This document shows positions 1 through 64,000 of a DNA stretch of 64,000 bases, piece after piece. Position 1 is the stretch's first letter, and each line of letters starts with the position of its first letter. A program made the translations under genes and the position numbers. Source of the DNA: Anaerolineaceae bacterium (GTDB taxonomy: Bacteria > Chloroflexota > Anaerolineae > Anaerolineales > Anaerolineaceae); assembly GCA_016841445.1 (NCBI GenBank), contig JAENZD010000002.1, positions 186,001-250,000 on the forward strand, given 5' to 3'. Below the pieces are notes generated by a model. That model saw only the letters and a program-made list of their open reading frames with translations, was not told the origin of the DNA and searched no databases.

Positions 1-886
1 AGGCAGCATGAGCCCGTGACGCTTTCAGGATCACGAGGTCTGCACGGTGACCATCAACCTGCATCTTGGCAGTCAGGTCAGCAATGATGAGCAGGTCTCG
101 GCTGCTGTATCGTACCCGACTGACTAACTTTCGGGCTCGAGCGATTTTTTCAGAAAGTTCATTTTCCCTTGGCAGCCATTCCTTGCGGAAAGCCTCAGGG
201 TCTGACTCGAAAGCAATGTTTCGCTCCATGATCTGCACTCGCTGGCGAGGTTCGAGAATCCCGCGGATTTCAACAGATAAAGCAAACCGGTCGAGCAACT
301 GCGGTCGCAGATCGCCTTCCTCCGGGTTCATCGTACCGACCAGGATAAAACGGGCAGGGTGGGCGAAGGAAATTCCTTCGCGTTCGATGATATTCATCCC
401 CATGGCAGCGGAATCCAATAAGACATCCACAACATGGTCATCAAGCAGGTTGACCTCATCGATATACAGCAGACCTCTATTGGCGGATGCCAAAACACCC
501 GGTTCGAAATGACGCTCACCTTTTTGAATGGCTTTCTCGATATCCAGGGTGCCAACAACCCGGTCTTCTGTGGCGGAAATGGGGAGGTTAATAAAGGGGG
601 TTTGACGGGTTTCGGAAGGTGGATTTTCCTCACCCTGGAAGCGTTCCCGGCATTCTGTACACCAGGTGATTGGCTTTTGGGGATCGCATCCAAAGCGGCA
701 TTCTTCCACAACCTCCACAGGCGGCAGAAGGGCTGCCAGAGCTCTGGCAGCTGTTGATTTAGCTGTTCCGCGCTCACCGCGGATTAAAACACCGCCGATT
801 CGTGTGTCTATGGCGTTCAGGATCAGTGCACGGCGCATCCGCTTTTGGCCGACAATTGCTGTAAATGGATAAATAACTCGCATCAT
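1..886 (-). CDS. Magnesium/cobalt-chelatase AAA+ subunit (BchI/ChlI-like), 3' part missing
   Basis: AAA+ ATPase of the BchI/ChlI/CobS-like metal-chelatase family, which powers metal insertion into tetrapyrroles together with a von Willebrand-type D subunit and a large H/CobN subunit. The reading frame stays open for 295 codons and runs off the left edge, so the C-terminal part is absent. Visible motifs are Walker A GERGTAKST at residues 37-45, a four-cysteine cluster (C63, C67, C76, C79), Walker B LLYIDEVN at 139-146 and, further on, the typical GTMNPEEG and LLDRF elements. The cysteine cluster is common in fused I+D 'putative cobaltochelatase' proteins, so a D-type vWA domain may lie beyond the edge. 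Two adjacent ATG codons (886 and 883) can start it; no clear Shine-Dalgarno is seen. It is divergent from holB. Family is sure; Mg versus Co specificity cannot be told from this part. Confidence 0.9.
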   Translation of the reverse strand, partial: MMRVIYPFTAIVGQKRMRRALILNAIDTRIGGVLIRGERGTAKSTAARALAALLPPVEVVEECRFGCDPQKPITWCTECRERFQGEENPPSETRQTPFINLPISATEDRVVGTLDIEKAIQKGERHFEPGVLASANRGLLYIDEVNLLDDHVVDVLLDSAAMGMNIIEREGISFAHPARFILVGTMNPEEGDLRPQLLDRFALSVEIRGILEPRQRVQIMERNIAFESDPEAFRKEWLPRENELSEKIARARKLVSRVRYSSRDLLIIADLTAKMQVDGHRADLVILKASRAHAA

Positions 887-992
887 ATGTTCATTCCAAA
901 ATTTGTCTCTCGAAAATCAAGTTTACCACGTCAGATATCAAATGAGCAATCTTGTAGAAGGATTGAAACTTACCGATAAGGCATTATTAGGC

Positions 993-1007
993 TAAAATAC
1001 AGTCATG
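993..1007 (+). promoter_or_regulatory. Leaderless-type -10 box of holB
   Basis: TAAAAT at 993-998 lies exactly six bases before the ATG at 1005, and no Shine-Dalgarno precedes the ATG. With a normal -10 to +1 distance transcription would begin at or next to the start codon, giving a leaderless mRNA. The -35 is weak (TTACCG at 970-975, 17-base spacer). The same layout recurs at 32292 and 63915. Confidence 0.55.
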
Positions 1008-2024
1008 GATTGGCATTTATTTGGACATGATTGGGCAGTCAACCTGCTTCAAAACCACGCAGCTGGTGGTAAGCGGCGTCATGCCTACCTTTTTATTGGA
1101 CCGGAAGGCGTTGGACGTCAGACCTTAGCCATCAAATTTGCACAAGCGTTGAACTGCCGGGAAGCCCCTTCACCGGGTCAATTCTGTGGAACCTGCAGGG
1201 ATTGCCGCCAATTAGAAGGAATGCAGCATCCTGATTTAAGCTTGCTGATACCAGAAGAGGGACATCGGGATATCTTGATTGACCAGGTTCGATCTCTGCA
1301 GCATACCCTGGCATTGGCGCCCTACTCAGCTTCATATCGCATTGCATTATTGCCTGATTTTCAACGAGCGACGATAGAAGCCTCGAATGCAATGCTGAAA
1401 ACGCTGGAAGAGCCATCCGATAAGGTTGTGCTGCTGCTGACAGCCAATGACCTGGAAAGCCTTTTGCCAACGATAGTGTCACGTTGTGAGGTGATCCGTC
1501 TCCGGCCAGCTTCGATTGAATCGACCGAAGCATATCTTCAATCAACTCAGGGGATTGATCCTGAAAAAGCAAAGCTATTTGCCCATTTGTCTTCCGGACG
1601 GATTGGTGCTGCCATTAAATTATCGGATGACCAGGAGCACCTGGGTCAAAGAGATGAAGTTCTTCAGACGCTATTAGCATTGATACCAGCAAATAGAGTT
1701 GAACGGTTTAAAACGGCAGAGAATTTGGCAAAGCCTTACGACAAAGCCCGTGAGAAGGCCAGTGAAATTCTGCCCATCTGGCTGTCATTCTGGCATGATG
1801 TTTTTGTTAAAGCATCAGGCGCAGATGTGCCCCTGGTGAATATTGACCTGGATGAACAAATTGGGGAAATTGCTGGACTACTTTCTATTGAAAGCGCCAG
1901 AAATCTGGTCGTTGTGCATGAGAAAGCGCTTCAGAAGCTGGATTTATACGCTAATGTCCGGCTGCTTTTGGAAACGCTGATGCTCCAATGGCCGTATTTC
2001 ATTGCACAACCCTCGCAGTCCTGA
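1005..2024 (+). CDS. holB: DNA polymerase III subunit delta' (HolB)
   Basis: Clamp-loader subunit delta', a AAA+ protein that works with tau/gamma and delta to load the beta sliding clamp on primed DNA. The 339-residue length is typical. It has a P-loop-like GPEGVGRQT at about 32-40, a zinc-binding cysteine set (the CGTCRDC region near residues 60-66 with an upstream Cys), the conserved TLEEPS stretch and the SRC motif (VSRCE) of delta'/gamma proteins. It is divergent from the chelatase gene. The partner delta subunit (holA) lies at 19576 in this window, separated from it. The ATG at 1005 is preceded by a -10-like box rather than a ribosome site, suggesting leaderless translation. Confidence 0.93.
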   Translation: MDWHLFGHDWAVNLLQNHAAGGKRRHAYLFIGPEGVGRQTLAIKFAQALNCREAPSPGQFCGTCRDCRQLEGMQHPDLSLLIPEEGHRDILIDQVRSLQHTLALAPYSASYRIALLPDFQRATIEASNAMLKTLEEPSDKVVLLLTANDLESLLPTIVSRCEVIRLRPASIESTEAYLQSTQGIDPEKAKLFAHLSSGRIGAAIKLSDDQEHLGQRDEVLQTLLALIPANRVERFKTAENLAKPYDKAREKASEILPIWLSFWHDVFVKASGADVPLVNIDLDEQIGEIAGLLSIESARNLVVVHEKALQKLDLYANVRLLLETLMLQWPYFIAQPSQS

Positions 2025-2055
2025 CGCCGAATATTCAAAGATAATCCGCTTCTTT

Positions 2056-2862
2056 TTATTCCACCCGGAAAATTTTTAGATCTGAAAATTGGATGGTCAT
2101 CGCGCTGCTGTTGATGGCTTTGGCAAACACCCCTAAATCCCCGCTCATGTTGCTGGATATCCGTTCCTCGAATTGGAATGTATCGTTGATGAAGAGCTGG
2201 AATTGACCGTCGAGAACCCAGATTCCTAGATTGTTTACTGCAGGTGAGCCAACCATGACCCTTGATCCGGTTTCCCAATCATGCAAAACGATGGACCGGC
2301 CGCCCTGGACGAGTTCAAGTCTGTATTGACCGCTGCAGTTCATCAGCAGACGATGGTAATCGTTTGGGGATTGGTGCCAGAAATCGATCCCAAATTCATC
2401 TTGTGATCGGCACAGGGCATTTTCAATGGTTATTTCCAAATAGAAATTAGTGGGTATCGGATGCTGGCTGAGGCTTGTCAGGAAAGCATTTTGATTGGAT
2501 ACGGCTAACGTCAGATTCTCATTCCCGAAGGCAGTGTTCCCAGCGCTGTTTTGGGTCAATAACCATTGCCTTGGGTCGGTGAAATCATCCGCGATCAATA
2601 ATTCCGTGACGCCAGGGCGTTCAACCGAAAGCGTTGGCTGGGGGAGTGGAGAGTTCATTGGGAGAAAAGTAGGCGTAGGCGTAGCGGGGAACCAATCTAT
2701 CGTTGGAGAAGGGATTACTGTCAGCGTTGGACTGGCTGTCATCAAAGAGGCTTCGGTGGCCTCCGGTACAGAACAGCTAACGATTATTAGGGTAGAGAAA
2801 AGCAGGATGATGGCAGTTAACACCCTGTTTTCCACGAGTTTTTGTATTAGGTTTCTCATCAT
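2056..2862 (-). CDS. Secreted lipoprotein, LamG/DUF1080-like C-terminal domain
   Basis: Hypothetical surface lipoprotein. A short basic N-terminus and hydrophobic segment end in a lipobox (IVSC, Cys30), followed by a Thr/Pro-rich linker of the TPTPTF kind and a C-terminal beta-rich region of about 170 residues. This region (ADDFTDPRQW at its start and DGQFQLFINDTF later) resembles concanavalin-like folds that often bind polysaccharide. No catalytic motif is visible, so a binding or structural role outside the membrane is an inference. Two tandem ATGs (2862, 2859) have no ribosome site. A TATAAT box on the minus strand at 2872-2877 lies nine bases upstream, so the mRNA may be nearly leaderless. 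It is convergent with holB with only 31 bases between. Confidence 0.75.
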   Translation of the reverse strand: MMRNLIQKLVENRVLTAIILLFSTLIIVSCSVPEATEASLMTASPTLTVIPSPTIDWFPATPTPTFLPMNSPLPQPTLSVERPGVTELLIADDFTDPRQWLLTQNSAGNTAFGNENLTLAVSNQNAFLTSLSQHPIPTNFYLEITIENALCRSQDEFGIDFWHQSPNDYHRLLMNCSGQYRLELVQGGRSIVLHDWETGSRVMVGSPAVNNLGIWVLDGQFQLFINDTFQFEERISSNMSGDLGVFAKAINSSAMTIQFSDLKIFRVE

Positions 2863-2962
2863 GCGGTCATAATTATATAATTAATATGTGAGTTGTCAAA
2901 ATCATACAAGCTAGCTAATTTTTCAAAGGATGTTATAATCCTTGCCTAGGAAGATAAAAATC

Positions 2963-3775
2963 ATGAAGAAAAATCGAATTTTTCTATCAATTCTCATATT
3001 CTCCCTGTTAGCGGCTGGTTTCTTATTGATCTACGAGCCGGTTGATGCAGGTGTTCCGCACCAAAGCTCTTTCAACACGCCAACACCGAATGCGGAAGGG
3101 CAAATCATCTACACAGTGAGAGAAGGCGATACCTGCTTCAGCATTTACCTGTTGTTCCAGAATCAAATTCCGATTGAAGAGATCATTGCCCTTAACGGGC
3201 TGGACTCGGAATGCACCATTAACACATCACAGCAGTTGGTGCTGGCAACCGTTGAACCTTACACAGCTACCCCGGAAGGTCCCCAACCAACAGCGACGCT
3301 GGGCCAGCCAACGCCCACACCTTTTGATGGGAACGCTCAGGTTTGTGTTGCCCTTTATGAAGACCTGGATGGCAACCAGAAGCGCTCGGAGACAGAGTTC
3401 TATCTGGAAGGCGGCGTTGTAAGCATTAATAACCGGGCTGGAAGCTTTTCTGAAACCCTGGAAACGGTTGGGGGAGACCCGGAACTCGTCGATACGGTAT
3501 GTTTTGAGGATGTCCCCGAAGGTGATTACAACTTGAGTATGGGCATTCCCGAGGGATATGTTCCAACGACGAGCTTAAACATTGCCATTGAGGTCAATGC
3601 TGGGGATACTATTGTGATCGACTTTGCTGCTCAGCCCGGCTCGACGGTGATTGAATCAGATGAGGAGATTGAATCCGGGGGCCGGTCACCGCTTTTCCTT
3701 GCTGTTGGCATCCTGCTGCTGGCAGGCGGTGCAGCGCTTGCGTTCTTCTTCATCCGTTCACGCATGAAATCCTGA
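2963..3775 (+). CDS. Cell-surface LysM protein with SdrD/B-like domain and C-terminal membrane anchor
   Basis: Secreted protein anchored at its C-terminus. After a signal segment (residues 1-30) comes a LysM peptidoglycan/chitin-binding domain (YTVREGDTCFSIY and NGLDSECTINTSQQL), a Thr/Pro linker, and a prealbumin-like SdrD/B-type domain recognised by VALYEDLDGNQKRSETE and VCFEDVPEGDYNL. A hydrophobic helix (LFLAVGILLLAGGAALAFFF) and a basic RSRMKS tail end the protein. The start at 2963 is chosen because AGGAAG lies nine bases upstream; a TTG at 2942 in the same frame lacks such a site. The stop is directly adjacent to the stop of the opposite-strand molybdoprotein gene. Probably a cell-wall-associated structural protein; no enzyme motif is seen. 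Confidence 0.8.
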   Translation: MKKNRIFLSILIFSLLAAGFLLIYEPVDAGVPHQSSFNTPTPNAEGQIIYTVREGDTCFSIYLLFQNQIPIEEIIALNGLDSECTINTSQQLVLATVEPYTATPEGPQPTATLGQPTPTPFDGNAQVCVALYEDLDGNQKRSETEFYLEGGVVSINNRAGSFSETLETVGGDPELVDTVCFEDVPEGDYNLSMGIPEGYVPTTSLNIAIEVNAGDTIVIDFAAQPGSTVIESDEEIESGGRSPLFLAVGILLLAGGAALAFFFIRSRMKS

Positions 3776-4375
3776 TCATCCTGCGAAACGCTGCTCTTTC
3801 CAAACATCTCCTTCATTGTGGTAACCATTTGCTTCCCAAAATCCTAACCTGTCGTTTGTCAGGAATTCCAGGCCGCGCAGCCATTTTGCGCCTTTCCAGA
3901 GGTATACATCTTTCATAGGTTTGCTGCCCAAGATGGCACCTACCACCGCGCGTAAGGGATAGCCATGCTCGGGTGTCAGCGGGCTGCCGTTGAAATGGGT
4001 TGCAATTAGAAAATTAGGCTGCAAGGCCACTTCTAGGGGCAGGTTGGTGGTATAGCCATATTCAGCGTGCTGCATCACGAACTTCGCTTCTGGCTTGGGC
4101 TTCACAAACTCTTCATCTACAAGCTGTTTTAAAGAGATTCCTTCCCAGCTGGTGTCCAGCAAACTCCAGGTTGTCACGCAGTGCAAATCCAATTGAACTT
4201 TTATTCGGGGAAGGTTGAGAATATCATCCCATGTCCAGGTGGTGGATTCTTCAACTGCGCCCCAAATCCGAAAATCCCATGTTGCAGGGTTGAATGCAGG
4301 TATGGGCCCTTGATGCAAGGTTGGAAAGTGGGTAGTGACGTGCTGTCCCGGGGGAAGTCTTTTTTCGTCAGACAT
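3776..4375 (-). CDS. Sulfite-oxidase-like molybdopterin oxidoreductase (YuiH/MsrP-like)
   Basis: Single-domain molybdopterin-binding oxidoreductase of the sulfite oxidase fold, 199 residues. The presumed molybdenum-ligating cysteine is C66 in LDLHCVTTWS. Other family marks are the N-terminal VTTHFPTLHQGPIPAF, HGYPLRAVV at about 137-145, KWLRGLEF and the C-terminal GFWEANGYHNEGDVW. There is no dimerisation domain, no heme domain and no signal peptide, so it is a cytosolic soluble member whose substrate is not known. The ATG at 4375 is favoured over the in-frame GTG at 4381 because AGAGG sits five bases upstream of the ATG. It follows the UPF0173 hydrolase gene by nine bases and is probably cotranscribed with it. 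Confidence 0.88.
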   Translation of the reverse strand: MSDEKRLPPGQHVTTHFPTLHQGPIPAFNPATWDFRIWGAVEESTTWTWDDILNLPRIKVQLDLHCVTTWSLLDTSWEGISLKQLVDEEFVKPKPEAKFVMQHAEYGYTTNLPLEVALQPNFLIATHFNGSPLTPEHGYPLRAVVGAILGSKPMKDVYLWKGAKWLRGLEFLTNDRLGFWEANGYHNEGDVWKEQRFAG

Positions 4376-4384
4376 GCTCACCTC

Positions 4385-5071
4385 TTAAGGATAAACAAAC
4401 TTTTCACCGGGTGCTAAGACATGCACCTTGGCATCAGTCTCCGACTGAACTTCTTTTGCCCAGGCATTGGCATCTTGCTTGATCAGGTCAAATGTATTGT
4501 AATGGATTGGGATGACGTGTTCAGGCGTCAGCAGTTTGACGGCGCGCAGGGCATCGGCTGGCCCCATGGTGTAGTTATCACCAATTGGAATAACAGCCAG
4601 GTTAACCCCTTCATCCCCAATCAGCCGCATATCGCCAAATAAACCGGTATCACCCGCCATATATATTTTTTCACCATCGTTCGTGGTCAGCAAGAAACCA
4701 GCTGGGTTGCCGCCGTAGCTGCCGTCCGGCAGGATTGATCCATGCAGTGCCAGGGTCAGTTTCAGGTAGCCAAAGGGGAAGGTGTGCCCGCCGCCCAGGT
4801 GCTGTGGGTGGACTTTCAGATCTTTCTTCCGCAGCCAGCCGCAGATTTCAGCATTGGAAATGATGGTTGCCCCAGTTCTTTTAGCGATTTCTACAGCATC
4901 GCCGATATGGTCGCCATGGCCATGTGAAATGAGGATATAGTCAGCCTCTACTGAATCGGGGGAAAGGTTTGCTGTGGGATTGTTATGTAAATATGGATCG
5001 ATCAAAAGTTCGCACCCGCCCGTTGTGAGTCCTAACGCAGCATGACCGATGAACGTAAGTTCAAAAGACAT
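4385..5071 (-). CDS. UPF0173 metal-dependent hydrolase (metallo-beta-lactamase fold)
   Basis: Metallo-beta-lactamase-fold hydrolase of the UPF0173/YtkL-like group, 228 residues, which is full length. The metal site HxHxDH is visible as H50, H52, D54 and H55 in SHGHGDH, with the later ligands in the GGHTFPFG, AGDTGLFGD and IPIHYNTF segments. The physiological substrate of the family is not established. It probably forms a two-gene unit with the downstream sulfite-oxidase-like gene (nine-base gap), but no functional link between the two is evident from sequence. The small lipoprotein gene upstream on the same strand ends in its own terminator hairpin, arguing for separate transcription. Confidence 0.9.
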   Translation of the reverse strand: MSFELTFIGHAALGLTTGGCELLIDPYLHNNPTANLSPDSVEADYILISHGHGDHIGDAVEIAKRTGATIISNAEICGWLRKKDLKVHPQHLGGGHTFPFGYLKLTLALHGSILPDGSYGGNPAGFLLTTNDGEKIYMAGDTGLFGDMRLIGDEGVNLAVIPIGDNYTMGPADALRAVKLLTPEHVIPIHYNTFDLIKQDANAWAKEVQSETDAKVHVLAPGEKFVYP

Positions 5072-5119
5072 TCATTTCTCCTCTCTCATTTTATTAAATT
5101 ATACAACCTATCATAACTT

Positions 5120-5148
5120 AAAAAATAAAGGCGGTCTTTACAACCGCC
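5120..5148 (-). terminator. Rho-independent terminator of the small lipoprotein gene
   Basis: On the minus strand a 6-bp GC stem (GGCGGT 5130-5135 pairing with ACCGCC 5143-5148, seven-base loop) is followed by TTTATTTTTT. It lies 27 bases past the lipoprotein stop codon. Confidence 0.75.
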
Positions 5149-5174
5149 AGATGATCATTGAATTTAATATTTTA

Positions 5175-5555
5175 CTAATCCATAATATTCCACTTCAGAT
5201 CAAAGCCGCCTTGCGTATTGTCTCCAAGGATATTGAGGGTATAACGGCCGCTTTCTTCAGGCGAGAAGGAAAAAATGTCTGCATTATCCTGTAAAAATGC
5301 GGCTTCCCAAACAACTTCCTTTTCAGGAGTGACCATTTGAAGGGTGAGAGCACCATCATCAACATCAACTTCATAGCTTAATGAGAATTTATCACCGGCA
5401 TCGATTTTAATAGACTCGGTTTGTTTTCCATCAAAAAGTTGATAGGTTGCGCTGTATGTATTGTCATAATTCATACCAACCCATCCGACCTGCCGTGTAC
5501 AGGCAGATAATAGGGCAAAAAGTGCGATTGTTGTTATAATAATTGATTTTTTCAT
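5175..5555 (-). CDS. Small secreted lipoprotein of unknown function
   Basis: A 126-residue lipoprotein: KK-containing N-terminus, hydrophobic stretch and lipobox LLSAC with Cys19. The mature part is a beta-rich domain of about 105 residues without cysteines or recognised catalytic motif. It may be a small extracytoplasmic beta-sandwich, but the family was not recognised. The start at 5555 is selected because GGAG lies nine bases upstream; longer in-frame starts (5570, 5702) would place residues in front of a normal signal peptide and lack a ribosome site. The gene has its own terminator and is divergent from the MetY/MegL-like gene. Confidence 0.75.
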   Translation of the reverse strand: MKKSIIITTIALFALLSACTRQVGWVGMNYDNTYSATYQLFDGKQTESIKIDAGDKFSLSYEVDVDDGALTLQMVTPEKEVVWEAAFLQDNADIFSFSPEESGRYTLNILGDNTQGGFDLKWNIMD

Positions 5556-5734
5556 TGATTGATTCTCCATTATTTTCATTTGTAAAGCGATTTTACGCGT
5601 TTGTTTCCGAAGAAGCATCCGCCGATATGGCAAATATCCACTGTCATGTAGTGAGTGCTGGTATCCCCCAAATGGCCAGGTTATGGATAAATACTGGTAC
5701 AAATTTGCCTAATTACTTCCTTGTTGTGTGATTG

Positions 5735-5743
5735 TGCTAAAAT
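5735..5743 (+). promoter_or_regulatory. Extended -10 promoter upstream of the MetY/MegL-like gene
   Basis: TGCTAAAAT is a TG-N-TAAAAT extended -10 element. A start about 7 bases downstream would give an 80-base leader before the TTG at 5831. I saw no SAM riboswitch consensus in that leader. Confidence 0.4.
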
Positions 5744-5830
5744 ACGGCTAGCATCAAACACAATTTACAATTTTCAACGATGTATTGATGCGAAGTAATA
5801 TTTGTATTTTTAGTAAACGAGGAGATACTT

Positions 5831-7069
5831 TTGAAACCACTACCGGGCCAGTTTGCGGGATTAACAACGTTTCTTACCCATTACACGGAGTTTGAAAATG
5901 CTGAAAACGCACATATTACACCCATTTATCAGAATTCTGTGTTCACCTTTGAAGATGCTGACTCCGGTGCAGCTATTGCGGCCGGCGAAGGATCAGGTTT
6001 TTATTACACCCGGTTGGGCAATCCTAACCACCAGCAGTTGGCTAAAAAATTGGCAGCCCTTGAAGCCTGGGATCTTCTAAAACAAAAACCAGATGTCCCG
6101 CCTGATGAGATCGTGGGAGGATTGGTGTTCGCGTCCGGAATGGCGGCTGTCACTGCTTCGATCCTTGCCTGTGTTGGCGCTGGTGATACGATGCTCACCC
6201 AATGCGCACTCTATGATGGCACATACCTTTTCCTGCATAACCTAGCGCCCAGGTATGGTATCAATGTCGTCTGGGTTTCAGATAACACGCCTGAGGGATG
6301 GGAATTAGCTTTCAAAGCGCATCCTGAAGCAAAGCTGGCCTATATTGAAACGCCGGTCAACCCAACGCTGCGGTTAACGGATATTCGGGCTGTGTCTGTT
6401 CTGGCTCACCGGTATGGGGCGCGCGTGATCGTGGACAATACTTTCGCTACGCCCTACTGCCAGCGACCGCTGACATTGGGTGCCGATATTGTCGTTCATT
6501 CAACCACGAAATTTCTTTCAGGACATGGCCAGGTTTTGGGCGGGGCGCTGTTAACCACTGATCTTGCCCTGTTGAATGGTCCGGTTTACCAAATTTTCAA
6601 GATACTTGGTGCGACGCCCAGCCCGATAGATACATGGATGGCAAACATAGGGCTGAAAACCTTTGAACTTCGCATGGCGCGTCACTGCCAGAATGCTTTA
6701 CGTGTGGCTAAAAGGCTGGAGGGACATCCTGCTGTTAATACCGTTTATTATCCGGGTTTACCCAGCCATCCCGACCACTTTCTCGCACGGACACAGATGA
6801 TGGATTACGGCGGTATGATTGCTTTTGACCTTAAAGGGGGTGTTGAGGCTGGGAAAAAGATGATGGATCGGGTAAAAGTGGCAACCCTTGCCGTGAGTCT
6901 TGGGAACCTGGATACTTTGGTGCAGCACCCGGCCAGCATGACGCATCGTAACACGCCAAGTGAAAAACGATTGGTTGCCGGGATCACGGATGGATTGGTA
7001 CGCCTCTCAGTGGGTATTGAAGACCCGGCTGATATTGTCAGGGATTTGTTCCAGGCAATGGCGGGATGA
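5831..7069 (+). CDS. Cys/Met-metabolism PLP enzyme (O-acetylhomoserine sulfhydrylase / methionine gamma-lyase family)
   Basis: Fold-type-I PLP enzyme of the trans-sulfuration family, 412 residues. The PLP lysine is K227 in HSTTKFLSGH; the family patterns FYYTRLGNPNHQQL, FASGMAAVTA, YIETPVNPTL and VDNTFATPY are intact. Members make homocysteine from O-acylhomoserine, cleave cystathionine, or degrade methionine, and by eye the sequence does not settle which. A roughly 15-residue polar insertion near residues 79-95 (LLKQKPDVPPDE) is unusual. The start is a TTG preceded by AGGAG with good spacing. No sulfur-metabolism partner is next to it, and it ends in a strong terminator. Confidence 0.85.
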   Translation: MKPLPGQFAGLTTFLTHYTEFENAENAHITPIYQNSVFTFEDADSGAAIAAGEGSGFYYTRLGNPNHQQLAKKLAALEAWDLLKQKPDVPPDEIVGGLVFASGMAAVTASILACVGAGDTMLTQCALYDGTYLFLHNLAPRYGINVVWVSDNTPEGWELAFKAHPEAKLAYIETPVNPTLRLTDIRAVSVLAHRYGARVIVDNTFATPYCQRPLTLGADIVVHSTTKFLSGHGQVLGGALLTTDLALLNGPVYQIFKILGATPSPIDTWMANIGLKTFELRMARHCQNALRVAKRLEGHPAVNTVYYPGLPSHPDHFLARTQMMDYGGMIAFDLKGGVEAGKKMMDRVKVATLAVSLGNLDTLVQHPASMTHRNTPSEKRLVAGITDGLVRLSVGIEDPADIVRDLFQAMAG

Positions 7070-7106
7070 AATTTATTTGAAGCCTAAAATCATTTTTGAG
7101 ATAAAC

Positions 7107-7136
7107 AACAAAACGCCCCATGAGGGCGTTTTGTTT
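7107..7136. terminator. Bidirectional intrinsic terminator between convergent genes
   Basis: Perfect 12-bp stem, 7107-7118 pairing with 7124-7135 around a five-base CATGA loop. The 3' arm is T-rich (GTTTTGTTT), and the mirror image gives A/T-rich sequence in the other direction. It lies between the stops of the PLP gene (7069) and the kinase gene (7161), so it can serve both. Confidence 0.85.
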
Positions 7137-7160
7137 CTTGTGGGCGAACATGACATTCAT

Positions 7161-8501
7161 TTAATATTCATAGATGCTGCCGCCGATGAACTCACGGATC
7201 ACTGAATTTTCAGGCACAATCGAATCATCCTCAATCGGTTCAATGGTTTTCATCAGTTCATAAACCCGGCTGGCACGCTCAAAAGCATCTGCTCGTAAGG
7301 GGTCGTCAGCATAGTCTTCCGTCCAACGCTCGAACTCATTAAACAGTTTTGCTTTGTACATCGGCAGTTCATAGGGCATACCACTGTTGACGATATAATC
7401 GGTTGTATTGACGTACGGGATGATATTTCGAAGCTCGCTGGCACGAACATAATGCCAGTGGAGGAGGGTTTTTGTTGGATCATATGCCCGGTGGGTGGCA
7501 TCTCGCAGCATCCGGCGGATAAGACGGATATCCGTCCAACGAACGTAGCGTCCATCGGGGTCTTTTAACTGCAGCAGCGGTTCGATATACAGTTTGAACT
7601 TGTTTTCAGAAGGAATATCCCTGGTCATATCCGGATAGAGCCCGTGTAAACTATCGATCAGAATGACCTCATTCGAAGCCAGTTTCATCGGTGTTTGATC
7701 AAGGTGGCGAGTCCCGGATTTGAAATCATAGAATGGGATTTTTACTTCTTCACCAGCAAACATTCGCGTGAGGTGCTCATTGATCAGTTCGAGATCAAGC
7801 GCCTGCGGTGTTTCAAAGTCGTAATCGCCAAACTCATCCTTTGGATGCATTGACAGGTCAAAGAAGTAATGATCGACGTTCAATGTGACCAGCTTCATAT
7901 GATGGCGCGCCAGGCGTTCACCCAGTTTGATGGTTGTAGTCGTCTTCCCGGACGACGACGGGCCTGCAATGATAACCATTCTCAGCGTATCTTTTCGTTC
8001 AGCAACATGATTTGCTGCGTTTTCGACGTCCTCATTGTAAAAAGCCTCTGAGGCGCCAACGATCTCCGAAAGGTCTCCCTTTCGTATCTTTTCATTGAGA
8101 AGTTCTACGGTGTGCAATTTATGATCAACTGCCCAATCAAGGGTTCGCCACAATTTTGACCATGGTATATTGCTGGAGGGTTCTGCCCGTCTTTCAGCAC
8201 GCTGCTCCCTGAGCCGGGCGCGTTCAGCCCGGTAGAGGATATAGGCCTTGGCAACTTTTGCATGCCCTTCTTCGATCAGGACTTTTTCCACAAGATCCTG
8301 AATTTGTTCAACGGTCGGGTTTTCCCCAACGGGTGTTTGTCCTTCCAACAGGTTTACGACCTTTTCAGACAGCTTTTCGGCGGTACGTTTATCGCGCCCA
8401 CCAACCGCCACAGCTGCCCGATAGATGGCATTTGTGATGCGCTGCGGGGTGAAATCGACGGTTGACCCGTCACGTTTAATGACTGATTTTATCCTGGACA
8501 T
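7161..8501 (-). CDS. ATP-cone domain fused to a uridine-kinase-like P-loop kinase
   Basis: A 446-residue protein with two recognisable parts. Residues 2-95 form an ATP-cone (IKRDGSTVDFTPQRITNAI, then EQIQDLVEKVL and KAYILYR), the nucleotide-sensing module best known from ribonucleotide reductase and NrdR. After a charged linker, residues 170-446 form a phosphoribulokinase/uridine-kinase-type domain with Walker A GPSSSGKT at 180-187, the VDHYF segment, and DFETPQALD and IPFYDF typical of uridine kinases. It probably phosphorylates a nucleoside or related small molecule under adenine-nucleotide control, but the substrate is unknown. AAAAGGAG lies five bases upstream of the ATG. Many bacterial relatives carry a TGS-like N-terminus instead. 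Confidence 0.85.
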   Translation of the reverse strand: MSRIKSVIKRDGSTVDFTPQRITNAIYRAAVAVGGRDKRTAEKLSEKVVNLLEGQTPVGENPTVEQIQDLVEKVLIEEGHAKVAKAYILYRAERARLREQRAERRAEPSSNIPWSKLWRTLDWAVDHKLHTVELLNEKIRKGDLSEIVGASEAFYNEDVENAANHVAERKDTLRMVIIAGPSSSGKTTTTIKLGERLARHHMKLVTLNVDHYFFDLSMHPKDEFGDYDFETPQALDLELINEHLTRMFAGEEVKIPFYDFKSGTRHLDQTPMKLASNEVILIDSLHGLYPDMTRDIPSENKFKLYIEPLLQLKDPDGRYVRWTDIRLIRRMLRDATHRAYDPTKTLLHWHYVRASELRNIIPYVNTTDYIVNSGMPYELPMYKAKLFNEFERWTEDYADDPLRADAFERASRVYELMKTIEPIEDDSIVPENSVIREFIGGSIYEY

Positions 8502-8805
8502 TTCGGCTCCTTTTGAAATTATCCATATTATTATAATTTAATTGTAAAATATTTTGATGAAGGATGCAAATGAGTTGAACGCAGTAGGACGATAGGTGGG
8601 ATAATTGAACCAATAAGGATATTGAGATCATTCTACATGCTGCCATCACCCACAACAGAAGATGAGAGTGGTTGACTCCCATCTGTTCAATATGATATGC
8701 TCAGGGTAGAGATATCATTAATCAATAGTATTTTTCTATTCTCCCAACATCGCCAGCAATACAGTCTGTTAATCAAGGTTGATCACGTTTCTTAAGGAGG
8801 AAGAA
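8502..8805. other. Divergent intergenic region, about 300 bases
   Basis: Holds the 5' regions of the ATP-cone kinase (minus) and the Asp-box lipoprotein (plus). An imperfect hairpin is seen at 8661-8683 (nine-base arms with one mismatch, five-base GGTTG loop) with partly complementary flanks. A/T-rich sequence at 8515-8555 could carry the kinase promoter. No RNA gene or coding signal was recognised. Confidence 0.4.
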
Positions 8806-10047
8806 ATGCATAAAAACGCAAAACTTTATTTAGCTGTTTTAGTTCTGATGTTGAGCTTGCTGTCGTGCCAGCTGCCGTGGGAGACGGGTTCTACAGAAAC
8901 GCCAACGACTGAAATCCCAACCACCGAAGAACCGCCAACAGATTTGCCAGGATCCACAGCCACGATGACGGAAGCACTTGTACCGGTTGAGACGGAAACA
9001 GCCACATCGACCTTAACCCCGACAGAAGAATTAGCTCTGCCAGTGTTTTCCAGCCCGGTCATTTTTACTTTCCATATGTTCACACCCCTGGCAGGATGGG
9101 CGGTTACCCAGTACGGGGATAATCTCCTGGCGACACGGGATGGCGGTCAGACTTGGTTGGATGCAACACCGTCTGGTTTAACCGATGAAAATATTCGCCC
9201 ATTTTTCCTGGATGAAAACACAGCCTGGTTCACACCTGGAATCAGCGGGATGCTTTATCGAACCCAGGATGGGGGTGTTAATTGGGCGACCAATACCTTG
9301 CCTTTTGATAACGCCGGCTATTTCTTTTTGGATGTTAACAATGGGTACGCCGTGGTTTCCCTGGGGGCTGGCGCAGGCTCTCATTATATGGCTATCTACG
9401 CAACCACGGACAGCGGTTTAAGCTGGACCCAGGTTTTCTCACACGTACCTGGGGAATCCAAATCCTTGCCGGAAAGCGGAACAAAAAATGGGATCACCTA
9501 CCTGGACGCGAACCATGCCTGGGTTGGTGGCTCAATACCCATGGAGGATTATTTTTACCTGCATTATTCGGAGGATGGCGGGTCCAATTGGTTCCGCGAT
9601 GTGGGTATTTCTTTGCCGGCCACCTACGCTGGAAGCTGGTTGGACGTCTGGCAGCCGTTTTTCCCCAGCAGTACCGTCGGCTACCTGCCTGTGCGGGCGC
9701 TTTCATCTGATAGCACCCAATACTTACTGATCTATCGCAGCGATGATTCTGGGTTGACATGGTTCTTCAGGAACAGCGTTGAGGATGGTAGGGCAGTAGA
9801 TTTTATCTCCGTTGATGAAGGATGGATTGCTTCAGGTATTGGTTTATTCCATACGATCGATGGCGGTTCGAACTGGAGCGCTGTTTCTGGTTCGGGAATA
9901 CCTTCGGGTGAGTTTTTCCTCAGGGTAGATTTCGTCGATGCTCAGAATGGTTGGGTTTTAACCACACCAGATGATTCCACGTGGTCGCCGCTGAATCTTT
10001 TCAGAACCACAGATGGTGGTGCGAGTTGGACGCAGCTTTTGCCGTAA
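8806..10047 (+). CDS. Asp-box / YCF48-like beta-propeller lipoprotein
   Basis: A 413-residue lipoprotein with lipobox LLSC (Cys21), a Thr/Pro/Glu-rich linker to about residue 80, and then a beta-propeller made of repeated Asp-box (BNR) units of the pattern S/T-x-D-x-G-x-x-W. I count seven: TRDGGQTW, TQDGGVNW, TTDSGLSW, SEDGGSNW, SDDSGLTW, TIDGGSNW and TTDGGASW. Such propellers occur in sialidases, sortilins and the photosystem assembly factor YCF48; no sialidase catalytic residues are apparent, so a binding or scaffolding role on the cell surface is inferred. The ATG at 8806 is preceded by a strong AAGGAGG. It is divergent from the kinase gene and followed by another lipoprotein gene. Confidence 0.85.
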   Translation: MHKNAKLYLAVLVLMLSLLSCQLPWETGSTETPTTEIPTTEEPPTDLPGSTATMTEALVPVETETATSTLTPTEELALPVFSSPVIFTFHMFTPLAGWAVTQYGDNLLATRDGGQTWLDATPSGLTDENIRPFFLDENTAWFTPGISGMLYRTQDGGVNWATNTLPFDNAGYFFLDVNNGYAVVSLGAGAGSHYMAIYATTDSGLSWTQVFSHVPGESKSLPESGTKNGITYLDANHAWVGGSIPMEDYFYLHYSEDGGSNWFRDVGISLPATYAGSWLDVWQPFFPSSTVGYLPVRALSSDSTQYLLIYRSDDSGLTWFFRNSVEDGRAVDFISVDEGWIASGIGLFHTIDGGSNWSAVSGSGIPSGEFFLRVDFVDAQNGWVLTTPDDSTWSPLNLFRTTDGGASWTQLLP

Positions 10048-10174
10048 CGTAACTTTGAACCGTTGAACTATAATCGAAAACTTTTCTTGAGTTTCATTTG
10101 TGAATAGCGTATGATTTGGTTTGGTTTGATTATTAAGACTGGATGATATGCTTAGCAAATCACTGAAGGAAAAA

Positions 10175-11227
10175 ATGAAACGACGGATGATTCTTATGGT
10201 TTTAGTGCTGGGTTTGTTATCTGCCTGCACTGATCCAGTGGAAGAATATTTAACAGGAAAATCAACGCCTGCTGCTGATTTAGAAATGCTTTCCCCGGAT
10301 GTAACAGGAACAGCAACCTTATTTCCTTCCGCAACGCCGACTGCAACAGCCTCGCCCACATCCACACCTTCTCCAACTCCGGTGCCTAGCTTTAGCTTTG
10401 TAGTCACCTCAGATATGTCTTACTATGGGGCACCTGAATATTTTGATTACCCTAATTTCTTTGCAGCGCTCTTGGGTTATGTCAAACAGTTTGGTCAGGG
10501 TGATTTCATGATCAGCACGGGAGATGTCCTGCCTGCCGAAGAGACTTATGGAACGATCAAGCAGGTTCTGGGTGAGGACTATCTCTGGTTCCCCATTCCC
10601 GGAAATCATGATTTCGGTGCGGCTGATTATTCCTTTCTTAAAAATTTCGATTACGACCCCAACGGCAGTGCAGAACCGAATATTGTCAATTGGGGACCGG
10701 AATCCTGCCCGCACACGACTTACAGTTTTGATTATCAGAACACCCATTTTGTTGGGCTGAATGTTTATTGCGATGAAGATGTGCCCTGGGGGATTGACGG
10801 AAGCATCACGGATACCCTCTATGATTGGCTGGCCGATGACCTGGCTGGCACGGATAAAGAAAATATTTTTGTTTTCGGACATGAGCCTGCGTTTCCCCAG
10901 CCCGATGATCAAACAGGCTATAAGAGCCATATTTATGAAAGCCTGGACCAATATCCCGAAGCCAGGGACCGATTCTGGGCGCTGCTGCAGGAACATCAAG
11001 TTGTTGCCTACATAAATGGGCATACCCATGGATATAATGCAGCACAATTTGCCGGTGTTTGGCAATTGGATGCTGGTCAGGCAATGGGTGTTCGTGCCGC
11101 ACCATCCCCCGGCACTTTCCTGATCATTACAGTTGCAGGTGAGACGATCAATCTTAAAACCTACCGGGGCGAAGAGGGCCCGGGATTTGCGTACCTGCTA
11201 TGGGAGGAAATTATATTAAAGCCTTAA
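10175..11227 (+). CDS. Secreted metallophosphoesterase lipoprotein
   Basis: Calcineurin-like metallophosphoesterase carried on a lipid anchor. The signal peptide ends in LLSAC (Cys18), a Ser/Thr/Pro linker follows, and the catalytic domain shows the metal-binding blocks TGDVLP, PGNHDF, FGHEPAF and GHTHGYN; the first block reads TSDMSYYG, without the usual D-x-H histidine. The ordering resembles purple acid phosphatase/Icc-type enzymes. An extracytoplasmic phosphatase or phosphodiesterase is likely, substrate unknown. The start at 10175 is chosen for AAGGA five bases upstream rather than ATG 10148. Its last codons overlap the stop of the convergent zinc-ribbon gene by four bases. Confidence 0.85.
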   Translation: MKRRMILMVLVLGLLSACTDPVEEYLTGKSTPAADLEMLSPDVTGTATLFPSATPTATASPTSTPSPTPVPSFSFVVTSDMSYYGAPEYFDYPNFFAALLGYVKQFGQGDFMISTGDVLPAEETYGTIKQVLGEDYLWFPIPGNHDFGAADYSFLKNFDYDPNGSAEPNIVNWGPESCPHTTYSFDYQNTHFVGLNVYCDEDVPWGIDGSITDTLYDWLADDLAGTDKENIFVFGHEPAFPQPDDQTGYKSHIYESLDQYPEARDRFWALLQEHQVVAYINGHTHGYNAAQFAGVWQLDAGQAMGVRAAPSPGTFLIITVAGETINLKTYRGEEGPGFAYLLWEEIILKP

Positions 11228-12189
11228 TGGTGGGAAGCGATAAAGGTCGTTGGTTTTCGGAGTTCTGTTCCGCAGTTGCTGCAGTAGCTATCACCTGGAC
11301 TGGACCGCATGCCGCATTCATGGCAGAAAACAGCCAATTTCTCTGGGTTCATGATCCCCACCCCCTGAACCATCCGTCCTTGCTGCTGTGACGTTCTCCG
11401 CTTAAACCATATGAAATAGGACCCAACAAGAATCAGAATGGATAGCGCAATTGAGGAAAGCCAGAGCACCAGGCTCATTGGCTGTGGGACTCTACCCGGG
11501 GTATTCTCTGTGATTGCTTCCCCAGCCTCAACCTTGAGGTTAGGGTAGATAATGTCACCCGTCCTGATGTATGAGAAAGATAATTCAAAAAGGTGTTCCG
11601 ATGGCAACGGGCTTTGTTTTAGGGTGGATACCTGTAAACTGCTGCCTTCAATGCCTGTTTCTTCAAGCGCCCGGTTTGATTCAAATTGACTGATCCCTGC
11701 TGGCTGGAACACATTAACTGTGAAATGGAAAACCGGATAGTCGGATGCCCAGTGAAAATCATAGGCCATTATATTTCCCTGCTGCACCAGGTTTGGATCA
11801 TTGTATTCAACCCGGATCGTGGGTGATGGTGATGAAAACCGGATGTAATTCCAGCGGTAATCTCTGGAAACAGTCACATCAGGTGATTTATAAAAGCCGT
11901 CTTCATCAAGATAGGTAACCAAGAAGTCGTTGATTGCTGCAGGGATTTGTAGGTTCAGCGTCTGTGGGAGGCTTATATTGTCGACCAGGCTGAGATCAGA
12001 TGAGACGTACACGGAAAGTTGATTGAACTCAGGGAACAGGTTGACTTCCACGGTTTCAAATTGAATGCTCCCCTGGGATTGAGCCTCAGCTTTCGGTATA
12101 GAAAAGCTAATAATGAGGGCAATAGAAATCAGAATGGTGATTAGTTTATTCTTATTCACAATAGGTCTTGGTCTGTCTAAATGGTCCAT
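11224..12189 (-). CDS. Membrane protein with extracytoplasmic beta domain and cytoplasmic zinc ribbon
   Basis: A 321-residue protein of unrecognised family. An N-terminal signal segment (about 15-36), an extracytoplasmic region of about 195 residues rich in beta-strand-like sequence, one membrane helix (MSLVLWLSSIALSILILVGS, about 233-256) and a C-terminal zinc ribbon with C289, C292, C303 and C306 (CHECG and CSNCG). Topology puts the ribbon in the cytoplasm, so it could relay an outside signal or scaffold a membrane complex; that is inference. It overlaps the metallophosphoesterase gene by four bases at the 3' ends. Confidence 0.75.
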   Translation of the reverse strand: MDHLDRPRPIVNKNKLITILISIALIISFSIPKAEAQSQGSIQFETVEVNLFPEFNQLSVYVSSDLSLVDNISLPQTLNLQIPAAINDFLVTYLDEDGFYKSPDVTVSRDYRWNYIRFSSPSPTIRVEYNDPNLVQQGNIMAYDFHWASDYPVFHFTVNVFQPAGISQFESNRALEETGIEGSSLQVSTLKQSPLPSEHLFELSFSYIRTGDIIYPNLKVEAGEAITENTPGRVPQPMSLVLWLSSIALSILILVGSYFIWFKRRTSQQQGRMVQGVGIMNPEKLAVFCHECGMRSSPGDSYCSNCGTELRKPTTFIASHH

Positions 12190-12309
12190 TGAATCATACC
12201 ATGATAATAATAGATGAGCGTTTGCTGTTTTGATGGTTCCGTTTATGTCTTTCTAAGAAAATCTGGGTATGATGGTCAAATATCGATGTAAAACCATGCT
12301 AATCAGTGA

Positions 12310-12318
12310 TGGTATAAT
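12310..12318 (+). promoter_or_regulatory. Extended -10 promoter of the CpXC gene
   Basis: TGGTATAAT combines an extended TG-N with a perfect TATAAT (12313-12318), giving a leader of about 35-40 bases before the ATG at 12361. No good -35 is visible. Confidence 0.55.
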
Positions 12319-12360
12319 GCATTCCTTTAGAAATTTAATAAGAGATAAGAAAGTGAGAAT

Positions 12361-13719
12361 ATGGCAAAAACGACCACAACTTGCCCGCAGTGCAAACAAC
12401 CAGTTGCAGCCGAAATAACCAGGCTGTTTGATGTCAGCCAGGAACCCCAGGCGAAACAAATTTTACTTTCAGGCGCATATAACTTAATTCAATGCCCTAA
12501 TTGTGGCTTTCGCGGCCAGGTGCCAACACCAATCGTTTACCATGATCCTGAAAAACAATTGCTGTTAACATTTTTCCCACCCGAATTGCATGTTCCAGTC
12601 AACCAGCAGGAACAAATGGTTGGCCCAATGATCAAACGAGTGATGGATGACCTACCGATGGAACAGCGTAAGGCTTATTTGTTCAAACCGGAAACCATGT
12701 TAACCCGTCAGCGTATGGTAGAACGAATCCTTGAAGAAGACGGCATTACGCCTGAGATGTTGAAAGCGCAGCAGGATAGATTAAATCTATTGCAGCGTCT
12801 GGCAAGTACCTCACCTGAATCACGAGCAGATGTGATCGAGCAAGAATCGGCATTAATTGATGAACAACTGTTGATGATTCTACAGCGCTTGATCCAGAGC
12901 GCATCAGCAGCTGGCGAAAAAGAGAGCACAGAGGTTTTAGCGAACCTTCAGCAGGATATCCTGGAAAATTCGGAATACGGCCAAAAGGTTCTGAAGCAAG
13001 CGCAAGAACAGCAGGAAGCGATGCATGCCTTAGAAGAAGCCAGCAAGAAAGGGCTGACGCGAGAATCACTGCTTGAATTGATCGTTGATGCTGCAGATAG
13101 TGAGGTCAAGCTAGCTACCCTGGTCAGTGTTGCCCGTGGGGGGCTTGATTACGGGTTCTTCGAGATGTTAACGGAACGGATTCAAAAATTCACAGGTGAG
13201 AAGCAAAGTCAACTAACTGAACTTCGCGAAAAACTGCTTGAGATGACCCATGAAATAGATGAGGCCATCAAAGAACAGAAAGGTTTAGCAAACCAGTTAA
13301 TAGATGAAATTCTCAATCAAGAGGATATTGAAGAAACAACCTTACAGGCATTGCCTTCAATCAATGAGATTTTCCTTGAGGTTTTGCGGAGCCGAATCCA
13401 AAAAGCGCGTTCAGCGGATAACGAAACAGAATTGAAAAAACTCCAGAAAATCGCTGCTGCTATCCAAAAAGTCAGCGCGCCCGGAGCGAATATTGAATTA
13501 ATTGAGGCATTGATCCAGGCAGAGGATGATGATGGGATTAATGCCCTTCTGAATGAAAACCAGGAAGAAATCACGGATGAATTTGTCCAGTTCCTGATGA
13601 ACCTGCTCAATCAGACCCAGCAGCAGGAAGGTCAGGATGCGACCACCCAAAAATTGAAGCAAGTTTACCGGCAGGCTTTACGGTTTACTATGAAACGTAA
13701 TTTGGAGAAGGAAAGCTAA
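12361..13719 (+). CDS. CpXC-domain protein with long helical C-terminal region
   Basis: The N-terminus has the CpXC zinc-binding signature: C8-x2-C11 (TCPQCKQP) and C45-x2-C48 (QCPNCGF), with PIVYHDPEKQLLLTFFPPEL following. The remaining 350 or so residues are almost entirely charged, glutamine-rich helix with coiled-coil character (for example LREKLLEMTHEIDEAIKEQ) and are not a recognised enzyme. CpXC proteins are of unknown function. The stop is one base from the stop of the convergent FHA gene, leaving no room for a separate terminator. Confidence 0.8.
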   Translation: MAKTTTTCPQCKQPVAAEITRLFDVSQEPQAKQILLSGAYNLIQCPNCGFRGQVPTPIVYHDPEKQLLLTFFPPELHVPVNQQEQMVGPMIKRVMDDLPMEQRKAYLFKPETMLTRQRMVERILEEDGITPEMLKAQQDRLNLLQRLASTSPESRADVIEQESALIDEQLLMILQRLIQSASAAGEKESTEVLANLQQDILENSEYGQKVLKQAQEQQEAMHALEEASKKGLTRESLLELIVDAADSEVKLATLVSVARGGLDYGFFEMLTERIQKFTGEKQSQLTELREKLLEMTHEIDEAIKEQKGLANQLIDEILNQEDIEETTLQALPSINEIFLEVLRSRIQKARSADNETELKKLQKIAAAIQKVSAPGANIELIEALIQAEDDDGINALLNENQEEITDEFVQFLMNLLNQTQQQEGQDATTQKLKQVYRQALRFTMKRNLEKES

Positions 13720-13720
13720 T

Positions 13721-14392
13721 TCAGTCGTTTGAAGGCGAAACGATTGGATTATCCAACCTTAAGCCATGTCCTCGAACTGTGATGATATATTCATGTATTG
13801 GGTCGGCTTCGACAATCCGGTCCCGCAGCCGGCGCACCAACGCGTCCAAAGCCTGTTCGGAGACACCTCCGGCAGCCCGACCCCAGACAGCCTCTATGAC
13901 TTCAGGGCGCGTGACAACTTCGCCACTCTGTTCGTAAAGGATCTGAAGTAAGTTGAATTGAGACGCAGAGAGCGGGGGGTCAAGCTCTTCATCCATAACC
14001 CACACACGGCGCGCTCCGACATCTACACGGAGGCGCCGTTTTTGTAATTCCAGGGGCAGCCCGTCGAGAGGCATGGTAGCATCTGAACTGAGGTAAATGA
14101 AGTGTTGAGCAAGGGAAATCTGAAGTTCATCGCCATCTTCCAGGCTCACGGGTGAATGAATGAGGGTTCCGTTCACGAATGTACCATTCTTGCTGCCAAG
14201 ATCTTCTGCCATCGTGCTGTCAGGGCTCATGAAAACCCGGCTGTGGTGACGGGAGACCTGCCGCATGGGGATGACCACATCACAATCGGGTTCGCGTCCG
14301 ATTAAAAGCTCCGTTTTTATTTTCCAGCGCTGACCTTCCAGCGGACCAGATTGTGCGATCAGTAAGGGGTACTCTTTATTGTTTAAAGTCAT
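13721..14392 (-). CDS. FHA domain fused to OmpR-type winged-helix DNA-binding domain
   Basis: A 223-residue one-component regulator. Residues 28-95 form a forkhead-associated domain with the phosphothreonine-binding residues visible: GRE at 32-34, SRHHS at 47-51, KNGTF at 68-72 and N74. Residues 119-212 form a Trans_reg_C winged helix (LSASQFNLLQIL, VVTRPEVIEAVWG, ALDALVRRLR, ITVRGHGLRL). There is no receiver domain; phosphothreonine recognition replaces Asp phosphorylation, implying input from a Ser/Thr kinase elsewhere. Similar to actinobacterial EmbR in concept, but with the domains in the reverse order. No kinase is encoded in this window. Confidence 0.88.
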   Translation of the reverse strand: MTLNNKEYPLLIAQSGPLEGQRWKIKTELLIGREPDCDVVIPMRQVSRHHSRVFMSPDSTMAEDLGSKNGTFVNGTLIHSPVSLEDGDELQISLAQHFIYLSSDATMPLDGLPLELQKRRLRVDVGARRVWVMDEELDPPLSASQFNLLQILYEQSGEVVTRPEVIEAVWGRAAGGVSEQALDALVRRLRDRIVEADPIHEYIITVRGHGLRLDNPIVSPSND

Positions 14393-14484
14393 TTTTCTAC
14401 ATTTTCATGCGTTATAAAATTTGTTGGATCATATCTTACCCTTATTATATTATATTCAAGGATGCAATAAAGAATAAATCCGTA

Positions 14485-14566
14485 GGTGGGGTGTGGTTTT
14501 GCACCCCACCATGGAAAAAGAAATTGGTCAACCATGGGTTGAGGGCTTTAGCCCTATTGGTTGGAT
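14485..14566. repeat. REP-like palindromic repeat, copy A
   Basis: Starts with a perfect hairpin (GGTGGGGTG 14485-14493 with CACCCCACC 14502-14510), then a short linker, then a second palindrome GGGCTTTAGCCC at 14543-14554. Over about 74 bases it is roughly 80% identical by eye to copy B at 14647. The layout of two small palindromes joined by a linker is that expected of REP/BIME elements mobilised by RAYT transposases, one of which is encoded at 38235. Confidence 0.6.
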
Positions 14567-14646
14567 TGAAGAGAGATTCTGCTTGAAGGATCAACGCCTT
14601 GGTTGTTTTTAAATAGAACTTACTGGTTCTTGCTAAACAACAATAT

Positions 14647-14724
14647 TGGTGTGGTCAAAAGCACCTCACCATTGAAAAAGTAATGGGTCAATCATGGAAT
14701 GAGGGCTTTAGCCCGATTGATTAA
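14647..14724. repeat. REP-like palindromic repeat, copy B
   Basis: Diverged second copy: TGGTGTGGT with GCACCTCACCA forms an imperfect first hairpin, and the second palindrome GGGCTTTAGCCC (14703-14714) is unchanged from copy A, which suggests selection on the hairpin. Confidence 0.6.
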
Positions 14725-14732
14725 TGTGAAAG

Positions 14733-14763
14733 CGGATTTGGTCGGCCTTAAGGCCTCAATCCG
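14733..14763. repeat. Nested palindrome
   Basis: Inner perfect palindrome GGCCTTAAGGCC at 14744-14755, enclosed by outer arms CGGATT (14733-14738) and AATCCG (14758-14763). It directly follows copy B. Confidence 0.5.
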
Positions 14764-14989
14764 ATAGTAAACAAGCACTGATTACCACGAAAACCCAATT
14801 TACCTGGCCTCCCATCTTTATTAACGTTCTATTATAAAGCTTGTACAGATGTTCCGTTTTATATGATTCTTGGTAAAATGAAAGCAGACCTTAAGAATAG
14901 CAGTTTTTAGAGAAAATGTTATTTTGTACTGTTACGAAGTTGTAAAGGTCTTCAACTTCTCCCCCTGGATTCGATTGCAGCATCAAGAC

Positions 14990-15046
14990 TTGACAAATCT
15001 AGGCATATATTTAATCGTTGTAATAACAAAGTTTACAGAAGGAGGT
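14990..15046 (+). promoter_or_regulatory. Putative clpC promoter and strong ribosome site
   Basis: TTGACA at 14990-14995 is a consensus -35; the best -10 at the right distance is poor (TAATCG, 15012-15017). AAGGAGGT at 15039-15046 is a near-perfect Shine-Dalgarno that fixes the GTG start at 15052. No CIRCE or CtsR heptad repeat was recognised. Confidence 0.4.
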
Positions 15047-15051
15047 AAGCC

Positions 15052-17583
15052 GTGGCTGGAATAGATAATTTCACACCTAAAGCACGTCATGTACTCAGCC
15101 TGGCTCAAAAGCAAGCAGAATACTTTCGCAAGCCCCAAATCAGTACTGAGCATCTGCTGATCGCACTGATTGAAATGGAGGGCAGCGTTGCCAGCCGTGT
15201 ATTAAAAGAATTAGGTCTGGAGGCAGACCGCGTTAAAACCATGGTAGAAGAGGAGATCGGATTTGGAGATCATACCGGTCAGATCACACTTTCACCTGGC
15301 ATGCAGCAAGTAATACCCTTTGCGATTGATGAAGCAAAGAAAAAGAATCAGGCGTCTGTTGGTACAGAACACCTGCTGCTGGGATTGATCCGGTTAAGCA
15401 GTTGTGAGGCGATGAACATTCTCGGCAAGCTTGGATTTAATGCTGAACAAATCCGAAGGCAAACAGAACGCGTCCTGAAAGAATCACAAAGTGAAGCCCG
15501 TCCGGCTTTGACTGGTCGCTCAAGCAGTTCCCGAAGGCGAACAGAAAAAAAGGATACGGAGAAAACCCCATTGGTTGATCAGCTGGCAACAGACCTGACA
15601 GCCCTGGCAGAGCAAGGTAAATTAGACCCCGTTATCGGCCGCCAAATAGAGATCGAAAGGGTCATCCAGATCCTGGCGCGCCGCACAAAGAACAACCCGG
15701 CGTTGATTGGTGAACCTGGTGTGGGAAAAACCGCAATTGTTGAAGGCTTAGCCCAGCGCATCATCGAAGGTGATGTCCCTGCCCCGCTGTTGGACCGGCG
15801 TCTGCTTCAACTTGACGTTGGTTCCCTTGTTGCGGGAACGATGTATCGCGGTCAGTTTGAGGAACGCCTCAAACGTGTGATTGATGAATTAAAATCTTCC
15901 GATGCCATCCTCTTTATTGATGAGGTGCATATGCTGGTTGGTGCTGGTTCTGCTGGTTCATCAGTGGATGCAGCCAATATCCTGAAGCCTGCCCTTTCAC
16001 GGGGTGAGCTGCAGGTGATCGGCGCAACCACATTGGATGAATACCGCAAGAACATTGAAAGTGATGCGGCATTGGAACGCAGGTTCCAGCCGATCGTTGT
16101 GAGTGAACCATCCGTTGAGGAGACAATTGAGATCCTGCATGGTGTGCGTTCCGCTTATGAAGATCACCACCGCCTGACGATTGAGGATGATGCGTTAGAA
16201 TCTGCCGCGAAGCTTTCTGCCCGTTACGTCAGCGACCGGTTCCTGCCTGATAAAGCGATCGATCTGATCGACGAATCAGCATCCCGCGTAAGGATGTATA
16301 AAAGCCCCGCTGAAGTCGATACCAAGGCGGTGATCACAGACTTGCGAGAGCGGCGAAAATCCATCGAAAAGGCAAAAGAGGAAGAGAATTATGACCTGGT
16401 GGAGGATTTACAAAGCCAGATCGATGACCTCGAAGGAAAATTAGAGGATTTGCGCACAGGTTGGGACCGTGAAAACAGCCCACACGTGACAACGGAAGAC
16501 ATAGCTGAAGTGATCTCAATGTGGACGGGTGTTCCCCTGATGCAGCTTGAGACTGAAGAATCAGCACGTTTGCTCAACATGGAAGCGAATCTGGCAGAAC
16601 ATATTATCGGCCAGGACGAAGCGATTGAAAAAATTTCCAAAGCAATCCGACGTGCCAGGGCAGGGTTGAAAGACCCCACACGCCCGGTTGGTTCTTTCAT
16701 CTTCCTGGGCCCCACAGGTGTGGGTAAAACAGAACTGACGAAAGCCCTGGCCGAGTTCATGTTCGGCAGCGAGGATGCTTTGATCCAGTTGGATATGTCT
16801 GAATTCATGGAACGCCATTCGGTAAGCCGCCTGGTGGGTGCGCCTCCAGGATATGTTGGCTATGATGATGCCGGCCAGCTCACTGAAGCAATTCGGCGCC
16901 GGCCATATTCGATTGTGGTCTTTGATGAAATAGAAAAAGCCCACCCCGAAGCACACAATATGCTCCTGCAAATCATGGAAGAAGGCCATCTATCGGATGC
17001 CCGCGGTCATAAGATTGACTTCCGTAATGCGATCATTATCATGACCACTAATGTGGGTGCAGATATGATCCAGCGCCAGTCAACATTTGGATTTTCCCTG
17101 GCATTGGATGAGGATCAGGAAGAAAAACAAGCCTACAAGGATATGCAGAAAAAGCTGATGGATGCCTTAAAGCGAACCTTCCGACCCGAGTTCATCAACA
17201 GGTTGGATTCCGTGATCGTATTCCGCTCACTGAGCAAGGATGATATCCGGAAGATTGTCCAGCTGGAGCTGAACAAAGTGAATGATCGATTGGCAGAGAA
17301 TGATATCCACCTGCGTGGCACAGAAAAAGCACTCGAATTTCTGGCTGAAGAAGGTTATAATCCTGAAATGGGTGCAAGGCCGCTACGGCGAGTGATCCAA
17401 CAAAGAATAGAGGATACACTCTCCGATGCCCTGCTAGCAAAAGAGTTTGAAGAGGGTCAGGATATCCTCATTGACGTTGAAACTGTCGAAGAAGATGGCG
17501 CTGATGTGACGAAAGTTGTGTTCAAGAAGGACACAGAAGCTCATCCGAAAGAAGAACCAGCTCTCGCTGCTGTAGGAATGTAA
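15052..17583 (+). CDS. clpC: ATP-dependent Clp protease ATP-binding subunit ClpC
   Basis: HSP100 unfoldase that feeds substrates to ClpP; 843 residues. Order: two Clp-N repeats (about 1-145), first AAA+ domain with Walker A GEPGVGKT (220-227) and Walker B ILFIDE (286-291), a UVR/middle coiled region around 428-470 ([20 protein letters not shown]) that marks ClpC rather than ClpA, second AAA+ with Walker A GPTGVGKT (553-560) and Walker B VVFDEIEK (622-629), then ClpB-D2-small domain. A GF loop (STFGFSLA) after the second AAA+ module is the likely ClpP contact. GTG start with a strong ribosome site. Followed after three bases by radA, as in many Gram-positive ctsR-mcsAB-clpC-radA clusters; ctsR and mcsAB are absent here. 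No clpP in the window. Confidence 0.95.
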
Positions 17584-17586
17584 TTT

Positions 17587-18984
17587 ATGGCTAAAACCAA
17601 GACACGTTATGTCTGCCAGGAATGCGGTCGGAGTTCACCGAAAGCCCTGGGTCGCTGTCCCCAATGTGGTGCCTGGGATAGCATGGTTGAAGAGATCGTA
17701 GAAGCAAACACATCCGCTCAGAGCCGTGGAAGTTTTCACGGCCTGGGCGGTTTTTCGACTCCAAAACGTCTCAGTGAAATAGAAGGCGATAGTGATGAAC
17801 GTATCCACGTCCCAATGATGGAATTCTCGCGTGTTTTGGGTGGGGGTGTTGTACCAGGCTCGATCGTTTTGATCGGCGGTGACCCGGGGATTGGTAAATC
17901 GACATTAATGCTGCAGATGACCATGAAGATGGCTGGCAGCAACCGTGTATTGTATGTTTCAGGTGAGGAATCAGAGCGTCAGATCAAGATGCGAGCATTG
18001 AGGCTCCTGCGAGGGGCGGATGGGGAGCTGGACAGCTTGCCAGACGAACTCTATCTCGTTACCGAAACCAACCTCGATGCTATTATTGAGCACATCCATG
18101 CTGTCAAACCTGATTTGCTGGTCGTTGATTCGATCCAAACGGTTTACCGGCCTGATCTGGAATCCAGCGCCGGATCGGTTACCCAGGTGCGTGAGAGTGC
18201 CTCGAAATTGCGAGAACTGGCCAAGACATCCGGGATTGCAGTTTTCGTGATCGGGCATGTTACCAAGAAAGGGACGATCGCCGGGCCGCGTGTGCTGGAA
18301 CATATCGTGGATACCGTCCTTTACCTCGAAGGCGACCGTTTCCAGGCTTACCGCTTGCTTCGTTCAGTGAAGAACCGCTTTGGCGCTACATCTGAAGTAG
18401 GTGTATTTGAGATGCAGGAGCGGGGAATGGTCGAGATCAGCAACCCCTCCGAGGCCTTCCTGGCTGAAAGAATGGTGAATGCGCCAGGCTCCGCCATTGC
18501 CGTCACCATGGAAGGTACCCGCCCTCTTCTGGTTGAGATCCAGGGTCTGACCACCCACACCAATTTTGGGAATCCCCGCCGGACACCCAATGGGATCGAT
18601 TTTAACCGTTTACTTTTGATCACTGCTGTGCTTACCCGCCGTTTGAATGTTCGACTCTCGGAGCAAGATGTGTTTGTGAACGTGGTGGGGGGATTGCGGG
18701 TTGATGAGCCTGCTGCGGATTTAGCAGTTGCTGCCGCAATCACTTCGTCCATGCGCGACCAACCCATTCGGGCAGACCTGGCATTGATCGGCGAGCTGGG
18801 GCTTTCAGGTGAACTGCGAATGGTTGGGCAGATCGATGCCCGTCTGCGTGAGGCTGCCAGCCTTGGCTTTAAAAAGGTGATCGTGCCGCGCCGTTTACAG
18901 CGCAAAGAAGGTTGGCCGAGCGGCATTGAAATCCAGGAAGCTCGTTCACTTCAAGAAGCTTTAAAATTTGCATTGATCGAGTGA
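17587..18984 (+). CDS. radA: DNA repair protein RadA (Sms)
   Basis: RecA-related branch-migration ATPase acting in recombination intermediates; 465 residues, typical. The N-terminal zinc finger has C10, C13, C24 and C27; Walker A is GGDPGIGKST at 97-106; the RadA-specific KNRFG motif is at 262-266; the C-terminal third is the Lon-protease-like domain (GGLRVDEPAADLAVAAAI). The start codon is three bases past the clpC stop, so the two are probably one transcript. Confidence 0.96.
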   Translation: MAKTKTRYVCQECGRSSPKALGRCPQCGAWDSMVEEIVEANTSAQSRGSFHGLGGFSTPKRLSEIEGDSDERIHVPMMEFSRVLGGGVVPGSIVLIGGDPGIGKSTLMLQMTMKMAGSNRVLYVSGEESERQIKMRALRLLRGADGELDSLPDELYLVTETNLDAIIEHIHAVKPDLLVVDSIQTVYRPDLESSAGSVTQVRESASKLRELAKTSGIAVFVIGHVTKKGTIAGPRVLEHIVDTVLYLEGDRFQAYRLLRSVKNRFGATSEVGVFEMQERGMVEISNPSEAFLAERMVNAPGSAIAVTMEGTRPLLVEIQGLTTHTNFGNPRRTPNGIDFNRLLLITAVLTRRLNVRLSEQDVFVNVVGGLRVDEPAADLAVAAAITSSMRDQPIRADLALIGELGLSGELRMVGQIDARLREAASLGFKKVIVPRRLQRKEGWPSGIEIQEARSLQEALKFALIE

Positions 18985-19055
18985 CCCGATAATATTAAAC
19001 AAGGTTTTGTTCATCATCAATCGTTTTTGATGAAAAATAGAAAACAGGATGTTCT

Positions 19056-19568
19056 ATGAGTAATTCAATTTGCAAAGATAATCCAATCTCTCGAATCAAG
19101 CGTAACCATGGGTTGGAGCATGCCACACTGCATGTGTTGGGAAGGAAGTTCCCCAAAACATCTTTTGGTGGGATTTCCACGCCGCTTGGATTTACGATCA
19201 TTGGCGATGTCTCCACAGAAGATGTGGCTGAGGCTGCCATTGAAGCCCTGAAAAGGCTGCGGGCTGGCGAAGCGGATCTTGCCATGCATGACAATTGTGG
19301 AACGAACTATGCGGTGATTGGTGCTTTTGTTGGGATGTTTGCCTGGTTAGGTACGATTGGCTCCGATAAGAAATTCTCAAAGAAGTTGGAGCGTCTCCCA
19401 CTGGTCATGTTATTGGCAGTGATTGGATTCATCCTCGCAAGACCGCTGGGTCCCATGGTTCAAAAACAACTCACCACCTCCGGTCAACCTGGGGCACTAG
19501 AACTAGAAAAAGTGGAAACTTCTGTTCGCGCTGGGCTGCACTTACATCGTGTGATTACCAGGGGCTAA
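19056..19568 (+). CDS. Membrane protein with HGLEHAT motif (possibly DUF6391)
   Basis: A 170-residue protein with an N-terminal cytosolic part containing RNHGLEHATLHVL and MHDNCGTNY, followed by two hydrophobic segments (YAVIGAFVGMFAWLG and LPLVMLLAVIGFILA). The conserved-looking His/Glu pair suggests metal binding or a heme/quinone-type role, but no function is known to me; assignment to DUF6391 is from memory and tentative. AGGATG upstream supports the ATG. It lies between radA and holA with small gaps and is probably cotranscribed with holA (seven-base gap). Confidence 0.65.
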   Translation: MSNSICKDNPISRIKRNHGLEHATLHVLGRKFPKTSFGGISTPLGFTIIGDVSTEDVAEAAIEALKRLRAGEADLAMHDNCGTNYAVIGAFVGMFAWLGTIGSDKKFSKKLERLPLVMLLAVIGFILARPLGPMVQKQLTTSGQPGALELEKVETSVRAGLHLHRVITRG

Positions 19569-19575
19569 ATAGCTT

Positions 19576-20613
19576 ATGCCTGAAGAAAAGCCGATTGTTT
19601 ACATCCTGCGCGGTGATGACCAAGAGGCCATAGAGGGTCATATCCAGACTTTTTACGAAAGCCTGGGTTCCCCGGATATGGCAGATATGAACACATCCCA
19701 TCTGGAGGGGAATTCGTATTCGCTTAATGACCTGCGGTCAGCAGCTTTGGCGCTGCCATTTTTAACCGAGCGTCGCCTGGTGATCGTTGAGGACGCAATA
19801 AAACCCTATGCCGGTAATGGGAAACAAAAAATACGCCAGGAGTTTCTAACATTATTAGACTCCTTACCCCCCTCAACAGGTCTTGTTTTAGTTGTCCAGG
19901 ATTTTATGAAATACAACAGCAAGACAAAAGGATGGGATTGGTCTTCAGTGCACGACCAGCACTGGCTGATCAAGTGGTCAAAAAATGCGGGCACCCGTGC
20001 AATTGTGATCGATTGTCCATTACCTCGCGGTCGAGATATGGAAAATTGGATCAAAAATAAGACGGTAGATCTGGGTGGCGCAATCTCGCCGCAAGCCGCA
20101 AATAAGCTGTCTGACTTCGTTGGCAGCAATACCTTGCGCGCATCACAGGAGATCACCAAGCTCCTGACCTACGTCAATTTTGCGCGTCCAATTGAGCATG
20201 ATGATGTGGAGCAGTTGACGACAGAAGACAGGGAAAGCGATATTTTTGAACTGGTAGATGCGATCGGCCGTCGCGATGGCGCGAAAGCGCTCGAAATGCT
20301 GCATTTACTGCTCGAGGTCAGTGATGTGATCCCGATTTTCTCGATGATTACCCGTCAGTTCCGCCTGCTGCTGCAGACAAAAGAGATCACCGTCGGCGGT
20401 GGGAATGAGCACAATGTGGCCCAACGCCTCCATCTTCACCCTTTTGTCGCTCGCAAATTGGTTGAGCAAGGAAATAAATTTGACCTGGCTGGTTTAGAGA
20501 CGATCTATCATCGCTTATTGGAGATCGATGTTGATCATAAAACAGGGGGGATGCCGGGGGATATGGCTTTAGATGTGTTAATCGCCCAACTGACGGAAGG
20601 TCTCGTTTACTAA
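19576..20613 (+). CDS. holA: DNA polymerase III subunit delta (HolA)
   Basis: Clamp-loader delta subunit, which opens the beta clamp. The 345 residues match family length. Features: N-terminal YILRGDDQEAIEGH, the LPFLTERRLVIVED segment containing the clamp-interacting LPF, and C-terminal helical domain (GGMPGDMALDVLIAQL). It lacks a functional P-loop, as expected for delta. The delta' partner is holB at 1005. Confidence 0.92.
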   Translation: MPEEKPIVYILRGDDQEAIEGHIQTFYESLGSPDMADMNTSHLEGNSYSLNDLRSAALALPFLTERRLVIVEDAIKPYAGNGKQKIRQEFLTLLDSLPPSTGLVLVVQDFMKYNSKTKGWDWSSVHDQHWLIKWSKNAGTRAIVIDCPLPRGRDMENWIKNKTVDLGGAISPQAANKLSDFVGSNTLRASQEITKLLTYVNFARPIEHDDVEQLTTEDRESDIFELVDAIGRRDGAKALEMLHLLLEVSDVIPIFSMITRQFRLLLQTKEITVGGGNEHNVAQRLHLHPFVARKLVEQGNKFDLAGLETIYHRLLEIDVDHKTGGMPGDMALDVLIAQLTEGLVY

Positions 20614-20797
20614 AACACGGCCACAAAATAACCCATTTTGTCCTTAGTCTGGTCATCATTTCATTTCGATCTGTTTCTAAATCCTTTCAGAAGAAAGCGC
20701 AAATATCGAGATTTTCGATTCTCCGTAATTGCCACTGCGAAGCAAAGTTCCAGGGTTTAACATGCTGCCAAATTGAAAAGATTATAGGTGGAATTGG

Positions 20798-20803
20798 TAT
20801 AAT
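20798..20803 (+). promoter_or_regulatory. -10 box of the EEP hydrolase gene
   Basis: Perfect TATAAT with TTGAAA (20773-20778) 19 bases upstream. The leader to the ATG at 20866 would be about 55 bases. Confidence 0.45.
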
Positions 20804-20865
20804 AAAAAAGAAGAGACAATAAAAAATAAGTCAGAAAACTTTAAGAAAGGTGAAAGGTTGCATCA

Positions 20866-21762
20866 ATGGACCTCCGGGTTGGAACCATAAATATCGGTGG
20901 GGGAGAGAAATCCTTCGAGGAGTTTCCCCAGGCTACCCAAAAAACTCGCCAGGAAGCTTTAGCAATGCTGGTTAACAGGATAGATGCGACCCTGTTATGC
21001 CTCCAGGAGGTTTCTAAATACATCGATTCAGATGGGCTGACACATAACTTAATGGACGGCATAACTCAGGGGGGAAAATACAATTATTCTTTTTATGGAA
21101 AAACAGTTTCAATGGAAACCCACATGCAGGTCAAAAAAGATGTGATGGTGAAAGGAGTTTTCAATGATTGGTGGGATTGGTCCAAGGGAAACGCCATCCA
21201 CGCTAAAATCCCCTTTTCGCGCTTGAGCGATCCCTCGCAACCGGGAACGCCACGGAATATCCCCATTTATCAACCCCCGGTTTACGAAGGGACACGCAAT
21301 ACGGAGCCGCGCTATGTACTTCTGAGCCGGCTCAAACAAGCCCCGTATCCATTTATTGCAACACTGCACCTGACTACACTGGTGGATGAACGCCATCCGC
21401 AAGCACAACCCGACCAGGTTGAGAAGGCCAGAGACCTGCGTCGACAGCAGCTGGAAAAATTTATTAATCTGGTAAAAGTCAATATCCTTGACAAGGGATT
21501 GCCCCTGATCCTGACTGGTGATTTCAACGCATCTTCAGATGAGGCATGTATCAAAGAAATGCTGGTATCAAAAAATGGGTTCAAACGCTTAGTTCCGGAG
21601 GAAGATGGTCCCAGTCATGCTGAATCCAAGAATCCAATTGATCATATTTTGTTTTTCCCCGAAAAACGTCTATTACAGTATCATTGCTGGATTGAAACGA
21701 ATGGGCTCAGCCGGAAAGCTTCAGATCATTTGCCTGTTGTCGCGGATCTGACGATAGAATAA
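20866..21762 (+). CDS. Endonuclease/exonuclease/phosphatase (EEP) family hydrolase
   Basis: A 298-residue EEP-superfamily metal-dependent phosphoesterase. Motifs: LCLQEV (catalytic Glu), LTGDFNASSDE (Asp/Asn), PIDHILF and the final SDHLPVVADL (Asp-His). No signal peptide, so cytosolic. Substrate could be nucleic acid, inositol phosphate or a sphingolipid-like ester; nothing in the neighbourhood decides. It stands alone with its own promoter-like sequence. Confidence 0.85.
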   Translation: MDLRVGTINIGGGEKSFEEFPQATQKTRQEALAMLVNRIDATLLCLQEVSKYIDSDGLTHNLMDGITQGGKYNYSFYGKTVSMETHMQVKKDVMVKGVFNDWWDWSKGNAIHAKIPFSRLSDPSQPGTPRNIPIYQPPVYEGTRNTEPRYVLLSRLKQAPYPFIATLHLTTLVDERHPQAQPDQVEKARDLRRQQLEKFINLVKVNILDKGLPLILTGDFNASSDEACIKEMLVSKNGFKRLVPEEDGPSHAESKNPIDHILFFPEKRLLQYHCWIETNGLSRKASDHLPVVADLTIE

Positions 21763-21860
21763 TAAAATTGGATTGGTCACATTATAATATTTGGATGAGA
21801 AACGATAATATCTGATATCGGATCATTCAACTGAAATTTTAGATGGGAGCATCGAAATTA

Positions 21861-23336
21861 ATGTCTGAAAAGAATAAAAGGCAATATTTTGGAACAGATG
21901 GCGTTAGAGGGCATGTCGGAAATTCACCCCTTGTACCGGAGTTTGTTCTTAAATTAGGTTATGCAGCAGGCCAGGTCCTCTCCAAAACGGCTTTGCATCC
22001 CACTTTTGTGATTGGCCGTGACACACGCCAATCAGGCCAGATGCTGCAAAGTGCCCTGACGGCAGGAATGCTGGCCAGTGGTGCAAGTGTTGTTGACCTG
22101 GGCGTAATGACCACTCCGGGTGTGGCTTTTATGGTGCAGCAGATGGGGGCACAAGCTGGGGTGGTGATCTCCGCTTCGCATAACCCGGTGGATGAAAATG
22201 GCATCAAATTTTTCAATTCAAGTGCAATGAAGTTAGGTGATGATATCGAGCTTGAGATTGAATCCTTGTTGAATGAACGGATTGATTTGCAGGGTGCCAA
22301 CGCGGGTCAATTTGGGCGTCATATCAATGGCACAGAACTGCGAGAGCAATATGTTCAAAGCCTGGTTGATGAACACCAGGATTTGACTTTAAAAGGTTTG
22401 AAATTTGTCCTGGACTGCGCCAACGGTGCAGCCTCATGGTATGCACCGGAAGTCTTTTCCAGGTTGGGCGCTGAGGTGGTTGTGATCCACGCCTCTCCCA
22501 CGGGGCGAAATATCAATGAGTTTGCCGGTTCGGAACACGTCCGGCGGGAACCTGGTGATCTGCATGCCTTGATCCAGAAATATGACGCTAATTTCGGGAT
22601 CGTTTTTGATGGCGATGCCGACCGTGTCATTTTCGTGGATGAGAACGGCAATCTGGTGGATGGCGACCACATGCTTGCTATCCTTGCGGATGATCTTATC
22701 TCACAGGATAGGCTGTTGGGAAATACGGTCGTCAGTACATCCATGCGAAATGGGGCATTAGTGAAATATTTTGCTGACCGGCAGATTCACTTCACTGAAA
22801 CCCCTGTTGGCGATAAGTATGTCCTGGCAGAACTTTTAGCACTCATGGATCAGAAGCCGAGCAGCGGCCGGATGGGGCTGGGCGGTGAGCAATCTGGCCA
22901 TATTATTTTGATGGATCAAGCACATAAAACCGGTGATGGGATACGCTCAGCGATATACATGATCCGTGCATTTTTGAACAGTAAGCGTGAAACATTATCT
23001 TCGCTGGCGGAAAGCATTCATAAGTATCCACAAGTGATCGCTTCCGCACGGGTTGCCGAAAAGAAAGATCTGGATCAGCTTGAAAGCGTTAACGCATTAA
23101 AAGAGTCGTTGAAAGATTCGCTGCCTGGATTGACTCGCTTGAACCTGCGTTATTCAGGGACTGAACCGAAGGTCCGTTTGATGCTGGAAGCGGATAACCG
23201 TCATACCGAAGCGGCGTTGGCTGAACAGGCATTTTTGCTTTGCGAGGCTGTTCAAAAAGCCACCGGTACACCCGAGGGAAGTTTCCTCGAGGTGCTGAAC
23301 GTGACCCGGGGAGGTTTGGTAGAACGGGATCAATAA
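21861..23336 (+). CDS. glmM: Phosphoglucosamine mutase GlmM-like phosphohexomutase
   Basis: Alpha-D-phosphohexomutase; interconverts glucosamine-6-P and glucosamine-1-P on the way to UDP-GlcNAc. The N-terminal YFGTDGVRG is the GlmM signature, the phosphoserine is S106 in SASHNP, the metal loop is DGDADR, the sugar-binding loop is GGEQSGH, and the phosphate site is RYSGTEPKVR. Slightly longer than E. coli GlmM. Start at 21861 is preferred because GGGAG lies upstream; an in-frame ATG at 21843 without ribosome site would add six residues. It is followed at once by a second mutase of the same superfamily. Confidence 0.88.
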   Translation: MSEKNKRQYFGTDGVRGHVGNSPLVPEFVLKLGYAAGQVLSKTALHPTFVIGRDTRQSGQMLQSALTAGMLASGASVVDLGVMTTPGVAFMVQQMGAQAGVVISASHNPVDENGIKFFNSSAMKLGDDIELEIESLLNERIDLQGANAGQFGRHINGTELREQYVQSLVDEHQDLTLKGLKFVLDCANGAASWYAPEVFSRLGAEVVVIHASPTGRNINEFAGSEHVRREPGDLHALIQKYDANFGIVFDGDADRVIFVDENGNLVDGDHMLAILADDLISQDRLLGNTVVSTSMRNGALVKYFADRQIHFTETPVGDKYVLAELLALMDQKPSSGRMGLGGEQSGHIILMDQAHKTGDGIRSAIYMIRAFLNSKRETLSSLAESIHKYPQVIASARVAEKKDLDQLESVNALKESLKDSLPGLTRLNLRYSGTEPKVRLMLEADNRHTEAALAEQAFLLCEAVQKATGTPEGSFLEVLNVTRGGLVERDQ

Positions 23337-23414
23337 ATTTTAACCAATTCCCAGAAACTCGCTGGGGTAGAATTTTTAAATCAATAGTATTTGCGACGTG
23401 ATTTGGAGGCTGGA

Positions 23415-25967
23415 ATGGAAAATATTAAGGTTAACCATGACCTTATTGACGTATCACAATTTGGCGCCGTATTTAATGACTTGAACAGAGCTTTGATTAC
23501 AGCAGAGCGTGAAGAAGCGTGGGATTCGGCTGTCGCGGCAATGGATAAATTCCTAGATCAATTGGATGACAAATTTCTTAGCCATTCCGAATTAATTGCG
23601 AATGATCTCAATGAATCTTCCCGGGTTTTCAGTATATTATTGACCCTGATTGCTGTTGGGACCCAATATCGTTTGGAACAATTCATTCCGAAGGATGAGA
23701 CGGGAAAGCAGTTCAGGAAGAAAATTGATGAAATTTATATTCCAACCACAGGCGAGTTGCGGATCAAAGCGATCACTTTAGCAAAGAAATACCTGGGCGC
23801 ACCGGTATTCGACAGCCTCCGGGCTGGGATTGACCAGGAGATACTTCCCCTGCTGGACAGCATGAATTACAAACTGGACCCTGATCGTTGGATACCGTTT
23901 AGAGTCATCCAAATAGGAAATATTTATGAGCGGATGTATGGGTTCAGGCTCCGCACAACAAATCGATCACTGCTCGGGGATGACCAGCGTCTGGGCCTGC
24001 TGCGTTTGATCTATGATCGAAAATACCTCCGTTTTGGGACGTCTGGGGTCAGGGCACGATGGGGGGCTGACTTCACGGAAAGACGTGCCAGGCAGGTCGT
24101 GCAAGCAGTTTGTGATTTCCTGAACGATGATGATATCCCGGCTTATGCGGGTGCTGAGAACTTAGCCGGTAAAAAGATCGTTGTGGGATATGACACCCGT
24201 CGAAATGCTGACCGCGTCGCAGAATGGGCCGCGGAAGTCTGCCTGGCGAACGGGTTTGAGGTCGAGTTATCGGACCGGGACACCCCGACCCCGGCCCTGG
24301 TGTATTACCAGACGGATTACCTCCAACCTGATGAGGTGGCAGGGCTGTTAATTTGCACTGCCAGTCACAACCCACCGGAATGGCAGGGGATCAAGTTCAA
24401 CCCCCGCCTTGGGTACCCCGCGCCAACCGGCGTCACGGATTTCCTTGCCCATCATATTAACGAGCTGCAGTTGGTGGATGCCAACGGAAGGTCCACCAGT
24501 CTTGATGATGCGCGTCAACGCGGACGTTTACGCGGCTTTGACCCATTGGATGATTATGTGAAATGGATCAAGAATAATGGCAAAGGGAATGCCCGTATTC
24601 CGATTGATTTTGACCGGATTCGAACGTTTTTCAGCGACAAGAGTGTGGTGATTGATGAGTTTCACGGTTCCGGCCGCGGCTATTTAACCCGTTTGGTAGG
24701 TGAAGCAGGTGTACGTTATACTGTGATCCATGCACAACGGGACCCTGAACTGACTGGACTGGACTACGCAAACCCGGAGGAACCCTTCATCAACCCCCTG
24801 AAAGAAAAGGTTACTGAAACAGGTGCGCACCTTGGAATGGGGATGGATACCGATGCGGACCGGTACGGGATTGTGGATAAAGGCGGTATATATTTCCGCC
24901 CTAACCAGATATTGCCGATCCTGATTCGTTATTTGGGCATCGAACGCGGGCTGACTGGCCGGGTGATCGCAACCCAAACTGGCTCACCGTTGAATGAGGT
25001 ATTGGCAGGAATGATCCTCGGAAATGAAGAAAATGAACCGGCTGAAGGCGCACTCCCTGGATATGTCAGTCACCCGTTTTATCATATACGGATGGGCACC
25101 CGCGAAGACCGGGTTCTAAAACACGCTTTCATGGTACCGGTCGGGATCAAATATATCGAAGAGATCCGGCGGGTCGACCCGGCTTATCAGGCGCTTAAAC
25201 CCTTACCTGAAGATTGGCGAGATCGCATTTTGATTGGTGGTGAGGAATCGTCAGGGCTGACGAGCCGTGGGCATGTGACGGATAAGGACGGCCCGTGGGC
25301 GAATATCCTGGTGATGGATATGCTGGCCTATTTCGGTACACGTCCTGAGAACCCGCTGACCACGATTGCAGAGATCTGGAAGGATACGGTTCAAATGGAA
25401 GGTTTATGGGAGTCCTTTGGAATTGCCCCGGATGACGACACTTCCAATACTGGCAGAATGGACGTGGATGCACCCCTGGAAGCGAAGGAAGCATTTATCA
25501 ACTATTACCTCGACTTACCCCAGCATTCAAACCACCCAACGGTAGCCGGGATGGACGTCGCATTCCTGGGTGGGATCCGGTATGAAGTTGCAGAAATGCA
25601 GTTAAAGGATGAAGCAGGAGATAACCGCTACCAACTGCGGGTACGGGCTTCGGGTACGGAACCGATCAACCGGATCTATGTTGAAAGCAAGGATACCAGC
25701 CAGGGTAAGGTTATCATGGAAGCAGCATTGGCTAAGCTGGAGGAATTGACCATCGAGGAAATCCGCAAAGCCTACAGCCAATGGCGGTTGGTGGATATGC
25801 TTTCACAAACGCGTTTGTTAGATAAAACCAGGGCGGCTGTGGTTGAAACCATAACAGCCAATGACTGGCATAAGCTGGATGTGACCGATAAACTACAGGA
25901 GAGCATGCAGGTATTGGAGAACCGCAACCGCAAAATTGCCGCCAAATGGTTGGAGGCGCTATCCTGA
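23415..25967 (+). CDS. Large phosphoglucomutase/phosphomannomutase with N-terminal extension
   Basis: An 850-residue alpha-D-phosphohexomutase. The catalytic body starts only at about residue 203 (RFGTSGVR 206-213) and has TASHNP with catalytic S317, the metal loop DTDADR, the sugar loop IGGEESSGL and the phosphate-binding RASGTEPINR. The 205-residue N-terminal part is helical, acidic/basic mixed, and not recognised. It likely interconverts hexose phosphates; the metal loop sequence DTDADR resembles phosphoglucomutase/phosphopentomutase types. The ATG at 23415 follows GGAGG by five bases; a TTG at 23391 is an inferior alternative. It is 78 bases from glmM and probably in the same transcript. 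Confidence 0.87.
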   Translation: MENIKVNHDLIDVSQFGAVFNDLNRALITAEREEAWDSAVAAMDKFLDQLDDKFLSHSELIANDLNESSRVFSILLTLIAVGTQYRLEQFIPKDETGKQFRKKIDEIYIPTTGELRIKAITLAKKYLGAPVFDSLRAGIDQEILPLLDSMNYKLDPDRWIPFRVIQIGNIYERMYGFRLRTTNRSLLGDDQRLGLLRLIYDRKYLRFGTSGVRARWGADFTERRARQVVQAVCDFLNDDDIPAYAGAENLAGKKIVVGYDTRRNADRVAEWAAEVCLANGFEVELSDRDTPTPALVYYQTDYLQPDEVAGLLICTASHNPPEWQGIKFNPRLGYPAPTGVTDFLAHHINELQLVDANGRSTSLDDARQRGRLRGFDPLDDYVKWIKNNGKGNARIPIDFDRIRTFFSDKSVVIDEFHGSGRGYLTRLVGEAGVRYTVIHAQRDPELTGLDYANPEEPFINPLKEKVTETGAHLGMGMDTDADRYGIVDKGGIYFRPNQILPILIRYLGIERGLTGRVIATQTGSPLNEVLAGMILGNEENEPAEGALPGYVSHPFYHIRMGTREDRVLKHAFMVPVGIKYIEEIRRVDPAYQALKPLPEDWRDRILIGGEESSGLTSRGHVTDKDGPWANILVMDMLAYFGTRPENPLTTIAEIWKDTVQMEGLWESFGIAPDDDTSNTGRMDVDAPLEAKEAFINYYLDLPQHSNHPTVAGMDVAFLGGIRYEVAEMQLKDEAGDNRYQLRVRASGTEPINRIYVESKDTSQGKVIMEAALAKLEELTIEEIRKAYSQWRLVDMLSQTRLLDKTRAAVVETITANDWHKLDVTDKLQESMQVLENRNRKIAAKWLEALS

Positions 25968-26129
25968 TCTAACATTTTTCTCGCAATAACGACTGTTGTA
26001 AAAAAATTGGCTTTCGTGCAGGGGTGGAGATCTGTCTCCATCCTTTGTAACACCCTTAAAGATATAAGCTTCTCAACAATTTCGATAGCATCCCACGTGA
26101 GGCATATTTGGGATGATGTGTTCATGATC

Positions 26130-27101
26130 CTATCCGCTCTGATACAACGCAATAATTTGCTGAGCGTAATCCAGCACGCTCATCTTCAATGCTTGGGGCG
26201 CTATCACTCTGACAACTCTGCCGAAACTTAAGATCTGATCCCTTGCAGATTCAAACGTCTCAAACGCTAACCTCAGATGAACCCAGCTATCTCCGGTTTG
26301 TGGCTCAGAGACCTCAATCTGACCTTCAACCTGAGACCCAAACCTGCTTTGCAGCAAAGGTAAAGAATTGGGGGCTGCCTGGATAATCACCTTTAAATCT
26401 GTCAGGAAGCGTTCATATTCCCGGCACCACCCCGCCCAGAACGCAGCCAGATCAAAATCAGCGGGACGAATAAAATGCTCCTCTACAAGCTGCACATCCA
26501 GCAGTTCTGACAGGCGGTGAACAAATATGGATCCGTTCCTGGCATAGACCAGATACCAGCGACCTGCCTTGACCACCAGGCCGTAGGGAGAAACAAGATG
26601 TTTTACTTCGAGGGGCTGCGGTACCCGGTAAAGGATTTGAAGTTTTCGTTGCTCCCAGAGTGCTTTTTGAACCTTTTGCAAGTGAGGCATCCACGTGCTG
26701 GCTTGCTGCCACCAGGTTTGATCAATATGGAAACAACCCTGAATTCTCTCATCATCCAGCCGGCTGTTCTCCGGTAATTCTGCCGAAATTTTTAGCAGAG
26801 CTGCACGCAGCTCATCGCGCATTCCGAGATCGGATAACGGGGCCAGGCTGCCCAGCATCATTAGCGCCCGCAGTTCGTTCTTGCTTAATCCAGTTAACTG
26901 GGTGCGGTAATCTTCCAGCAGGCCATATCCGCCGCCGTGACCCGATTCACTGTAAACCGGTACCCCGGCGATGCAAAGTGCATTGATATCGCGGTAGATG
27001 GTGCGCTCTGAAACTTCCAACGCTTCCGAGAGATCTCGCGCTGTCATTTTCTTGCGGCTTTGGAGAAGAATCAGGATGGATAGCAGACGGTCTGCTCGCA
27101 T
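26130..27101 (-). CDS. YafY/DeoR-type transcriptional regulator with WYL domain
   Basis: A 323-residue regulator with an N-terminal winged helix (MTARDLSEALEVSERTIYRDINAL), a central linker, and a WYL ligand-sensing domain (HLVSPYGLVVKAGRWYLVYA), then the WYL C-terminal extension. It is divergent from the GyrI-like gene across a 132-base region that holds a large dyad, so it probably controls both genes. Its ligand is unknown; WYL domains bind nucleotides or nucleic acid in characterised cases. GGAGG lies five bases before the ATG. Confidence 0.9.
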   Translation of the reverse strand: MRADRLLSILILLQSRKKMTARDLSEALEVSERTIYRDINALCIAGVPVYSESGHGGGYGLLEDYRTQLTGLSKNELRALMMLGSLAPLSDLGMRDELRAALLKISAELPENSRLDDERIQGCFHIDQTWWQQASTWMPHLQKVQKALWEQRKLQILYRVPQPLEVKHLVSPYGLVVKAGRWYLVYARNGSIFVHRLSELLDVQLVEEHFIRPADFDLAAFWAGWCREYERFLTDLKVIIQAAPNSLPLLQSRFGSQVEGQIEVSEPQTGDSWVHLRLAFETFESARDQILSFGRVVRVIAPQALKMSVLDYAQQIIALYQSG

Positions 27102-27133
27102 ATCAACCTCCGTCAGTCATGTTTCTTCTACTA

Positions 27134-27175
27134 TAGCATACTTTACTGACAATAGATGTCAGTGAATCTATGCTA
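27134..27175. promoter_or_regulatory. Large composite dyad operator between WYL regulator and GyrI-like gene
   Basis: Inner perfect inverted repeat ACTGACA (27145-27151) and TGTCAGT (27157-27163) with a five-base spacer, enclosed by outer perfect arms TAGCATA (27134-27140) and TATGCTA (27169-27175). Its place between the divergent genes makes it the likely WYL-regulator operator. Confidence 0.7.
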
Positions 27176-27233
27176 ACCTATGATTATAGGCAAATGAAAA
27201 TGTATCTTACAGAATAAATTAAGGAGAACAATA

Positions 27234-27710
27234 ATGAGTGATTTAGATGTTCGTATTGTGAATCTGGAACCGATGTACGTGGCGAGCTTCCTGGGTTTCG
27301 GTGAAAGCCCTGAAGAGATAGCCTTTGAGAAGCTTAATGCTTGGGCTAGTCCAAAAGGGTTATTAAAGGACCGTGAAAATCACCGCCTCTTTGGATTCAA
27401 CAACCCGAACCCTTCAGCAGGCAGCCCGAATTATGGCTATGAAGTTTGGATCGTGATTGACCCGGATGAAGTTGAATCAGGCGAGGATGTGGATATCAAG
27501 GAATTCCAAGGGGGTTTATATGCGGTCACGGAATGCGTGGTGCCCAAGGGATTCTTTGATGTGATCGGTCAAACCTGGAAGGCATTGGTGGCATGGCGTG
27601 AAGAAAGCAAATACCGCTGCGGGAATTACCAGTGGCTGGAGGAAAGTTTGCCCATCAGCCCACCAGATACTGAGTTTGTGCTGGACCTGTACCTGCCGAT
27701 TACCGAATAA
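27234..27710 (+). CDS. GyrI-like small-molecule-binding protein
   Basis: A 158-residue stand-alone GyrI/SOUL-fold domain: RIVNLEPMYVASFLGFGESPEE at the start, NPNPSAGSPNYGYEVWIVI and the C-terminal YLPIT strand. There is no DNA-binding part, so it may bind or hydrolyse a small hydrophobic compound. The neighbouring divergent WYL regulator and shared operator suggest a small inducible detoxification or sensing module. AAGGAG precedes the ATG. Confidence 0.85.
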   Translation: MSDLDVRIVNLEPMYVASFLGFGESPEEIAFEKLNAWASPKGLLKDRENHRLFGFNNPNPSAGSPNYGYEVWIVIDPDEVESGEDVDIKEFQGGLYAVTECVVPKGFFDVIGQTWKALVAWREESKYRCGNYQWLEESLPISPPDTEFVLDLYLPITE

Positions 27711-27731
27711 AATGATTAACTGGGAAATTAG

Positions 27732-27783
27732 CGTAGTGACGCCCCGCCGGGGCGTCACTACGGTGAATTCAATCATTGAATTC
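27732..27783. repeat. Tandem perfect palindromes
   Basis: A 14-bp perfect stem (27732-27745 with 27749-27762, three-base GCC loop) is followed directly by GAATTCAAT-C-ATTGAATTC (27765-27783), a 9-bp perfect stem. They lie between convergent genes and may end transcription, but no T-run follows, so they may instead be a small mobile or REP-type repeat. Confidence 0.6.
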
Positions 27784-27850
27784 TCTATCTGCAAATCGAA
27801 AACAGCTCCGGAATTCTCAGGGGCTGTAATAACTTAATCATTATCCAATC

Positions 27851-29047
27851 TCATTCCTTTACGGCTCTGGCGAGCTGTACGCCCAATTCACGGGCACGAT
27901 CCAGGTCTGCTCCTTTTGGCCCGCCAATGAAACCAAAGCTGTTAAGAACGTCCCACTCCATTTTTTCTGCAAACCGTTCAAACTCTTTTTCAGCGCCACC
28001 GCTCCAGGCAAAGCTGCCCAGGTAAGCCGCCTTTTTATTTTTCACGCGCTTGCGGTCTGCCATGGTGAGCGCATCTGCCATACTGGGGAACATCCCGCCT
28101 TCGTAGGTTGGGGCTGCCACAAGCACACCGCGCTGAGTCCAAAGATCAGGCAGGATGTGGCTGATGTGTGCCTTACGCACGTCATGAACTTTGACCGGAA
28201 CGCTTTCAGAGGCGATCCCATCTAAAGCCGCACTGAGGGCATGTTCGGTGTTGCGATACATTGTGCCAAATAAGGCCGTGATCCCGACCTCTGCCGGGGA
28301 TTGATAGTGCCCAGACCACTTCTGGTAAAGTTCAATGATTCGCTCCGGGTGCTTGCGCCAAATTAAACCATGGGATGGCGCCACCATTTCAATGGAAACA
28401 CCTTCAAAATTAGAGATAGCCCGCAGCACTGATTTACTGAAAGATGCAACAATATTTGTGAAATATCGCAGGGATTCTGCTTCGTAATATTCCAGGTCAG
28501 CGCATGTGTCATCAAAGATCGCCCCATCTAAAGCACCATACCCGCCAAAACCGTCACAGGAAAACAGCACCTTTTGTTCCACCAGATAAGTCATCATAGT
28601 TTCAGGCCAGTGAACAAAGGGAGTGTACACAAACCGCAGGGTATTCCTCCCCAATGAAAGTTCCTGTCCGTTTGAGAGGTGTTCAACATTTTCCGTCAGG
28701 CCGTAGAAATCATTTAGCATTTTGACTGCTTTAGGCATACCCAGGATAACAGCCTGAGGAGCTAATTCCAGCAAGCGCTTCAAAGCACCGCTGTGGTCAG
28801 GTTCCATGTGGTTAATGATGATATAGTCCAGGCTGGCAATATCAAAAACCTCGTTAATCTGTGCCAGGTAATCATCGCTGAGCATCTCTTTCGAGAGGTC
28901 AACAAGTGCGGATTTCTCGTCCTTGATTAGGTATGAATTGTACGAGACACCTACCTGGCTGATAGGCCACAGGCCTTCAAAAAGTTCGGTGACACGATCG
29001 TTAACGCCGACCCACCATACGCCTGGGCGGATTTCTTGGGGTTTCAT
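27851..29047 (-). CDS. Flavodiiron protein (FprA-type A flavoprotein)
   Basis: A 398-residue flavodiiron protein: metallo-beta-lactamase-like diiron domain plus C-terminal flavodoxin domain. Diiron ligands are visible in HMEPDH, the H of FVHWPET, the D of SCDGFGG and the H of APSHGLIW. The FMN part shows APTYEGGMF and SFAWSGG. These soluble enzymes reduce O2 to water or NO to N2O in anaerobes and microaerobes; electrons normally come from rubredoxin, which is not encoded nearby. The ATG at 29047 is preceded by AGGAGG. It follows the aldolase gene by nine bases. Confidence 0.93.
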   Translation of the reverse strand: MKPQEIRPGVWWVGVNDRVTELFEGLWPISQVGVSYNSYLIKDEKSALVDLSKEMLSDDYLAQINEVFDIASLDYIIINHMEPDHSGALKRLLELAPQAVILGMPKAVKMLNDFYGLTENVEHLSNGQELSLGRNTLRFVYTPFVHWPETMMTYLVEQKVLFSCDGFGGYGALDGAIFDDTCADLEYYEAESLRYFTNIVASFSKSVLRAISNFEGVSIEMVAPSHGLIWRKHPERIIELYQKWSGHYQSPAEVGITALFGTMYRNTEHALSAALDGIASESVPVKVHDVRKAHISHILPDLWTQRGVLVAAPTYEGGMFPSMADALTMADRKRVKNKKAAYLGSFAWSGGAEKEFERFAEKMEWDVLNSFGFIGGPKGADLDRARELGVQLARAVKE

Positions 29048-29055
29048 CAATCCTC

Positions 29056-30006
29056 CTATTTGGAGAGAATCTCGCGGACTTTTTCCAACTGCCCTTCACT
29101 GCCCAGGTAACCGTTCTTTTCTGCGATGAAATCAGCATAAGCCTGCATGAAGATCTCGCCGGGTTTACGGAGGTCAAAGACTTCAGGCTGGTCGCGGAAT
29201 ACTTCACGATGGACACGCGTCCAAACCAGGCGCCCGTCGGTATCGATATTGATCTTGGTCACGCCCAACTCTGACGCACGTTTGAACTGGCCTGCATCCA
29301 CGCCCTTTGCGCCTTCCAGTTTACCGCCGGCGGCGTTGATCCGCTTCACTTCTTCCTGTGGGACGGAGCTTGAGCCGTGCATAACCAGAGGGAAGCCGGG
29401 GAGTACTTTTTGAATTTCTGCTAAAACGTCAAAATGCAGGGACTGTGAACCGGAGAATTTGAATGCCCCATGGCTTGTGCCAATCGCAACCGCTAACGAG
29501 TCGACACCCGTACGGTCCACAAATTCCTTGGCTTGTTTGGGGTCTGTCAGCTTGGCGTCCGCCTCATCGACCTTGACATGCTCTTCCACGCCGCCCAACT
29601 GTCCCAATTCAGCTTCCACCACGATCCCCTTGGCGTGGGCAGCATCCACCACACGCTTGGTGATGGCGATGTTGGTCTCGAAATCCTTATGGCTGGCGTC
29701 GATCATCACCGAACTGTAGGAGCCGGATTCAATGCAGTCATAGCAGGTTTCTTCATCGCCATGGTCGAGGTGCACTGCAAAAATTGCCTTTGGGAAGACC
29801 TCATCTGCACTGCGGATCAGCCCCTCGAGAAAAAGTTTGTCTGTATAAGCTCGAGCGCCCTTGCTGATCTGGATGATGAAGGGTGCTTCGGATTGCAGGT
29901 TGCCGCGGAATAAACCCACGGTTTGCTCCAGGTTATTGATATTGTAAGCGCCGATAGCGTATTTCCCGTAAGCGGCTTCAAATAACTTCTTGGTCGTAAC
30001 AATCAT
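29056..30006 (-). CDS. fba: Class II fructose-bisphosphate aldolase
   Basis: Zinc-dependent aldolase of the FbaA/GatY family, 316 residues, cleaving fructose-1,6-bisphosphate (or a related ketose bisphosphate such as tagatose). Zinc ligands and phosphate loops are seen in VHLDHGDEE, MIDASHKDF, VEAELGQLGG, GTSHGAFKF and MHGSSSVP. The final stretch NIDTDGRLVWT is characteristic. A tagatose-specific role cannot be excluded, but no galactitol genes are near. AAGGAGT precedes the ATG, and the flavodiiron gene follows in the same transcript. Confidence 0.92.
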   Translation of the reverse strand: MIVTTKKLFEAAYGKYAIGAYNINNLEQTVGLFRGNLQSEAPFIIQISKGARAYTDKLFLEGLIRSADEVFPKAIFAVHLDHGDEETCYDCIESGSYSSVMIDASHKDFETNIAITKRVVDAAHAKGIVVEAELGQLGGVEEHVKVDEADAKLTDPKQAKEFVDRTGVDSLAVAIGTSHGAFKFSGSQSLHFDVLAEIQKVLPGFPLVMHGSSSVPQEEVKRINAAGGKLEGAKGVDAGQFKRASELGVTKINIDTDGRLVWTRVHREVFRDQPEVFDLRKPGEIFMQAYADFIAEKNGYLGSEGQLEKVREILSK

Positions 30007-30153
30007 ATCTACTCCTTAATAATCTTTTATTTGATTTTCTATAATGTCTAAATCAATATCGCTGCATGATAATGCCAACATTAAATTATACCCATAAAAC
30101 CTGCATGATGAAGTTTATCGTTTTCGTAAATCCCCATTACAGCTATCTTGCTT

Positions 30154-30181
30154 TTGTTTTCTGCGAATTTTCTGTTAAAAT
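30154..30181 (+). promoter_or_regulatory. Putative promoter of the GDPD-like gene
   Basis: TTGTTT (30154-30159) and TAAAAT (30176-30181) with a 16-base spacer; the leader to the ATG at 30215 would be about 27 bases and includes a GGAG ribosome site. Confidence 0.45.
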
Positions 30182-30214
30182 AGAATTAACATCGAATGAC
30201 CCATCGGAGAAAAA

Positions 30215-31141
30215 ATGCTGCCTGAAACCCTCCACATCCGTAAAACCCCCGTTACCCTGATCCACCACGCCGCCAACTGTGGACATCAGGAACCTTCCAC
30301 ATCCCTGGCGGCACTCATGTGCTGTCTTGAATCGGGCGCTGCCAAAATTGAGATAGACGTCATCCCACTTGGGGATGGCAGCTTTGCATTACTGCATGAC
30401 CCTAACCTCGAGGTGGATACCGACGGTAAGGGTAACGCGACGCGAATGAAACGGGCTGAGATCGAGAGATTGCACTACACAAAAGATGGGGAGGTTACCG
30501 CGGAGAAGGTCGGTTTCCTTGAAGGTGCAGTCGACCTGCTGTTGCCACATCCGGATACAAAATTGCTGCAGCTTGACCTCAAGCCTTTCACCCCGCTTAC
30601 ACGAGGGGTTCTTAAGGAATTTGTGACCATTATTGAGCCCGTAAAAGGCCGCATCCAGGTCACCTCAGTGGCCGATTGGGCTGTCAGGGCGCTTTCCAGG
30701 TTTGCTCCCGATTTAGCACTGGGGTACGATCCTCTCCTGTACCTGGACAAGGTCGATGACGAACCGCGTCCGGACACGATCCCACCCTTCAGGGTAGGCG
30801 CTTATGGTTTGTTGGACGACCATCCCCTTTCGGCGTACCAATGGGGACCTTTGGGCGATTATTTTGCTGCCCGGGCAGGGGCTTTATTTGCACAGGTCCC
30901 CTCGGGCTGTGAGTGGTTCATCCGGGCTGAGATCTTGAAGATGGCGTTTGATGCCGGCTTTAATTGGATCAACTTTCTGCACGAAAACGGCTCAAGGGTT
31001 GATGGCTGGACGATCGACGCCGCAAAACCCGAACAAATCCAACTGGCGCAGTTCCTGGTGGAGCATAATATCGATGAGCTTACAACAGATACACCCACCA
31101 GGCTGGCTGCAAATCTCCATTCTGACGCGATCATCTACTAA
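30215..31141 (+). CDS. Glycerophosphodiester phosphodiesterase-like (GDPD) protein
   Basis: A 308-residue TIM-barrel protein of the GDPD/PLC-like family. The start resembles the GDPD signature, with IHHAANCGHQEPSTS in place of the common HRG...PENT, then AAKIEIDVIPLGDGSFALLHDP carrying the Glu/Asp and His of the metal site, and LLQLDLKP for the second acidic group. The HR of the first motif reads HH, so activity or substrate may differ. No signal peptide. Cytosolic hydrolysis of glycerophosphodiesters is the likeliest role. Confidence 0.75.
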   Translation: MLPETLHIRKTPVTLIHHAANCGHQEPSTSLAALMCCLESGAAKIEIDVIPLGDGSFALLHDPNLEVDTDGKGNATRMKRAEIERLHYTKDGEVTAEKVGFLEGAVDLLLPHPDTKLLQLDLKPFTPLTRGVLKEFVTIIEPVKGRIQVTSVADWAVRALSRFAPDLALGYDPLLYLDKVDDEPRPDTIPPFRVGAYGLLDDHPLSAYQWGPLGDYFAARAGALFAQVPSGCEWFIRAEILKMAFDAGFNWINFLHENGSRVDGWTIDAAKPEQIQLAQFLVEHNIDELTTDTPTRLAANLHSDAIIY

Positions 31142-31200
31142 CTTCCATCTTGACCGTGTTTGTGCTATTATTCTTTTCTTTTGAGGAATAGGTGTAGATA

Positions 31201-32133
31201 ATGAATTTCTTAATCACAGGCGGTGCTGGTTTTTTGGGGGCTGCGCTAAGTAATCGATTTGTTCAGCAGGGGCATCATGTTCGGGTATTGGACGATCTTT
31301 CCACCGGCAATCCTGATGCACTTTCTCCGGATGTTCATTTCACCCGGGGAGATATCAATGACCGTCCAAAATTATGGACACTGCTGCAGGATATCGATTG
31401 TGTCTATCATATGGCAGCAAGGGTGTCAGTCCCGGAATCGATCCTTTTCCCCCGTGATTACAGTCAAGTTAATGTATGCGGCACGGTTACCCTGATGGAA
31501 GCTATCCGGGATGCTGGTACACCGCGTGTGGTACTGGCTTCCTCCGGTGCGATCTATGGCGACCAGACTGGGGCGATGATGTCAGAATCCATGCCGCCTA
31601 ATCCCTTTTCACCTTACGCAGTATCCAAACTTTCGGCAGAATGGTATGTGCGCACGATAGGTAAGCTTGCAGGAATTGAGACCCTTTGCCTCCGGATATT
31701 CAACGCTTACGGCCCAGGTCAGCGCATCCCGCCTTCTCACCCCCCCGTTATCCCAAACCTGATCCGCCAATCGATGCAAAATGGCACCCTTATTTTTCAC
31801 GGTGATGGCAACCAGACCCGGGATTATGTGTATGTGGATGATGTTGTTAATGCCCTGGCATCGGCATCCGCAGTCCAGGGCGTGAATGGGCAGGTGATCA
31901 ATATAGGCAGCGGCACGGAAACCAGTGTGCGTGACCTGGCGCGGCTGGTAATTGATATTACCGGCGGTGATCCGGAAGAGGTCTTCAACCCCCGCATTAG
32001 CGGCGGTGTCTCACGGATGTGCGCCGATATCTCCCTGGCGCAGGAAAAACTGAATTATGTCCCCCTCATTCCCCTGGAAATGGGGATTAGATTGACACTT
32101 GAACGCGACCCTCAGTTCAAGAATGGGGATTGA
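31201..32133 (+). CDS. NAD-dependent nucleotide-sugar epimerase/dehydratase (extended SDR)
   Basis: Extended short-chain dehydrogenase of the UDP-glucose 4-epimerase type, 310 residues. The Rossmann motif GGAGFLG is at residues 7-13, the catalytic Tyr/Lys pair is in SPYAVSK, and RIFNAYGPGQ and DYVYVDDVV are typical of GalE/RmlB-type enzymes. It likely makes an NDP-sugar precursor. The downstream operon with a sugar-acyltransferase fusion may use such a product, but 170 bases separate them. Confidence 0.87.
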   Translation: MNFLITGGAGFLGAALSNRFVQQGHHVRVLDDLSTGNPDALSPDVHFTRGDINDRPKLWTLLQDIDCVYHMAARVSVPESILFPRDYSQVNVCGTVTLMEAIRDAGTPRVVLASSGAIYGDQTGAMMSESMPPNPFSPYAVSKLSAEWYVRTIGKLAGIETLCLRIFNAYGPGQRIPPSHPPVIPNLIRQSMQNGTLIFHGDGNQTRDYVYVDDVVNALASASAVQGVNGQVINIGSGTETSVRDLARLVIDITGGDPEEVFNPRISGGVSRMCADISLAQEKLNYVPLIPLEMGIRLTLERDPQFKNGD

Positions 32134-32291
32134 GATCGGTCTTTACTGTTTTCATAACGGATGATCTTGCAGTTGGCTGCCCTTTTTAGGGATAACGCCC
32201 GCTTCCTCAAGAGAGGAATGAGGGGATGGGACGATACTCAAAGTTTACGGCTTCTCTGGTCTACCAACACTTCGAAACACCATTAATCTAG

Positions 32292-32306
32292 TAAAATAAC
32301 AGCATG
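32292..32306 (+). promoter_or_regulatory. Leaderless-type -10 box of the alkyladenine glycosylase operon
   Basis: TAAAAT at 32292-32297, six bases before the ATG at 32304, without any Shine-Dalgarno. Same geometry as holB. Confidence 0.55.
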
Positions 32307-32897
32307 TCTGTGATCAAACGTCCATTTTATGATCGCCCTGCGCTGGAAGTCGCACGGGATTTATTAGGCTGCCGGTTGGTGCGAATGCAGAACGGTTCAC
32401 GGCTCGCTGGGTTGATCACGGAAACAGAAGCCTACCAGGGAGAAGAAGATCTTGGCTGCCATGCCTCAGCTGGGAAGACCTCACGCACATCGGTAATGTA
32501 CGGTCCACCCGGGCACGCTTATGTTTATTTTACATACGGGATGCACTGGCTCCTGAATGTTGTTACCAGTCCTGAAGAAACCCCTGCTGCGGTTTTGATC
32601 CGCGGCATCTTCCCGGTTGAGGGATTCCCCTTGTTGGTTCAAAACCGCCCTACCAACGCACAAAAGAAAGGTTGGACAGACGGTCCGGCGAAATTAACTC
32701 AGGCGCTCAAGGTCAATGGAGATTTCAATCAGGTTGATATGTGCAATACTGAAAACCAGTTGTGGATCGAAGCGGGAAAGAAGATTATTGATGAGCAGGT
32801 TGAGCAGACCGCGCGGGTTGGATTGAATTCAGTACCGGAGCCCTGGCGCTCAGTGCCGTGGCGTTTTGTGGTACATCCGGAGGTGTTCAATGCATAA
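32304..32897 (+). CDS. 3-methyladenine (alkyladenine) DNA glycosylase, AAG/MPG family
   Basis: A 197-residue AAG-type base-excision glycosylase. The conserved stretches ARDLLGCRL, ITETEAYQGEEDLGCHA (containing the catalytic Glu), SVMYGPPGHAYVYFTYG and GPAKLTQAL are present. It removes alkylated or deaminated purines. It is the first gene of a tight operon: the next start codon lies inside its last codons (eight-base overlap), a curious link between DNA repair and a 2-oxoacid dehydrogenase. Confidence 0.93.
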   Translation: MSVIKRPFYDRPALEVARDLLGCRLVRMQNGSRLAGLITETEAYQGEEDLGCHASAGKTSRTSVMYGPPGHAYVYFTYGMHWLLNVVTSPEETPAAVLIRGIFPVEGFPLLVQNRPTNAQKKGWTDGPAKLTQALKVNGDFNQVDMCNTENQLWIEAGKKIIDEQVEQTARVGLNSVPEPWRSVPWRFVVHPEVFNA

Positions 32898-33774
32898 GAA
32901 TGCCTCAATGTATGAAAAGCTTTATACCATCCGGCAGTTTGAAATCTTGCTGATTGAGAAATTCCCCACGGGAATATTTCCCGGCACCACCCATACCAGT
33001 TTGGGGCAGGAAGCCAACGCAGTTGGTGTTCTCTCACATTTGGATGCAGGCGATATCGTCGTCAGCAACCACCGTGGGCATGGGCATTTCCTGGCGTATG
33101 GAGGTGATCCCCGGGCGCTTTTCGCAGAGCTCATGGGCAAACCCAGCGGGGTTTGTGGTGGGATTGGCGGCTCGCAGCACCTTCACTGGCGCAACTTTTA
33201 CTCAAGCGGCATCCAGGGCGGAACTCTCGCGATGGCATCCGGGATGGCATTGGCCGAGAAGGAAGCTGGCTCACAAAATATTGTGGTGGACTTCATGGGA
33301 GATGGCACCCTGGGTGAGGGGATCGTGTACGAGTGTTTGAACATCATCTCGTTATGGGGTTTGCCAATCCTGATCGTGTTGGAAAATAATCACATTGCTC
33401 AAACCACACAAGTTGAGAAAGCGGTTGCCGGGAGCATTCCGGAACGCTTTGAGGCATTTGGATTGCCCGTAGAACATATCGATAGCAGTGATATCCTCGA
33501 GATTTCACCCCGGGCTGGACGGTTGATGGGTGAAGTCAGGGCACAAAAAGAGCCACGTGTTTTAATCATTGAGACCGCTCGTTTAGGCACACATTCCAAG
33601 GGGGATGACACACGCACACCGCAGGAAATTGAGCTCTTGTGGCAGGCGCGTGACCCGGTCGCTATCCAAGGAGCACGCCTGCTGAAGGAAGAGCGGGATA
33701 GGATCAATCTTCAGGTTGAAGAAAAACTGCAAAGCGCCTTAAAGTACGCCATGGAAAATGAGGAAGCAGCATGA
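32890..33774 (+). CDS. 2-oxoacid dehydrogenase E1 component, alpha subunit
   Basis: Thiamin-diphosphate-dependent E1 alpha, 294 residues, at the short end of the family. The ThDP motif begins at GDG 137-139 (GDGTLGEG) and ends at ENN 165-167; the HRGHGHFLAYGGD and GGIGGSQHL segments line the active site in this family. It would decarboxylate a 2-oxoacid and hand the acyl group to a lipoyl domain. The ATG at 32890 follows GGAGGT inside the glycosylase gene; the longer GTG start at 32866 is rejected. It overlaps the beta subunit gene by ATGA. Pyruvate, acetoin or a branched-chain 2-oxoacid are all possible substrates. Confidence 0.9.
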   Translation: MHKNASMYEKLYTIRQFEILLIEKFPTGIFPGTTHTSLGQEANAVGVLSHLDAGDIVVSNHRGHGHFLAYGGDPRALFAELMGKPSGVCGGIGGSQHLHWRNFYSSGIQGGTLAMASGMALAEKEAGSQNIVVDFMGDGTLGEGIVYECLNIISLWGLPILIVLENNHIAQTTQVEKAVAGSIPERFEAFGLPVEHIDSSDILEISPRAGRLMGEVRAQKEPRVLIIETARLGTHSKGDDTRTPQEIELLWQARDPVAIQGARLLKEERDRINLQVEEKLQSALKYAMENEEAA

Positions 33775-34814
33775 AAAGCGAAAAATCGCTCACCGTCCTC
33801 GATTCCCTTAACCTGGGGTTACAGCGCGCCTTCCAGGATGACATGCGGGCGATTCTTTTAGGAGAAGATATCCTGGATCCGTACGGCGGCGCGTTCAAAG
33901 TGACCAAAGGGCTTTCCACCCAATTTCCAGACCGTGTACTGACCACTCCAATCTCTGAAGCGGCGATCGCCGGGATTGCCGGTGGATTGGCACTGCGGGG
34001 CATGCATCCCGTGGCGGAGATCATGTTCGGTGATTTTAGCACCCTGATCGCTGACCAGGTCATCAATCATATCGCCAAGTTCAGCGAGGTCTATCAAACC
34101 GATACCCCCGTCGTGATCCGGACGCCGATGGGCGGCAGGCGCGGTTATGGACCAACCCACAGCCAGACCCTGGAAAAGCTCTTCCTTGGCATACCCGGGC
34201 TGACAGTGCTAGCACCATCCCACATTTTGGGAGAAAACGAGCTGGGTGGACCCGGCAAGCTCTTGTATGATGCGATTACAGACTTTAGCACTCCGGTGTT
34301 CTTTGTCGAGAATAAACTGCAGTACCTGTTGAAATTGCTAACGCTTGCTGATCTTGAGGAATTCGATGTCAGAACCTATGATATCCCTGGCAATTTGCGG
34401 TCTCCTATCACCCATTTTGCGATCCAATCCGCACCGAAAGCATCGCTGACCGTTACGGCATATGGTTATATGGCCCACCTGGCGCTGGAGGCCATGCATC
34501 AATTGGCTTATGAACATGAAATTTTCTGTGAACTTTTGGTTCCCACACGATTAGCGCCATTTGAACTTGAACCGCTGTTTGATTCTGTCAGCCGAACATC
34601 AAAGTTGCTGGCAGTGGAAGAAGGTACGCTCTCAATGGGATGGGGGGCAGAGGTGCTGGCCAGGACATCTGAAGCTCTGGGTGCTGGTTTGAAGATGACT
34701 TCACGCCTGGGGGCCAGGGAATCGGTCATCCCAGCAGCCCCTGACCTGGAATCCGGTTGTCTGCCCGGTGTGAAGGATATCATCACCCGGGTCAAGGAAA
34801 TGGTAGGAAAATAA
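33771..34814 (+). CDS. 2-oxoacid dehydrogenase E1 component, beta subunit
   Basis: Transketolase-like E1 beta, 347 residues. The ThDP-activating glutamate is E63 in TPISEAAIAGIAGGLALRG; RTPMGGRRGYGPTHSQT and the C-terminal VEEGTLSMGWGAEV are family hallmarks. With the alpha subunit it forms the alpha2beta2 decarboxylase. The start overlaps the E1 alpha stop (ATGA) and the stop overlaps the next start by one base (TAATG), so the three proteins are translationally coupled and presumably made in fixed proportion. No E3 (lipoamide dehydrogenase) gene lies in the window. Confidence 0.92.
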   Translation: MKSEKSLTVLDSLNLGLQRAFQDDMRAILLGEDILDPYGGAFKVTKGLSTQFPDRVLTTPISEAAIAGIAGGLALRGMHPVAEIMFGDFSTLIADQVINHIAKFSEVYQTDTPVVIRTPMGGRRGYGPTHSQTLEKLFLGIPGLTVLAPSHILGENELGGPGKLLYDAITDFSTPVFFVENKLQYLLKLLTLADLEEFDVRTYDIPGNLRSPITHFAIQSAPKASLTVTAYGYMAHLALEAMHQLAYEHEIFCELLVPTRLAPFELEPLFDSVSRTSKLLAVEEGTLSMGWGAEVLARTSEALGAGLKMTSRLGARESVIPAAPDLESGCLPGVKDIITRVKEMVGK

Positions 34815-35923
34815 TGGCAAAACTCTTCCCGATAAAAGTACCCTTGCTTAATCCCAACGAACCGGAAGCGCTGCTTTCCTCGCTGGAAGTGTTGGAAGGT
34901 GAAAAGGTGGATCAGGACCAGGGTATTGCAGTGATTGAGACGACCAAGTCGACAGGCGAAGTTTTAGCGCCAGATGAAGGTTTCCTGGTTGGGCTTCGTT
35001 TTAAAGTTGGGGATACGCTGCATGCTGGGGATGTTTTGGCTTATATTGGCGATACACCCGATGCGAAGGATCACACCCTTCCACCCTGGGCAAAAGTTGA
35101 AAAGCAATTACAGGAAAATCTTCAGCCTGAAGGGCTGCGGATCACTGCACCAGCCCGGGCATTGGCTGAAGAATTAGGCCTGAACCTGGATGACCTGCCG
35201 CGCGGTCCAATGGTCACCTCTGACATGGTGCGTGAGCAGCTTTCGAAGAAAACCGCTCGCAAAATCGCGCCGCCTCCTGCAGGAGAGAACCGCCTCGTGA
35301 TCTACGGTGTGGGCGGTCACGGCCGTTCCATCGCTGCCCTGGTTGAAAAACTGGGAAAGTATGATATTCACGGTTACCTGGATGACGGTTTTCGGGCTGG
35401 CGATGAAGTGATGGGGATGAAGGTCCTGGGCGGGCTCGAATACCTGCCAGACCTGGCTGAAAAAGGTATCAGGCTCGCAATCAACGGGATCGGTGGGATC
35501 AGCGATCCTTCTTCCCGATTAAATGTTTACGAACGCTTAGCATCTGCTGGATTTTACTGTCCATCAGTTATCCATCCAACAGCTTTCCTGGAAGACAGTG
35601 CTGAATTGGATGATGCGGTTCAGGTATTCCCATTTACCTACGTTGGCACCCATGTACAGGTAAGCTTTGGCTGCATTATCAACACAGGTGTGATCATCTC
35701 ACATGACTGCCAGCTTGCCCCGTATGTTAACCTTTCACCCGGTGCCACATTGGCAGGCGGTGTATCGGTGGGGGAAGGGACCTTGATCGGTATGCGTGCC
35801 ACGGTCAACCTCGGTGTGCAGGTAGGTCAGCAGGTGCGCATCGGGAACGGTGCAACCGTCAAATCGGATGTTCCTGATGGGGGTGTGGTTCCCGCAGGGA
35901 CGATCTGGCCGCCCAGGTATTAA
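34814..35923 (+). CDS. Lipoyl domain - E1/E3-binding domain - NeuD/PglD-type sugar acyltransferase fusion
   Basis: A 369-residue three-domain protein. Residues 1-82 are a lipoyl-carrier domain with the modified lysine expected at K45 (IETTKSTGEV). Residues 108-147 are a peripheral-subunit-binding domain (TAPARALAEELGLNLDDLPR and TSDMVREQL), as in E2 proteins. Instead of the E2 CAT core, residues 160-369 form a NeuD/PglD-like acyltransferase: nucleotide/sugar-binding N-part with IYGVGGHGRS (163-172), then left-handed beta-helix hexapeptides with the catalytic-type histidine H297 in ISHDCQLAPYVNLSPGATL. Known NeuD/PglD enzymes use acyl-CoA to acylate a sugar. Here acyl-lipoyl from the coupled E1 subunits could be the donor; that is inference. 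AGGA lies upstream of the ATG, which overlaps the E1 beta stop. Confidence 0.88.
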   Translation: MAKLFPIKVPLLNPNEPEALLSSLEVLEGEKVDQDQGIAVIETTKSTGEVLAPDEGFLVGLRFKVGDTLHAGDVLAYIGDTPDAKDHTLPPWAKVEKQLQENLQPEGLRITAPARALAEELGLNLDDLPRGPMVTSDMVREQLSKKTARKIAPPPAGENRLVIYGVGGHGRSIAALVEKLGKYDIHGYLDDGFRAGDEVMGMKVLGGLEYLPDLAEKGIRLAINGIGGISDPSSRLNVYERLASAGFYCPSVIHPTAFLEDSAELDDAVQVFPFTYVGTHVQVSFGCIINTGVIISHDCQLAPYVNLSPGATLAGGVSVGEGTLIGMRATVNLGVQVGQQVRIGNGATVKSDVPDGGVVPAGTIWPPRY

Positions 35924-35978
35924 AGTCAATAACTGCCAGGGGGATTACCCTGGATAGAAAAAAGAAAGGCAAATTTCC

Positions 35979-36428
35979 ATGTTATTCGGAAAGAAGAAAT
36001 CTACCGCATCATTTACTCCCTCTGCCGCTGTTGAACGCGTGACGACCGTTTTGGGGCCTGGTATTAGCTGGAAGGGTGACCTGCGCGGCAAAGGCGGCGT
36101 CAGGATCGAAGGAGCTCTGGAAGGTGAAATTGCCGTCCGGGGGATGGTGATCGTAGGGGAAACAGGCCGGGTGACATGCGAAGTTGTCAAAGCCGATAGC
36201 GTTATTGTCGCTGGGGCAGTCAATGGCAAGATCCAGGCGGTGAAATTGGAGATCCGGTCGACGGGACGCGTCTACGGCGATGTGACCGTGCAGTCATTTG
36301 CTACTGAAGAAGGCGCATACTTGAGAGGACAGGTCACCATGGAAGAGCGCGTGGATCTTTCTGATCTACCGAGCCCCGCTAAAGAAAAGAATGTGGAAGC
36401 GCTGCAAGTGCAAAAGAGCGAGGAATAA
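35979..36428 (+). CDS. Bactofilin-family cytoskeletal protein
   Basis: A 149-residue bactofilin: a polymer-forming beta-helix core from about residue 20 to 125 with recurring GxVxGxVxA-type turns (VLGPGISWKGDLRGKGG, IEGALEGEIAVRG, ADSVIVAGAVNGKIQA, STGRVYGDV) and disordered tails. Bactofilins form non-nucleotide filaments that place cell-wall or polysaccharide enzymes. It follows the acyltransferase fusion by 55 bases and precedes proS by three, so it belongs to the same transcript; a role in localising envelope-sugar synthesis is conceivable. Confidence 0.92.
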   Translation: MLFGKKKSTASFTPSAAVERVTTVLGPGISWKGDLRGKGGVRIEGALEGEIAVRGMVIVGETGRVTCEVVKADSVIVAGAVNGKIQAVKLEIRSTGRVYGDVTVQSFATEEGAYLRGQVTMEERVDLSDLPSPAKEKNVEALQVQKSEE

Positions 36429-36431
36429 TCT

Positions 36432-38204
36432 ATGCGGATGTCACGGTTATTTTCCACAACACTCAGGGAAGAACCTACCGAAGCGGAGATTTCAAGCCAC
36501 CAACTGCTGCTCAGGGCGGGTTTTATCCGCCAGTTAGGGGCTGGGATATTCACATATCTGCCGCTGGCGCGGCGGGCTATGAATCACATCGAAGACATCA
36601 TGCGGGAGGAGATCAACGCGATCGGCGGACAGGAGCTGACCATGCCGGTCGTACATCCGGCGGATGTTTGGCAGGAAACAGGGCGCTGGTCGCAGATTGG
36701 CCAGGAGATGGCGCGCTTCAAAGACCGGACTGGGCATGAGATGGTGCTGGCTATGACCCATGAAGAAGTGGTGACAGACCTTGCCCGGCGAGAGATCCAG
36801 TCTTACAGGCAGCTGCCCCAATTGATCTACCATATCCAGACCAAATTTCGTGATGACCCGCGACCGCGCGCTGGTTTGATCCGTGTGCGGGAGTTCACCA
36901 TGCTGGACAGCTACAGCCTGGACCGAGACTGGGCAGGACTGGACGAGCAGTACGATGCGCATTACAAATCTTATTTCCGGATCTTCAATCGCTGCGGGCT
37001 GCCGGTGAGTGCGGTTGGATCGGATACCGGCATGATGGGGGGCAAAGAAGCCCATGAATTCATGGTCCTGACACCGGTTGGGGAAGATACGCTGATGTTC
37101 TGCGAATCCTGTGATTATGCTGCCAACCGCCAGGTTGCAGCATTTCAAAAACCCGAACCAGCACAAGAAACTCAAAAACCGGTCGTGAAAGTTGCAACGC
37201 CCGGTGTCTCAACCATTGCGGATTTATCCGCTTTCCTGAACATCCCTGCATCAAAAACAGCTAAAGCTGTTTTCTACATCGCTGAGCTTTCCAACTCCGA
37301 GCAGACCTTACTGGTCTTTGCTGTCTTGCAGGGAGATATGACACTCAATGAAACCAAGCTGGTAAATGCCGTTGGAACAGCCGGCAGAGGGACGGTTTCC
37401 AATTTACGCCCCGCACGGGATGATGAAATCCTTGCGGTTGGAGCAACCCCGGGCTATGCCTCACCCATCGGGATTGACCGCAAAGCTGTGCTGGTCATAG
37501 TTGATGACCTGCTGCCAAAATCGACAAATTTAGTGGCTGGTGCAAACGAGGTGGGTTACCACTTGATGAACACCAACGTCGGGCGTGATTATGAGCCGGA
37601 TGTTGTGGCCGATATTGTTCTGGTGGAAGACGGTATGCCCTGTCCTAAATGCGGTGGAAAATTAGAATCCAAACGCGGAGTGGAAGTCGGTAACATCTTT
37701 AAACTGGGCACACGTTATACCGAAGCCCTGGGCGCAACCTACCTGGATGAAGAAGGCAAATCTCAACCGATCGTAATGGGATCCTACGGGATTGGTGTGG
37801 GCCGTTTGCTGGCATGTGTTGCAGAAGAATATCATGATGATTATGGGTTGATCTGGCCGGTCAGCCTGGCACCTTACCCGGTGCATCTGGTTGTGTTACC
37901 AGGCAAGGATGGAACAGCGGAAGAAGCTGCAGAAAAGCTTTACGCTGATTTGAAGAATGCCGGGTTGGAACCGCTGTATGATGACCGTGATGAGCGGGCA
38001 GGGGTTAAATTCAACGATGCTGACCTGATCGGCCTGCCGTTGAGGGTGACGGTGTCAGCCCGTTCGCTGCAGAACGGCGGGTTTGAATTCAAACGCCGGG
38101 ATGAAACGGAAAGGCAAATCGTCCCCCAGGAAGATGCCATCCCAACGATTTCAAGGATTCTTGCGGAACTGGAGCAGGAATTAGAGAGTCGGTTTAGTTT
38201 GTAA
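36432..38204 (+). CDS. proS: Prolyl-tRNA synthetase, bacterial type with editing domain
   Basis: Class II aminoacyl-tRNA synthetase, 590 residues. Motif 2 is visible in FRDDPRPRAGLIRVREFTMLD, motif 3 in YGIGVGRLLACVAEEYHD, and the class II start in AGIFTYLPLARRAMNHIEDIMREE (shortened here to key parts LPLARR). The INS editing domain between motifs 2 and 3 (about residues 220-400, KTAKAVFYIA) identifies the bacterial form, and the C-terminal anticodon-binding domain contains LYADLKNAGLEPLYDDR. GAGGAA precedes the ATG. Confidence 0.96.
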   Translation: MRMSRLFSTTLREEPTEAEISSHQLLLRAGFIRQLGAGIFTYLPLARRAMNHIEDIMREEINAIGGQELTMPVVHPADVWQETGRWSQIGQEMARFKDRTGHEMVLAMTHEEVVTDLARREIQSYRQLPQLIYHIQTKFRDDPRPRAGLIRVREFTMLDSYSLDRDWAGLDEQYDAHYKSYFRIFNRCGLPVSAVGSDTGMMGGKEAHEFMVLTPVGEDTLMFCESCDYAANRQVAAFQKPEPAQETQKPVVKVATPGVSTIADLSAFLNIPASKTAKAVFYIAELSNSEQTLLVFAVLQGDMTLNETKLVNAVGTAGRGTVSNLRPARDDEILAVGATPGYASPIGIDRKAVLVIVDDLLPKSTNLVAGANEVGYHLMNTNVGRDYEPDVVADIVLVEDGMPCPKCGGKLESKRGVEVGNIFKLGTRYTEALGATYLDEEGKSQPIVMGSYGIGVGRLLACVAEEYHDDYGLIWPVSLAPYPVHLVVLPGKDGTAEEAAEKLYADLKNAGLEPLYDDRDERAGVKFNDADLIGLPLRVTVSARSLQNGGFEFKRRDETERQIVPQEDAIPTISRILAELEQELESRFSL

Positions 38205-38234
38205 GTCTTTGACACCCCAAAATCATGAGATAGC

Positions 38235-38801
38235 ATGAATACGAAATTTAATCAATTACGAAAGTCCATTCGATTAGAAAATTATAATTATTCGTGGGCG
38301 GGTTATTATTTTGTGACGGTTGTCAGCCATCAGAGGAAGAATATTTTCGGAAAAATTGGTGAAGGGAATGTGGAATTATTTCCAGCCGGGATGATTGTTG
38401 AAGAAGTACGGCAAGAAATTCCCTTACATTTTCCATATGTTGATGTTGATGCCTACGTCGTGATGCCTAACCATTTTCACGGCATCATAGTTATTCAAGA
38501 TATCGTTGGTGATATCGTAGAGGCAAGGCACGAAGTGTCGAGGTCACCAAGACAAGCTGAGCCCCTACCCCCTGAGCCAACAAAAATTCAACCTATAGGC
38601 ACCATTGTCGGTTCTTTCAAATCTGCTGTCACAAAACGAGTCCATGATTCAGGTCTGTATCTACAAGAAAAGATCTGGCAGCGGAATTATTACGAGCACG
38701 TCATCCATGATGAATGTGATTACCAAAAGGTGCACGAATATATTGAGGCAAACCCAATTAACTGGTCTCTTGATGAAGAAAATACCGAATTAAGAAAATG
38801 A
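38235..38801 (+). mobile_element. RAYT: REP-associated tyrosine transposase (IS200/Y1-like)
   Basis: A 188-residue single-strand transposase of the Y1/HUH family. The HUH motif is MPNHFHG (residues 77-83) and the catalytic tyrosine is in RNYYEHVI (Y152 or Y153); HEYIEANPINW is the usual C-terminal signature of the REP-associated group. Unlike an insertion sequence, no flanking ends or target-site duplications are evident. RAYTs are domesticated enzymes that disperse REP palindromes, and REP-like palindromes occur at 14485-14763. It sits between proS and a PyrK-like gene, whose ATG overlaps its stop (ATGA). The segment near residues 97-113 (38523-38573) is variable among relatives and is itself repeat-like. 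Confidence 0.85.
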
Positions 38802-39484
38802 TCTCAAGACTTCTTGAACTCACCCAAATTGGACCCATCCGGGCAGGGATAATCAATATCCCCGAAAAACATTGGCCCCAACCGGGACAATACCTCCCTT
38901 GCCAAAGGAGCTCGGATAAGCCGGATATCCTGGTAACCAACCTTTTCCCTGTCTTGGGTGATGATGGCGTTTTGACTCTTACACCCATTCCCGGTGACTG
39001 GTACCCCGGTGACAGGATTCAATACTTACCCCCTCAGGGACGCGGCTTTGAACTGCCGTCAACGGTTCGGCGGATTGGATTACTCCCATTTGGAGTGTCT
39101 CCCCTTCGTTTGCTCACGGTTGTCAATGACACCCTGACACAGAATGCTTCCCTGACCCTTTTCCTCGATTCTGAACAAAGAGATGCATACCTCGATTTTA
39201 TACCCTCATGGGTTGAAATTGTCCCTCAATCTGCTTTGGAAGAAAACTTCGATTGGTTGGATTTCCTGGCGGTTGATATCGAGCGTGAGGCTCTTGATGA
39301 ATTATTTGAAAGGATCGGCCAGCCTGGTTTAGCTTTTGAGGGGCAGGTATTGATCCGGAGTGGCATGCCCTGCCGCGGTTTGGGAACATGTGGGGTTTGT
39401 GGGGTTAAAACCACGAAAGGCTGGCGGCTGGTATGCAAGGATGGTCCAGAATTTGACCTGGCGGAGGTGCTGAATGTGGCTTGA
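38798..39484 (+). CDS. PyrK-like iron-sulfur subunit (dihydroorotate dehydrogenase electron-transfer family), divergent
   Basis: A 228-residue protein whose C-terminus has the [2Fe-2S] pattern of PyrK: C192, C198, C201 and C213 (CRGLGTCGVC then VCKDGPEFDL). The N-terminus keeps the PGQYLPC turn of the flavin-binding barrel, but the usual R-P-x-S FAD motif and the clear NAD-binding glycine motif of the middle domain are not seen. It would pass electrons to the downstream PyrD-like protein. Both are divergent, so pyrimidine synthesis is not certain. It starts inside the RAYT stop codon and overlaps the PyrD-like gene by eleven bases. Confidence 0.7.
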   Translation: MISRLLELTQIGPIRAGIINIPEKHWPQPGQYLPCQRSSDKPDILVTNLFPVLGDDGVLTLTPIPGDWYPGDRIQYLPPQGRGFELPSTVRRIGLLPFGVSPLRLLTVVNDTLTQNASLTLFLDSEQRDAYLDFIPSWVEIVPQSALEENFDWLDFLAVDIEREALDELFERIGQPGLAFEGQVLIRSGMPCRGLGTCGVCGVKTTKGWRLVCKDGPEFDLAEVLNVA

Positions 39485-40274
39485 TGATGCGGCATCCCTC
39501 CGAAAGCGAGACCTTTTCCTGGAAAAACCTTTTGTGAATGCCAGCGGGGTGCTGGGATTCTATCCAGACCCGCATACCATGCCTTACCTGGACCAACTGG
39601 GAGCATTCATTACCAATCCCTTCAGCCGCCTGCCAAGAACGCCTGCCGGGAATCGTGCCTGCATCCCCTTCAGCGGCGGCTTCCTGATGCACACCGGTTT
39701 GGGGAACCCCGGTATCAGCCGGGTCATTCGCCAGTTACGACATCGCTGGGCCGGTGCACCGCTGCCGGTTATTGTCCATTTATTGGTGGAAAGCCCCGGG
39801 TCGCTGGCAGAAATGATCCGTAAGCTTGAAGAGCTGGAAAATATCATGGCGGTGGAACTAGGGCTGCCCCCGGGCTGCACCCCCGATGAAATTCCGCCTA
39901 TCCTGGAAGCTGCTTTTGGTGAACTGCCCGTGGTTGTGTGCCTCAGTCCGGAGCAGGTACCCGTACTGGGAGAAGCGCTGCTCGAGCAAGCCCCAGCAGC
40001 AGTGCACCTGGTTGAGCCGCGCGGTACACTGCCCAATCGGGATGGCAGCCTTGTCACCGGCAGGCTTTACGGACCTGCGATCTTTCCACAATTGTTGAGC
40101 GCAGCGCAAAAATTGGTTAGCAGGAGGATTCCTGTGATCGCCAACGGTGGTATCTATGAAAACTGGCAAGTGACCACCATGATGGAAGTTGGTGTGATCG
40201 CGGTTGGGTTAGGAAGTGCCTTGTGGCACGTGAACCCGGTGGATGTGTTTCCGGATTTAGATGAAGATCATTAA
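39474..40274 (+). CDS. Dihydroorotate dehydrogenase-like TIM-barrel protein, divergent
   Basis: A 266-residue relative of class 1B dihydroorotate dehydrogenase. The FMN-phosphate side is recognisable (VNASGVLGFY near the start, GRLYGPAIFPQLL, PVIANGGI, AVGLGSALW). By eye the catalytic side is changed: the N-x-S-C-P-N block reads LGLPPGCT, and the V-K-L-S-P lysine is replaced in VCLSP. It may act on another substrate or have lost activity. GGAGGT lies upstream of the ATG within the PyrK-like gene, so the two are coupled. Confidence 0.7.
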   Translation: MWLDDAASLRKRDLFLEKPFVNASGVLGFYPDPHTMPYLDQLGAFITNPFSRLPRTPAGNRACIPFSGGFLMHTGLGNPGISRVIRQLRHRWAGAPLPVIVHLLVESPGSLAEMIRKLEELENIMAVELGLPPGCTPDEIPPILEAAFGELPVVVCLSPEQVPVLGEALLEQAPAAVHLVEPRGTLPNRDGSLVTGRLYGPAIFPQLLSAAQKLVSRRIPVIANGGIYENWQVTTMMEVGVIAVGLGSALWHVNPVDVFPDLDEDH

Positions 40275-40600
40275 TCCTGCTATATAGTTTCATCCACAAT
40301 GACTTTCAACATGATTCCCAATCCCAGGATCAAACAGAACACCAGCAAGCTTGAAAATTTCCCATCTGGTCAGGTTTAAATCTACAATAATTCCTACCGA
40401 TAAAATATTTATTTTGAGTAAAACCTATTCAATTTTTACTTAAGACATTTTAAGTTTGCCCAGACAACTTTCAACTTGCCACTATCCAAAATCGATCCAG
40501 TCGGATAGGATTATATCCCTGCAGGATAGCGTCGGCCTGATTGGCCGGTGCTTTTTTATGTAACAAACCAATATTCTCATGAACTGGAACTTTCAGACTT
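40275..40600. other. 326-base intergenic region before typA
   Basis: Holds an intrinsic terminator at 40529-40557. On the minus strand, 40285-40350 reads as a short hydrophobic peptide (SSLLVFCLILGLGIMLKVIV) closed by a stop but without a convincing start, possibly a gene remnant. No RNA gene was recognised. Confidence 0.4.
40529..40557 (+). terminator. Rho-independent terminator upstream of typA
   Basis: Nine-base stem including two G-T wobbles (40529-40537 with 40543-40551), five-base loop, then six T residues. It either ends the PyrK/PyrD-like transcript or acts as an attenuator in a typA leader, since it lies only 43 bases before the typA ATG. Confidence 0.75.
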
Positions 40601-42487
40601 ATGCTTACAGAACGAACGGATCTAAGAAATATAGCCATCATCGCTCACGTCGACCATGGCAAAACCACACTGGTAGATGGCTTGCTCAAGCAGGCCAATG
40701 TTTTTCGCGCGAATCAACACGTGGCTGAACGTGTAATGGACTCGAATGATTTAGAGCGTGAACGCGGCATCACTATTTTAGCCAAGAACACCGCTATCGA
40801 AATATGGGATCAAGAAAAGGAACAAAAAGTAAAAATCAACATCGTCGATACACCCGGGCATGCTGATTTTGGCGGAGAAGTGGAACGGGTCATGAATATG
40901 GTCGATGGCGTGCTGTTGTTAGTGGATGCAGCCGAAGGCCCGATGCCACAGACGCGTTTTGTGCTCAAGAAAGCCCTCGAAATGAATCACCGCGCGATTG
41001 TCGTTATTAATAAAGTTGATCGCAATGGCGCCGATCCGGAGCGAGTGCTCAACCAAACCTTTGATTTATTTATCGAGTTGGGTGCCAGTGAGCAGCAGGC
41101 TTATTTCCCGGTGGTTTACACCAATGCCGTCAGCGCCCAGGCCAGTCGAAATCCGGATTTGGGTCCAGATCTGCAGCCTCTCTTTGAAGCCATCTTAACG
41201 CATATTCCCTGTCCCCAAGTGGAACTAGATGCGCCTCTGAAAATGTTGGTTACCAATCTGGGTTACGATAAATACCGCGGCGTTACAGCGATTGGTCGAA
41301 TCCATGCCGGTCAAATGCAAGTCGGAATGCCATTGGCCCGCATCCGCGTTAATGGTGAAATTTTGCCTGAAAGTGTCCGTTACCTAAACATCTTTGAAGG
41401 ACTGGCCCAAGTCGAAGTTGATTCGGCTCGGGCAGGGGATATCGTCGCCCTGGCAGGGTTGGAAGGGATTGCCATTGGCGAGACGCTGGCCGATCCGGAG
41501 CACCCTCAAGCTTTACCAACCATCCACGTTGAAGAACCTACCGTTCATATGACATTTGGCGTCAATACGTCACCTTTTTCCGGGCGAGAGGGCCAATGGA
41601 GCACCTCCCGAAAATTACGCCAGCGTCTCTTCGATGAACTGCGCACCAACGTCGCCTTAAAAGTGGCTGAAGGCGATAGCCCCGACACTTTCCTGGTTTC
41701 CGGCAGGGGAGAGCTGCATCTGGCTATCCTGATTGAAACCTTACGTCGGGAAGGATATGAATTCCAGGTGTCGAGGCCAGATGTGATCCTGAAGCAGGAT
41801 GATAAGGGTAAAACGTTGGAGCCTTTCGAGGATGTGTACATTGAGACCAGCCCGGACACAGTTGGCGTGGTCATTGAGATGTTGGGTTCACGCTATGGTG
41901 TCATGAAGAACATGGTTAACACCACTGAAAACAATGTGCGTTTAGAATTCCTGGTGCCAACTCGTGGTTTACTGGGCTTTCGATCACACTTTCTTTCTGC
42001 CACGCGCGGCGATGGTGTCATTCATACACTCTTTCATGGCTATTTACCGCATGCAGGGGAAATTGGTGAACGCGGATTCGGCTCACTTGTAGCTTTTGAG
42101 ACCGGTCCAACAACCACATTTGGCTTGAAGAATGCTGAAGAACGGGGGACTTTGTTCTTTGGGGCAGGCACACCTGTTTATGCCGGTATGGTGGTCGGGC
42201 AACATCAGCGTCCCGGGGATCTGGATATTAATGTCTGCAAGAAAAAAGAGCTCACCAATATGCGAGCAGCCAATGCAGATAAAGAAATACGACTGACGAC
42301 CCCCAGGCATATGAGCCTTGAAGAAGCCATTGAGTATCTGGGCAAGGATGAGCTCCTGGAAGTTACGCCGCTCAATTATCGTATCCGCAAACAATTGCTT
42401 TCCGCTAACGAACGCGGGCGGCGAAACAAGGCAGCCAGAAAAGCGGGGGTTGAGTTTGATGGATTAAGCAACACCGCTCAAGTTTGA
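40601..42487 (+). CDS. typA: Ribosome-associated translational GTPase TypA/BipA
   Basis: EF-G-like GTPase that binds 70S ribosomes and assists 50S assembly and stress adaptation; 628 residues. G1 AHVDHGKT at 15-22, G2 within RGITI, G3 DTPGHADF, G4 NKVD and G5 in NAVSAQA are intact, and the C-terminal BipA-specific domain contains [10 protein letters not shown] and [19 protein letters not shown]. It stands alone between a terminator and the promoter of the 8-oxoguanine-deaminase-like gene. Confidence 0.96.
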
Positions 42488-42567
42488 ACAAACTTCTCCG
42501 TAAAAAGGGTCATTTATCGTTTTGCGTAAATTAATTTCAATTCGATTGGAAGTATAGCCCTTTTACG

Positions 42568-42624
42568 TTTGTCAGACAATTGACAGTTAATGCATTTGCA
42601 GATAAACTTAATATGTCTGACAAA
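42568..42624. promoter_or_regulatory. Paired GntR-type operators flanking a consensus promoter
   Basis: Promoter: TTGACA (42580-42585), 17-base spacer, TAAACT (42603-42608). Operator 1 is the palindrome TTGTCAGACAA (42569-42579), abutting the -35; operator 2 is TGTCTGACAAA (42614-42624), at the expected transcription start. TTTGTCAGACA and TGTCTGACAAA form an exact 11-bp inverted repeat. The GntR regulator at 44085 is the obvious candidate to bind them. Confidence 0.75.
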
Positions 42625-42645
42625 CTCACCATCAGGCGGAGCGCA

Positions 42646-44031
42646 ATGACTTCCTTACTTCTCAAAAATATATCTGTGCTGGTCACCATGGACGGTCAGC
42701 GCCTGGAACTTCAGGACACCAACCTGCTGATCAAGAATGGCATGATTGAAGCGATCGGCGATCGTGAAAGTATGCCCTTTGAAGCAGATGAAGTCCTGGA
42801 TCTCAAGGATCACATCGTCTTCCCCGGTTTGATCAACACCCACCATCATTTTTACCAAACCCTGACACGTGCAGTCCCCAAAGCGCAGAACGCTAACCTG
42901 TTCAACTGGCTTGTGACGTTGTACCCGATCTGGGCACGGCTAACGCCAGAAGACATCCGCATCTCAACCCAGACGGCGCTGTCGGAACTGGCCCTTTCAG
43001 GCTGCACAACAGCCTCGGACCACCTGTACCTGTTCCCCAACGGCTCCCGGCTGGATGACGAGATCGAAGCGGCGTCCCAGGTTGGGCTGCGCTTACATGC
43101 TTCGCGCGGATCGATGAGTCTGGGTGAATCCAAGGGTGGTCTGCCGCCGGACAGTGTGGTGGACTCCGAAGAAGAGATCCTCAAAGACAGCCAGCGCCTG
43201 ATCGAAACGTATCACGACCCGGCACCGGGTTCTATGGTGCAGATCGTGCTGGCGCCGTGCTCCCCCTTTAGTGTCACAACCGAACTGATGCGCCAATCCG
43301 CTGTTTTAGCTCGTGAATATGGTGTGCAATTACATACGCACCTGGCAGAAACCCAGGATGAGGAAGATTTTTGCCTGGAGATGTTTGGGCATAAACCCGT
43401 AGCTTATATGCAGGAAGTGGATTGGATTGGAGATGATGTCTGGTTTGCGCACAGCGTGCATGTCAAACATGACGAGATTGAACTCTATGCCCATACCGGC
43501 TGCGGTGTGGCGCACTGTCCAAGTTCCAACATGCGCCTTGCTTCCGGTATTGCGCCTATCCTGGAAATGCTCACAATGGGTGTCAATGTTGGGATCGGCG
43601 TGGACGGTTCCGCCAGTAATGATAGCTCCCACCTGCTGGCTGAAGCACGGCAGGCGATGTTGATATCAAGGCTTGGCGCTGGGATAAAAGGGGCATCTCG
43701 TTCTGGCGAAGACGCGCCCCCATTGATGAGTGCCCGTCAAGCCCTTGAGATGGCAACACGGGGTGGCGCTGCTGTTTTAGGGCGGGAGGATATTGGCTCC
43801 CTTGAAGTAGGCAAATGCGCAGATTTGTTTGCGATCAATCTCAACCGGTTGGATTACGCCGGTGCCCTGCATGACCCGGTCGCAGCCGCGTTATTTTGTG
43901 CACCACAAAAGGTGGACCTGAATATTGTTGGCGGTAATGTCGTCGTCAAAGATGGCCAAATGGCAGCAGTAAATGTTCCAGACCTTGTCAGGGTTCACAA
44001 CCAGGCAGCGAAACGTTTACTCAATGGATAA
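42646..44031 (+). CDS. 8-oxoguanine deaminase-family amidohydrolase (SsnA/AtzB-like)
   Basis: Metal-dependent amidohydrolase, 461 residues. Metal ligands sit in INTHHHFYQTLTRA (H66, H68), THLAET, AHSVHV and GVDGSASND. The combination HHFYQTLTRA...LFNWLVTLYPIW is typical of 8-oxoguanine deaminases; hydroxyatrazine-type triazine hydrolases and SsnA are close relatives. Deamination of an oxidised or other purine is likely. The ATG at 42646 has GGCGGAG four bases upstream and a 31-base leader from the promoter; in-frame starts at 42580 and 42613 lie in the promoter or the operator. It begins a gene set with a GntR regulator, two carbamoyltransferases and carbamate kinase. Confidence 0.87.
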   Translation: MTSLLLKNISVLVTMDGQRLELQDTNLLIKNGMIEAIGDRESMPFEADEVLDLKDHIVFPGLINTHHHFYQTLTRAVPKAQNANLFNWLVTLYPIWARLTPEDIRISTQTALSELALSGCTTASDHLYLFPNGSRLDDEIEAASQVGLRLHASRGSMSLGESKGGLPPDSVVDSEEEILKDSQRLIETYHDPAPGSMVQIVLAPCSPFSVTTELMRQSAVLAREYGVQLHTHLAETQDEEDFCLEMFGHKPVAYMQEVDWIGDDVWFAHSVHVKHDEIELYAHTGCGVAHCPSSNMRLASGIAPILEMLTMGVNVGIGVDGSASNDSSHLLAEARQAMLISRLGAGIKGASRSGEDAPPLMSARQALEMATRGGAAVLGREDIGSLEVGKCADLFAINLNRLDYAGALHDPVAAALFCAPQKVDLNIVGGNVVVKDGQMAAVNVPDLVRVHNQAAKRLLNG

Positions 44032-44084
44032 AAAGGCAGACAAATCAACATCTTTTTTTATTCTGCCTAAAGAGGAAAGTTTGA

Positions 44085-44819
44085 ATGACAGAGAATGACC
44101 TCTCAACCTATCAAAGATTACAAAGCGACCTAAGCGATCTGATCCAAAACGCACCTAAGGGTACAAAACTGCCATCTGAACCAAAGCTGGCGGAAGAATT
44201 AGGCGTGTCCCGGGCAACGTTACGGGAAGCGATGCGGACGTTTGAAAGCCAGGGCTTGCTTAAACGACAGCAGGGGTTGGGGACTTTTATTGTTGGGCCG
44301 ACACAGCTAATCGAATCCGGATTGGAAGTATTGGAGAGTATTGAAACACAGGCAGAGAAGGCAGGACTGCAGGTTACCATGGGCGATTTTCAAGTCTCCC
44401 ATCTTGAAGCCAATGAAAAAATTGCCGCGAAATTGAACCTGACACAAGGTGACCCCATCCTCGATATCCGGCGGGTTATCCTTACGCAAGATGCACCGGT
44501 GGCATACCTTGTTGATATCTTGCCCGAAAATATCCTGGATCCACAAGATCTTGATCAGCAGTTCAGTGGATCAGTCCTTGATTTATTGATCAATACGGGT
44601 AAACCAGCGCTATCTCTTTCCAAAACCGAGATCAGCGCCATCAATGCCCCGGTTGATGTTGCTAAAGCGCTCAATGTTCAGCGCGGTGATACCATGCTGC
44701 TCTTGAATGCGTTACTGTTTAACGAGGAAGGAAAGCCCATCGATTATTCCCACAGCTATTTCCTGCCAGGCTACTTCCGCCTGCACATTATTCGGAAAAT
44801 AGGCGGTGTCAGCTCATGA
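44085..44819 (+). CDS. GntR/HutC-family transcriptional regulator
   Basis: A 244-residue repressor-type protein: N-terminal GntR winged helix (LPSEPKLAEELGVSRATLREAMRTF, key parts PSEPKLAEEL and SRATLREAM, ending in GLGTFI) and C-terminal UTRA ligand-binding domain (ILDIRRVIL, PVAYLVDILP, DYSHSYFLPGYFRLHI). The ligand is probably a purine-breakdown compound, given its neighbours. It likely acts on the operator pair at 42568-42624; a partial half-site CAGACAA at 44038-44044 precedes its own gene. Confidence 0.9.
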   Translation: MTENDLSTYQRLQSDLSDLIQNAPKGTKLPSEPKLAEELGVSRATLREAMRTFESQGLLKRQQGLGTFIVGPTQLIESGLEVLESIETQAEKAGLQVTMGDFQVSHLEANEKIAAKLNLTQGDPILDIRRVILTQDAPVAYLVDILPENILDPQDLDQQFSGSVLDLLINTGKPALSLSKTEISAINAPVDVAKALNVQRGDTMLLLNALLFNEEGKPIDYSHSYFLPGYFRLHIIRKIGGVSS

Positions 44820-44860
44820 CACCCCATTTGAAAAATCAAATTACTTATTAAAAGGAGTAA

Positions 44861-45820
44861 ATGAACATGCGTAGCTTTTTAGGTCGTGACATTCTTTCAC
44901 TGAAAGACTTCGAGCGGAACGAATTTTTCCGCGTATTTGAAATTGCTGAGGAACTGGAGCCGATTGCTCGGAACCGCCAGAATACCGATCTCTTAAAAGA
45001 GAAGACCCTGGTGACTGCTTTCTATCAGCCCAGCACTCGCACCCGTTTGGCGCACGAAGCCGCCATGATCCGCCTGGGTGGGCAGGTGACAGGTTTTGCT
45101 GATGCCAAGATGACCCGCGCTGGCGATTTCTACCAGGAATCGATCAAAGACACCGTCAAAATGCTGGAATTCTACGGCGATGCGATCGTCATGCGCCACT
45201 TTCAGCAAGGCGCGCCCCACGAGGCTGCTAAATGGGCCAGCATCCCCGTGATCAACGGCGGTGACGGTTGGGGTGAACACCCAACTCAAATCCTGACTGA
45301 TCTTTACACCGTCCTGCGTGAGAAAGGTCATATTGACGGCTTGAAGTGGCTGGCGGTTGGGGACATGCGCATGCGCACCATGCATTCCCTGGCCTATGGT
45401 CTGACTCAGTTTGACTGCCCCATCACCTTTGTTTCCCCACCCGATCTTTCCCTGACCGATGAAATGAAAAAGGAACTCGATCAATACAGCCTCGATTATA
45501 AAGAAGTAGAACATGTCGAACAGGCAATTACTGAAGCGGATGTGATCCTGGTTGAACCGGTTGTTCAGCCTGACTATACCAAATCGCGAGATGAGCGTTC
45601 CGGTGATGTGGGCTTGACACCCTCCAACTACAAGATCACACGTGAACTTCTGGCGAACAAAGCGAAGTCCGATGCGATCCTGCTGCATTCGCTGCCCCGC
45701 ATGGATGAGATTCCGCCAGATGTCGATATCACCAAGTGGTCCCGCTACTGGCAGGAAGCCTTCAATGGTGTTGTGATGCGCATGGCACTTCTGGCGCTGA
45801 TCCTGGGTGCTATGGAATAG
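44861..45820 (+). CDS. Aspartate-carbamoyltransferase-like enzyme with altered acceptor site
   Basis: A 319-residue carbamoyltransferase. The carbamoyl-phosphate site is intact: QPSTRTR (STRTR), VMRH, and GEHPTQILTDLY. The ATCase family block HPLPR reads HSLPRMDEI, and the acceptor-binding R-x-Q-x-x-R block of aspartate carbamoyltransferase reads VVQPDYTKSR, so the amino-group acceptor is probably not aspartate. With YgeW-like transferase and carbamate kinase following directly, a catabolic role releasing carbamoyl phosphate from a ureido compound fits better than pyrimidine synthesis. AAAAGGAG precedes the ATG. Confidence 0.82.
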   Translation: MNMRSFLGRDILSLKDFERNEFFRVFEIAEELEPIARNRQNTDLLKEKTLVTAFYQPSTRTRLAHEAAMIRLGGQVTGFADAKMTRAGDFYQESIKDTVKMLEFYGDAIVMRHFQQGAPHEAAKWASIPVINGGDGWGEHPTQILTDLYTVLREKGHIDGLKWLAVGDMRMRTMHSLAYGLTQFDCPITFVSPPDLSLTDEMKKELDQYSLDYKEVEHVEQAITEADVILVEPVVQPDYTKSRDERSGDVGLTPSNYKITRELLANKAKSDAILLHSLPRMDEIPPDVDITKWSRYWQEAFNGVVMRMALLALILGAME

Positions 45821-45893
45821 GTATGATGAATTTTTCCAAGGATGCTGTTGATTTTGATAAATGAGCAGCATCCTGGAATTCAAAAGGAGATTA

Positions 45894-46877
45894 ATGATGA
45901 TTACAGATTTACGTGGACGAGATTTAATCAGCGATTTGGACTTCAGCAAGGAAGAAGTTGAAACCGTACTGGATGTAGCGTTTGATCTCAAGATGAAGCG
46001 TGCCCTGGGGCAACCCCATGCTTACCTGCGGGACAAGGTCCTCGGGATGCTGTTCTTCTTCTCGAGCACCCGCACCCGCTGCAGTTTTGAAGCAGGTATG
46101 GCGCAGCTTGGCGGGCATGCGGCTTTTATCGAATCAAAATCAACCCAGATTTCCCACGGTGATACCGAAAAAGAGATCGGCGAGATTCTCGGCCGGTACT
46201 TCGATGGGATTGCCATCCGTCACTGTGACTGGGGAGTCGGCAACCGCTACCTGAACCTGGTTGCTGGCGCATCCCGGTCGCCTGTCCTGAACATGCAGTG
46301 CGATATCTACCATCCTCACCAGTGTTTAGCAGACCTGATGACCATCTGGGAGAAGAAAGGCCGGGACCTCCGACGTAAAAAGATCGTTGTTTCCTGGGCT
46401 TATGCTGCTTCTTATGCCAAACCCATTTCTGTGCCCCAGTCCCTGATCCTGCAGATGCCCCGCTTTGGTCTGGATGTCACATTGGCACATCCCCCAGAAT
46501 TCGAATTAATGCCAGAGATCATGGATCAAGCTCGTGAACAGGCTCGAAAATACAAAACCGGTTTTGAGGTCGTGAACAGCATGGAAGAGGGTTTCAAAGA
46601 TGCCGATATCGTTTATGCAAAATCCTGGGGACCGTTGGTGACAACCAGCGATCCTGATGAGATCAAGAAAGTGACCCAGAAGTACGAAAGCTGGATCACG
46701 GACGAACGCAAGATGGCGCTGGCAAAAGATGATGCCCTTTACATGCACCCGCTGCCGGCCGATCGGAACATTGAAGTGACCGATGCCGTTATCGACGGAC
46801 ATCATTCCGTTGTTTATGATGAAGCCGAGAACCGGCTGCACGCTCAAAAAGCCGTCATGGCACTGACCATGGCCTAA
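45894..46877 (+). CDS. ygeW: YgeW-like knotted carbamoyltransferase
   Basis: A 327-residue member of the YgeW/knotted carbamoyltransferase group. The carbamoyl-phosphate loop is SSTRTRCSFE, followed by IRHCDWG, HPHQCLADLMTI and HPLPADRN, all typical of YgeW rather than OTCase or ATCase. In bacteria that degrade purines anaerobically, ygeW sits with ssnA and a carbamate kinase, and this order recurs here. The acceptor was not known to me from sequence alone. AGGAG lies five bases before the ATG at 45894; ATG 45897 is the alternative. Confidence 0.87.
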   Translation: MMITDLRGRDLISDLDFSKEEVETVLDVAFDLKMKRALGQPHAYLRDKVLGMLFFFSSTRTRCSFEAGMAQLGGHAAFIESKSTQISHGDTEKEIGEILGRYFDGIAIRHCDWGVGNRYLNLVAGASRSPVLNMQCDIYHPHQCLADLMTIWEKKGRDLRRKKIVVSWAYAASYAKPISVPQSLILQMPRFGLDVTLAHPPEFELMPEIMDQAREQARKYKTGFEVVNSMEEGFKDADIVYAKSWGPLVTTSDPDEIKKVTQKYESWITDERKMALAKDDALYMHPLPADRNIEVTDAVIDGHHSVVYDEAENRLHAQKAVMALTMA

Positions 46878-46911
46878 ATCAAGAATAAAACTAAAAGGAG
46901 TATTTACTCGT

Positions 46912-47859
46912 ATGGAAAAGAAAGGTACTGCGGTCGTTGCCGTGGGCGGCAACGCATTAATTAAAGATAAAGCCCATCAAACTGTACAGGATCAATACAA
47001 CTGTGCTAAGGATACGATGTCCCACATTGTTGATATGATCGAAATGGGCTGGGATGTGGTTGTCACCCATGGGAATGGTCCCCAGGTGGGTTTCATTCTG
47101 AGGCGGTCGGAACTTGCCAAAGATGTTCTTCACGAAGTACCCCTGGATTTCTGCGGTGCTGACACCCAGGGAGCTATCGGTTATATGTTCCAGATGGCGC
47201 TTCATAATGAATTCAAAAAACGTGGGATCAGGAAAGACGCCGCGACCGTTGTGACACAGACCATTGTGGATAAAAATGACCCCGCTTTTGAGCATCCAAC
47301 AAAACCAATCGGATCATTCATGGACGAACCCGAAGCCAAAACACGCCAGGATCGTGACGGTTGGACAGTGGTTGAAGATGCCGGTCGTGGTTGGCGACGT
47401 GTCGTGCCTTCACCTTTACCGGTTGATATCGTTGAAGCAAATGCCATGCGTGCATTGATCGATGCCGGAATGACGGTGGTTGGTGTCGGCGGGGGCGGAA
47501 TTCCCGTGATCCAACTTGAAGATGGCACCCTGACAGGTGTGGAAGCTGTGATCGATAAAGATTTTGGTTCTTCACTGCTGGCCAAGGAGATCGATGCCGA
47601 TCTATTCGTGATCAGCACGGCCGTTGAAAAAGTTGCAATCAATTTCAATAAGCCAGATCAAAAATGGCTGGATCAAATGACTGTGGCGGAAGCCAAACAG
47701 TACATTGCTGAAGGCCACTTTGCTCCCGGCAGCATGCTGCCCAAAGTCCAGGCGATCATTAAATTCCTGGAAAATGGTGGTAAGAAAGCCTTGATTACTG
47801 ACCCCGAGCATATCGGTGATGCCCTTAAAGGCGAAACCGGCACCTGGATCGTACCTTAG
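46912..47859 (+). CDS. arcC: Carbamate kinase
   Basis: A 315-residue amino-acid-kinase-fold enzyme that converts carbamoyl phosphate and ADP to ATP, CO2 and ammonia. Signatures: VAVGGNAL, VTHGNGPQVG, RRVVPSPLP and VGGGGIPV, plus VIDKDFGSSLLA. It stands directly after two carbamoyltransferases, closing a phosphorolytic ATP-yielding route. It is followed by a strong terminator. AAAAGGAG lies upstream. Confidence 0.94.
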   Translation: MEKKGTAVVAVGGNALIKDKAHQTVQDQYNCAKDTMSHIVDMIEMGWDVVVTHGNGPQVGFILRRSELAKDVLHEVPLDFCGADTQGAIGYMFQMALHNEFKKRGIRKDAATVVTQTIVDKNDPAFEHPTKPIGSFMDEPEAKTRQDRDGWTVVEDAGRGWRRVVPSPLPVDIVEANAMRALIDAGMTVVGVGGGGIPVIQLEDGTLTGVEAVIDKDFGSSLLAKEIDADLFVISTAVEKVAINFNKPDQKWLDQMTVAEAKQYIAEGHFAPGSMLPKVQAIIKFLENGGKKALITDPEHIGDALKGETGTWIVP

Positions 47860-47868
47860 TCAATTTAT

Positions 47869-47900
47869 AAAGGGCTGTTATTTTGTAATAGCAGCCCTTT
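47869..47900 (+). terminator. Intrinsic terminator after carbamate kinase
   Basis: Fourteen-base stem with one wobble (47869-47882 with 47887-47900) and a TTGT loop; the tail is the 3' arm's CCCTTTCTTC. It separates the carbamoyl-phosphate genes from the PLP-enzyme genes. Confidence 0.75.
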
Positions 47901-47938
47901 CTTCAATAATTATCCTTTCGTTATGACTGGATTGATCT

Positions 47939-49186
47939 ATGAAACATTATTTTTCACACTTTACCTGTTCGCTCTGCGGTTCTGAATATGGACCCGAAGA
48001 TGTTACCTATACTTGCCCAAAAGATGGCGGCAATCTGAATGTGATCCTTGATTATGAATCACTCAAGAAAGAACTTTCACCGGATAAATTTACGGAACTG
48101 CCTGAGGCAAGCCTGTGGCGATATATCAACCTTCTGCCTGTCAAAGCGCCGGGTGGTTTTGGAACACCCCTGCATCGTGCGGGATGGACGCCTGTTTATA
48201 AACCCACACGCTTAGCACAAAAATTAGGCATTCAGGATTTATGGGTTAAGGATGAAAGCCCCAACCCAACGGCATCATTTAAAGACAGGGCCAGTGCGAT
48301 TGTTGTGGCTCGCGCCCTGCAAATTGGCGCAGAGGTGACCGTGGCAGCGTCGACAGGCAACGCCGGCGCTGCCCTGGCAGGCATGGCCGCGGCAGTGGGT
48401 GCGAAAGCAGTGATCTTTGCACCTAAAACAGCGCCGCCAGCCAAGATTGCTCAGCTGATCGTTTTTGGGGCGACCGTCCTGCTGGTCGACGGCAACTATG
48501 ACCAGGCTTTTGACCTGAGCATCGAAGCGACCCATAATTTTGGCTGGTACAACCGCAATACCGGTTTCAACCCGTTCACGGCAGAAGGGAAGAAAACCGC
48601 TGCCTTTGAGATTTGGGAGCAGGTCATTCGGCGCATGCCTGAGGGAAATAAACCGTTAACGGTCTTCATCTCTGTGGGTGACGGCAATATCATTTCAGGC
48701 GTCCATAAAGGATTTAAAGACCTGGCGGCGTTAGGTTGGCTTTCGAAGATGCCGCGTATCATCGGTGTTCAATCCGAGGGTTCGGCTGCAATTGCCAACA
48801 CTTTTCACCAGGGCGGTGAGGAAATCAAACCCGTCCAGGCGACCACGCTTGCGGACAGCATTTCGGTGGATTTGCCCCGGGATGGGGTGCGCGCGGTGCG
48901 TGCTGCCCGCGAAACAGGCGGCACCTATATTACGGTGCCCGATGAGAATATCCTCAATGCCATTGCTGAGCTGGGCAGAGTGGGTATCTTTGCCGAACCT
49001 GCTGCAGCAACCGCTTACGCGGGTTTGGTCAAAGCTGTCGAAGAAGACATCATTAAACCGGATGACCCGGTGTTGGTCCTATCTACCGGCAGCGGTCTGA
49101 AGGATGTCAAGGCGGCCATGCAAGCCGTCCCGCAAGCGCCCATCATTGAACCGACCCTGGCTGCTGTAAAGAAGGTGCTTAAATGA
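47939..49186 (+). CDS. Threonine-synthase-like PLP enzyme
   Basis: Fold-type-II PLP enzyme of the ThrC family, 415 residues. The PLP lysine is K115 in ASFKDRAS, the phosphate loop is [11 protein letters not shown], and [15 protein letters not shown] and STGSGLKD are characteristic. The N-terminus carries a small cysteine cluster (C10, C13, C26), found in some ThrC proteins. Biosynthetic threonine synthase is the straightforward call, but the location near ygeW-type genes leaves open an amino-acid ammonia-lyase role. Its stop overlaps the next start (ATGA). Confidence 0.82.
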
Positions 49187-50130
49187 AAAATCCAACCTTT
49201 TCCATCATCGCGCCAATTTTTAATGAATTTGAGAATATTCCCGAACTTTACCCGCGGGTGATGGAGGTGATGGAGCAAACCGGAGAACCCTGGGAATTGA
49301 TCCTGGTTGATGACGGCTCAACGGATGGTTCAACAGACGGCATTCGCGAGCTTGCTGAGTCCGATGAAAGAGTCCGCCCGGTTATTTTTGCCCGTAATTT
49401 TGGGCATCAAATCGCAGTCACAGCGGGAATAGACTACAGCCGTGGGGACGCCGTTGTGATCATCGACGCTGACCTTCAGGATCCGCCTGAAGTGATCCTC
49501 GACCTGATTGCAAAATGGCGGGAAGGCTATGAAGTTGTATACGCTGTGCGGGAAGAGCGAGCTGGTGAATCCTGGTTCAAGAAAACGACCGCTTCACTCT
49601 TCTACCGTTTTATCTACCGTATCACCGATGTGGATATCCCCCTGGATACGGGTGATTTTCGACTGATGGATAAAAAAGTTGTGGCTGTCATGAAGCAAAT
49701 GCGGGAAAAACACCGCTTTTTGCGCGGCATGTCTGCCTGGGTCGGGTACAAGCAAATTGGTGTTAACTATAGGCGTAAACCACGTTTTGCCGGTGAGACC
49801 AAGTATCCCCTCAAGAAGATGATCAAGCTTGCCCTGAACGCGGTTACCAGTTTTTCTTATTTTCCGCTTCAGCTTGCAACATTCATTGGTTTTATTGCTG
49901 CCGGTCTGAGCGTGATCGCCATCCCGGTGGTTGCCATTTTACGGTTAACCACCGGAACAGCCCTGCTTGGCCAGGCGACAACCATCATTATTGTTTTGTT
50001 CCTGGGCGGCGTGCAGTTGATCAGCCTGGGTATCATTGGCGAATACATCGGACGAATTTATGATGAAGCCAAGGGACGTCCGCTGTATATTGTGGCTGAG
50101 AGCCCGCAAGATCCTGAGAATGCTGGATAA
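49183..50130 (+). CDS. Family 2 glycosyltransferase, polyprenyl-phosphate type (DPM1/ArnC-like)
   Basis: A 315-residue membrane glycosyltransferase: GT-A catalytic domain with [34 protein letters not shown] (DxD) and DTGDFRLMD, then two C-terminal membrane helices (about 225-255 and 263-290). It would transfer a sugar from an NDP-sugar to undecaprenyl phosphate. It overlaps the preceding ThrC-like gene by ATGA and separates it from another PLP enzyme, an unexpected neighbourhood for cell-envelope synthesis. Confidence 0.92.
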
Positions 50131-50215
50131 CCCGGGACCATTTATTTATCAAACCCGTAACAGGGATATCACTCATGAATTATTGTCTGTCAATTAATAA
50201 GGAGACTACAAAATA

Positions 50216-51682
50216 ATGGCTAATATTGATTTAACAGTTTATCCAGATCGCCTGGAACGCACAATCAAACGCGTGCGAGAGCGCAATATCATCATCCCCA
50301 CCTTTGAGCAAATGCTTGACCCAAGCCGGGTGCCGGACAAGATCAAAGAAGAGTTGAAAGGTATCGGCTTGTGGGACCTGCATCCCCGAAACCTGTTCAG
50401 GATCACTTGGCATAATGAACCCAAACCCAGCGGCGGTTTATTTGGCGGGTTGAACTATATGGAATTTCCCCAAAGCCTGACGGGAACACCTGCCCGGATC
50501 ATTGCCCTGGTCGGGAAATGGTTCCCAACGGGTGCGCATAAAGTTGGTGCGGCCTTTGGCTGCCTGGCACCGAGATTGGTGACAGGCCAGTTTGACCCCA
50601 CCCAGCAAAAAGCGGTTTGGCCATCAACCGGCAACTACTGCCGGGGTGGTGCATATGACTCAGCCCTGCTGGCCTGTGAATCCATCGCCATTTTGCCAGA
50701 AGAAATGAGCCAGGAAAGATTTGATTGGCTTGCCAGCATTGCTGGTGAAACCATCAAAACACCGGGCTCTGAATCCAATGTCAAAGAAATCTTTGATAAG
50801 TGCTGGGAACTGCGCAAATCCGGTGAGGATTTGATGATCTTCAACCAGTTTGACGAGTTCGGGAATTACCTCTGGCATTACTACCTGACCGGGCATGCTT
50901 TTGAATCCCTTGTCAAGCAATTAGCAGGACCTAAAGACACCTATTGGGGGATGGCTTCTGCAACGGGATCTGCTGGCACCATCGCCAGCGGTGATTATAT
51001 GAAACAAGCCTTCCCGGGAAGTCACGTGATCGCTTCTGAGGCTGTCCAGTGCCCGACTTTACTGCTGAATGGCTTTGGTGCGCACCGGATTGAGGGGATT
51101 GGCGATAAACATGTGCCATGGATTCACCATGCTAGCAATACAGATTTCATCGTGGGTATTGATGACAACGCTGTGGTTAACCTGGCTCGGCTTTTCAATG
51201 AGCCTGAAGGCCATGCACACCTTGTTAAATCAGGCGTACCGGTTGAAGTTGTGGAAAACCTGAATTTGCTCGGTTTCTCCGGAATCTCCAACGTACTCTC
51301 CGCCATTAAAGTTGCCAAGTACCAGGAGCTCTCCGAAAATGATATTGTCCTGACCGTCCTGACGGATTCAATGGAGCTGTACCAGAGCCGCTTGCGCGAG
51401 ATGCATGCTGAGATGGGTGCCTATTCAGAAAAAGCAGCGGCAGTGGACGATGCTCGCTGGCTCAAAGGGCTTGCAACCGACTACCTTGAAGACCTGACCT
51501 ATGAAGGCAAGAAACGCATTCATAACCTCAAGTACTTCACCTGGGTTGAACAGCAGGGCAAGACCTATGAAGAGATCCAGGCGCAGTGGTACCAGCGGGA
51601 TTACTGGACGGAACTCCAGGGGCAGATCCCGGAAATAGATGCCAAGATCGAAGAATTCAACGAACGGGTTGGATTGCTCTAA
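50216..51682 (+). CDS. Fold-type-II PLP enzyme of unknown substrate
   Basis: A 488-residue PLP-dependent beta-family protein. The presumed PLP lysine is K109 in KWFPTGAHKVGAAF; the phosphate loop resembles STGNYCRGG (137-145), and ASATGSAGTIASGDYM provides the second glycine-rich turn. It is larger than cysteine synthase and carries a distinct C-terminal helical part. I know it only as a conserved 'PLP-dependent protein beta subunit'. Given neighbours it may be an ammonia-lyase for a nitrogen-rich amino acid, which is speculation. AAGGAGA precedes the ATG; a terminator follows. Confidence 0.7.
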   Translation: MANIDLTVYPDRLERTIKRVRERNIIIPTFEQMLDPSRVPDKIKEELKGIGLWDLHPRNLFRITWHNEPKPSGGLFGGLNYMEFPQSLTGTPARIIALVGKWFPTGAHKVGAAFGCLAPRLVTGQFDPTQQKAVWPSTGNYCRGGAYDSALLACESIAILPEEMSQERFDWLASIAGETIKTPGSESNVKEIFDKCWELRKSGEDLMIFNQFDEFGNYLWHYYLTGHAFESLVKQLAGPKDTYWGMASATGSAGTIASGDYMKQAFPGSHVIASEAVQCPTLLLNGFGAHRIEGIGDKHVPWIHHASNTDFIVGIDDNAVVNLARLFNEPEGHAHLVKSGVPVEVVENLNLLGFSGISNVLSAIKVAKYQELSENDIVLTVLTDSMELYQSRLREMHAEMGAYSEKAAAVDDARWLKGLATDYLEDLTYEGKKRIHNLKYFTWVEQQGKTYEEIQAQWYQRDYWTELQGQIPEIDAKIEEFNERVGLL

Positions 51683-51696
51683 TTTATTGAAGCATA

Positions 51697-51730
51697 AAGG
51701 TGCGTGAAAAACCTCACGCACCTTCTTTTT
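51697..51730. terminator. Bidirectional intrinsic terminator
   Basis: Perfect 10-bp stem (51697-51706 with 51715-51724), eight-base loop, followed by CTTTTTTT. It ends the PLP-enzyme gene; the stop of the opposite-strand glycosyltransferase gene lies in the hairpin itself. Confidence 0.85.
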
Positions 51731-53951
51731 TATTGCGCTGGGGTTTAAGAACTGAATCGAACGACAAAGCAGCTAAAAGGATAATAAAGGGGATAATCGG
51801 ACGCTGATACCTCGGCTGCACCTCAAAAAATGAATAAACGAAGAGCGCAGAAGCGATAACTGTAATACTTAAAATAATCCCCAGCTTATGATCAGGTTTG
51901 AGGGGTTTTAACAGCAATAAGCATGCAAAACCCAGGGTGATCAAATAAGCAAATTGGCTCAATTGCCCATAAGCCGTCCGGACAGCATAAGTCTCGTAAG
52001 GCCACCGGGTTGTGAACGTCTCGTAGTCATGCTCAAGATCCAGAAACGCAATATTCGACCCATAGGTACCATCGCCAAATTGATAGGCAAATTTTTGCTT
52101 AAGCACCGATAGGAAACCAAGCGGGTCATCAACCAGGCGATTAATTACTAGTTTGATCCCATTCCGGGTGACGTCGTCCGCATCCCAACTCAACACCAGG
52201 ACCTGGTCTGCCCTGTTGTTACGCCCAAGCGCCTCAATGTTTGAGCCATTGATGAGTGTCCAAATCACATTCCGGCCCTCATCAATCACCATGTCCTCTA
52301 CTTTTACCGTACTGGTGATTCCGCGAACAAGATAAAAACCGCCAACGGTTCCGGTCAGGATCAATAGGATCTTAAGCAGTAAGACTTTATTCCATTGGAA
52401 CTTCTGATGATTAATAAAGGCTATGACAAATATCAATCCATACATCAGCATGGGTAAACGCAGCGCTGCGCTGAAGCCAAAAGCTAATCCACTAAAAATG
52501 AGATATTTGTACCTGGACGTTTTATTAGAATAGACGAGCAGAAAAGCGCTCAAACTCAATAGACCAACAGCGATGATATCCGTGCAGACAAACCCCATCA
52601 GGCTGATTTGTGATGGGAAAATGGCAAAGAGGTAGGCGCCAATGATGCCAGCATGCTCTGCTTTCAGTGCTTTGCCAATGCCCCAAATGGATGCCATGGT
52701 CACTAATGAAAAGAGAATGTTCAGACCTTCAATGATTTCAGCGCCCGGGTAAATTTTATACATTAACCCAATAAACCGCGTAAAAACAGAATAGCGGTCA
52801 ATTAGAAGTCCGGGCTCACCCTGTGCTAACTGCAAGCCCCAGCGGTGAAAGCGACCAAAATCCGAAATTTGACCGGATGGGACCATCACCAACCAGTAGA
52901 CGCCCAGCCCGATGGCCAGCAGCAAAATGATTACAAGAATGGGGAGCTTTCCTTTGGGATATTTTTTCAACAACCAGCTCAGAAGAAATGGGACCAATAT
53001 GAAACCGGCGATTGCCAGGGCGAACCATTGGATTTTGAATGTATAGAAATTGAGGAACTCATTTTGGAACAGGAGGACCGTGATCAACATGAAGCTCATA
53101 ACAAAGTGAGCAATATGATAGATGATGAGGTTTCCTTTTTGGTTGGAATTAGCGCTGATCAATAGGGATGAAATAAAGAAGTAGATTAATAGAAAAAGCC
53201 AATGTAAAAATGGAAATGCAGCCAGCCAAATCCGCCAGAACAAGGAAGCGGCAGGTTGTGAATTGACAGGGATTTTGGGGGCGACTGGCTCCGGATCTGT
53301 TTCTGACGAGGGTATTTCAATTTCATGAATGACCCCATTGATTTCAATGCTTCCAGATGTGGGGGAAGGCTGTGGATAGAACAAGAACGAATAGGATGTG
53401 TTCTCTAAAACATACCCAAACCCCTCATATTCAAGACGTCCGACCCCCGATCCCTGATGGATAAAAATGCCGTTGACGTTGTTCCATTCGCCAAACGCGT
53501 CCGAACGTAAGTTTAGATAATCCGGCTTATCGTTGGATAAAATCCGTTTCGTGCTGACATACCCTAACCGGGAATCCGTCAGGATGCTGATATCAACTTT
53601 AGATAAATAAAGGGGGCCATGGTTAAATGTAAATGCAAAAGTGATCAAGCTAAAAACAATCCCAATCAGCCCGCTGATCCACACTCGCTTACCAAGCAAT
53701 TGAATTCTCTTTTGCAGGAACCGTTGGTAGAACAATAAAAATAAGGTGAAGGCAGCCGAAAAGGCAGCCAGAAATGAAATGGTCTTGGTCAACCTGGAAT
53801 ATGCGGCAAACGGGGTGAATAAGCTTACAAAGTTGAATGAAAAAACCAACGCCACAAATCCGCTGATAGTTGTTAAAACCAGTAAGCGTGATAATGAGCG
53901 CTTTTGCTCCTTTGGGGATTTTGATTTGAAAAGGTTAAGTCGTTTTAACAT
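51714..53951 (-). CDS. Polytopic membrane glycosyltransferase (ArnT/PMT-like, GT-C)
   Basis: A 745-residue membrane protein. Two N-terminal helices, a large extracytoplasmic loop of about 150 residues (after ISGLIGIVFSLITFAF), then about eleven further hydrophobic segments. The second half looks like the GT-C fold of dolichyl/undecaprenyl-phosphate-sugar mannosyltransferases (ICTDIIAVGLLSLSAF, FGFSAALRLPMLMYG). A clear D-E or D-D motif in the first loop was not identified with confidence. It may transfer sugars to surface glycans or proteins. The start at 53951 (ATG) is chosen; a TTG at 53990 would add 13 residues, neither with a good ribosome site. Confidence 0.75.
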   Translation of the reverse strand: MLKRLNLFKSKSPKEQKRSLSRLLVLTTISGFVALVFSFNFVSLFTPFAAYSRLTKTISFLAAFSAAFTLFLLFYQRFLQKRIQLLGKRVWISGLIGIVFSLITFAFTFNHGPLYLSKVDISILTDSRLGYVSTKRILSNDKPDYLNLRSDAFGEWNNVNGIFIHQGSGVGRLEYEGFGYVLENTSYSFLFYPQPSPTSGSIEINGVIHEIEIPSSETDPEPVAPKIPVNSQPAASLFWRIWLAAFPFLHWLFLLIYFFISSLLISANSNQKGNLIIYHIAHFVMSFMLITVLLFQNEFLNFYTFKIQWFALAIAGFILVPFLLSWLLKKYPKGKLPILVIILLLAIGLGVYWLVMVPSGQISDFGRFHRWGLQLAQGEPGLLIDRYSVFTRFIGLMYKIYPGAEIIEGLNILFSLVTMASIWGIGKALKAEHAGIIGAYLFAIFPSQISLMGFVCTDIIAVGLLSLSAFLLVYSNKTSRYKYLIFSGLAFGFSAALRLPMLMYGLIFVIAFINHQKFQWNKVLLLKILLILTGTVGGFYLVRGITSTVKVEDMVIDEGRNVIWTLINGSNIEALGRNNRADQVLVLSWDADDVTRNGIKLVINRLVDDPLGFLSVLKQKFAYQFGDGTYGSNIAFLDLEHDYETFTTRWPYETYAVRTAYGQLSQFAYLITLGFACLLLLKPLKPDHKLGIILSITVIASALFVYSFFEVQPRYQRPIIPFIILLAALSFDSVLKPQRNKKEGA

Positions 53952-54150
53952 ATATTTATCACGATCATTAATTGTTCTTTTGAGCAACACTGTTCTGTAC
54001 GAAAAAGTAATATCTTCAGCTTTGATGACGATCCACCCAATAAAATGTGTACTGATATTATAAGTTAAATTTTGTTTCAGCCTTGCATGTGTTGTTTGTG
54101 ATTAATCAGTAGGTCATAAGTCTGAGACGGACAAAGGGATTATTTTAGTC

Positions 54151-54156
54151 TATAAT
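54151..54156 (+). promoter_or_regulatory. -10 box of the 105-residue protein gene
   Basis: Perfect TATAAT about 35 bases before the ATG at 54191; no convincing -35. Confidence 0.4.
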
Positions 54157-54190
54157 ATATTAAAGCCGATATATAAAAGGAACGATACGC

Positions 54191-54508
54191 ATGAGTATTT
54201 TGGAAGCAATTTTTGGATACCCCGCCATTCGCCAGCTCCCGCCACAAAAGAAAAAAGAAGTGAATAAACTGCTGGATGAACTGGTCAAAATAGGCAAACT
54301 GGATGATTATCTATCCCTTCAGCCCGGGGGTCCGTTCAACGTGCGCTGCCATCACACAGGCGCCCGAAAGATCGGTGAACGGTTGAACGAGATCGGTGGG
54401 CTTGAATTAATGGAAGCGGCACGTTCCCATGTTAAACGAAAGCTCAAACCGGTTATAGCAGAGCATCTGGATTACTGCTGGCAAAACATTGGCGAGTGGA
54501 AGCCTTAA
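54191..54508 (+). CDS. Conserved-looking 105-residue hypothetical protein
   Basis: Small soluble protein, not recognised. Mixed charge, predicted mostly helical, with one striking segment (PFNVRCHHTGARKIGERL) containing Cys-His-His that could bind metal. There is no signal or membrane segment. A ribosome site AAAGGA lies about ten bases upstream and a TATAAT box further up, supporting a real gene. It is followed by another small gene 175 bases later. Confidence 0.6.
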   Translation: MSILEAIFGYPAIRQLPPQKKKEVNKLLDELVKIGKLDDYLSLQPGGPFNVRCHHTGARKIGERLNEIGGLELMEAARSHVKRKLKPVIAEHLDYCWQNIGEWKP

Positions 54509-54683
54509 TTTAAGCGCTTTACAGGTAAATATCCTGGCAGCAGCGGAAAAAGGCTTGAGCAGGTGGTTGAAATCCAATGAGCGTATAATAAAAAAACCAC
54601 AGAAAATCTCTTGTTGCAACGGATTGTTTAATGATATATTCTTTTTATGAAAATAATTAATTCTAAGAAAGAGGAATGTAAAG

Positions 54684-55196
54684 ATGACAGACCAAGAAAA
54701 TAAACCGCAAGAAGAACCAATAGAACAACCAAAAGAACAACCGCCGCGCCAACCCTATTACTACGAGGAAAAGAATGAAGAAAAGTACGAAAAAGAAGAT
54801 GAAAAGCACGAGGAAAAACACACCAGCGATCCCTTAAGTTCACTGATGTGGGCTTTGATACTGATCTGGGCAGGCGTTGCTTTTCTTGCTGAAAATCTCG
54901 GTTGGTTATCCAATCTGGAAACCCAACTTCGCACTGCATGGAACACAACGCAGGTGGATTTAAGCACCTGGTGGATCATCTTCCTGGGGGCTGGGGTGCT
55001 CGTTTTTATTGAAGCCCTCATCCGGTCATTTGTGCCGGCTTATCGCTCCTCTACCGGTGGAAATTTTTTCCTGTCCGCCATATTCCTGGGGATTGGCCTG
55101 GGCGGGATCTTCGGTTGGGGCCTCACCTGGCCGTTCGTCTTAATTGGGATCGGCTTGGCCTCCCTTGTGAGTGCCCTGGTGCGGCGTCGAAGGTAA
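54684..55196 (+). CDS. Small membrane protein with charged N-terminal tail
   Basis: A 170-residue protein: residues 1-48 are Glu/Lys/Gln/Pro-rich and likely disordered (EEKYEKEDEKHEEKH), then three or four membrane helices (SLMWALILIWAGVAFLAENL, STWWIIFLGAGVLVFIEAL, FFLSAIFLGIGLGGIFGWGL, PFVLIGIGLASLVSALV) and a basic RRRR end. The helix pattern resembles LiaI/LiaF-type or DUF5668 membrane segments. AAAGAGGAA upstream supports the start. Function unknown. Confidence 0.75.
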   Translation: MTDQENKPQEEPIEQPKEQPPRQPYYYEEKNEEKYEKEDEKHEEKHTSDPLSSLMWALILIWAGVAFLAENLGWLSNLETQLRTAWNTTQVDLSTWWIIFLGAGVLVFIEALIRSFVPAYRSSTGGNFFLSAIFLGIGLGGIFGWGLTWPFVLIGIGLASLVSALVRRRR

Positions 55197-55198
55197 TT

Positions 55199-56350
55199 CT
55201 ACAATCCGCCGAAATCCAAAGTCTTTGCCATCCGCCAGGTATGGGCGAGGGGTGTGGTCCATTTATCACGCCCAATACAGCGGAAGTAAGGCGGATGGTA
55301 AGCTCGGATCAGGTCACCAATTTTATAGCGTGCTAAAACAGGCGTCGAGACGATCAGGCTGCCGGTTTCTCCCGGCTGCATTTCATGAAGCATCTTGACG
55401 CCTTTTGATGTCTCAACCTCAAAGAAAAACAGGTCGTAGTTCGGTACCCAGGCACGCTTCTCGTCCATTTGTTGGCCGAACATCCCTTCGGTTGCACCAT
55501 AAATCTCACGGATTGCGGCCTGGCCTCCATATAAAGCCTTCAAGGTGCCAGTGCGGTAGGTATTGATGCCGGGGGTGCTCCCTAAGGTCATCACCTGCAC
55601 ATTCCAGTATTTTTTTGGATAGGATTTTGTTTTCTTGTATAAATAGCGGCCAAATTCGATCGCCGTTGGTGCGACACCGCCTACGAGGGTCACATTTTGA
55701 TCTTTGCATTGCTCGAATGCCAGGTCAAACCGTTTTTTCCAAACATCCCAGGACTTTCCACCACCCAGGGCGTCAATCGCTTCTTGAGCCGGTACAGAAC
55801 GCACAGGTGTTTTATGAGAAACAAATTTGGTGTAGATGCCAGAGCTGTAGCCATATTCAATTTCCCGTTCACCCGCTTTTATTTTTCCCACAACCGATGG
55901 GAAGTTTAAGTTCAGGTTTACCCCGGCAAAGACCTGCGGAGAACGGCTTTGGACGGCATACATCATCACAGCCCGCCCAGCCGAAACCCGCATTTCAATA
56001 TCAGTTGGCGTCATGGGGATGAACTTGTTTTCACCCTTCGTTGTTCCGCGTGTGATCGCCCAGCCCAGGACGGGTTCATTCAGCAGAAGTTCACTTTCCC
56101 CCGCCATCACGCGCCGGATGATCGGTTCATAATCGTCATAGGTCGCAACCGGGAACTTGGCGCGATAGTCCGCTAAAGAGCCAACATCTGCTGCGCCATA
56201 TTTTTGGCCGTAGGCTGTTTGAGCATAAATAGCTAATAATCGCTGCAGTACATCTTCCTGGGCCTGGGCAGGGTTTGCCAGTGATTCCTGCCAGGGCTGA
56301 AGCATTTTTGCAACCATCTGCATCGCGTTTTGGGGATCGTGATTTTCCAT
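55199..56350 (-). CDS. GH3 auxin-responsive-promoter family adenylase, C-terminally short
   Basis: ANL-superfamily enzyme of the GH3 type; plant GH3 proteins adenylate small acids and join them to amino acids. Visible are the P-loop-like TRGTTKGENKFIPMT (100-114), the A5-type IYGATEGMFG, and the A7/A8-type ARYKIGDLIRAYHPP. The protein ends at residue 383 right after that region, whereas GH3 proteins usually run to 500-600, so the C-terminal domain is lacking. This may be a natural short variant or a truncated gene. Start 56350 follows AAGGAG. It is two bases from the stop of the convergent gene and lies downstream of a papain-like gene and envelope-polysaccharide genes. Confidence 0.8.
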   Translation of the reverse strand: MENHDPQNAMQMVAKMLQPWQESLANPAQAQEDVLQRLLAIYAQTAYGQKYGAADVGSLADYRAKFPVATYDDYEPIIRRVMAGESELLLNEPVLGWAITRGTTKGENKFIPMTPTDIEMRVSAGRAVMMYAVQSRSPQVFAGVNLNLNFPSVVGKIKAGEREIEYGYSSGIYTKFVSHKTPVRSVPAQEAIDALGGGKSWDVWKKRFDLAFEQCKDQNVTLVGGVAPTAIEFGRYLYKKTKSYPKKYWNVQVMTLGSTPGINTYRTGTLKALYGGQAAIREIYGATEGMFGQQMDEKRAWVPNYDLFFFEVETSKGVKMLHEMQPGETGSLIVSTPVLARYKIGDLIRAYHPPYFRCIGRDKWTTPLAHTWRMAKTLDFGGL

Positions 56351-56420
56351 TTTTTCTCCTTTGACATGGGTCAATGAAATACGGGCACCAGAAGCGGGTT
56401 ACCGGCGCACAAATTCTATT

Positions 56421-57086
56421 TTAACCGAAGAAGTCTGAGTACGCAGAATGATCTGCACGGGATATGAATACAACCGGATTTGGGCCAACCCCCGGCAGCC
56501 AGAAGCGCCACGCCTTGCGAAAGTCAGCATCCGTCATCCAGAAAAGAGCATCTACATTGGACCGCCAGGAATTGATGAAACCCCAGGGGGTGAGTAACTG
56601 CCCGCCAGCACGATGGGTGGAATCATAGGCAGCCAGCACCATTGTGTGTCCGCCTGCACGGCGGGTCTTGTTCATATTATGTTTGGAATCACCATAATAA
56701 ATGGGTGGCGCTTGATGCCACAGCCAGGTTAGGGTGATGATGGGAATAGCGTCGTGTTTTGGGTTTAGCAGGTGCCCGAGTAATGCGTTGGGCTCACTGC
56801 TTTGATATTTGGCCACCACCGGCAGATGATATTTTTTTGCCAGGAAGTGCACAATCCGTTTCTGCATGCGAGGTGTAACTGCCCAATTTGGTGCGATCCG
56901 CATGAATTGACCCCGCCACCATCTCTGGTTAACCACTTGAGATAAGTGCTGTGGGTCAAAAGTCCGGTTAACCAGAAGTTGTGTTGCTGCTGATATCGCA
57001 TGAAAACTGCAGGCGTTCCCGACTTGCTCGGTTTGAAGGCTTGCCAGCTCAAGCTCTGTTTTTCCTAGCAGGGTATTTCGTGACAT
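56421..57086 (-). CDS. Papain-like cysteine peptidase fold protein
   Basis: A 221-residue protein with the residues of a papain-like (C1/C39-like) active site in the correct order: Q21 (oxyanion hole), C26 in GNACSFHA, H147 in AGGHTMVLAAYD and N172 in GFINSW followed by an aromatic-rich strand. There is no signal peptide or pro-region visible, so it may be a cytosolic amidase, transglutaminase-like or bacteriocin-processing-type enzyme. It is placed between the flippase and GH3 genes on the same strand. GAGAGG supports the ATG at 57086. Similarity to a named family was not recalled; the assignment rests on the motif set. Confidence 0.72.
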   Translation of the reverse strand: MSRNTLLGKTELELASLQTEQVGNACSFHAISAATQLLVNRTFDPQHLSQVVNQRWWRGQFMRIAPNWAVTPRMQKRIVHFLAKKYHLPVVAKYQSSEPNALLGHLLNPKHDAIPIITLTWLWHQAPPIYYGDSKHNMNKTRRAGGHTMVLAAYDSTHRAGGQLLTPWGFINSWRSNVDALFWMTDADFRKAWRFWLPGVGPNPVVFISRADHSAYSDFFG

Positions 57087-57161
57087 GGAGCCTCTCAGGA
57101 AGGTGTGAAAATACGTTGATACTTATATAATCTATGATCACTAAATTAATAACACGTTCAC

Positions 57162-58535
57162 TTAGGCGCGCTCATCCGCAGTTTTTTGCGATTGCTTCCG
57201 AATTTCCGATAAGCCAAACGCCACCAATATGCTCACTGAGATCACAAAATATGCGCTGAAAAGTGCGGCTTCCGCTAAATAACCCAAAACAGGAACGATC
57301 AATAATGCCAGCACCACCTTCGCCAGCATGGTGAAGAAACTTACTTTTAAGGGTAAGCCCGCTTTCCCAAAACCAAGTAAGAGAGACCGGTCCCAGAAGA
57401 AGATATTTGCGAATCCATACCCGATCAGGATCACCAGCAGCACGATATAGGCTGGGGCGTAACCTGCTTCATAAATATAAATAGTCCGTCCAAAAAGGGA
57501 CCAGGGAGAAAATAGAACCTGCCGTCCAAGCAGCAGCAGGCCGCCTGCGACCAAACCTGTCCAGGTGCCCGAGATGATCGTCACACGAGTGATCAGGATT
57601 TTTAGCTTTTGCCATTCCCTTTTTGCAATATGGCGGGTGATTTCGGGGAACGTTGTGCTGATAAACGGTGTGATCGGCATCACGACCAGGTTGATCACAG
57701 CCAGGGCGACTTTGAAGTAGCCTGCAACGGTTGTGTCGAAGAAGTAGCTGGCCCACAATACTTCGCTGTCACGTGCCAGGGTGGTGATCGTGCCGCTGAA
57801 GTTTGAATTGAAAGCAAAACGCCACATTGGCTTGCGGTCAGGTAAATTCCCGCGCAGCGGTGTTCGCCACCAGCCTTCCCCGAGATTTTTGGGAAGCCAA
57901 TACATTGCTAAGATCACCGGTCCAATTCCCAGGACCAGTTTCCCGGCGAGGTATACAAGCATCACTGCAAAGATGCCCCCCTGGTTTAATATCACAGCAG
58001 CAAACAAACCTGCTGTAAGCAGGCTTTGCAGTAAATTTAGAAGCGCCTGGGATTTAAAATGCCCGGTGACCTGCAGTGCGCCAGTCGCTGTTTCTGTCAT
58101 AACATTTCCAAGGATGGCAAGCCCATAAACCAGGAACAAGGATTGGGTTGCAGGATCTTTCGCGAAGCTTTCTGCGCCCCATTTTGACAGAATAACCAGG
58201 ATAAGGTAAGCAACCACTGACGTGACAATTTCTGTTAATGCTGCCACCTTTAAAACGGCAGACGCCTTCTTTTGATCTTCCTCTGCGAGTGCCCCGCCCA
58301 CATAGCGGACGACAAAGTCCCCCATCCTGAAAGACAGCAGCCGGTTGATATTGGTGACAAATGAGATCACCACACCAAGCGCGCCAAAACTGGCAACCCC
58401 CAGCAGGTTCGCTGTCAGGATACTGAGAACAGCGCCAATCGCCTGGCTGGTGAACAAATAGGTTGAATTACCGATGACTTTTTTGAGGATGACATCCTTC
58501 CCCCAGGATTTCATGCCGGAGAAAAGACGTCTCAT
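57162..58535 (-). CDS. Polysaccharide flippase (Wzx/MATE-like)
   Basis: A 457-residue polytopic protein of the MOP exporter superfamily with about 12-14 hydrophobic segments, for example AIGAVLSILTANLLGVASFGALG at the start (key GVASFGALG) and PITPFISTTFPEITR in the middle. It would flip lipid-linked oligosaccharides across the membrane. The ATG at 58535 overlaps the upstream epimerase stop (ATGA); a longer start at 58559 lacks a strong ribosome site. Part of the epimerase-dehydrogenase unit. Confidence 0.88.
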   Translation of the reverse strand: MRRLFSGMKSWGKDVILKKVIGNSTYLFTSQAIGAVLSILTANLLGVASFGALGVVISFVTNINRLLSFRMGDFVVRYVGGALAEEDQKKASAVLKVAALTEIVTSVVAYLILVILSKWGAESFAKDPATQSLFLVYGLAILGNVMTETATGALQVTGHFKSQALLNLLQSLLTAGLFAAVILNQGGIFAVMLVYLAGKLVLGIGPVILAMYWLPKNLGEGWWRTPLRGNLPDRKPMWRFAFNSNFSGTITTLARDSEVLWASYFFDTTVAGYFKVALAVINLVVMPITPFISTTFPEITRHIAKREWQKLKILITRVTIISGTWTGLVAGGLLLLGRQVLFSPWSLFGRTIYIYEAGYAPAYIVLLVILIGYGFANIFFWDRSLLLGFGKAGLPLKVSFFTMLAKVVLALLIVPVLGYLAEAALFSAYFVISVSILVAFGLSEIRKQSQKTADERA

Positions 58536-59512
58536 GGGGTTTCGATCTGGCTCGCCCATTGACGTTCTTTCATATACCAATCCACCAGGCTTGTAATGCC
58601 CTCCTCGAGACCCACGCGCGGCGCCCAACCCAATATCTGCCGGGCACGCTCTGTATCCGCTTTATTGGTCAGGACATCAGCTTTATGTAACGGCTGGTAG
58701 GTGACCTGCGCTTTTTCCCCAATCCGCTCTTCCAGCATTTTAACAAGCTGGTTGATCGTGATCACTTCGTGACCGCCAAGGTTGATGATCTCAAAGCCCA
58801 CGGGTTTCAACGCCTGGATGGTGCCGCGGGCGATGTCGTCAAGGTAAGTGAACCCACGGGATTGTTCGCCATCCCCGTTGATGATGACCGGCTTTCCTTC
58901 TGCGATCCACTGGCAAAAGCGGAACATGACCATATCCGGGCGCCCAGCAGGACCGTAGACGGTGAAATACCGCAGCACGGTCACATCAATATCATAAAGA
59001 TAGTGGTAGGCATGTACCATAGCCTCCGCGCCTTTTTTGCTGGCGGCATAAGGCTGGAGGGGATGATCGGTGTCATACGTTTCACGGAATGGCGGTTCGG
59101 ATTCCTCAGCGTAAAGGCTGGAGGTGGATGCCAGGATGAACTTCCCGATATGCTGACGCCGGCACAGCTCTAACAGGTTCAGGGTACCGGTCATGTTGGT
59201 ATCCACATAGACCCAGGGGTCACTCAAACTCGTCCGAACACCTGCACGTGCTGCCAGGTTGATCACCCCGGCAGCATCTTCAGGAAGCCAGCCGGATAGG
59301 GCATCAATGGATGCCCGGTCGGAGATATCCATTTTTTTAAAGCAGAAATTTGGTCGGTCCAGCAAACGGCATAGGCGGTATTCTTTCAGACGGATATCAT
59401 AAGCGTCGTTCAGATTATCAACGCCATAGACGGTGTGACCGGCATCCAGCAAGAGTTCAGCAACACGGAAGGCAATAAACCCTGCACTTCCAGTGAGCAG
59501 ATAAGCCGCCAT
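58532..59512 (-). CDS. UDP-glucuronate/UDP-sugar 4-epimerase-like extended SDR
   Basis: A 326-residue extended SDR. The NAD motif reads GSAGFIA rather than GxxGxxG (third Gly replaced by Ala), catalytic Tyr and Lys are in PYAASKKGAE, and VDNLNDAYD, RYFTVYGPAGRPDM and DIARG are typical of UDP-glucuronate or UDP-GlcNAc(A) 4-epimerases. With the upstream UDP-sugar 6-dehydrogenase it would make a UDP-uronic acid for surface glycan. Start overlaps the dehydrogenase stop by one base (TAATG). Confidence 0.86.
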   Translation of the reverse strand: MAAYLLTGSAGFIAFRVAELLLDAGHTVYGVDNLNDAYDIRLKEYRLCRLLDRPNFCFKKMDISDRASIDALSGWLPEDAAGVINLAARAGVRTSLSDPWVYVDTNMTGTLNLLELCRRQHIGKFILASTSSLYAEESEPPFRETYDTDHPLQPYAASKKGAEAMVHAYHYLYDIDVTVLRYFTVYGPAGRPDMVMFRFCQWIAEGKPVIINGDGEQSRGFTYLDDIARGTIQALKPVGFEIINLGGHEVITINQLVKMLEERIGEKAQVTYQPLHKADVLTNKADTERARQILGWAPRVGLEEGITSLVDWYMKERQWASQIETP

Positions 59513-60831
59513 TAAAGCCTCACAACCTTTGGACTGTCCTTGCCCATCTTTCCGAGTGCATTTCGGGTGTCGACGATCAGGGACGCAGATTCAAGGATTG
59601 CAGGGTAATCATAACTGCTGTGGTTGGTGATGATTGCGACACAGTCAGCTTTTTGGACTGCAGCCAACAAATCCACCTCTGAATCCATGCATAAATTGTC
59701 ATGATCAAGGTGCGGGATGTAAGGATCATGATAGCTGACAACTGCGCCTTTTTCTTTCAATAAATGGATCACGTCCAGCGCAGGTGATTCCCGCAGATCG
59801 TCAATATCAGGCTTATAGGCGATACCCAACACCAGAACCTGGCTGCCGTTCAACGGTTTCTTGTGCAGGTTCAGGGCATCCTGGATCTTCCCGAGCGTAT
59901 AGCGGGGCATATTGGTGTTGATTTCAGAGGCGAGTTCGATAAAACGGGCGTTGTAATTCAGTGATTTGAGCTTCCATGAAAGGTACAGCGGGTCGATCGG
60001 GATGCAGTGACCGCCAAGCCCTGGCCCGGGGGTGAATTTCATAAAACCAAAGGGTTTGGTCGCAGCGGCATCGATCACTTCCCAAACATCAATTTTAAGG
60101 CGGTCGCACATGATGGCCAGTTCATTCACCAGGCCGATGTTGATCATCCGGAAGGTGTTTTCGAGAAGCTTGGCCATTTCAGCAACTTCGCAGGTTGAAA
60201 CCGGGACGATCCTCTCAAGTGCTTGTGCGTACCAGGCAGCGGCAACCTCACCGCAGTCTTTTGTAATGCCGCCAATCACTTTAGGCGTGTTGATCGTGGT
60301 CCAATCCTCCCGGCCCGGGTCCACACGTTCAGGTGAGAAGGCTAAGAAGAAATCTTTTCCAACAGAAAGCCGGCTGAGGGATTCCATTTCCGGCAGCACC
60401 ATTTCGCGGGTCGTGCCGGGGTAGGTGCTTGATTCGAGCACGACAACCATGCCGGGATGTAAATGAGGCGCAAGCGATTTACTGGCAGAAGCGATAAATG
60501 ATAGGTCAGGGTCACCCGTCTTGCGAAGCGGTGTTGGGACGCAAATCGAGACGGCATCCACACGGGATAAAACCTCGTAATCGGTGCTTGCAGAAAGCTT
60601 ACCGGCATCTACCAGGGCTTTAACCCGCTCTGTGGAAATATCGAGAATATAACTCTCTCCCCGCAGGATGGACTTCACTTTTTCTTCAGAAGGATCAACG
60701 CCGACAACCTCAAAGCCAGCTTCAGCGAAAACAACGGCCAGCGGTAAACCAACATACCCGATGCCAACCACGCCAATTTTTGCGGATTTGTTCTTCAATT
60801 TTTGTAAAAGAATTGATTTGATACTGTCCAT
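59512..60831 (-). CDS. Nucleotide-sugar 6-dehydrogenase (WbpA/WecC-like)
   Basis: A 439-residue NAD-dependent UDP-sugar dehydrogenase making a uronic acid, closest in look to UDP-GlcNAc/ManNAc dehydrogenases. Rossmann motif GIGYVGLPLA at the N-terminus, STYPGTTRE, and the catalytic cysteine in GPGLGGHCIPIDP followed by YKPDIDDLRESPA. It heads a minus-strand transcript with epimerase and flippase; AAGGA lies upstream of the ATG. The next product would be a UDP-uronate that the 4-epimerase can convert. Confidence 0.92.
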   Translation of the reverse strand: MDSIKSILLQKLKNKSAKIGVVGIGYVGLPLAVVFAEAGFEVVGVDPSEEKVKSILRGESYILDISTERVKALVDAGKLSASTDYEVLSRVDAVSICVPTPLRKTGDPDLSFIASASKSLAPHLHPGMVVVLESSTYPGTTREMVLPEMESLSRLSVGKDFFLAFSPERVDPGREDWTTINTPKVIGGITKDCGEVAAAWYAQALERIVPVSTCEVAEMAKLLENTFRMINIGLVNELAIMCDRLKIDVWEVIDAAATKPFGFMKFTPGPGLGGHCIPIDPLYLSWKLKSLNYNARFIELASEINTNMPRYTLGKIQDALNLHKKPLNGSQVLVLGIAYKPDIDDLRESPALDVIHLLKEKGAVVSYHDPYIPHLDHDNLCMDSEVDLLAAVQKADCVAIITNHSSYDYPAILESASLIVDTRNALGKMGKDSPKVVRL

Positions 60832-60903
60832 TCATTTATCCTTCGCGTGTCATGAAATCAAAAAACAATTTTATCATACTCCAATTAATCTGGAATTTAA
60901 CCA

Positions 60904-61563
60904 TTAGAACAAGCTGAGCTGTTCAGCGCCTTTATCATCAATGGGTGCTTCCTCTGCCACCACTTCTTCGATCTCATCCACTACCCGGGGTTCATGCCGG
61001 TTTTCTTTTGATTTCTCAATCAGCTCAGGGATTTTCAGGAAATCGGCCTGGACCACACTGCGCAGTGAAGGTTGGTGCAGGGCTGCGGCAGGGTGATACA
61101 TTGGAATCACCATCCTGCCATTGGATTGGTAGGATCTGCCGTGGATGCTGCTGATTTTTCCGTTAGAGATAAAATATCCCATCGAAAACCGGCCCAGAGT
61201 AACGATGACAGCAGGGTTGATGGCTGCAATCTGGCGTTCCAAATACGGGCGGCAGGCCTCCAGTTCTTCCGGTTCCGGATCCCGGTTTGAGGGCGGACGG
61301 CATTTAACGACATTGGTAATAAACACATCTTCCCGCGTGAAGTTGATACTGGCAAGAAGCTCATCGAGAAATTTTCCCGCCTGTCCCACAAAGGGCAGTC
61401 CCTGCTGGTTTTCATGGAACCCCGGGCCTTCACCGATGAACAGGATCTCTGAATGCGGGTTACCTGACCCCGGCACAGCCTTCTTTCGAGAAAAATGCAG
61501 TTTGCAGCGGGTGCAGGCTGCGGTTTGTTCCGCTACTTCTCCAAGAACAGCTTCGGGTTTCAA
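60904..61563 (-). CDS. Family 4 uracil-DNA glycosylase with [4Fe-4S] cluster
   Basis: UDG family 4 base-excision enzyme, 219 residues. Cluster cysteines are C17, C20, C88 and C104; the catalytic motif GEGPGFHE is at 44-51; and MYHPAAALHQPS is the second active-site block. After a Lys/Glu-rich spacer the protein ends in EQLSLF, where QLSLF matches the beta-clamp-binding pentapeptide. Start is a TTG with GGAGGT five bases upstream. It lies between the polysaccharide genes and the rimI-tsaB-tsaE group, separated from the latter by 41 bases. Confidence 0.94.
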   Translation of the reverse strand: MKPEAVLGEVAEQTAACTRCKLHFSRKKAVPGSGNPHSEILFIGEGPGFHENQQGLPFVGQAGKFLDELLASINFTREDVFITNVVKCRPPSNRDPEPEELEACRPYLERQIAAINPAVIVTLGRFSMGYFISNGKISSIHGRSYQSNGRMVIPMYHPAAALHQPSLRSVVQADFLKIPELIEKSKENRHEPRVVDEIEEVVAEEAPIDDKGAEQLSLF

Positions 61564-61604
61564 AATAGACCTCCAATGACAACTTTTAAAAAGGTTATTT
61601 TATG

Positions 61605-62123
61605 TTATCTAATCTGCCCAATTCCGGCAAGTTTTTCTTCGTCAATCTGAGATAAGCTCATCACAAAGGCATCTTCATGAGTGTCCGCATAATATCCAAT
61701 GCGCACATCCGTGAGCGAAAATCCAAATTTGGAGTACAGGTTCTGTGCGATTTTGTTGCCCTCGCGAACTTCAAGAGAGGCAGACTTGATACCTTGCTTT
61801 TGACATTCAAGCAGCCCCTGCATCAGTAAATACTGGGCTATTCCCTGGCGGCGATACCTGGGATGAACGGACAAAGTCGCGATGTGCGCATTCGCATTGA
61901 CGAGCCAGATCACAATCGTTCCTGCAATGATGGTTTCGCCTTCCTCTCCGGGGACTTCAGCGACCCAACAAATCGCACCTCTTTTATGATGAATTTCGTA
62001 GCGATATGCCTGAACAGGCCATGGGGTCGGGAAAGATGCTTTTTCAATCGCCATAACCTGGCCAAGATCCATCAGTGTCATCGGGCGGTGACTGACCTGC
62101 GCTTTCCCCTTATTGGGTTTCAT
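61605..62123 (-). CDS. rimI: RimI-type N-acetyltransferase (ribosomal protein S18 alanine)
   Basis: GNAT acetyltransferase, 172 residues. IATLSVHPRYRRQGIAQYLL carries the acetyl-CoA loop (R-R-Q-G-I-A), and SLEVREGNKIAQNLYSKFGF is typical of RimI. The gene directly follows tsaB, the usual tsaE-tsaB-rimI order. The ATG at 62123 lies two bases past the tsaB stop; longer in-frame starts would overlap tsaB by about 90 bases and are rejected. Confidence 0.88.
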   Translation of the reverse strand: MKPNKGKAQVSHRPMTLMDLGQVMAIEKASFPTPWPVQAYRYEIHHKRGAICWVAEVPGEEGETIIAGTIVIWLVNANAHIATLSVHPRYRRQGIAQYLLMQGLLECQKQGIKSASLEVREGNKIAQNLYSKFGFSLTDVRIGYYADTHEDAFVMSLSQIDEEKLAGIGQIR

Positions 62124-62125
62124 GA

Positions 62126-62794
62126 TCAAGCCGGCAGAGGGTTGGTTGTGCTCAAATAAATGGGTGCCAGGTTGAGGGCATCCCCAGCGTGACCTTCCGC
62201 CAGTTTCTCCCATGCCATTTCAGCCAGGAAACCAGCACGCCGCAAGCTGTGCGCCGGCGAGGCTAGCCGTGCGTTTTTCCAACGGCGCCCGATGATGGAT
62301 CGGGCATCTTCTGAAAGTTCACCGCAAATCAGGGTGGGTTCGGTGATGGTCTTGACCAGCTCTTTAGGGTCGATGATGGCAGGTTCACCCTGGGCAGTCC
62401 AGGCACCATCCTCAGCGGCATAATGGGCATACGCAAGCCGGGTACGCCCGGCATGCAGCACGGCAATCATCGGCAGGTCCTCGACCGGCTGCGCTTTCGC
62501 AATCACGTCCAGTGATGGCACGCCAACCACCGGGAGTTTCAAAGCCAACGCCAGTCCTTTAATGAAGGCAGCGCCGATTCTCAAGCTGGTGAAAGAGCCA
62601 GGCCCTGTGGCAACTGCCAGGCCGGTCAGCATTTTGCTGCTCGTCCCGGTTTGCTCAAAGAGCTGTTGGACGGCCGGTGCTAATTCAACCGTATGATGAT
62701 GCTGGCTTTCCCAGGTGGTTTCATATCGGATCAGGCTGCCATCATATAAAGCGAGGCTGATCCAGGATGTGGAGGTATCAATCGCTAACAGCAT
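62126..62794 (-). CDS. tsaB: tRNA threonylcarbamoyladenosine biosynthesis protein TsaB
   Basis: TsaD partner protein in t6A37 tRNA modification; 222 residues. ASKHA-fold start MLLAIDTSTSWISLALYDG, GPGSFTSLRIG and GVPSLDVIA are conserved. It lacks the metal site of TsaD, which is not in the window. Its start overlaps the tsaE stop by one base. Confidence 0.93.
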   Translation of the reverse strand: MLLAIDTSTSWISLALYDGSLIRYETTWESQHHHTVELAPAVQQLFEQTGTSSKMLTGLAVATGPGSFTSLRIGAAFIKGLALALKLPVVGVPSLDVIAKAQPVEDLPMIAVLHAGRTRLAYAHYAAEDGAWTAQGEPAIIDPKELVKTITEPTLICGELSEDARSIIGRRWKNARLASPAHSLRRAGFLAEMAWEKLAEGHAGDALNLAPIYLSTTNPLPA

Positions 62795-63291
62795 CAGTAA
62801 TCTCCATATAATTTTCTGCGTAATTTCTCAACCATTTTAATGTACTGCTTTCCCATGGGTTTGAACATCATCGCCCGATGCTCCACCCCGGAATATTTCA
62901 GGTTGATCCAGAGATGGTTTTCAGGGATCGCGTTTTCAATCCGCTCCGGCCATTCAATCACCAGCGGGCCTTTTTCCAGCATCCGGTCGATATCCAAAAA
63001 GTCAACTTCTAGCGAATTTTGCAGGCGGTAAGCATCCAGGTGAACCATGCGTTCTTCATCTGCACGGCGGTATTCATTCACGATAATATAGGTTGGGCTC
63101 GATACCGGGTCGAGCGCACCCCAGCCCTGTGCGATCCCCTGGACGAGCGTGGTTTTGCCGGATCCCAAATTTCCTTCAAGGCAGATCACATCCCCGGTGT
63201 GGAGATGACTGCCGAGGTGAATACCCAGCCTGCGGGTCTGGTCAGGGCTGTGGCTGAAAAACTCGAAGTGACGGTCGTCTAAAATTGGCAT
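62794..63291 (-). CDS. tsaE: tRNA threonylcarbamoyladenosine biosynthesis ATPase TsaE
   Basis: Small P-loop ATPase needed for t6A synthesis with TsaB and TsaD; 165 residues, typical. Walker A GNLGSGKT at 40-47, then SSPTYIIVNEY and HLDAYRL, and VIEWPERIE. It begins the tsaE-tsaB-rimI unit. No Shine-Dalgarno is visible; a TAATAA lies six bases upstream, weakly like the leaderless promoters seen elsewhere in the window. Confidence 0.93.
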   Translation of the reverse strand: MPILDDRHFEFFSHSPDQTRRLGIHLGSHLHTGDVICLEGNLGSGKTTLVQGIAQGWGALDPVSSPTYIIVNEYRRADEERMVHLDAYRLQNSLEVDFLDIDRMLEKGPLVIEWPERIENAIPENHLWINLKYSGVEHRAMMFKPMGKQYIKMVEKLRRKLYGDY

Positions 63292-63331
63292 AGTTGATTA
63301 TTATTATGATATCAGATTTTTGTCTATATAG

Positions 63332-63600
63332 GGTGGTGTGCCTTCCTGTCCTGAAGCGTAGCGGAACCCCCCTTCAGGGGGCAGAAGCGAAGCGGAATGG
63401 GTTCATCCCACCGTTAAGAATCCCTCTCCCTCGAGCTGAGTGGAACCAATCCACATCAGCGAAGTGTTAGGGCTCACGGGAGCCTTACCAGGGAGAGGCT
63501 AGGTGAGGGTTCCCATCAGAATATCGTTTCTATAAAACGGATTCCCTCATCCGTCACCCCTCAGGCGTGCCACCTTTCCCCAGGGGAAGGCTCTTGAGCC
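63332..63600. repeat. Clustered hairpins and direct repeats (MITE/REP-like)
   Basis: The mix of CCCTCTCCCT-type arms and repeated AAGCG-AGCGGAA units is like the mosaic intergenic repeats common in many bacterial genomes. The copy number in this genome cannot be judged from one window. Confidence 0.5.
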
Positions 63601-63625
63601 ATGTAGGTCAGGTTTCCAACGTGAC

Positions 63626-63671
63626 GAAAAAAAATATTGTCACGTAGGTTGCTTGCGCAACCATACGTGAC
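63626..63671 (-). terminator. Rho-independent terminator of the DUF951 gene
   Basis: On the minus strand a 14-bp stem with one bulged base (63671-63657 with 63652-63639, four-base loop) is followed by AATATTTTTTTT. It lies 25 bases after the DUF951 stop. Outer arms ATGTAGGTCA (63601-63610) and TGACCTACAT (63668-63677) provide an alternative larger fold. Confidence 0.85.
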
Positions 63672-63695
63672 CTACATCGATTCTCCTACTTCGCG

Positions 63696-63908
63696 CTAGT
63701 CCGGGCTGCTATCCTCTGCGCTGCCTTTGCTGATGACTTTCTTCAGCCTGTTCTTTAATGCCCGCCGCTCCAGCAAGATGCGGTGCCCGCATCCCAGGCA
63801 TTCCAGGCCGATATCAGCGCCCAAACGAGTGACCCGCCATTCAGTGCTTCCGCAAGGGTGCGGCTTTCTCATTTGAATAATATCGTCTAATTCCAAATCC
63901 TGAAGCAT
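63696..63908 (-). CDS. DUF951 family small zinc-ribbon-like protein
   Basis: A 70-residue protein of the DUF951 family. The signature MRKPHPCGSTEWRVTRLGAD and LECLGCGHRILLER is well kept, with C19, C37 and C40 as likely metal ligands. Function unknown; in Firmicutes it often sits by genes such as ychF or parB, but no such neighbour is visible here. The ATG lies six bases downstream of a perfect TATAAT box on the minus strand, so the mRNA is probably leaderless. Confidence 0.88.
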   Translation of the reverse strand: MLQDLELDDIIQMRKPHPCGSTEWRVTRLGADIGLECLGCGHRILLERRALKNRLKKVISKGSAEDSSPD

Positions 63909-63920
63909 GTTTCGATTATA
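63906..63920 (-). promoter_or_regulatory. Leaderless-type -10 box of the DUF951 gene
   Basis: TATAAT on the minus strand (63915-63920) is six bases before the ATG at 63908, with no Shine-Dalgarno between. Confidence 0.6.
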
Positions 63921-64000
63921 CCTCGATGCGCTCTTCTAGCTGAAAGCTCAAAGGTGAAAGCTTAAAGCAAGTAGCAGGTAGCAGAGCCGCGCCCTGCTTG

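Follow-up and report, generated by a model that had tools for sequence, protein, structure and literature searches.

A lipoyl-bearing PglD-type fusion beside E1 genes suggests acylation of sugars directly from keto acids

Why should genes for a 2-oxo acid dehydrogenase E1 be followed by one that resembles a sugar acyltransferase? The question is raised by three consecutive forward-strand genes in the window, the 64,000-nucleotide stretch of an Anaerolineaceae genome analyzed here. The first (32890..33774), whose ATG at 32890 lies inside the 3' end of the preceding gene, encodes a 294-aa ThDP-binding E1-alpha subunit (PF00676, E 1.5e-42); the second (33771..34814) encodes a 347-aa E1-beta subunit with the Pfam Transket_pyr and Transketolase_C domains; and the third (34814..35923, ATG at 34814, stop at 35921-35923) encodes a 369-aa lipoyl-PSBD-PglD fusion acyltransferase, where PSBD is the peripheral-subunit-binding domain. 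An initial annotation had placed this last reading frame at 34814-35923 and described it as translationally coupled to the E1 genes. Both statements were borne out, the second by a four-base overlap between the E1-beta ATG at 33771 and the E1-alpha stop and a one-base overlap between the fusion ATG and the E1-beta stop, with start codons picked by eye. Read from its sequence and its relatives, the operon suggests that keto acids may serve as a direct source of acyl groups for sugars, with no need for coenzyme A.

Domain searches and structure prediction confirmed the fusion as an E2-like N-terminal half joined to a PglD/NeuD sugar acyltransferase in place of the CAT core. Matches above curated Pfam cut-offs were Biotin_lipoyl (residues 10-78), PglD_N (160-242), and Hexapep (316-350), and NCBIfam NeuD_NnaD (TIGR03570) scored 179.4 bits against a cut-off of 160.8 over residues 160-359. 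The same Pfam search gave no match to the CAT domain (PF00198, DHRxxDG). The lipoyl lysine, PSBD, and co-located E1 of an E2 are all present, but since PF00198 is absent and a PglD domain stands in its place, we have not filed the protein as an E2. The lipoyl domain that had been proposed around K45 in ETTKST (aa 4-80, 34823..35053; K45 codon, 34946..34948, presumed lipoylation site) is backed by PF00364, by hhalign to E2s of the same genome, and by a confident lipoyl barrel in the AlphaFold model (pLDDT blocks 88-98); VIA-align places residues 1-85 onto PDH lipoyl domains at Z about 12-13. The PSBD (aa 108-149, 35135..35260) was upheld as well. A profile of 47 fusion sequences aligned with the four true E2s of the genome across lipoyl domain and PSBD (residues 3-149, hhalign 99.2%, E 1e-19), and the model has two PSBD helices (112-120 and 136-147) after a low-confidence linker (97-101 under 50), but Pfam E3_binding stayed below cut-off in the window protein alone (E = 0.11). 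An ordinary NeuD with a spurious upstream extension was ruled out, as K45 is found in 47/47 aligned fusions and the N-terminal half matches true E2 profiles.

The C-terminal half likewise matched its earlier description as a GxGGHG nucleotide-sugar part followed by a hexapeptide beta-helix with an HDC histidine. The PglD N-terminal nucleotide-sugar domain (aa 160-242, 35291..35539; PF17836, 6e-12) contains YGVGGHG at 163-169, and D190/D191 occupy the positions of the UDP-binding Asp pair. The left-handed beta-helix acyltransferase domain (about aa 251-358, 35564..35887) is delimited by Hexapep, TIGR03570, and the PerB/PglB/PglD fold, with residues ~157-365 superposing on enzymes of this type at Z 17-21 in VIA-align. 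Within H297-D298-C299, H297 (35702..35704) is by conservation the equivalent of the catalytic base (PglD His125, Pcryo_0637 His142), and G315 (35756..35758) is, by its H+18 spacing, that of the oxyanion-hole glycine (Pcryo_0637 Gly160); the roles of the His, the Gly, and the Asp pair are taken from PMC8040287. At the C-terminal turn (35876..35920), the site of GxPAR in standalone PglD/NeuD proteins, the fusion lacks the motif and ends in AGTIWPPRY. Of the NeuD/PglD hallmarks, therefore, the TIGR03570 score, catalytic His, oxyanion Gly, and Asp pair are present and the GxPAR turn is missing.

The E1 genes belong to the 2-oxo acid dehydrogenase E1 (alpha2beta2) family by their E1_dh and transketolase pyrimidine and C domains and by the ThDP motif (GDG...NN) in E1-alpha. 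On TIGR03182, E1-alpha scored 205 bits, under the cut-off of 393.85; the nearest solved chains are human PDH E1-alpha and E1-beta (both 6cer), and E1-beta is a member of a distinct E1 clade. The window genome also has E3 and LplA/LipB-family genes. It encodes four CAT-type E2s, each with its own adjoining E1-alpha/E1-beta, and the window pair is a fifth. The gene inventory therefore offers no spare true E2 as partner of these E1s, a finding that the initial annotation had named as one that would refute it, although sequence leaves room for pairing in trans; another co-located E2 serving them was ruled out in this genome.

As judged by homology searches, the fusion is a widespread, multi-phylum family. 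Besides many Anaerolineae, the operon is found in Mesorhizobium, Chromatium, Hyphomicrobium, Rhodoferax, Nitrospiria, and Desulfuromonadaceae, and because the E1-fusion gene order is repeated across dozens of genomes, chance occurrence is far exceeded. The initial annotation had proposed looking for the same fusion beside E1 genes elsewhere; among named genomes, E1 genes lie within the locus for 48 of 51 NeuD-type fusion loci. A chimera of metagenome assembly was ruled out by the presence of the operon in Mesorhizobium loti DSM 2626, Chromatium weissei DSM 5161, and Hyphomicrobium zavarzinii ATCC 27496. Other searches returned nothing comparable: a genome scan with the single fusion protein as query (310 stretches) and an IMG/VR viral scan (45 stretches) each yielded 0 relatives, and none of 69 plasmid records covered 80% of the query.

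The locus sets behind these and the following counts overlap (e.g., L049 and L053 are G243 and G263), and the Chromatium okenii loci L094 and L095 are from one genome. An 86-locus set comprised 80 fetched regions and 6 earlier ones, out of 147 matching genomes, and both it and the phylum search were assembled by whole protein or profile. One locus search was by patterns, and since ETTK[SA] is part of one of them, the lysine in loci found that way is partly selected. Contig-cut L186 was omitted from the lysine/E1 table and cut L219 from the motif count, L225 was not assessable, and rows that agreed over residues 1-150 were collapsed before building the NeuD tree and taking the counts from it. 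Neither the multi-phylum spread nor the coupled loss described below had been foreseen by the initial annotation.

The shared loss of E1, lipoyl lysine, and PSBD in relatives is what ties the parts together, as far as gene content can tell. At order level in the 86-locus set, a same-strand upstream E1 (alpha, beta, or both) accompanies 58 of the 59 assessable lysine-bearing fusions, with both subunits in 54, and a neighboring E1 was found for 0/25 orthologues lacking the lysine. E1-beta of the window type was absent genome-wide from these 25 genomes, where the best match reached 41% identity versus 56-66% in three positive controls. The K-less forms nest inside the fusions in the tree, which implies that they once had the arm and lost it; three of them, without E1, keep a decayed lipoyl-like domain in which K45 is replaced (two by tblastn, the third by eye). 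A stray lysine in the K45 column of 5/22 PglD-only rows was counted as K-less, as tblastn detected no lipoyl domain there. Exceptions were few. No E1 adjoins the lysine-bearing fusions L082, L083, L089, and L193, three of which have such an E1 elsewhere; the sole nearby E1 of L084 is on the opposite strand; and G301, the only lysine-bearing fusion without such an E1 in its genome, has H297 changed to Q. The independent losses number 2 changes of the lysine and 3 of E1, forming 1-3 independent pairs, too few for any sign test to reach significance.

Retention of K45 and H297 in homologs, which had been named as a point on which the proposal could fail, was upheld: K45 is present in 77/77 fusions besides that of the window, and H297 is H in 76/77 of these, the sole exception having also lost E1, and in 39/39 standalone relatives. 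The G315 position is G in 75/77 other fusions, D190 is kept in 74/77 fusions, and D191 is kept in 67/77, varying outside clade A. In contrast, the G-x-P-[AG]-[RK] motif of the turn occurs in 34/39 standalone relatives and only 2/77 fusions, window included (L087 and L255, both GVPGR); a looser count agreed, with 34/39 standalone relatives, 1/100 fusions (AVPAG, spurious), and 0/25 K-less orthologues. In PglD-type enzymes the proline of this turn is described as CoA-responsive (PMC8040287). The K-less orthologues lack GxPAR in all 25 cases yet keep H297 and G315 in 25/25; loss of the turn is therefore no proof of a lipoyl donor, and that use of it has been weakened accordingly.

We think it probable that the three genes encode a CoA-independent machine for acylating sugars from 2-oxo acids. 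E1-alpha/beta, with ThDP, would decarboxylate a 2-oxo acid and reductively acylate the lipoyl arm at K45, and the arm would swing across to a PglD-type active site within its own putative trimer. There, a nucleotide-linked amino-sugar would have its amino group deprotonated by H297 and would receive the acyl group directly from the dihydrolipoyl sulfur, with G315 as the oxyanion hole. The PSBD may recruit E3 (or E1), and the arm would be reoxidized by a dihydrolipoamide dehydrogenase encoded elsewhere. The presumed product is a nucleotide sugar carrying an N-acyl group, destined for a surface glycan.

Alternatively, the beta-helix may still use acyl-CoA: the acyl group from E1 and arm would be passed to CoA, by this protein or by a canonical E2 in trans, before PglD-type acylation of the sugar, and the fusion would only raise the local concentration. 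This is unlikely, though it has the most in its favor among the alternatives. The solved relatives PerB, PglB-C, PglD, and Pcryo_0637 hold CoA or acetyl-CoA in their structures, the two GVPGR fusions retain a turn motif, the K-less orthologues still carry the acyltransferase, and members of the same E1 clade serve some ordinary CAT E2s and a second enzyme type that keeps GVPAK. Nevertheless, the fusion has no CAT domain, the CoA-responsive turn is missing from 75/77 fusions, and a CoA relay would not need a physical fusion.

What the acceptor might be bears on both the direct-transfer reading and a further alternative. An amino sugar gains support from genes adjoining part of the relatives: of the 86 neighborhoods, 26 contain a sugar aminotransferase and 25 a sugar-phosphate transferase, with both pgl-type partners at 11 loci, one at 29, and neither at 46, and neither gene adjoins the window's own operon. 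Acceptors probably differ among clades, given that the UDP-binding Asp pair is not in all of them and that clade B adjoins other sugar genes; one such cluster includes a sugar dehydratase-type SDR, a C-methyltransferase, and an epimerase. That cluster would also suit a ketolase: E1-alpha/beta would attach two carbons to a keto sugar, yielding a branched sugar as in antibiotic octoses, with the lipoyl part surviving as a docking relic. E1-like pairs without lipoyl do act on sugars in natural-product pathways, and a search of open PubMed Central for such sugar ketolase pairs returned no paper. We regard this as very unlikely: every fusion examined has the lipoyl lysine, which is absent where E1 is absent, the PSBD is retained, and the E1 clade includes lipoyl-CAT E2 partners, so that it presumably acylates lipoyl in those pairings. 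About as unlikely is a purely regulatory or scaffolding role, as for E3-binding protein X, in which no acyl group would pass from one half to the other; protein-X-like scaffolds do combine lipoyl domain and PSBD without an active CAT, but here the acyltransferase catalytic residues are retained, acceptor-side genes adjoin part of the relatives, and no co-located CAT core remains for these E1s. Biotinylation of the N-terminal domain, as a carrier for something else, is the least likely of all, since although Foldseek and VIA-align rank biotin carriers just behind lipoyl domains (Z 11-12 in VIA-align), the following PSBD and adjoining E1 genes are E2-type and profile comparison relates the N-terminal part most closely to E2 components.

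Returning to direct transfer from arm to sugar, we lean toward a broader reading, with somewhat less assurance than for the window operon itself: an E1 clade spanning five bacterial phyla may define a distinct class of 2-oxo acid dehydrogenase that never makes acyl-CoA, in which the CAT core was replaced at least twice by different beta-helix glycan acyltransferases, one of PglD type and one WcaF-like, with channeling of acyl groups from keto acid to sugar. The second, WcaF-like lipoyl-beta-helix enzyme pairs with E1s of the window-type clade; its structure model has a mean pLDDT of 60.1, with the beta-helix mostly under 55. The idea that the clade is reserved for glycan enzymes was dropped, as CAT E2 partners fall within it. 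Nor do we claim that the NeuD-type fusions of clades A and B arose separately: a first tree placed clade B fusions among standalone NeuDs, and a tree with all fusions as one clade scored better and was not rejected by the AU test (p 0.734).

If correct, direct acyl-to-sugar transfer would add a new branch to a multienzyme machine that ranks among the oldest, would account for the E1 genes seen in surface-glycan clusters, and would lead one to expect new N-acyl sugars; such a route could supply unusual N-acyl groups of bacterial glycans, with the chemistry set by E1. The system should be tractable, with three small soluble proteins, one defined lysine, one histidine, and natural arm-less mutants. 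To our knowledge, CoA is the acyl acceptor of every 2-oxo acid dehydrogenase complex, and no description of such a fusion was found in open PubMed Central among the matches listed (titles and abstract starts).

In sum, the fusion stands between several known systems. With the PglD/NeuD/PerB/VioB N-acetyltransferases (TIGR03570; C. jejuni PglD, C. crescentus PerB, and the C-terminal domain of N. gonorrhoeae PglB), whose characterized members take acetyl from acetyl-CoA, it has in common the two-domain fold, UDP-binding Asp pair, catalytic His, oxyanion Gly, and, in part of its relatives, sugar aminotransferase or sugar-phosphate transferase neighbors; it differs in adding a lipoyl arm, PSBD, and E1 operon and in lacking the GxPAR turn. 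E2 dihydrolipoyl acyltransferases (PF00364-PF02817-PF00198) have lipoyl domain, linkers, and PSBD in the same order downstream of E1-alpha/E1-beta, but their CAT core, responsible both for acyl transfer to CoA and for assembly of the large core, gives way here to the sugar acyltransferase. The lipoyl part alone matched NF011457, below cut-off; this family, the lipoyl-alpha/beta-hydrolase acetoin dehydrogenase E2, also joins a lipoyl domain to a non-CAT C-terminal domain, but one of a different catalytic fold that is not a sugar enzyme. Finally, the UDP-sugar acyltransferases LpxA/LpxD are also beta-helix enzymes (fold matches 4ihg/4ihf) and receive their acyl group from a protein-bound carrier, ACP, but that carrier is a separate acyl carrier protein loaded by fatty acid synthesis, whereas the fusion would carry its own lipoyl arm, charged by E1.

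The fusion gene (34814-35923, forward strand) encodes 369 residues, in which a lipoyl domain (residues 4-80, with K45 in ETTKST) and a linker precede a peripheral-subunit-binding domain (PSBD; 108-149), a PglD-type nucleotide-sugar domain (160-242), and a left-handed beta-helix (about 251-358) with H297 in its HDC motif. The initial annotation had read this architecture from the sequence, with the PSBD at 108-147, and structural and profile comparisons bear it out. The AlphaFold model (mean pLDDT 82.6) was confident in the lipoyl blocks (88-98), the PSBD (86-90, falling to 68 at 141-150), and the PglD N-domain (80-97), with residues 97-101 of the linker below 50. For the beta-helix, pLDDT was 81-92 at its start and 59-68 over the remainder, which may be expected of a trimer modelled as a single chain. 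VIA-align matched residues 1-85 to the pyruvate dehydrogenase lipoyl domain 3crk (Z 12.7, 1.8 Å; biotin carriers at Z 11-12) and about 157-365 to PerB, PglB-C, WeeI, VioB, Pcryo_0637, and PglD (Z 17-21, 2.2-3.3 Å). Pfam by itself placed the PSBD below its cut-off (E 0.11), and a profile of 47 fusions aligned lipoyl domain and PSBD (residues 3-149) with the genome's own four true E2s (99.2%, E 1e-19). The coupling to E1 that had also been proposed is evident in the gene overlaps, of 1 base between the fusion and E1-beta (33771-34814) and 4 bases between E1-beta and E1-alpha (32890-33774). E1-alpha starts within the end of the preceding gene, by eye a 3-methyladenine DNA glycosylase (32304-32897), and a bactofilin gene (PF04519; 35979-36428) follows the operon. 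Further downstream, a 188-residue open reading frame (38235-38801) resembles, by eye, a REP-associated tyrosine transposase (HFHGI motif).

A separate true E2 serving these E1 subunits would have argued against this arrangement. The genome (3.35 Mb, 98.85% complete) carries four CAT-type E2 genes, each with E1-beta directly upstream and E1-alpha adjoining that; counting the window's, there are five E1 pairs, and no E2 co-located with the window's pair was found among the CAT-type E2 genes of the whole genome. A short 268-residue protein with two PF00198 stretches (L005/L006, G000:C3:1407377-1408069) is a stand-alone CAT-like protein. In principle the genome could support both lipoylation and reoxidation, given a dihydrolipoamide dehydrogenase behind one of the true E2s (TIGR01350, 568 bits, cut-off 408.8) and three LplA/LipB-family genes.

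The lipoyl arm and E1 were present or absent together across the window's order. A search of 301 genomes gave matches in 147 at 1e-20, and 80 fetched regions plus 6 earlier ones made 86 loci; apart from one cut locus (L186), 60 had the lipoyl lysine and 25 lacked it. E1 lay upstream on the same strand in 58 of the 60 lysine-bearing loci (both subunits in 54, only one within the stretch in 4) and beside 0/25 of the lysine-less orthologues. The remaining two lysine-bearing loci were one at a contig end (L225) and one in genome G301 (L193), the only lysine-bearing case found without E1 of this type; there H297 is replaced by Q, which looks like decay. Genome-wide, E1-beta searches of G301 and the 25 lysine-less genomes, some only 68-90% complete, yielded nothing above 41% identity, while three positive controls gave 56-66%. 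The window's flanking genes persist beside the arm-less orthologues, with glycosylase and bactofilin both in 12/25 and bactofilin in 20/25. These orthologues nest inside the fusions in the tree, which implies at least two secondary losses of the arm. Changes on the tree numbered 2 for the lysine and 3 for E1; a formal independent-pair test, with so few independent events, had no power. The lipoyl domain was absent from 22 of the 25. Three orthologues from one genus (L042, L174, and L180, in G271, G575, and G553) retained a lipoyl-like domain, recognized in two by tblastn and in L042 by eye, with the lysine replaced in the alignment by H, R, and T; no PSBD was visible in them by eye.

The active-site residues of PglD-type enzymes have counterparts in the fusion. 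In the PglD-like N-acetyltransferase Pcryo_0637, His142 is the likely base, the amide of Gly160 forms the oxyanion hole, Asp40/41 and Ser11 serve UDP binding, and a conserved proline of the final turn switches from trans to cis upon CoA binding (PMC8040287). By alignment and spacing, H297, G315, and D190/D191 of the fusion correspond to His142, Gly160, and Asp40/41. K45 is conserved in all 77 fusions besides the window's, H297 in 76, G315 in 75, D190 in 74, and D191 in 67. The C-terminal G-x-P-[AG]-[RK], which in our reading of the alignment and of that paper contains the CoA-switching proline, occurs in 34/39 standalone relatives versus 2/77 fusions (a count that includes the window and omits one cut row) and 0/25 arm-less orthologues. 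Because the arm-less orthologues also lack the turn, its loss alone is no proof of a lipoyl donor. The arm-less orthologues, including L042, L174, and L180 with their decayed arm, nevertheless keep the PglD active site.

The association with E1 extends beyond this order. A profile of five fusions found 119 relatives in one genome per species; among the best 80 of these, kept as loci, 51 held a NeuD-type fusion (both halves matched by blastp in 49; L087 and L099 recognized by full-length profile match). Hosts among these were mostly Anaerolineae, with Mesorhizobium loti, Chromatium weissei, C. okenii, Hyphomicrobium, Rhodoferax, a Rhodospirillaceae, a Nitrospiria, a Desulfuromonadaceae, an Actinomycetes MAG, and an unassigned MAG. 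E1 genes lay within the fetched stretch in 48/51, including L084, whose sole E1 is on the opposite strand behind a fusion of a second type; the other three (L082, L083, and L089) have E1-beta of this type elsewhere in the genome (49-57% identical). In Chromatium's phylum (398 genomes), a clade-B profile recovered six full-length fusions, each directly preceded by E1-beta.

The E1-beta proteins of fusion operons group in one clade with SH-aLRT support of 100, to which the canonical E1-beta of the window's genome and that of mycobacteria do not belong; one CAT-linked Gastranaerophilales sequence on a long branch falls inside it. The same E1 clade accompanies a second architecture, lipoyl, PSBD-like, and a different beta-helix (WcaF-like, E 8e-14, below cut-off), in Gaiellaceae, other Actinomycetota, and one genome of Chromatium's phylum, there in a NeuB/NeuC cluster (L118:6610-8169, L106, L107, L113, L114, L124, L084:9012-10607, and L289:3995-6217). 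In L084, both fusion types stand side by side. In five further loci, members of the clade partner an ordinary lipoyl-CAT E2 (CAT Pfam-confirmed in L290 and L292 and assigned from resemblance in L291, L293, and L294); these members do not form a single branch among fusion partners. Together, the second type and these scattered partners indicate repeated exchange of the catalytic core that follows one kind of E1. Six clade members (L253, L254, L257, L290, L292, and L293) have E1-alpha and E1-beta as a single polypeptide, and some Anaerolineae loci (e.g., L058 and L064) have one long frame matching both.

Gene neighbourhoods bear on the acceptor. In a different set of 86 deduplicated fusion loci, surveyed by blastp against a single representative of each gene (the L059 representatives and Mesorhizobium were also examined with profiles), a DegT/DnrJ-type sugar aminotransferase occurred in 26, 15 of them starting <1.5 kb downstream of the PglD-domain start, and a bacterial sugar-phosphate transferase in 25, 24 of them upstream on the same strand; 11 loci had both and 46 neither. 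By NCBIfam, the aminotransferases were nearest PseC and LegC, below cut-off. The order in Mesorhizobium loti is polysaccharide export, sugar transferase, PIG-L deacetylase, DegT/DnrJ, E1-alpha, E1-beta, and fusion, and a Nitrospiria operon follows a nucleotidyl transferase, a dehydratase-type SDR, a C-methyltransferase, and a 3,5-epimerase. A C-methyltransferase of that kind also occurs in Rhodoferax, and flagellin-like genes lie by eye near both operons. Among the clade-B operons, L091 and L108 have flagellin-like genes (by eye) and sugar C-methyltransferase genes nearby, suggesting flagellin glycosylation islands. In some of the genomes, then, the fusion stands where an amino-sugar cluster would have PglD; the window is not one of these cases.

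The route that we consider most likely, and hold with fair confidence on sequence evidence, is that E1 would load an acyl group from a 2-oxo acid onto K45, the arm would bring it to the PglD site, H297 would activate a sugar amine to which the group would be transferred, and E3 docked on the PSBD would reoxidise the arm. The presence of CAT-E2 partners inside the E1 clade lowered that confidence slightly. If the transfer is confirmed, this would be a new class of 2-oxo acid dehydrogenase complex; no description of such a fusion appeared among the matches listed in the open PubMed Central literature. LpxA and LpxD, beta-helix sugar acyltransferases able to accept acyl groups from a protein carrier, were among the fusion's VIA-align fold matches. 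Compared with an E2, the fusion lacks one defining feature, the CAT core, and compared with PglD, one sequence feature, the CoA turn; we therefore assign it to neither group and regard it as a novel combination of the two.
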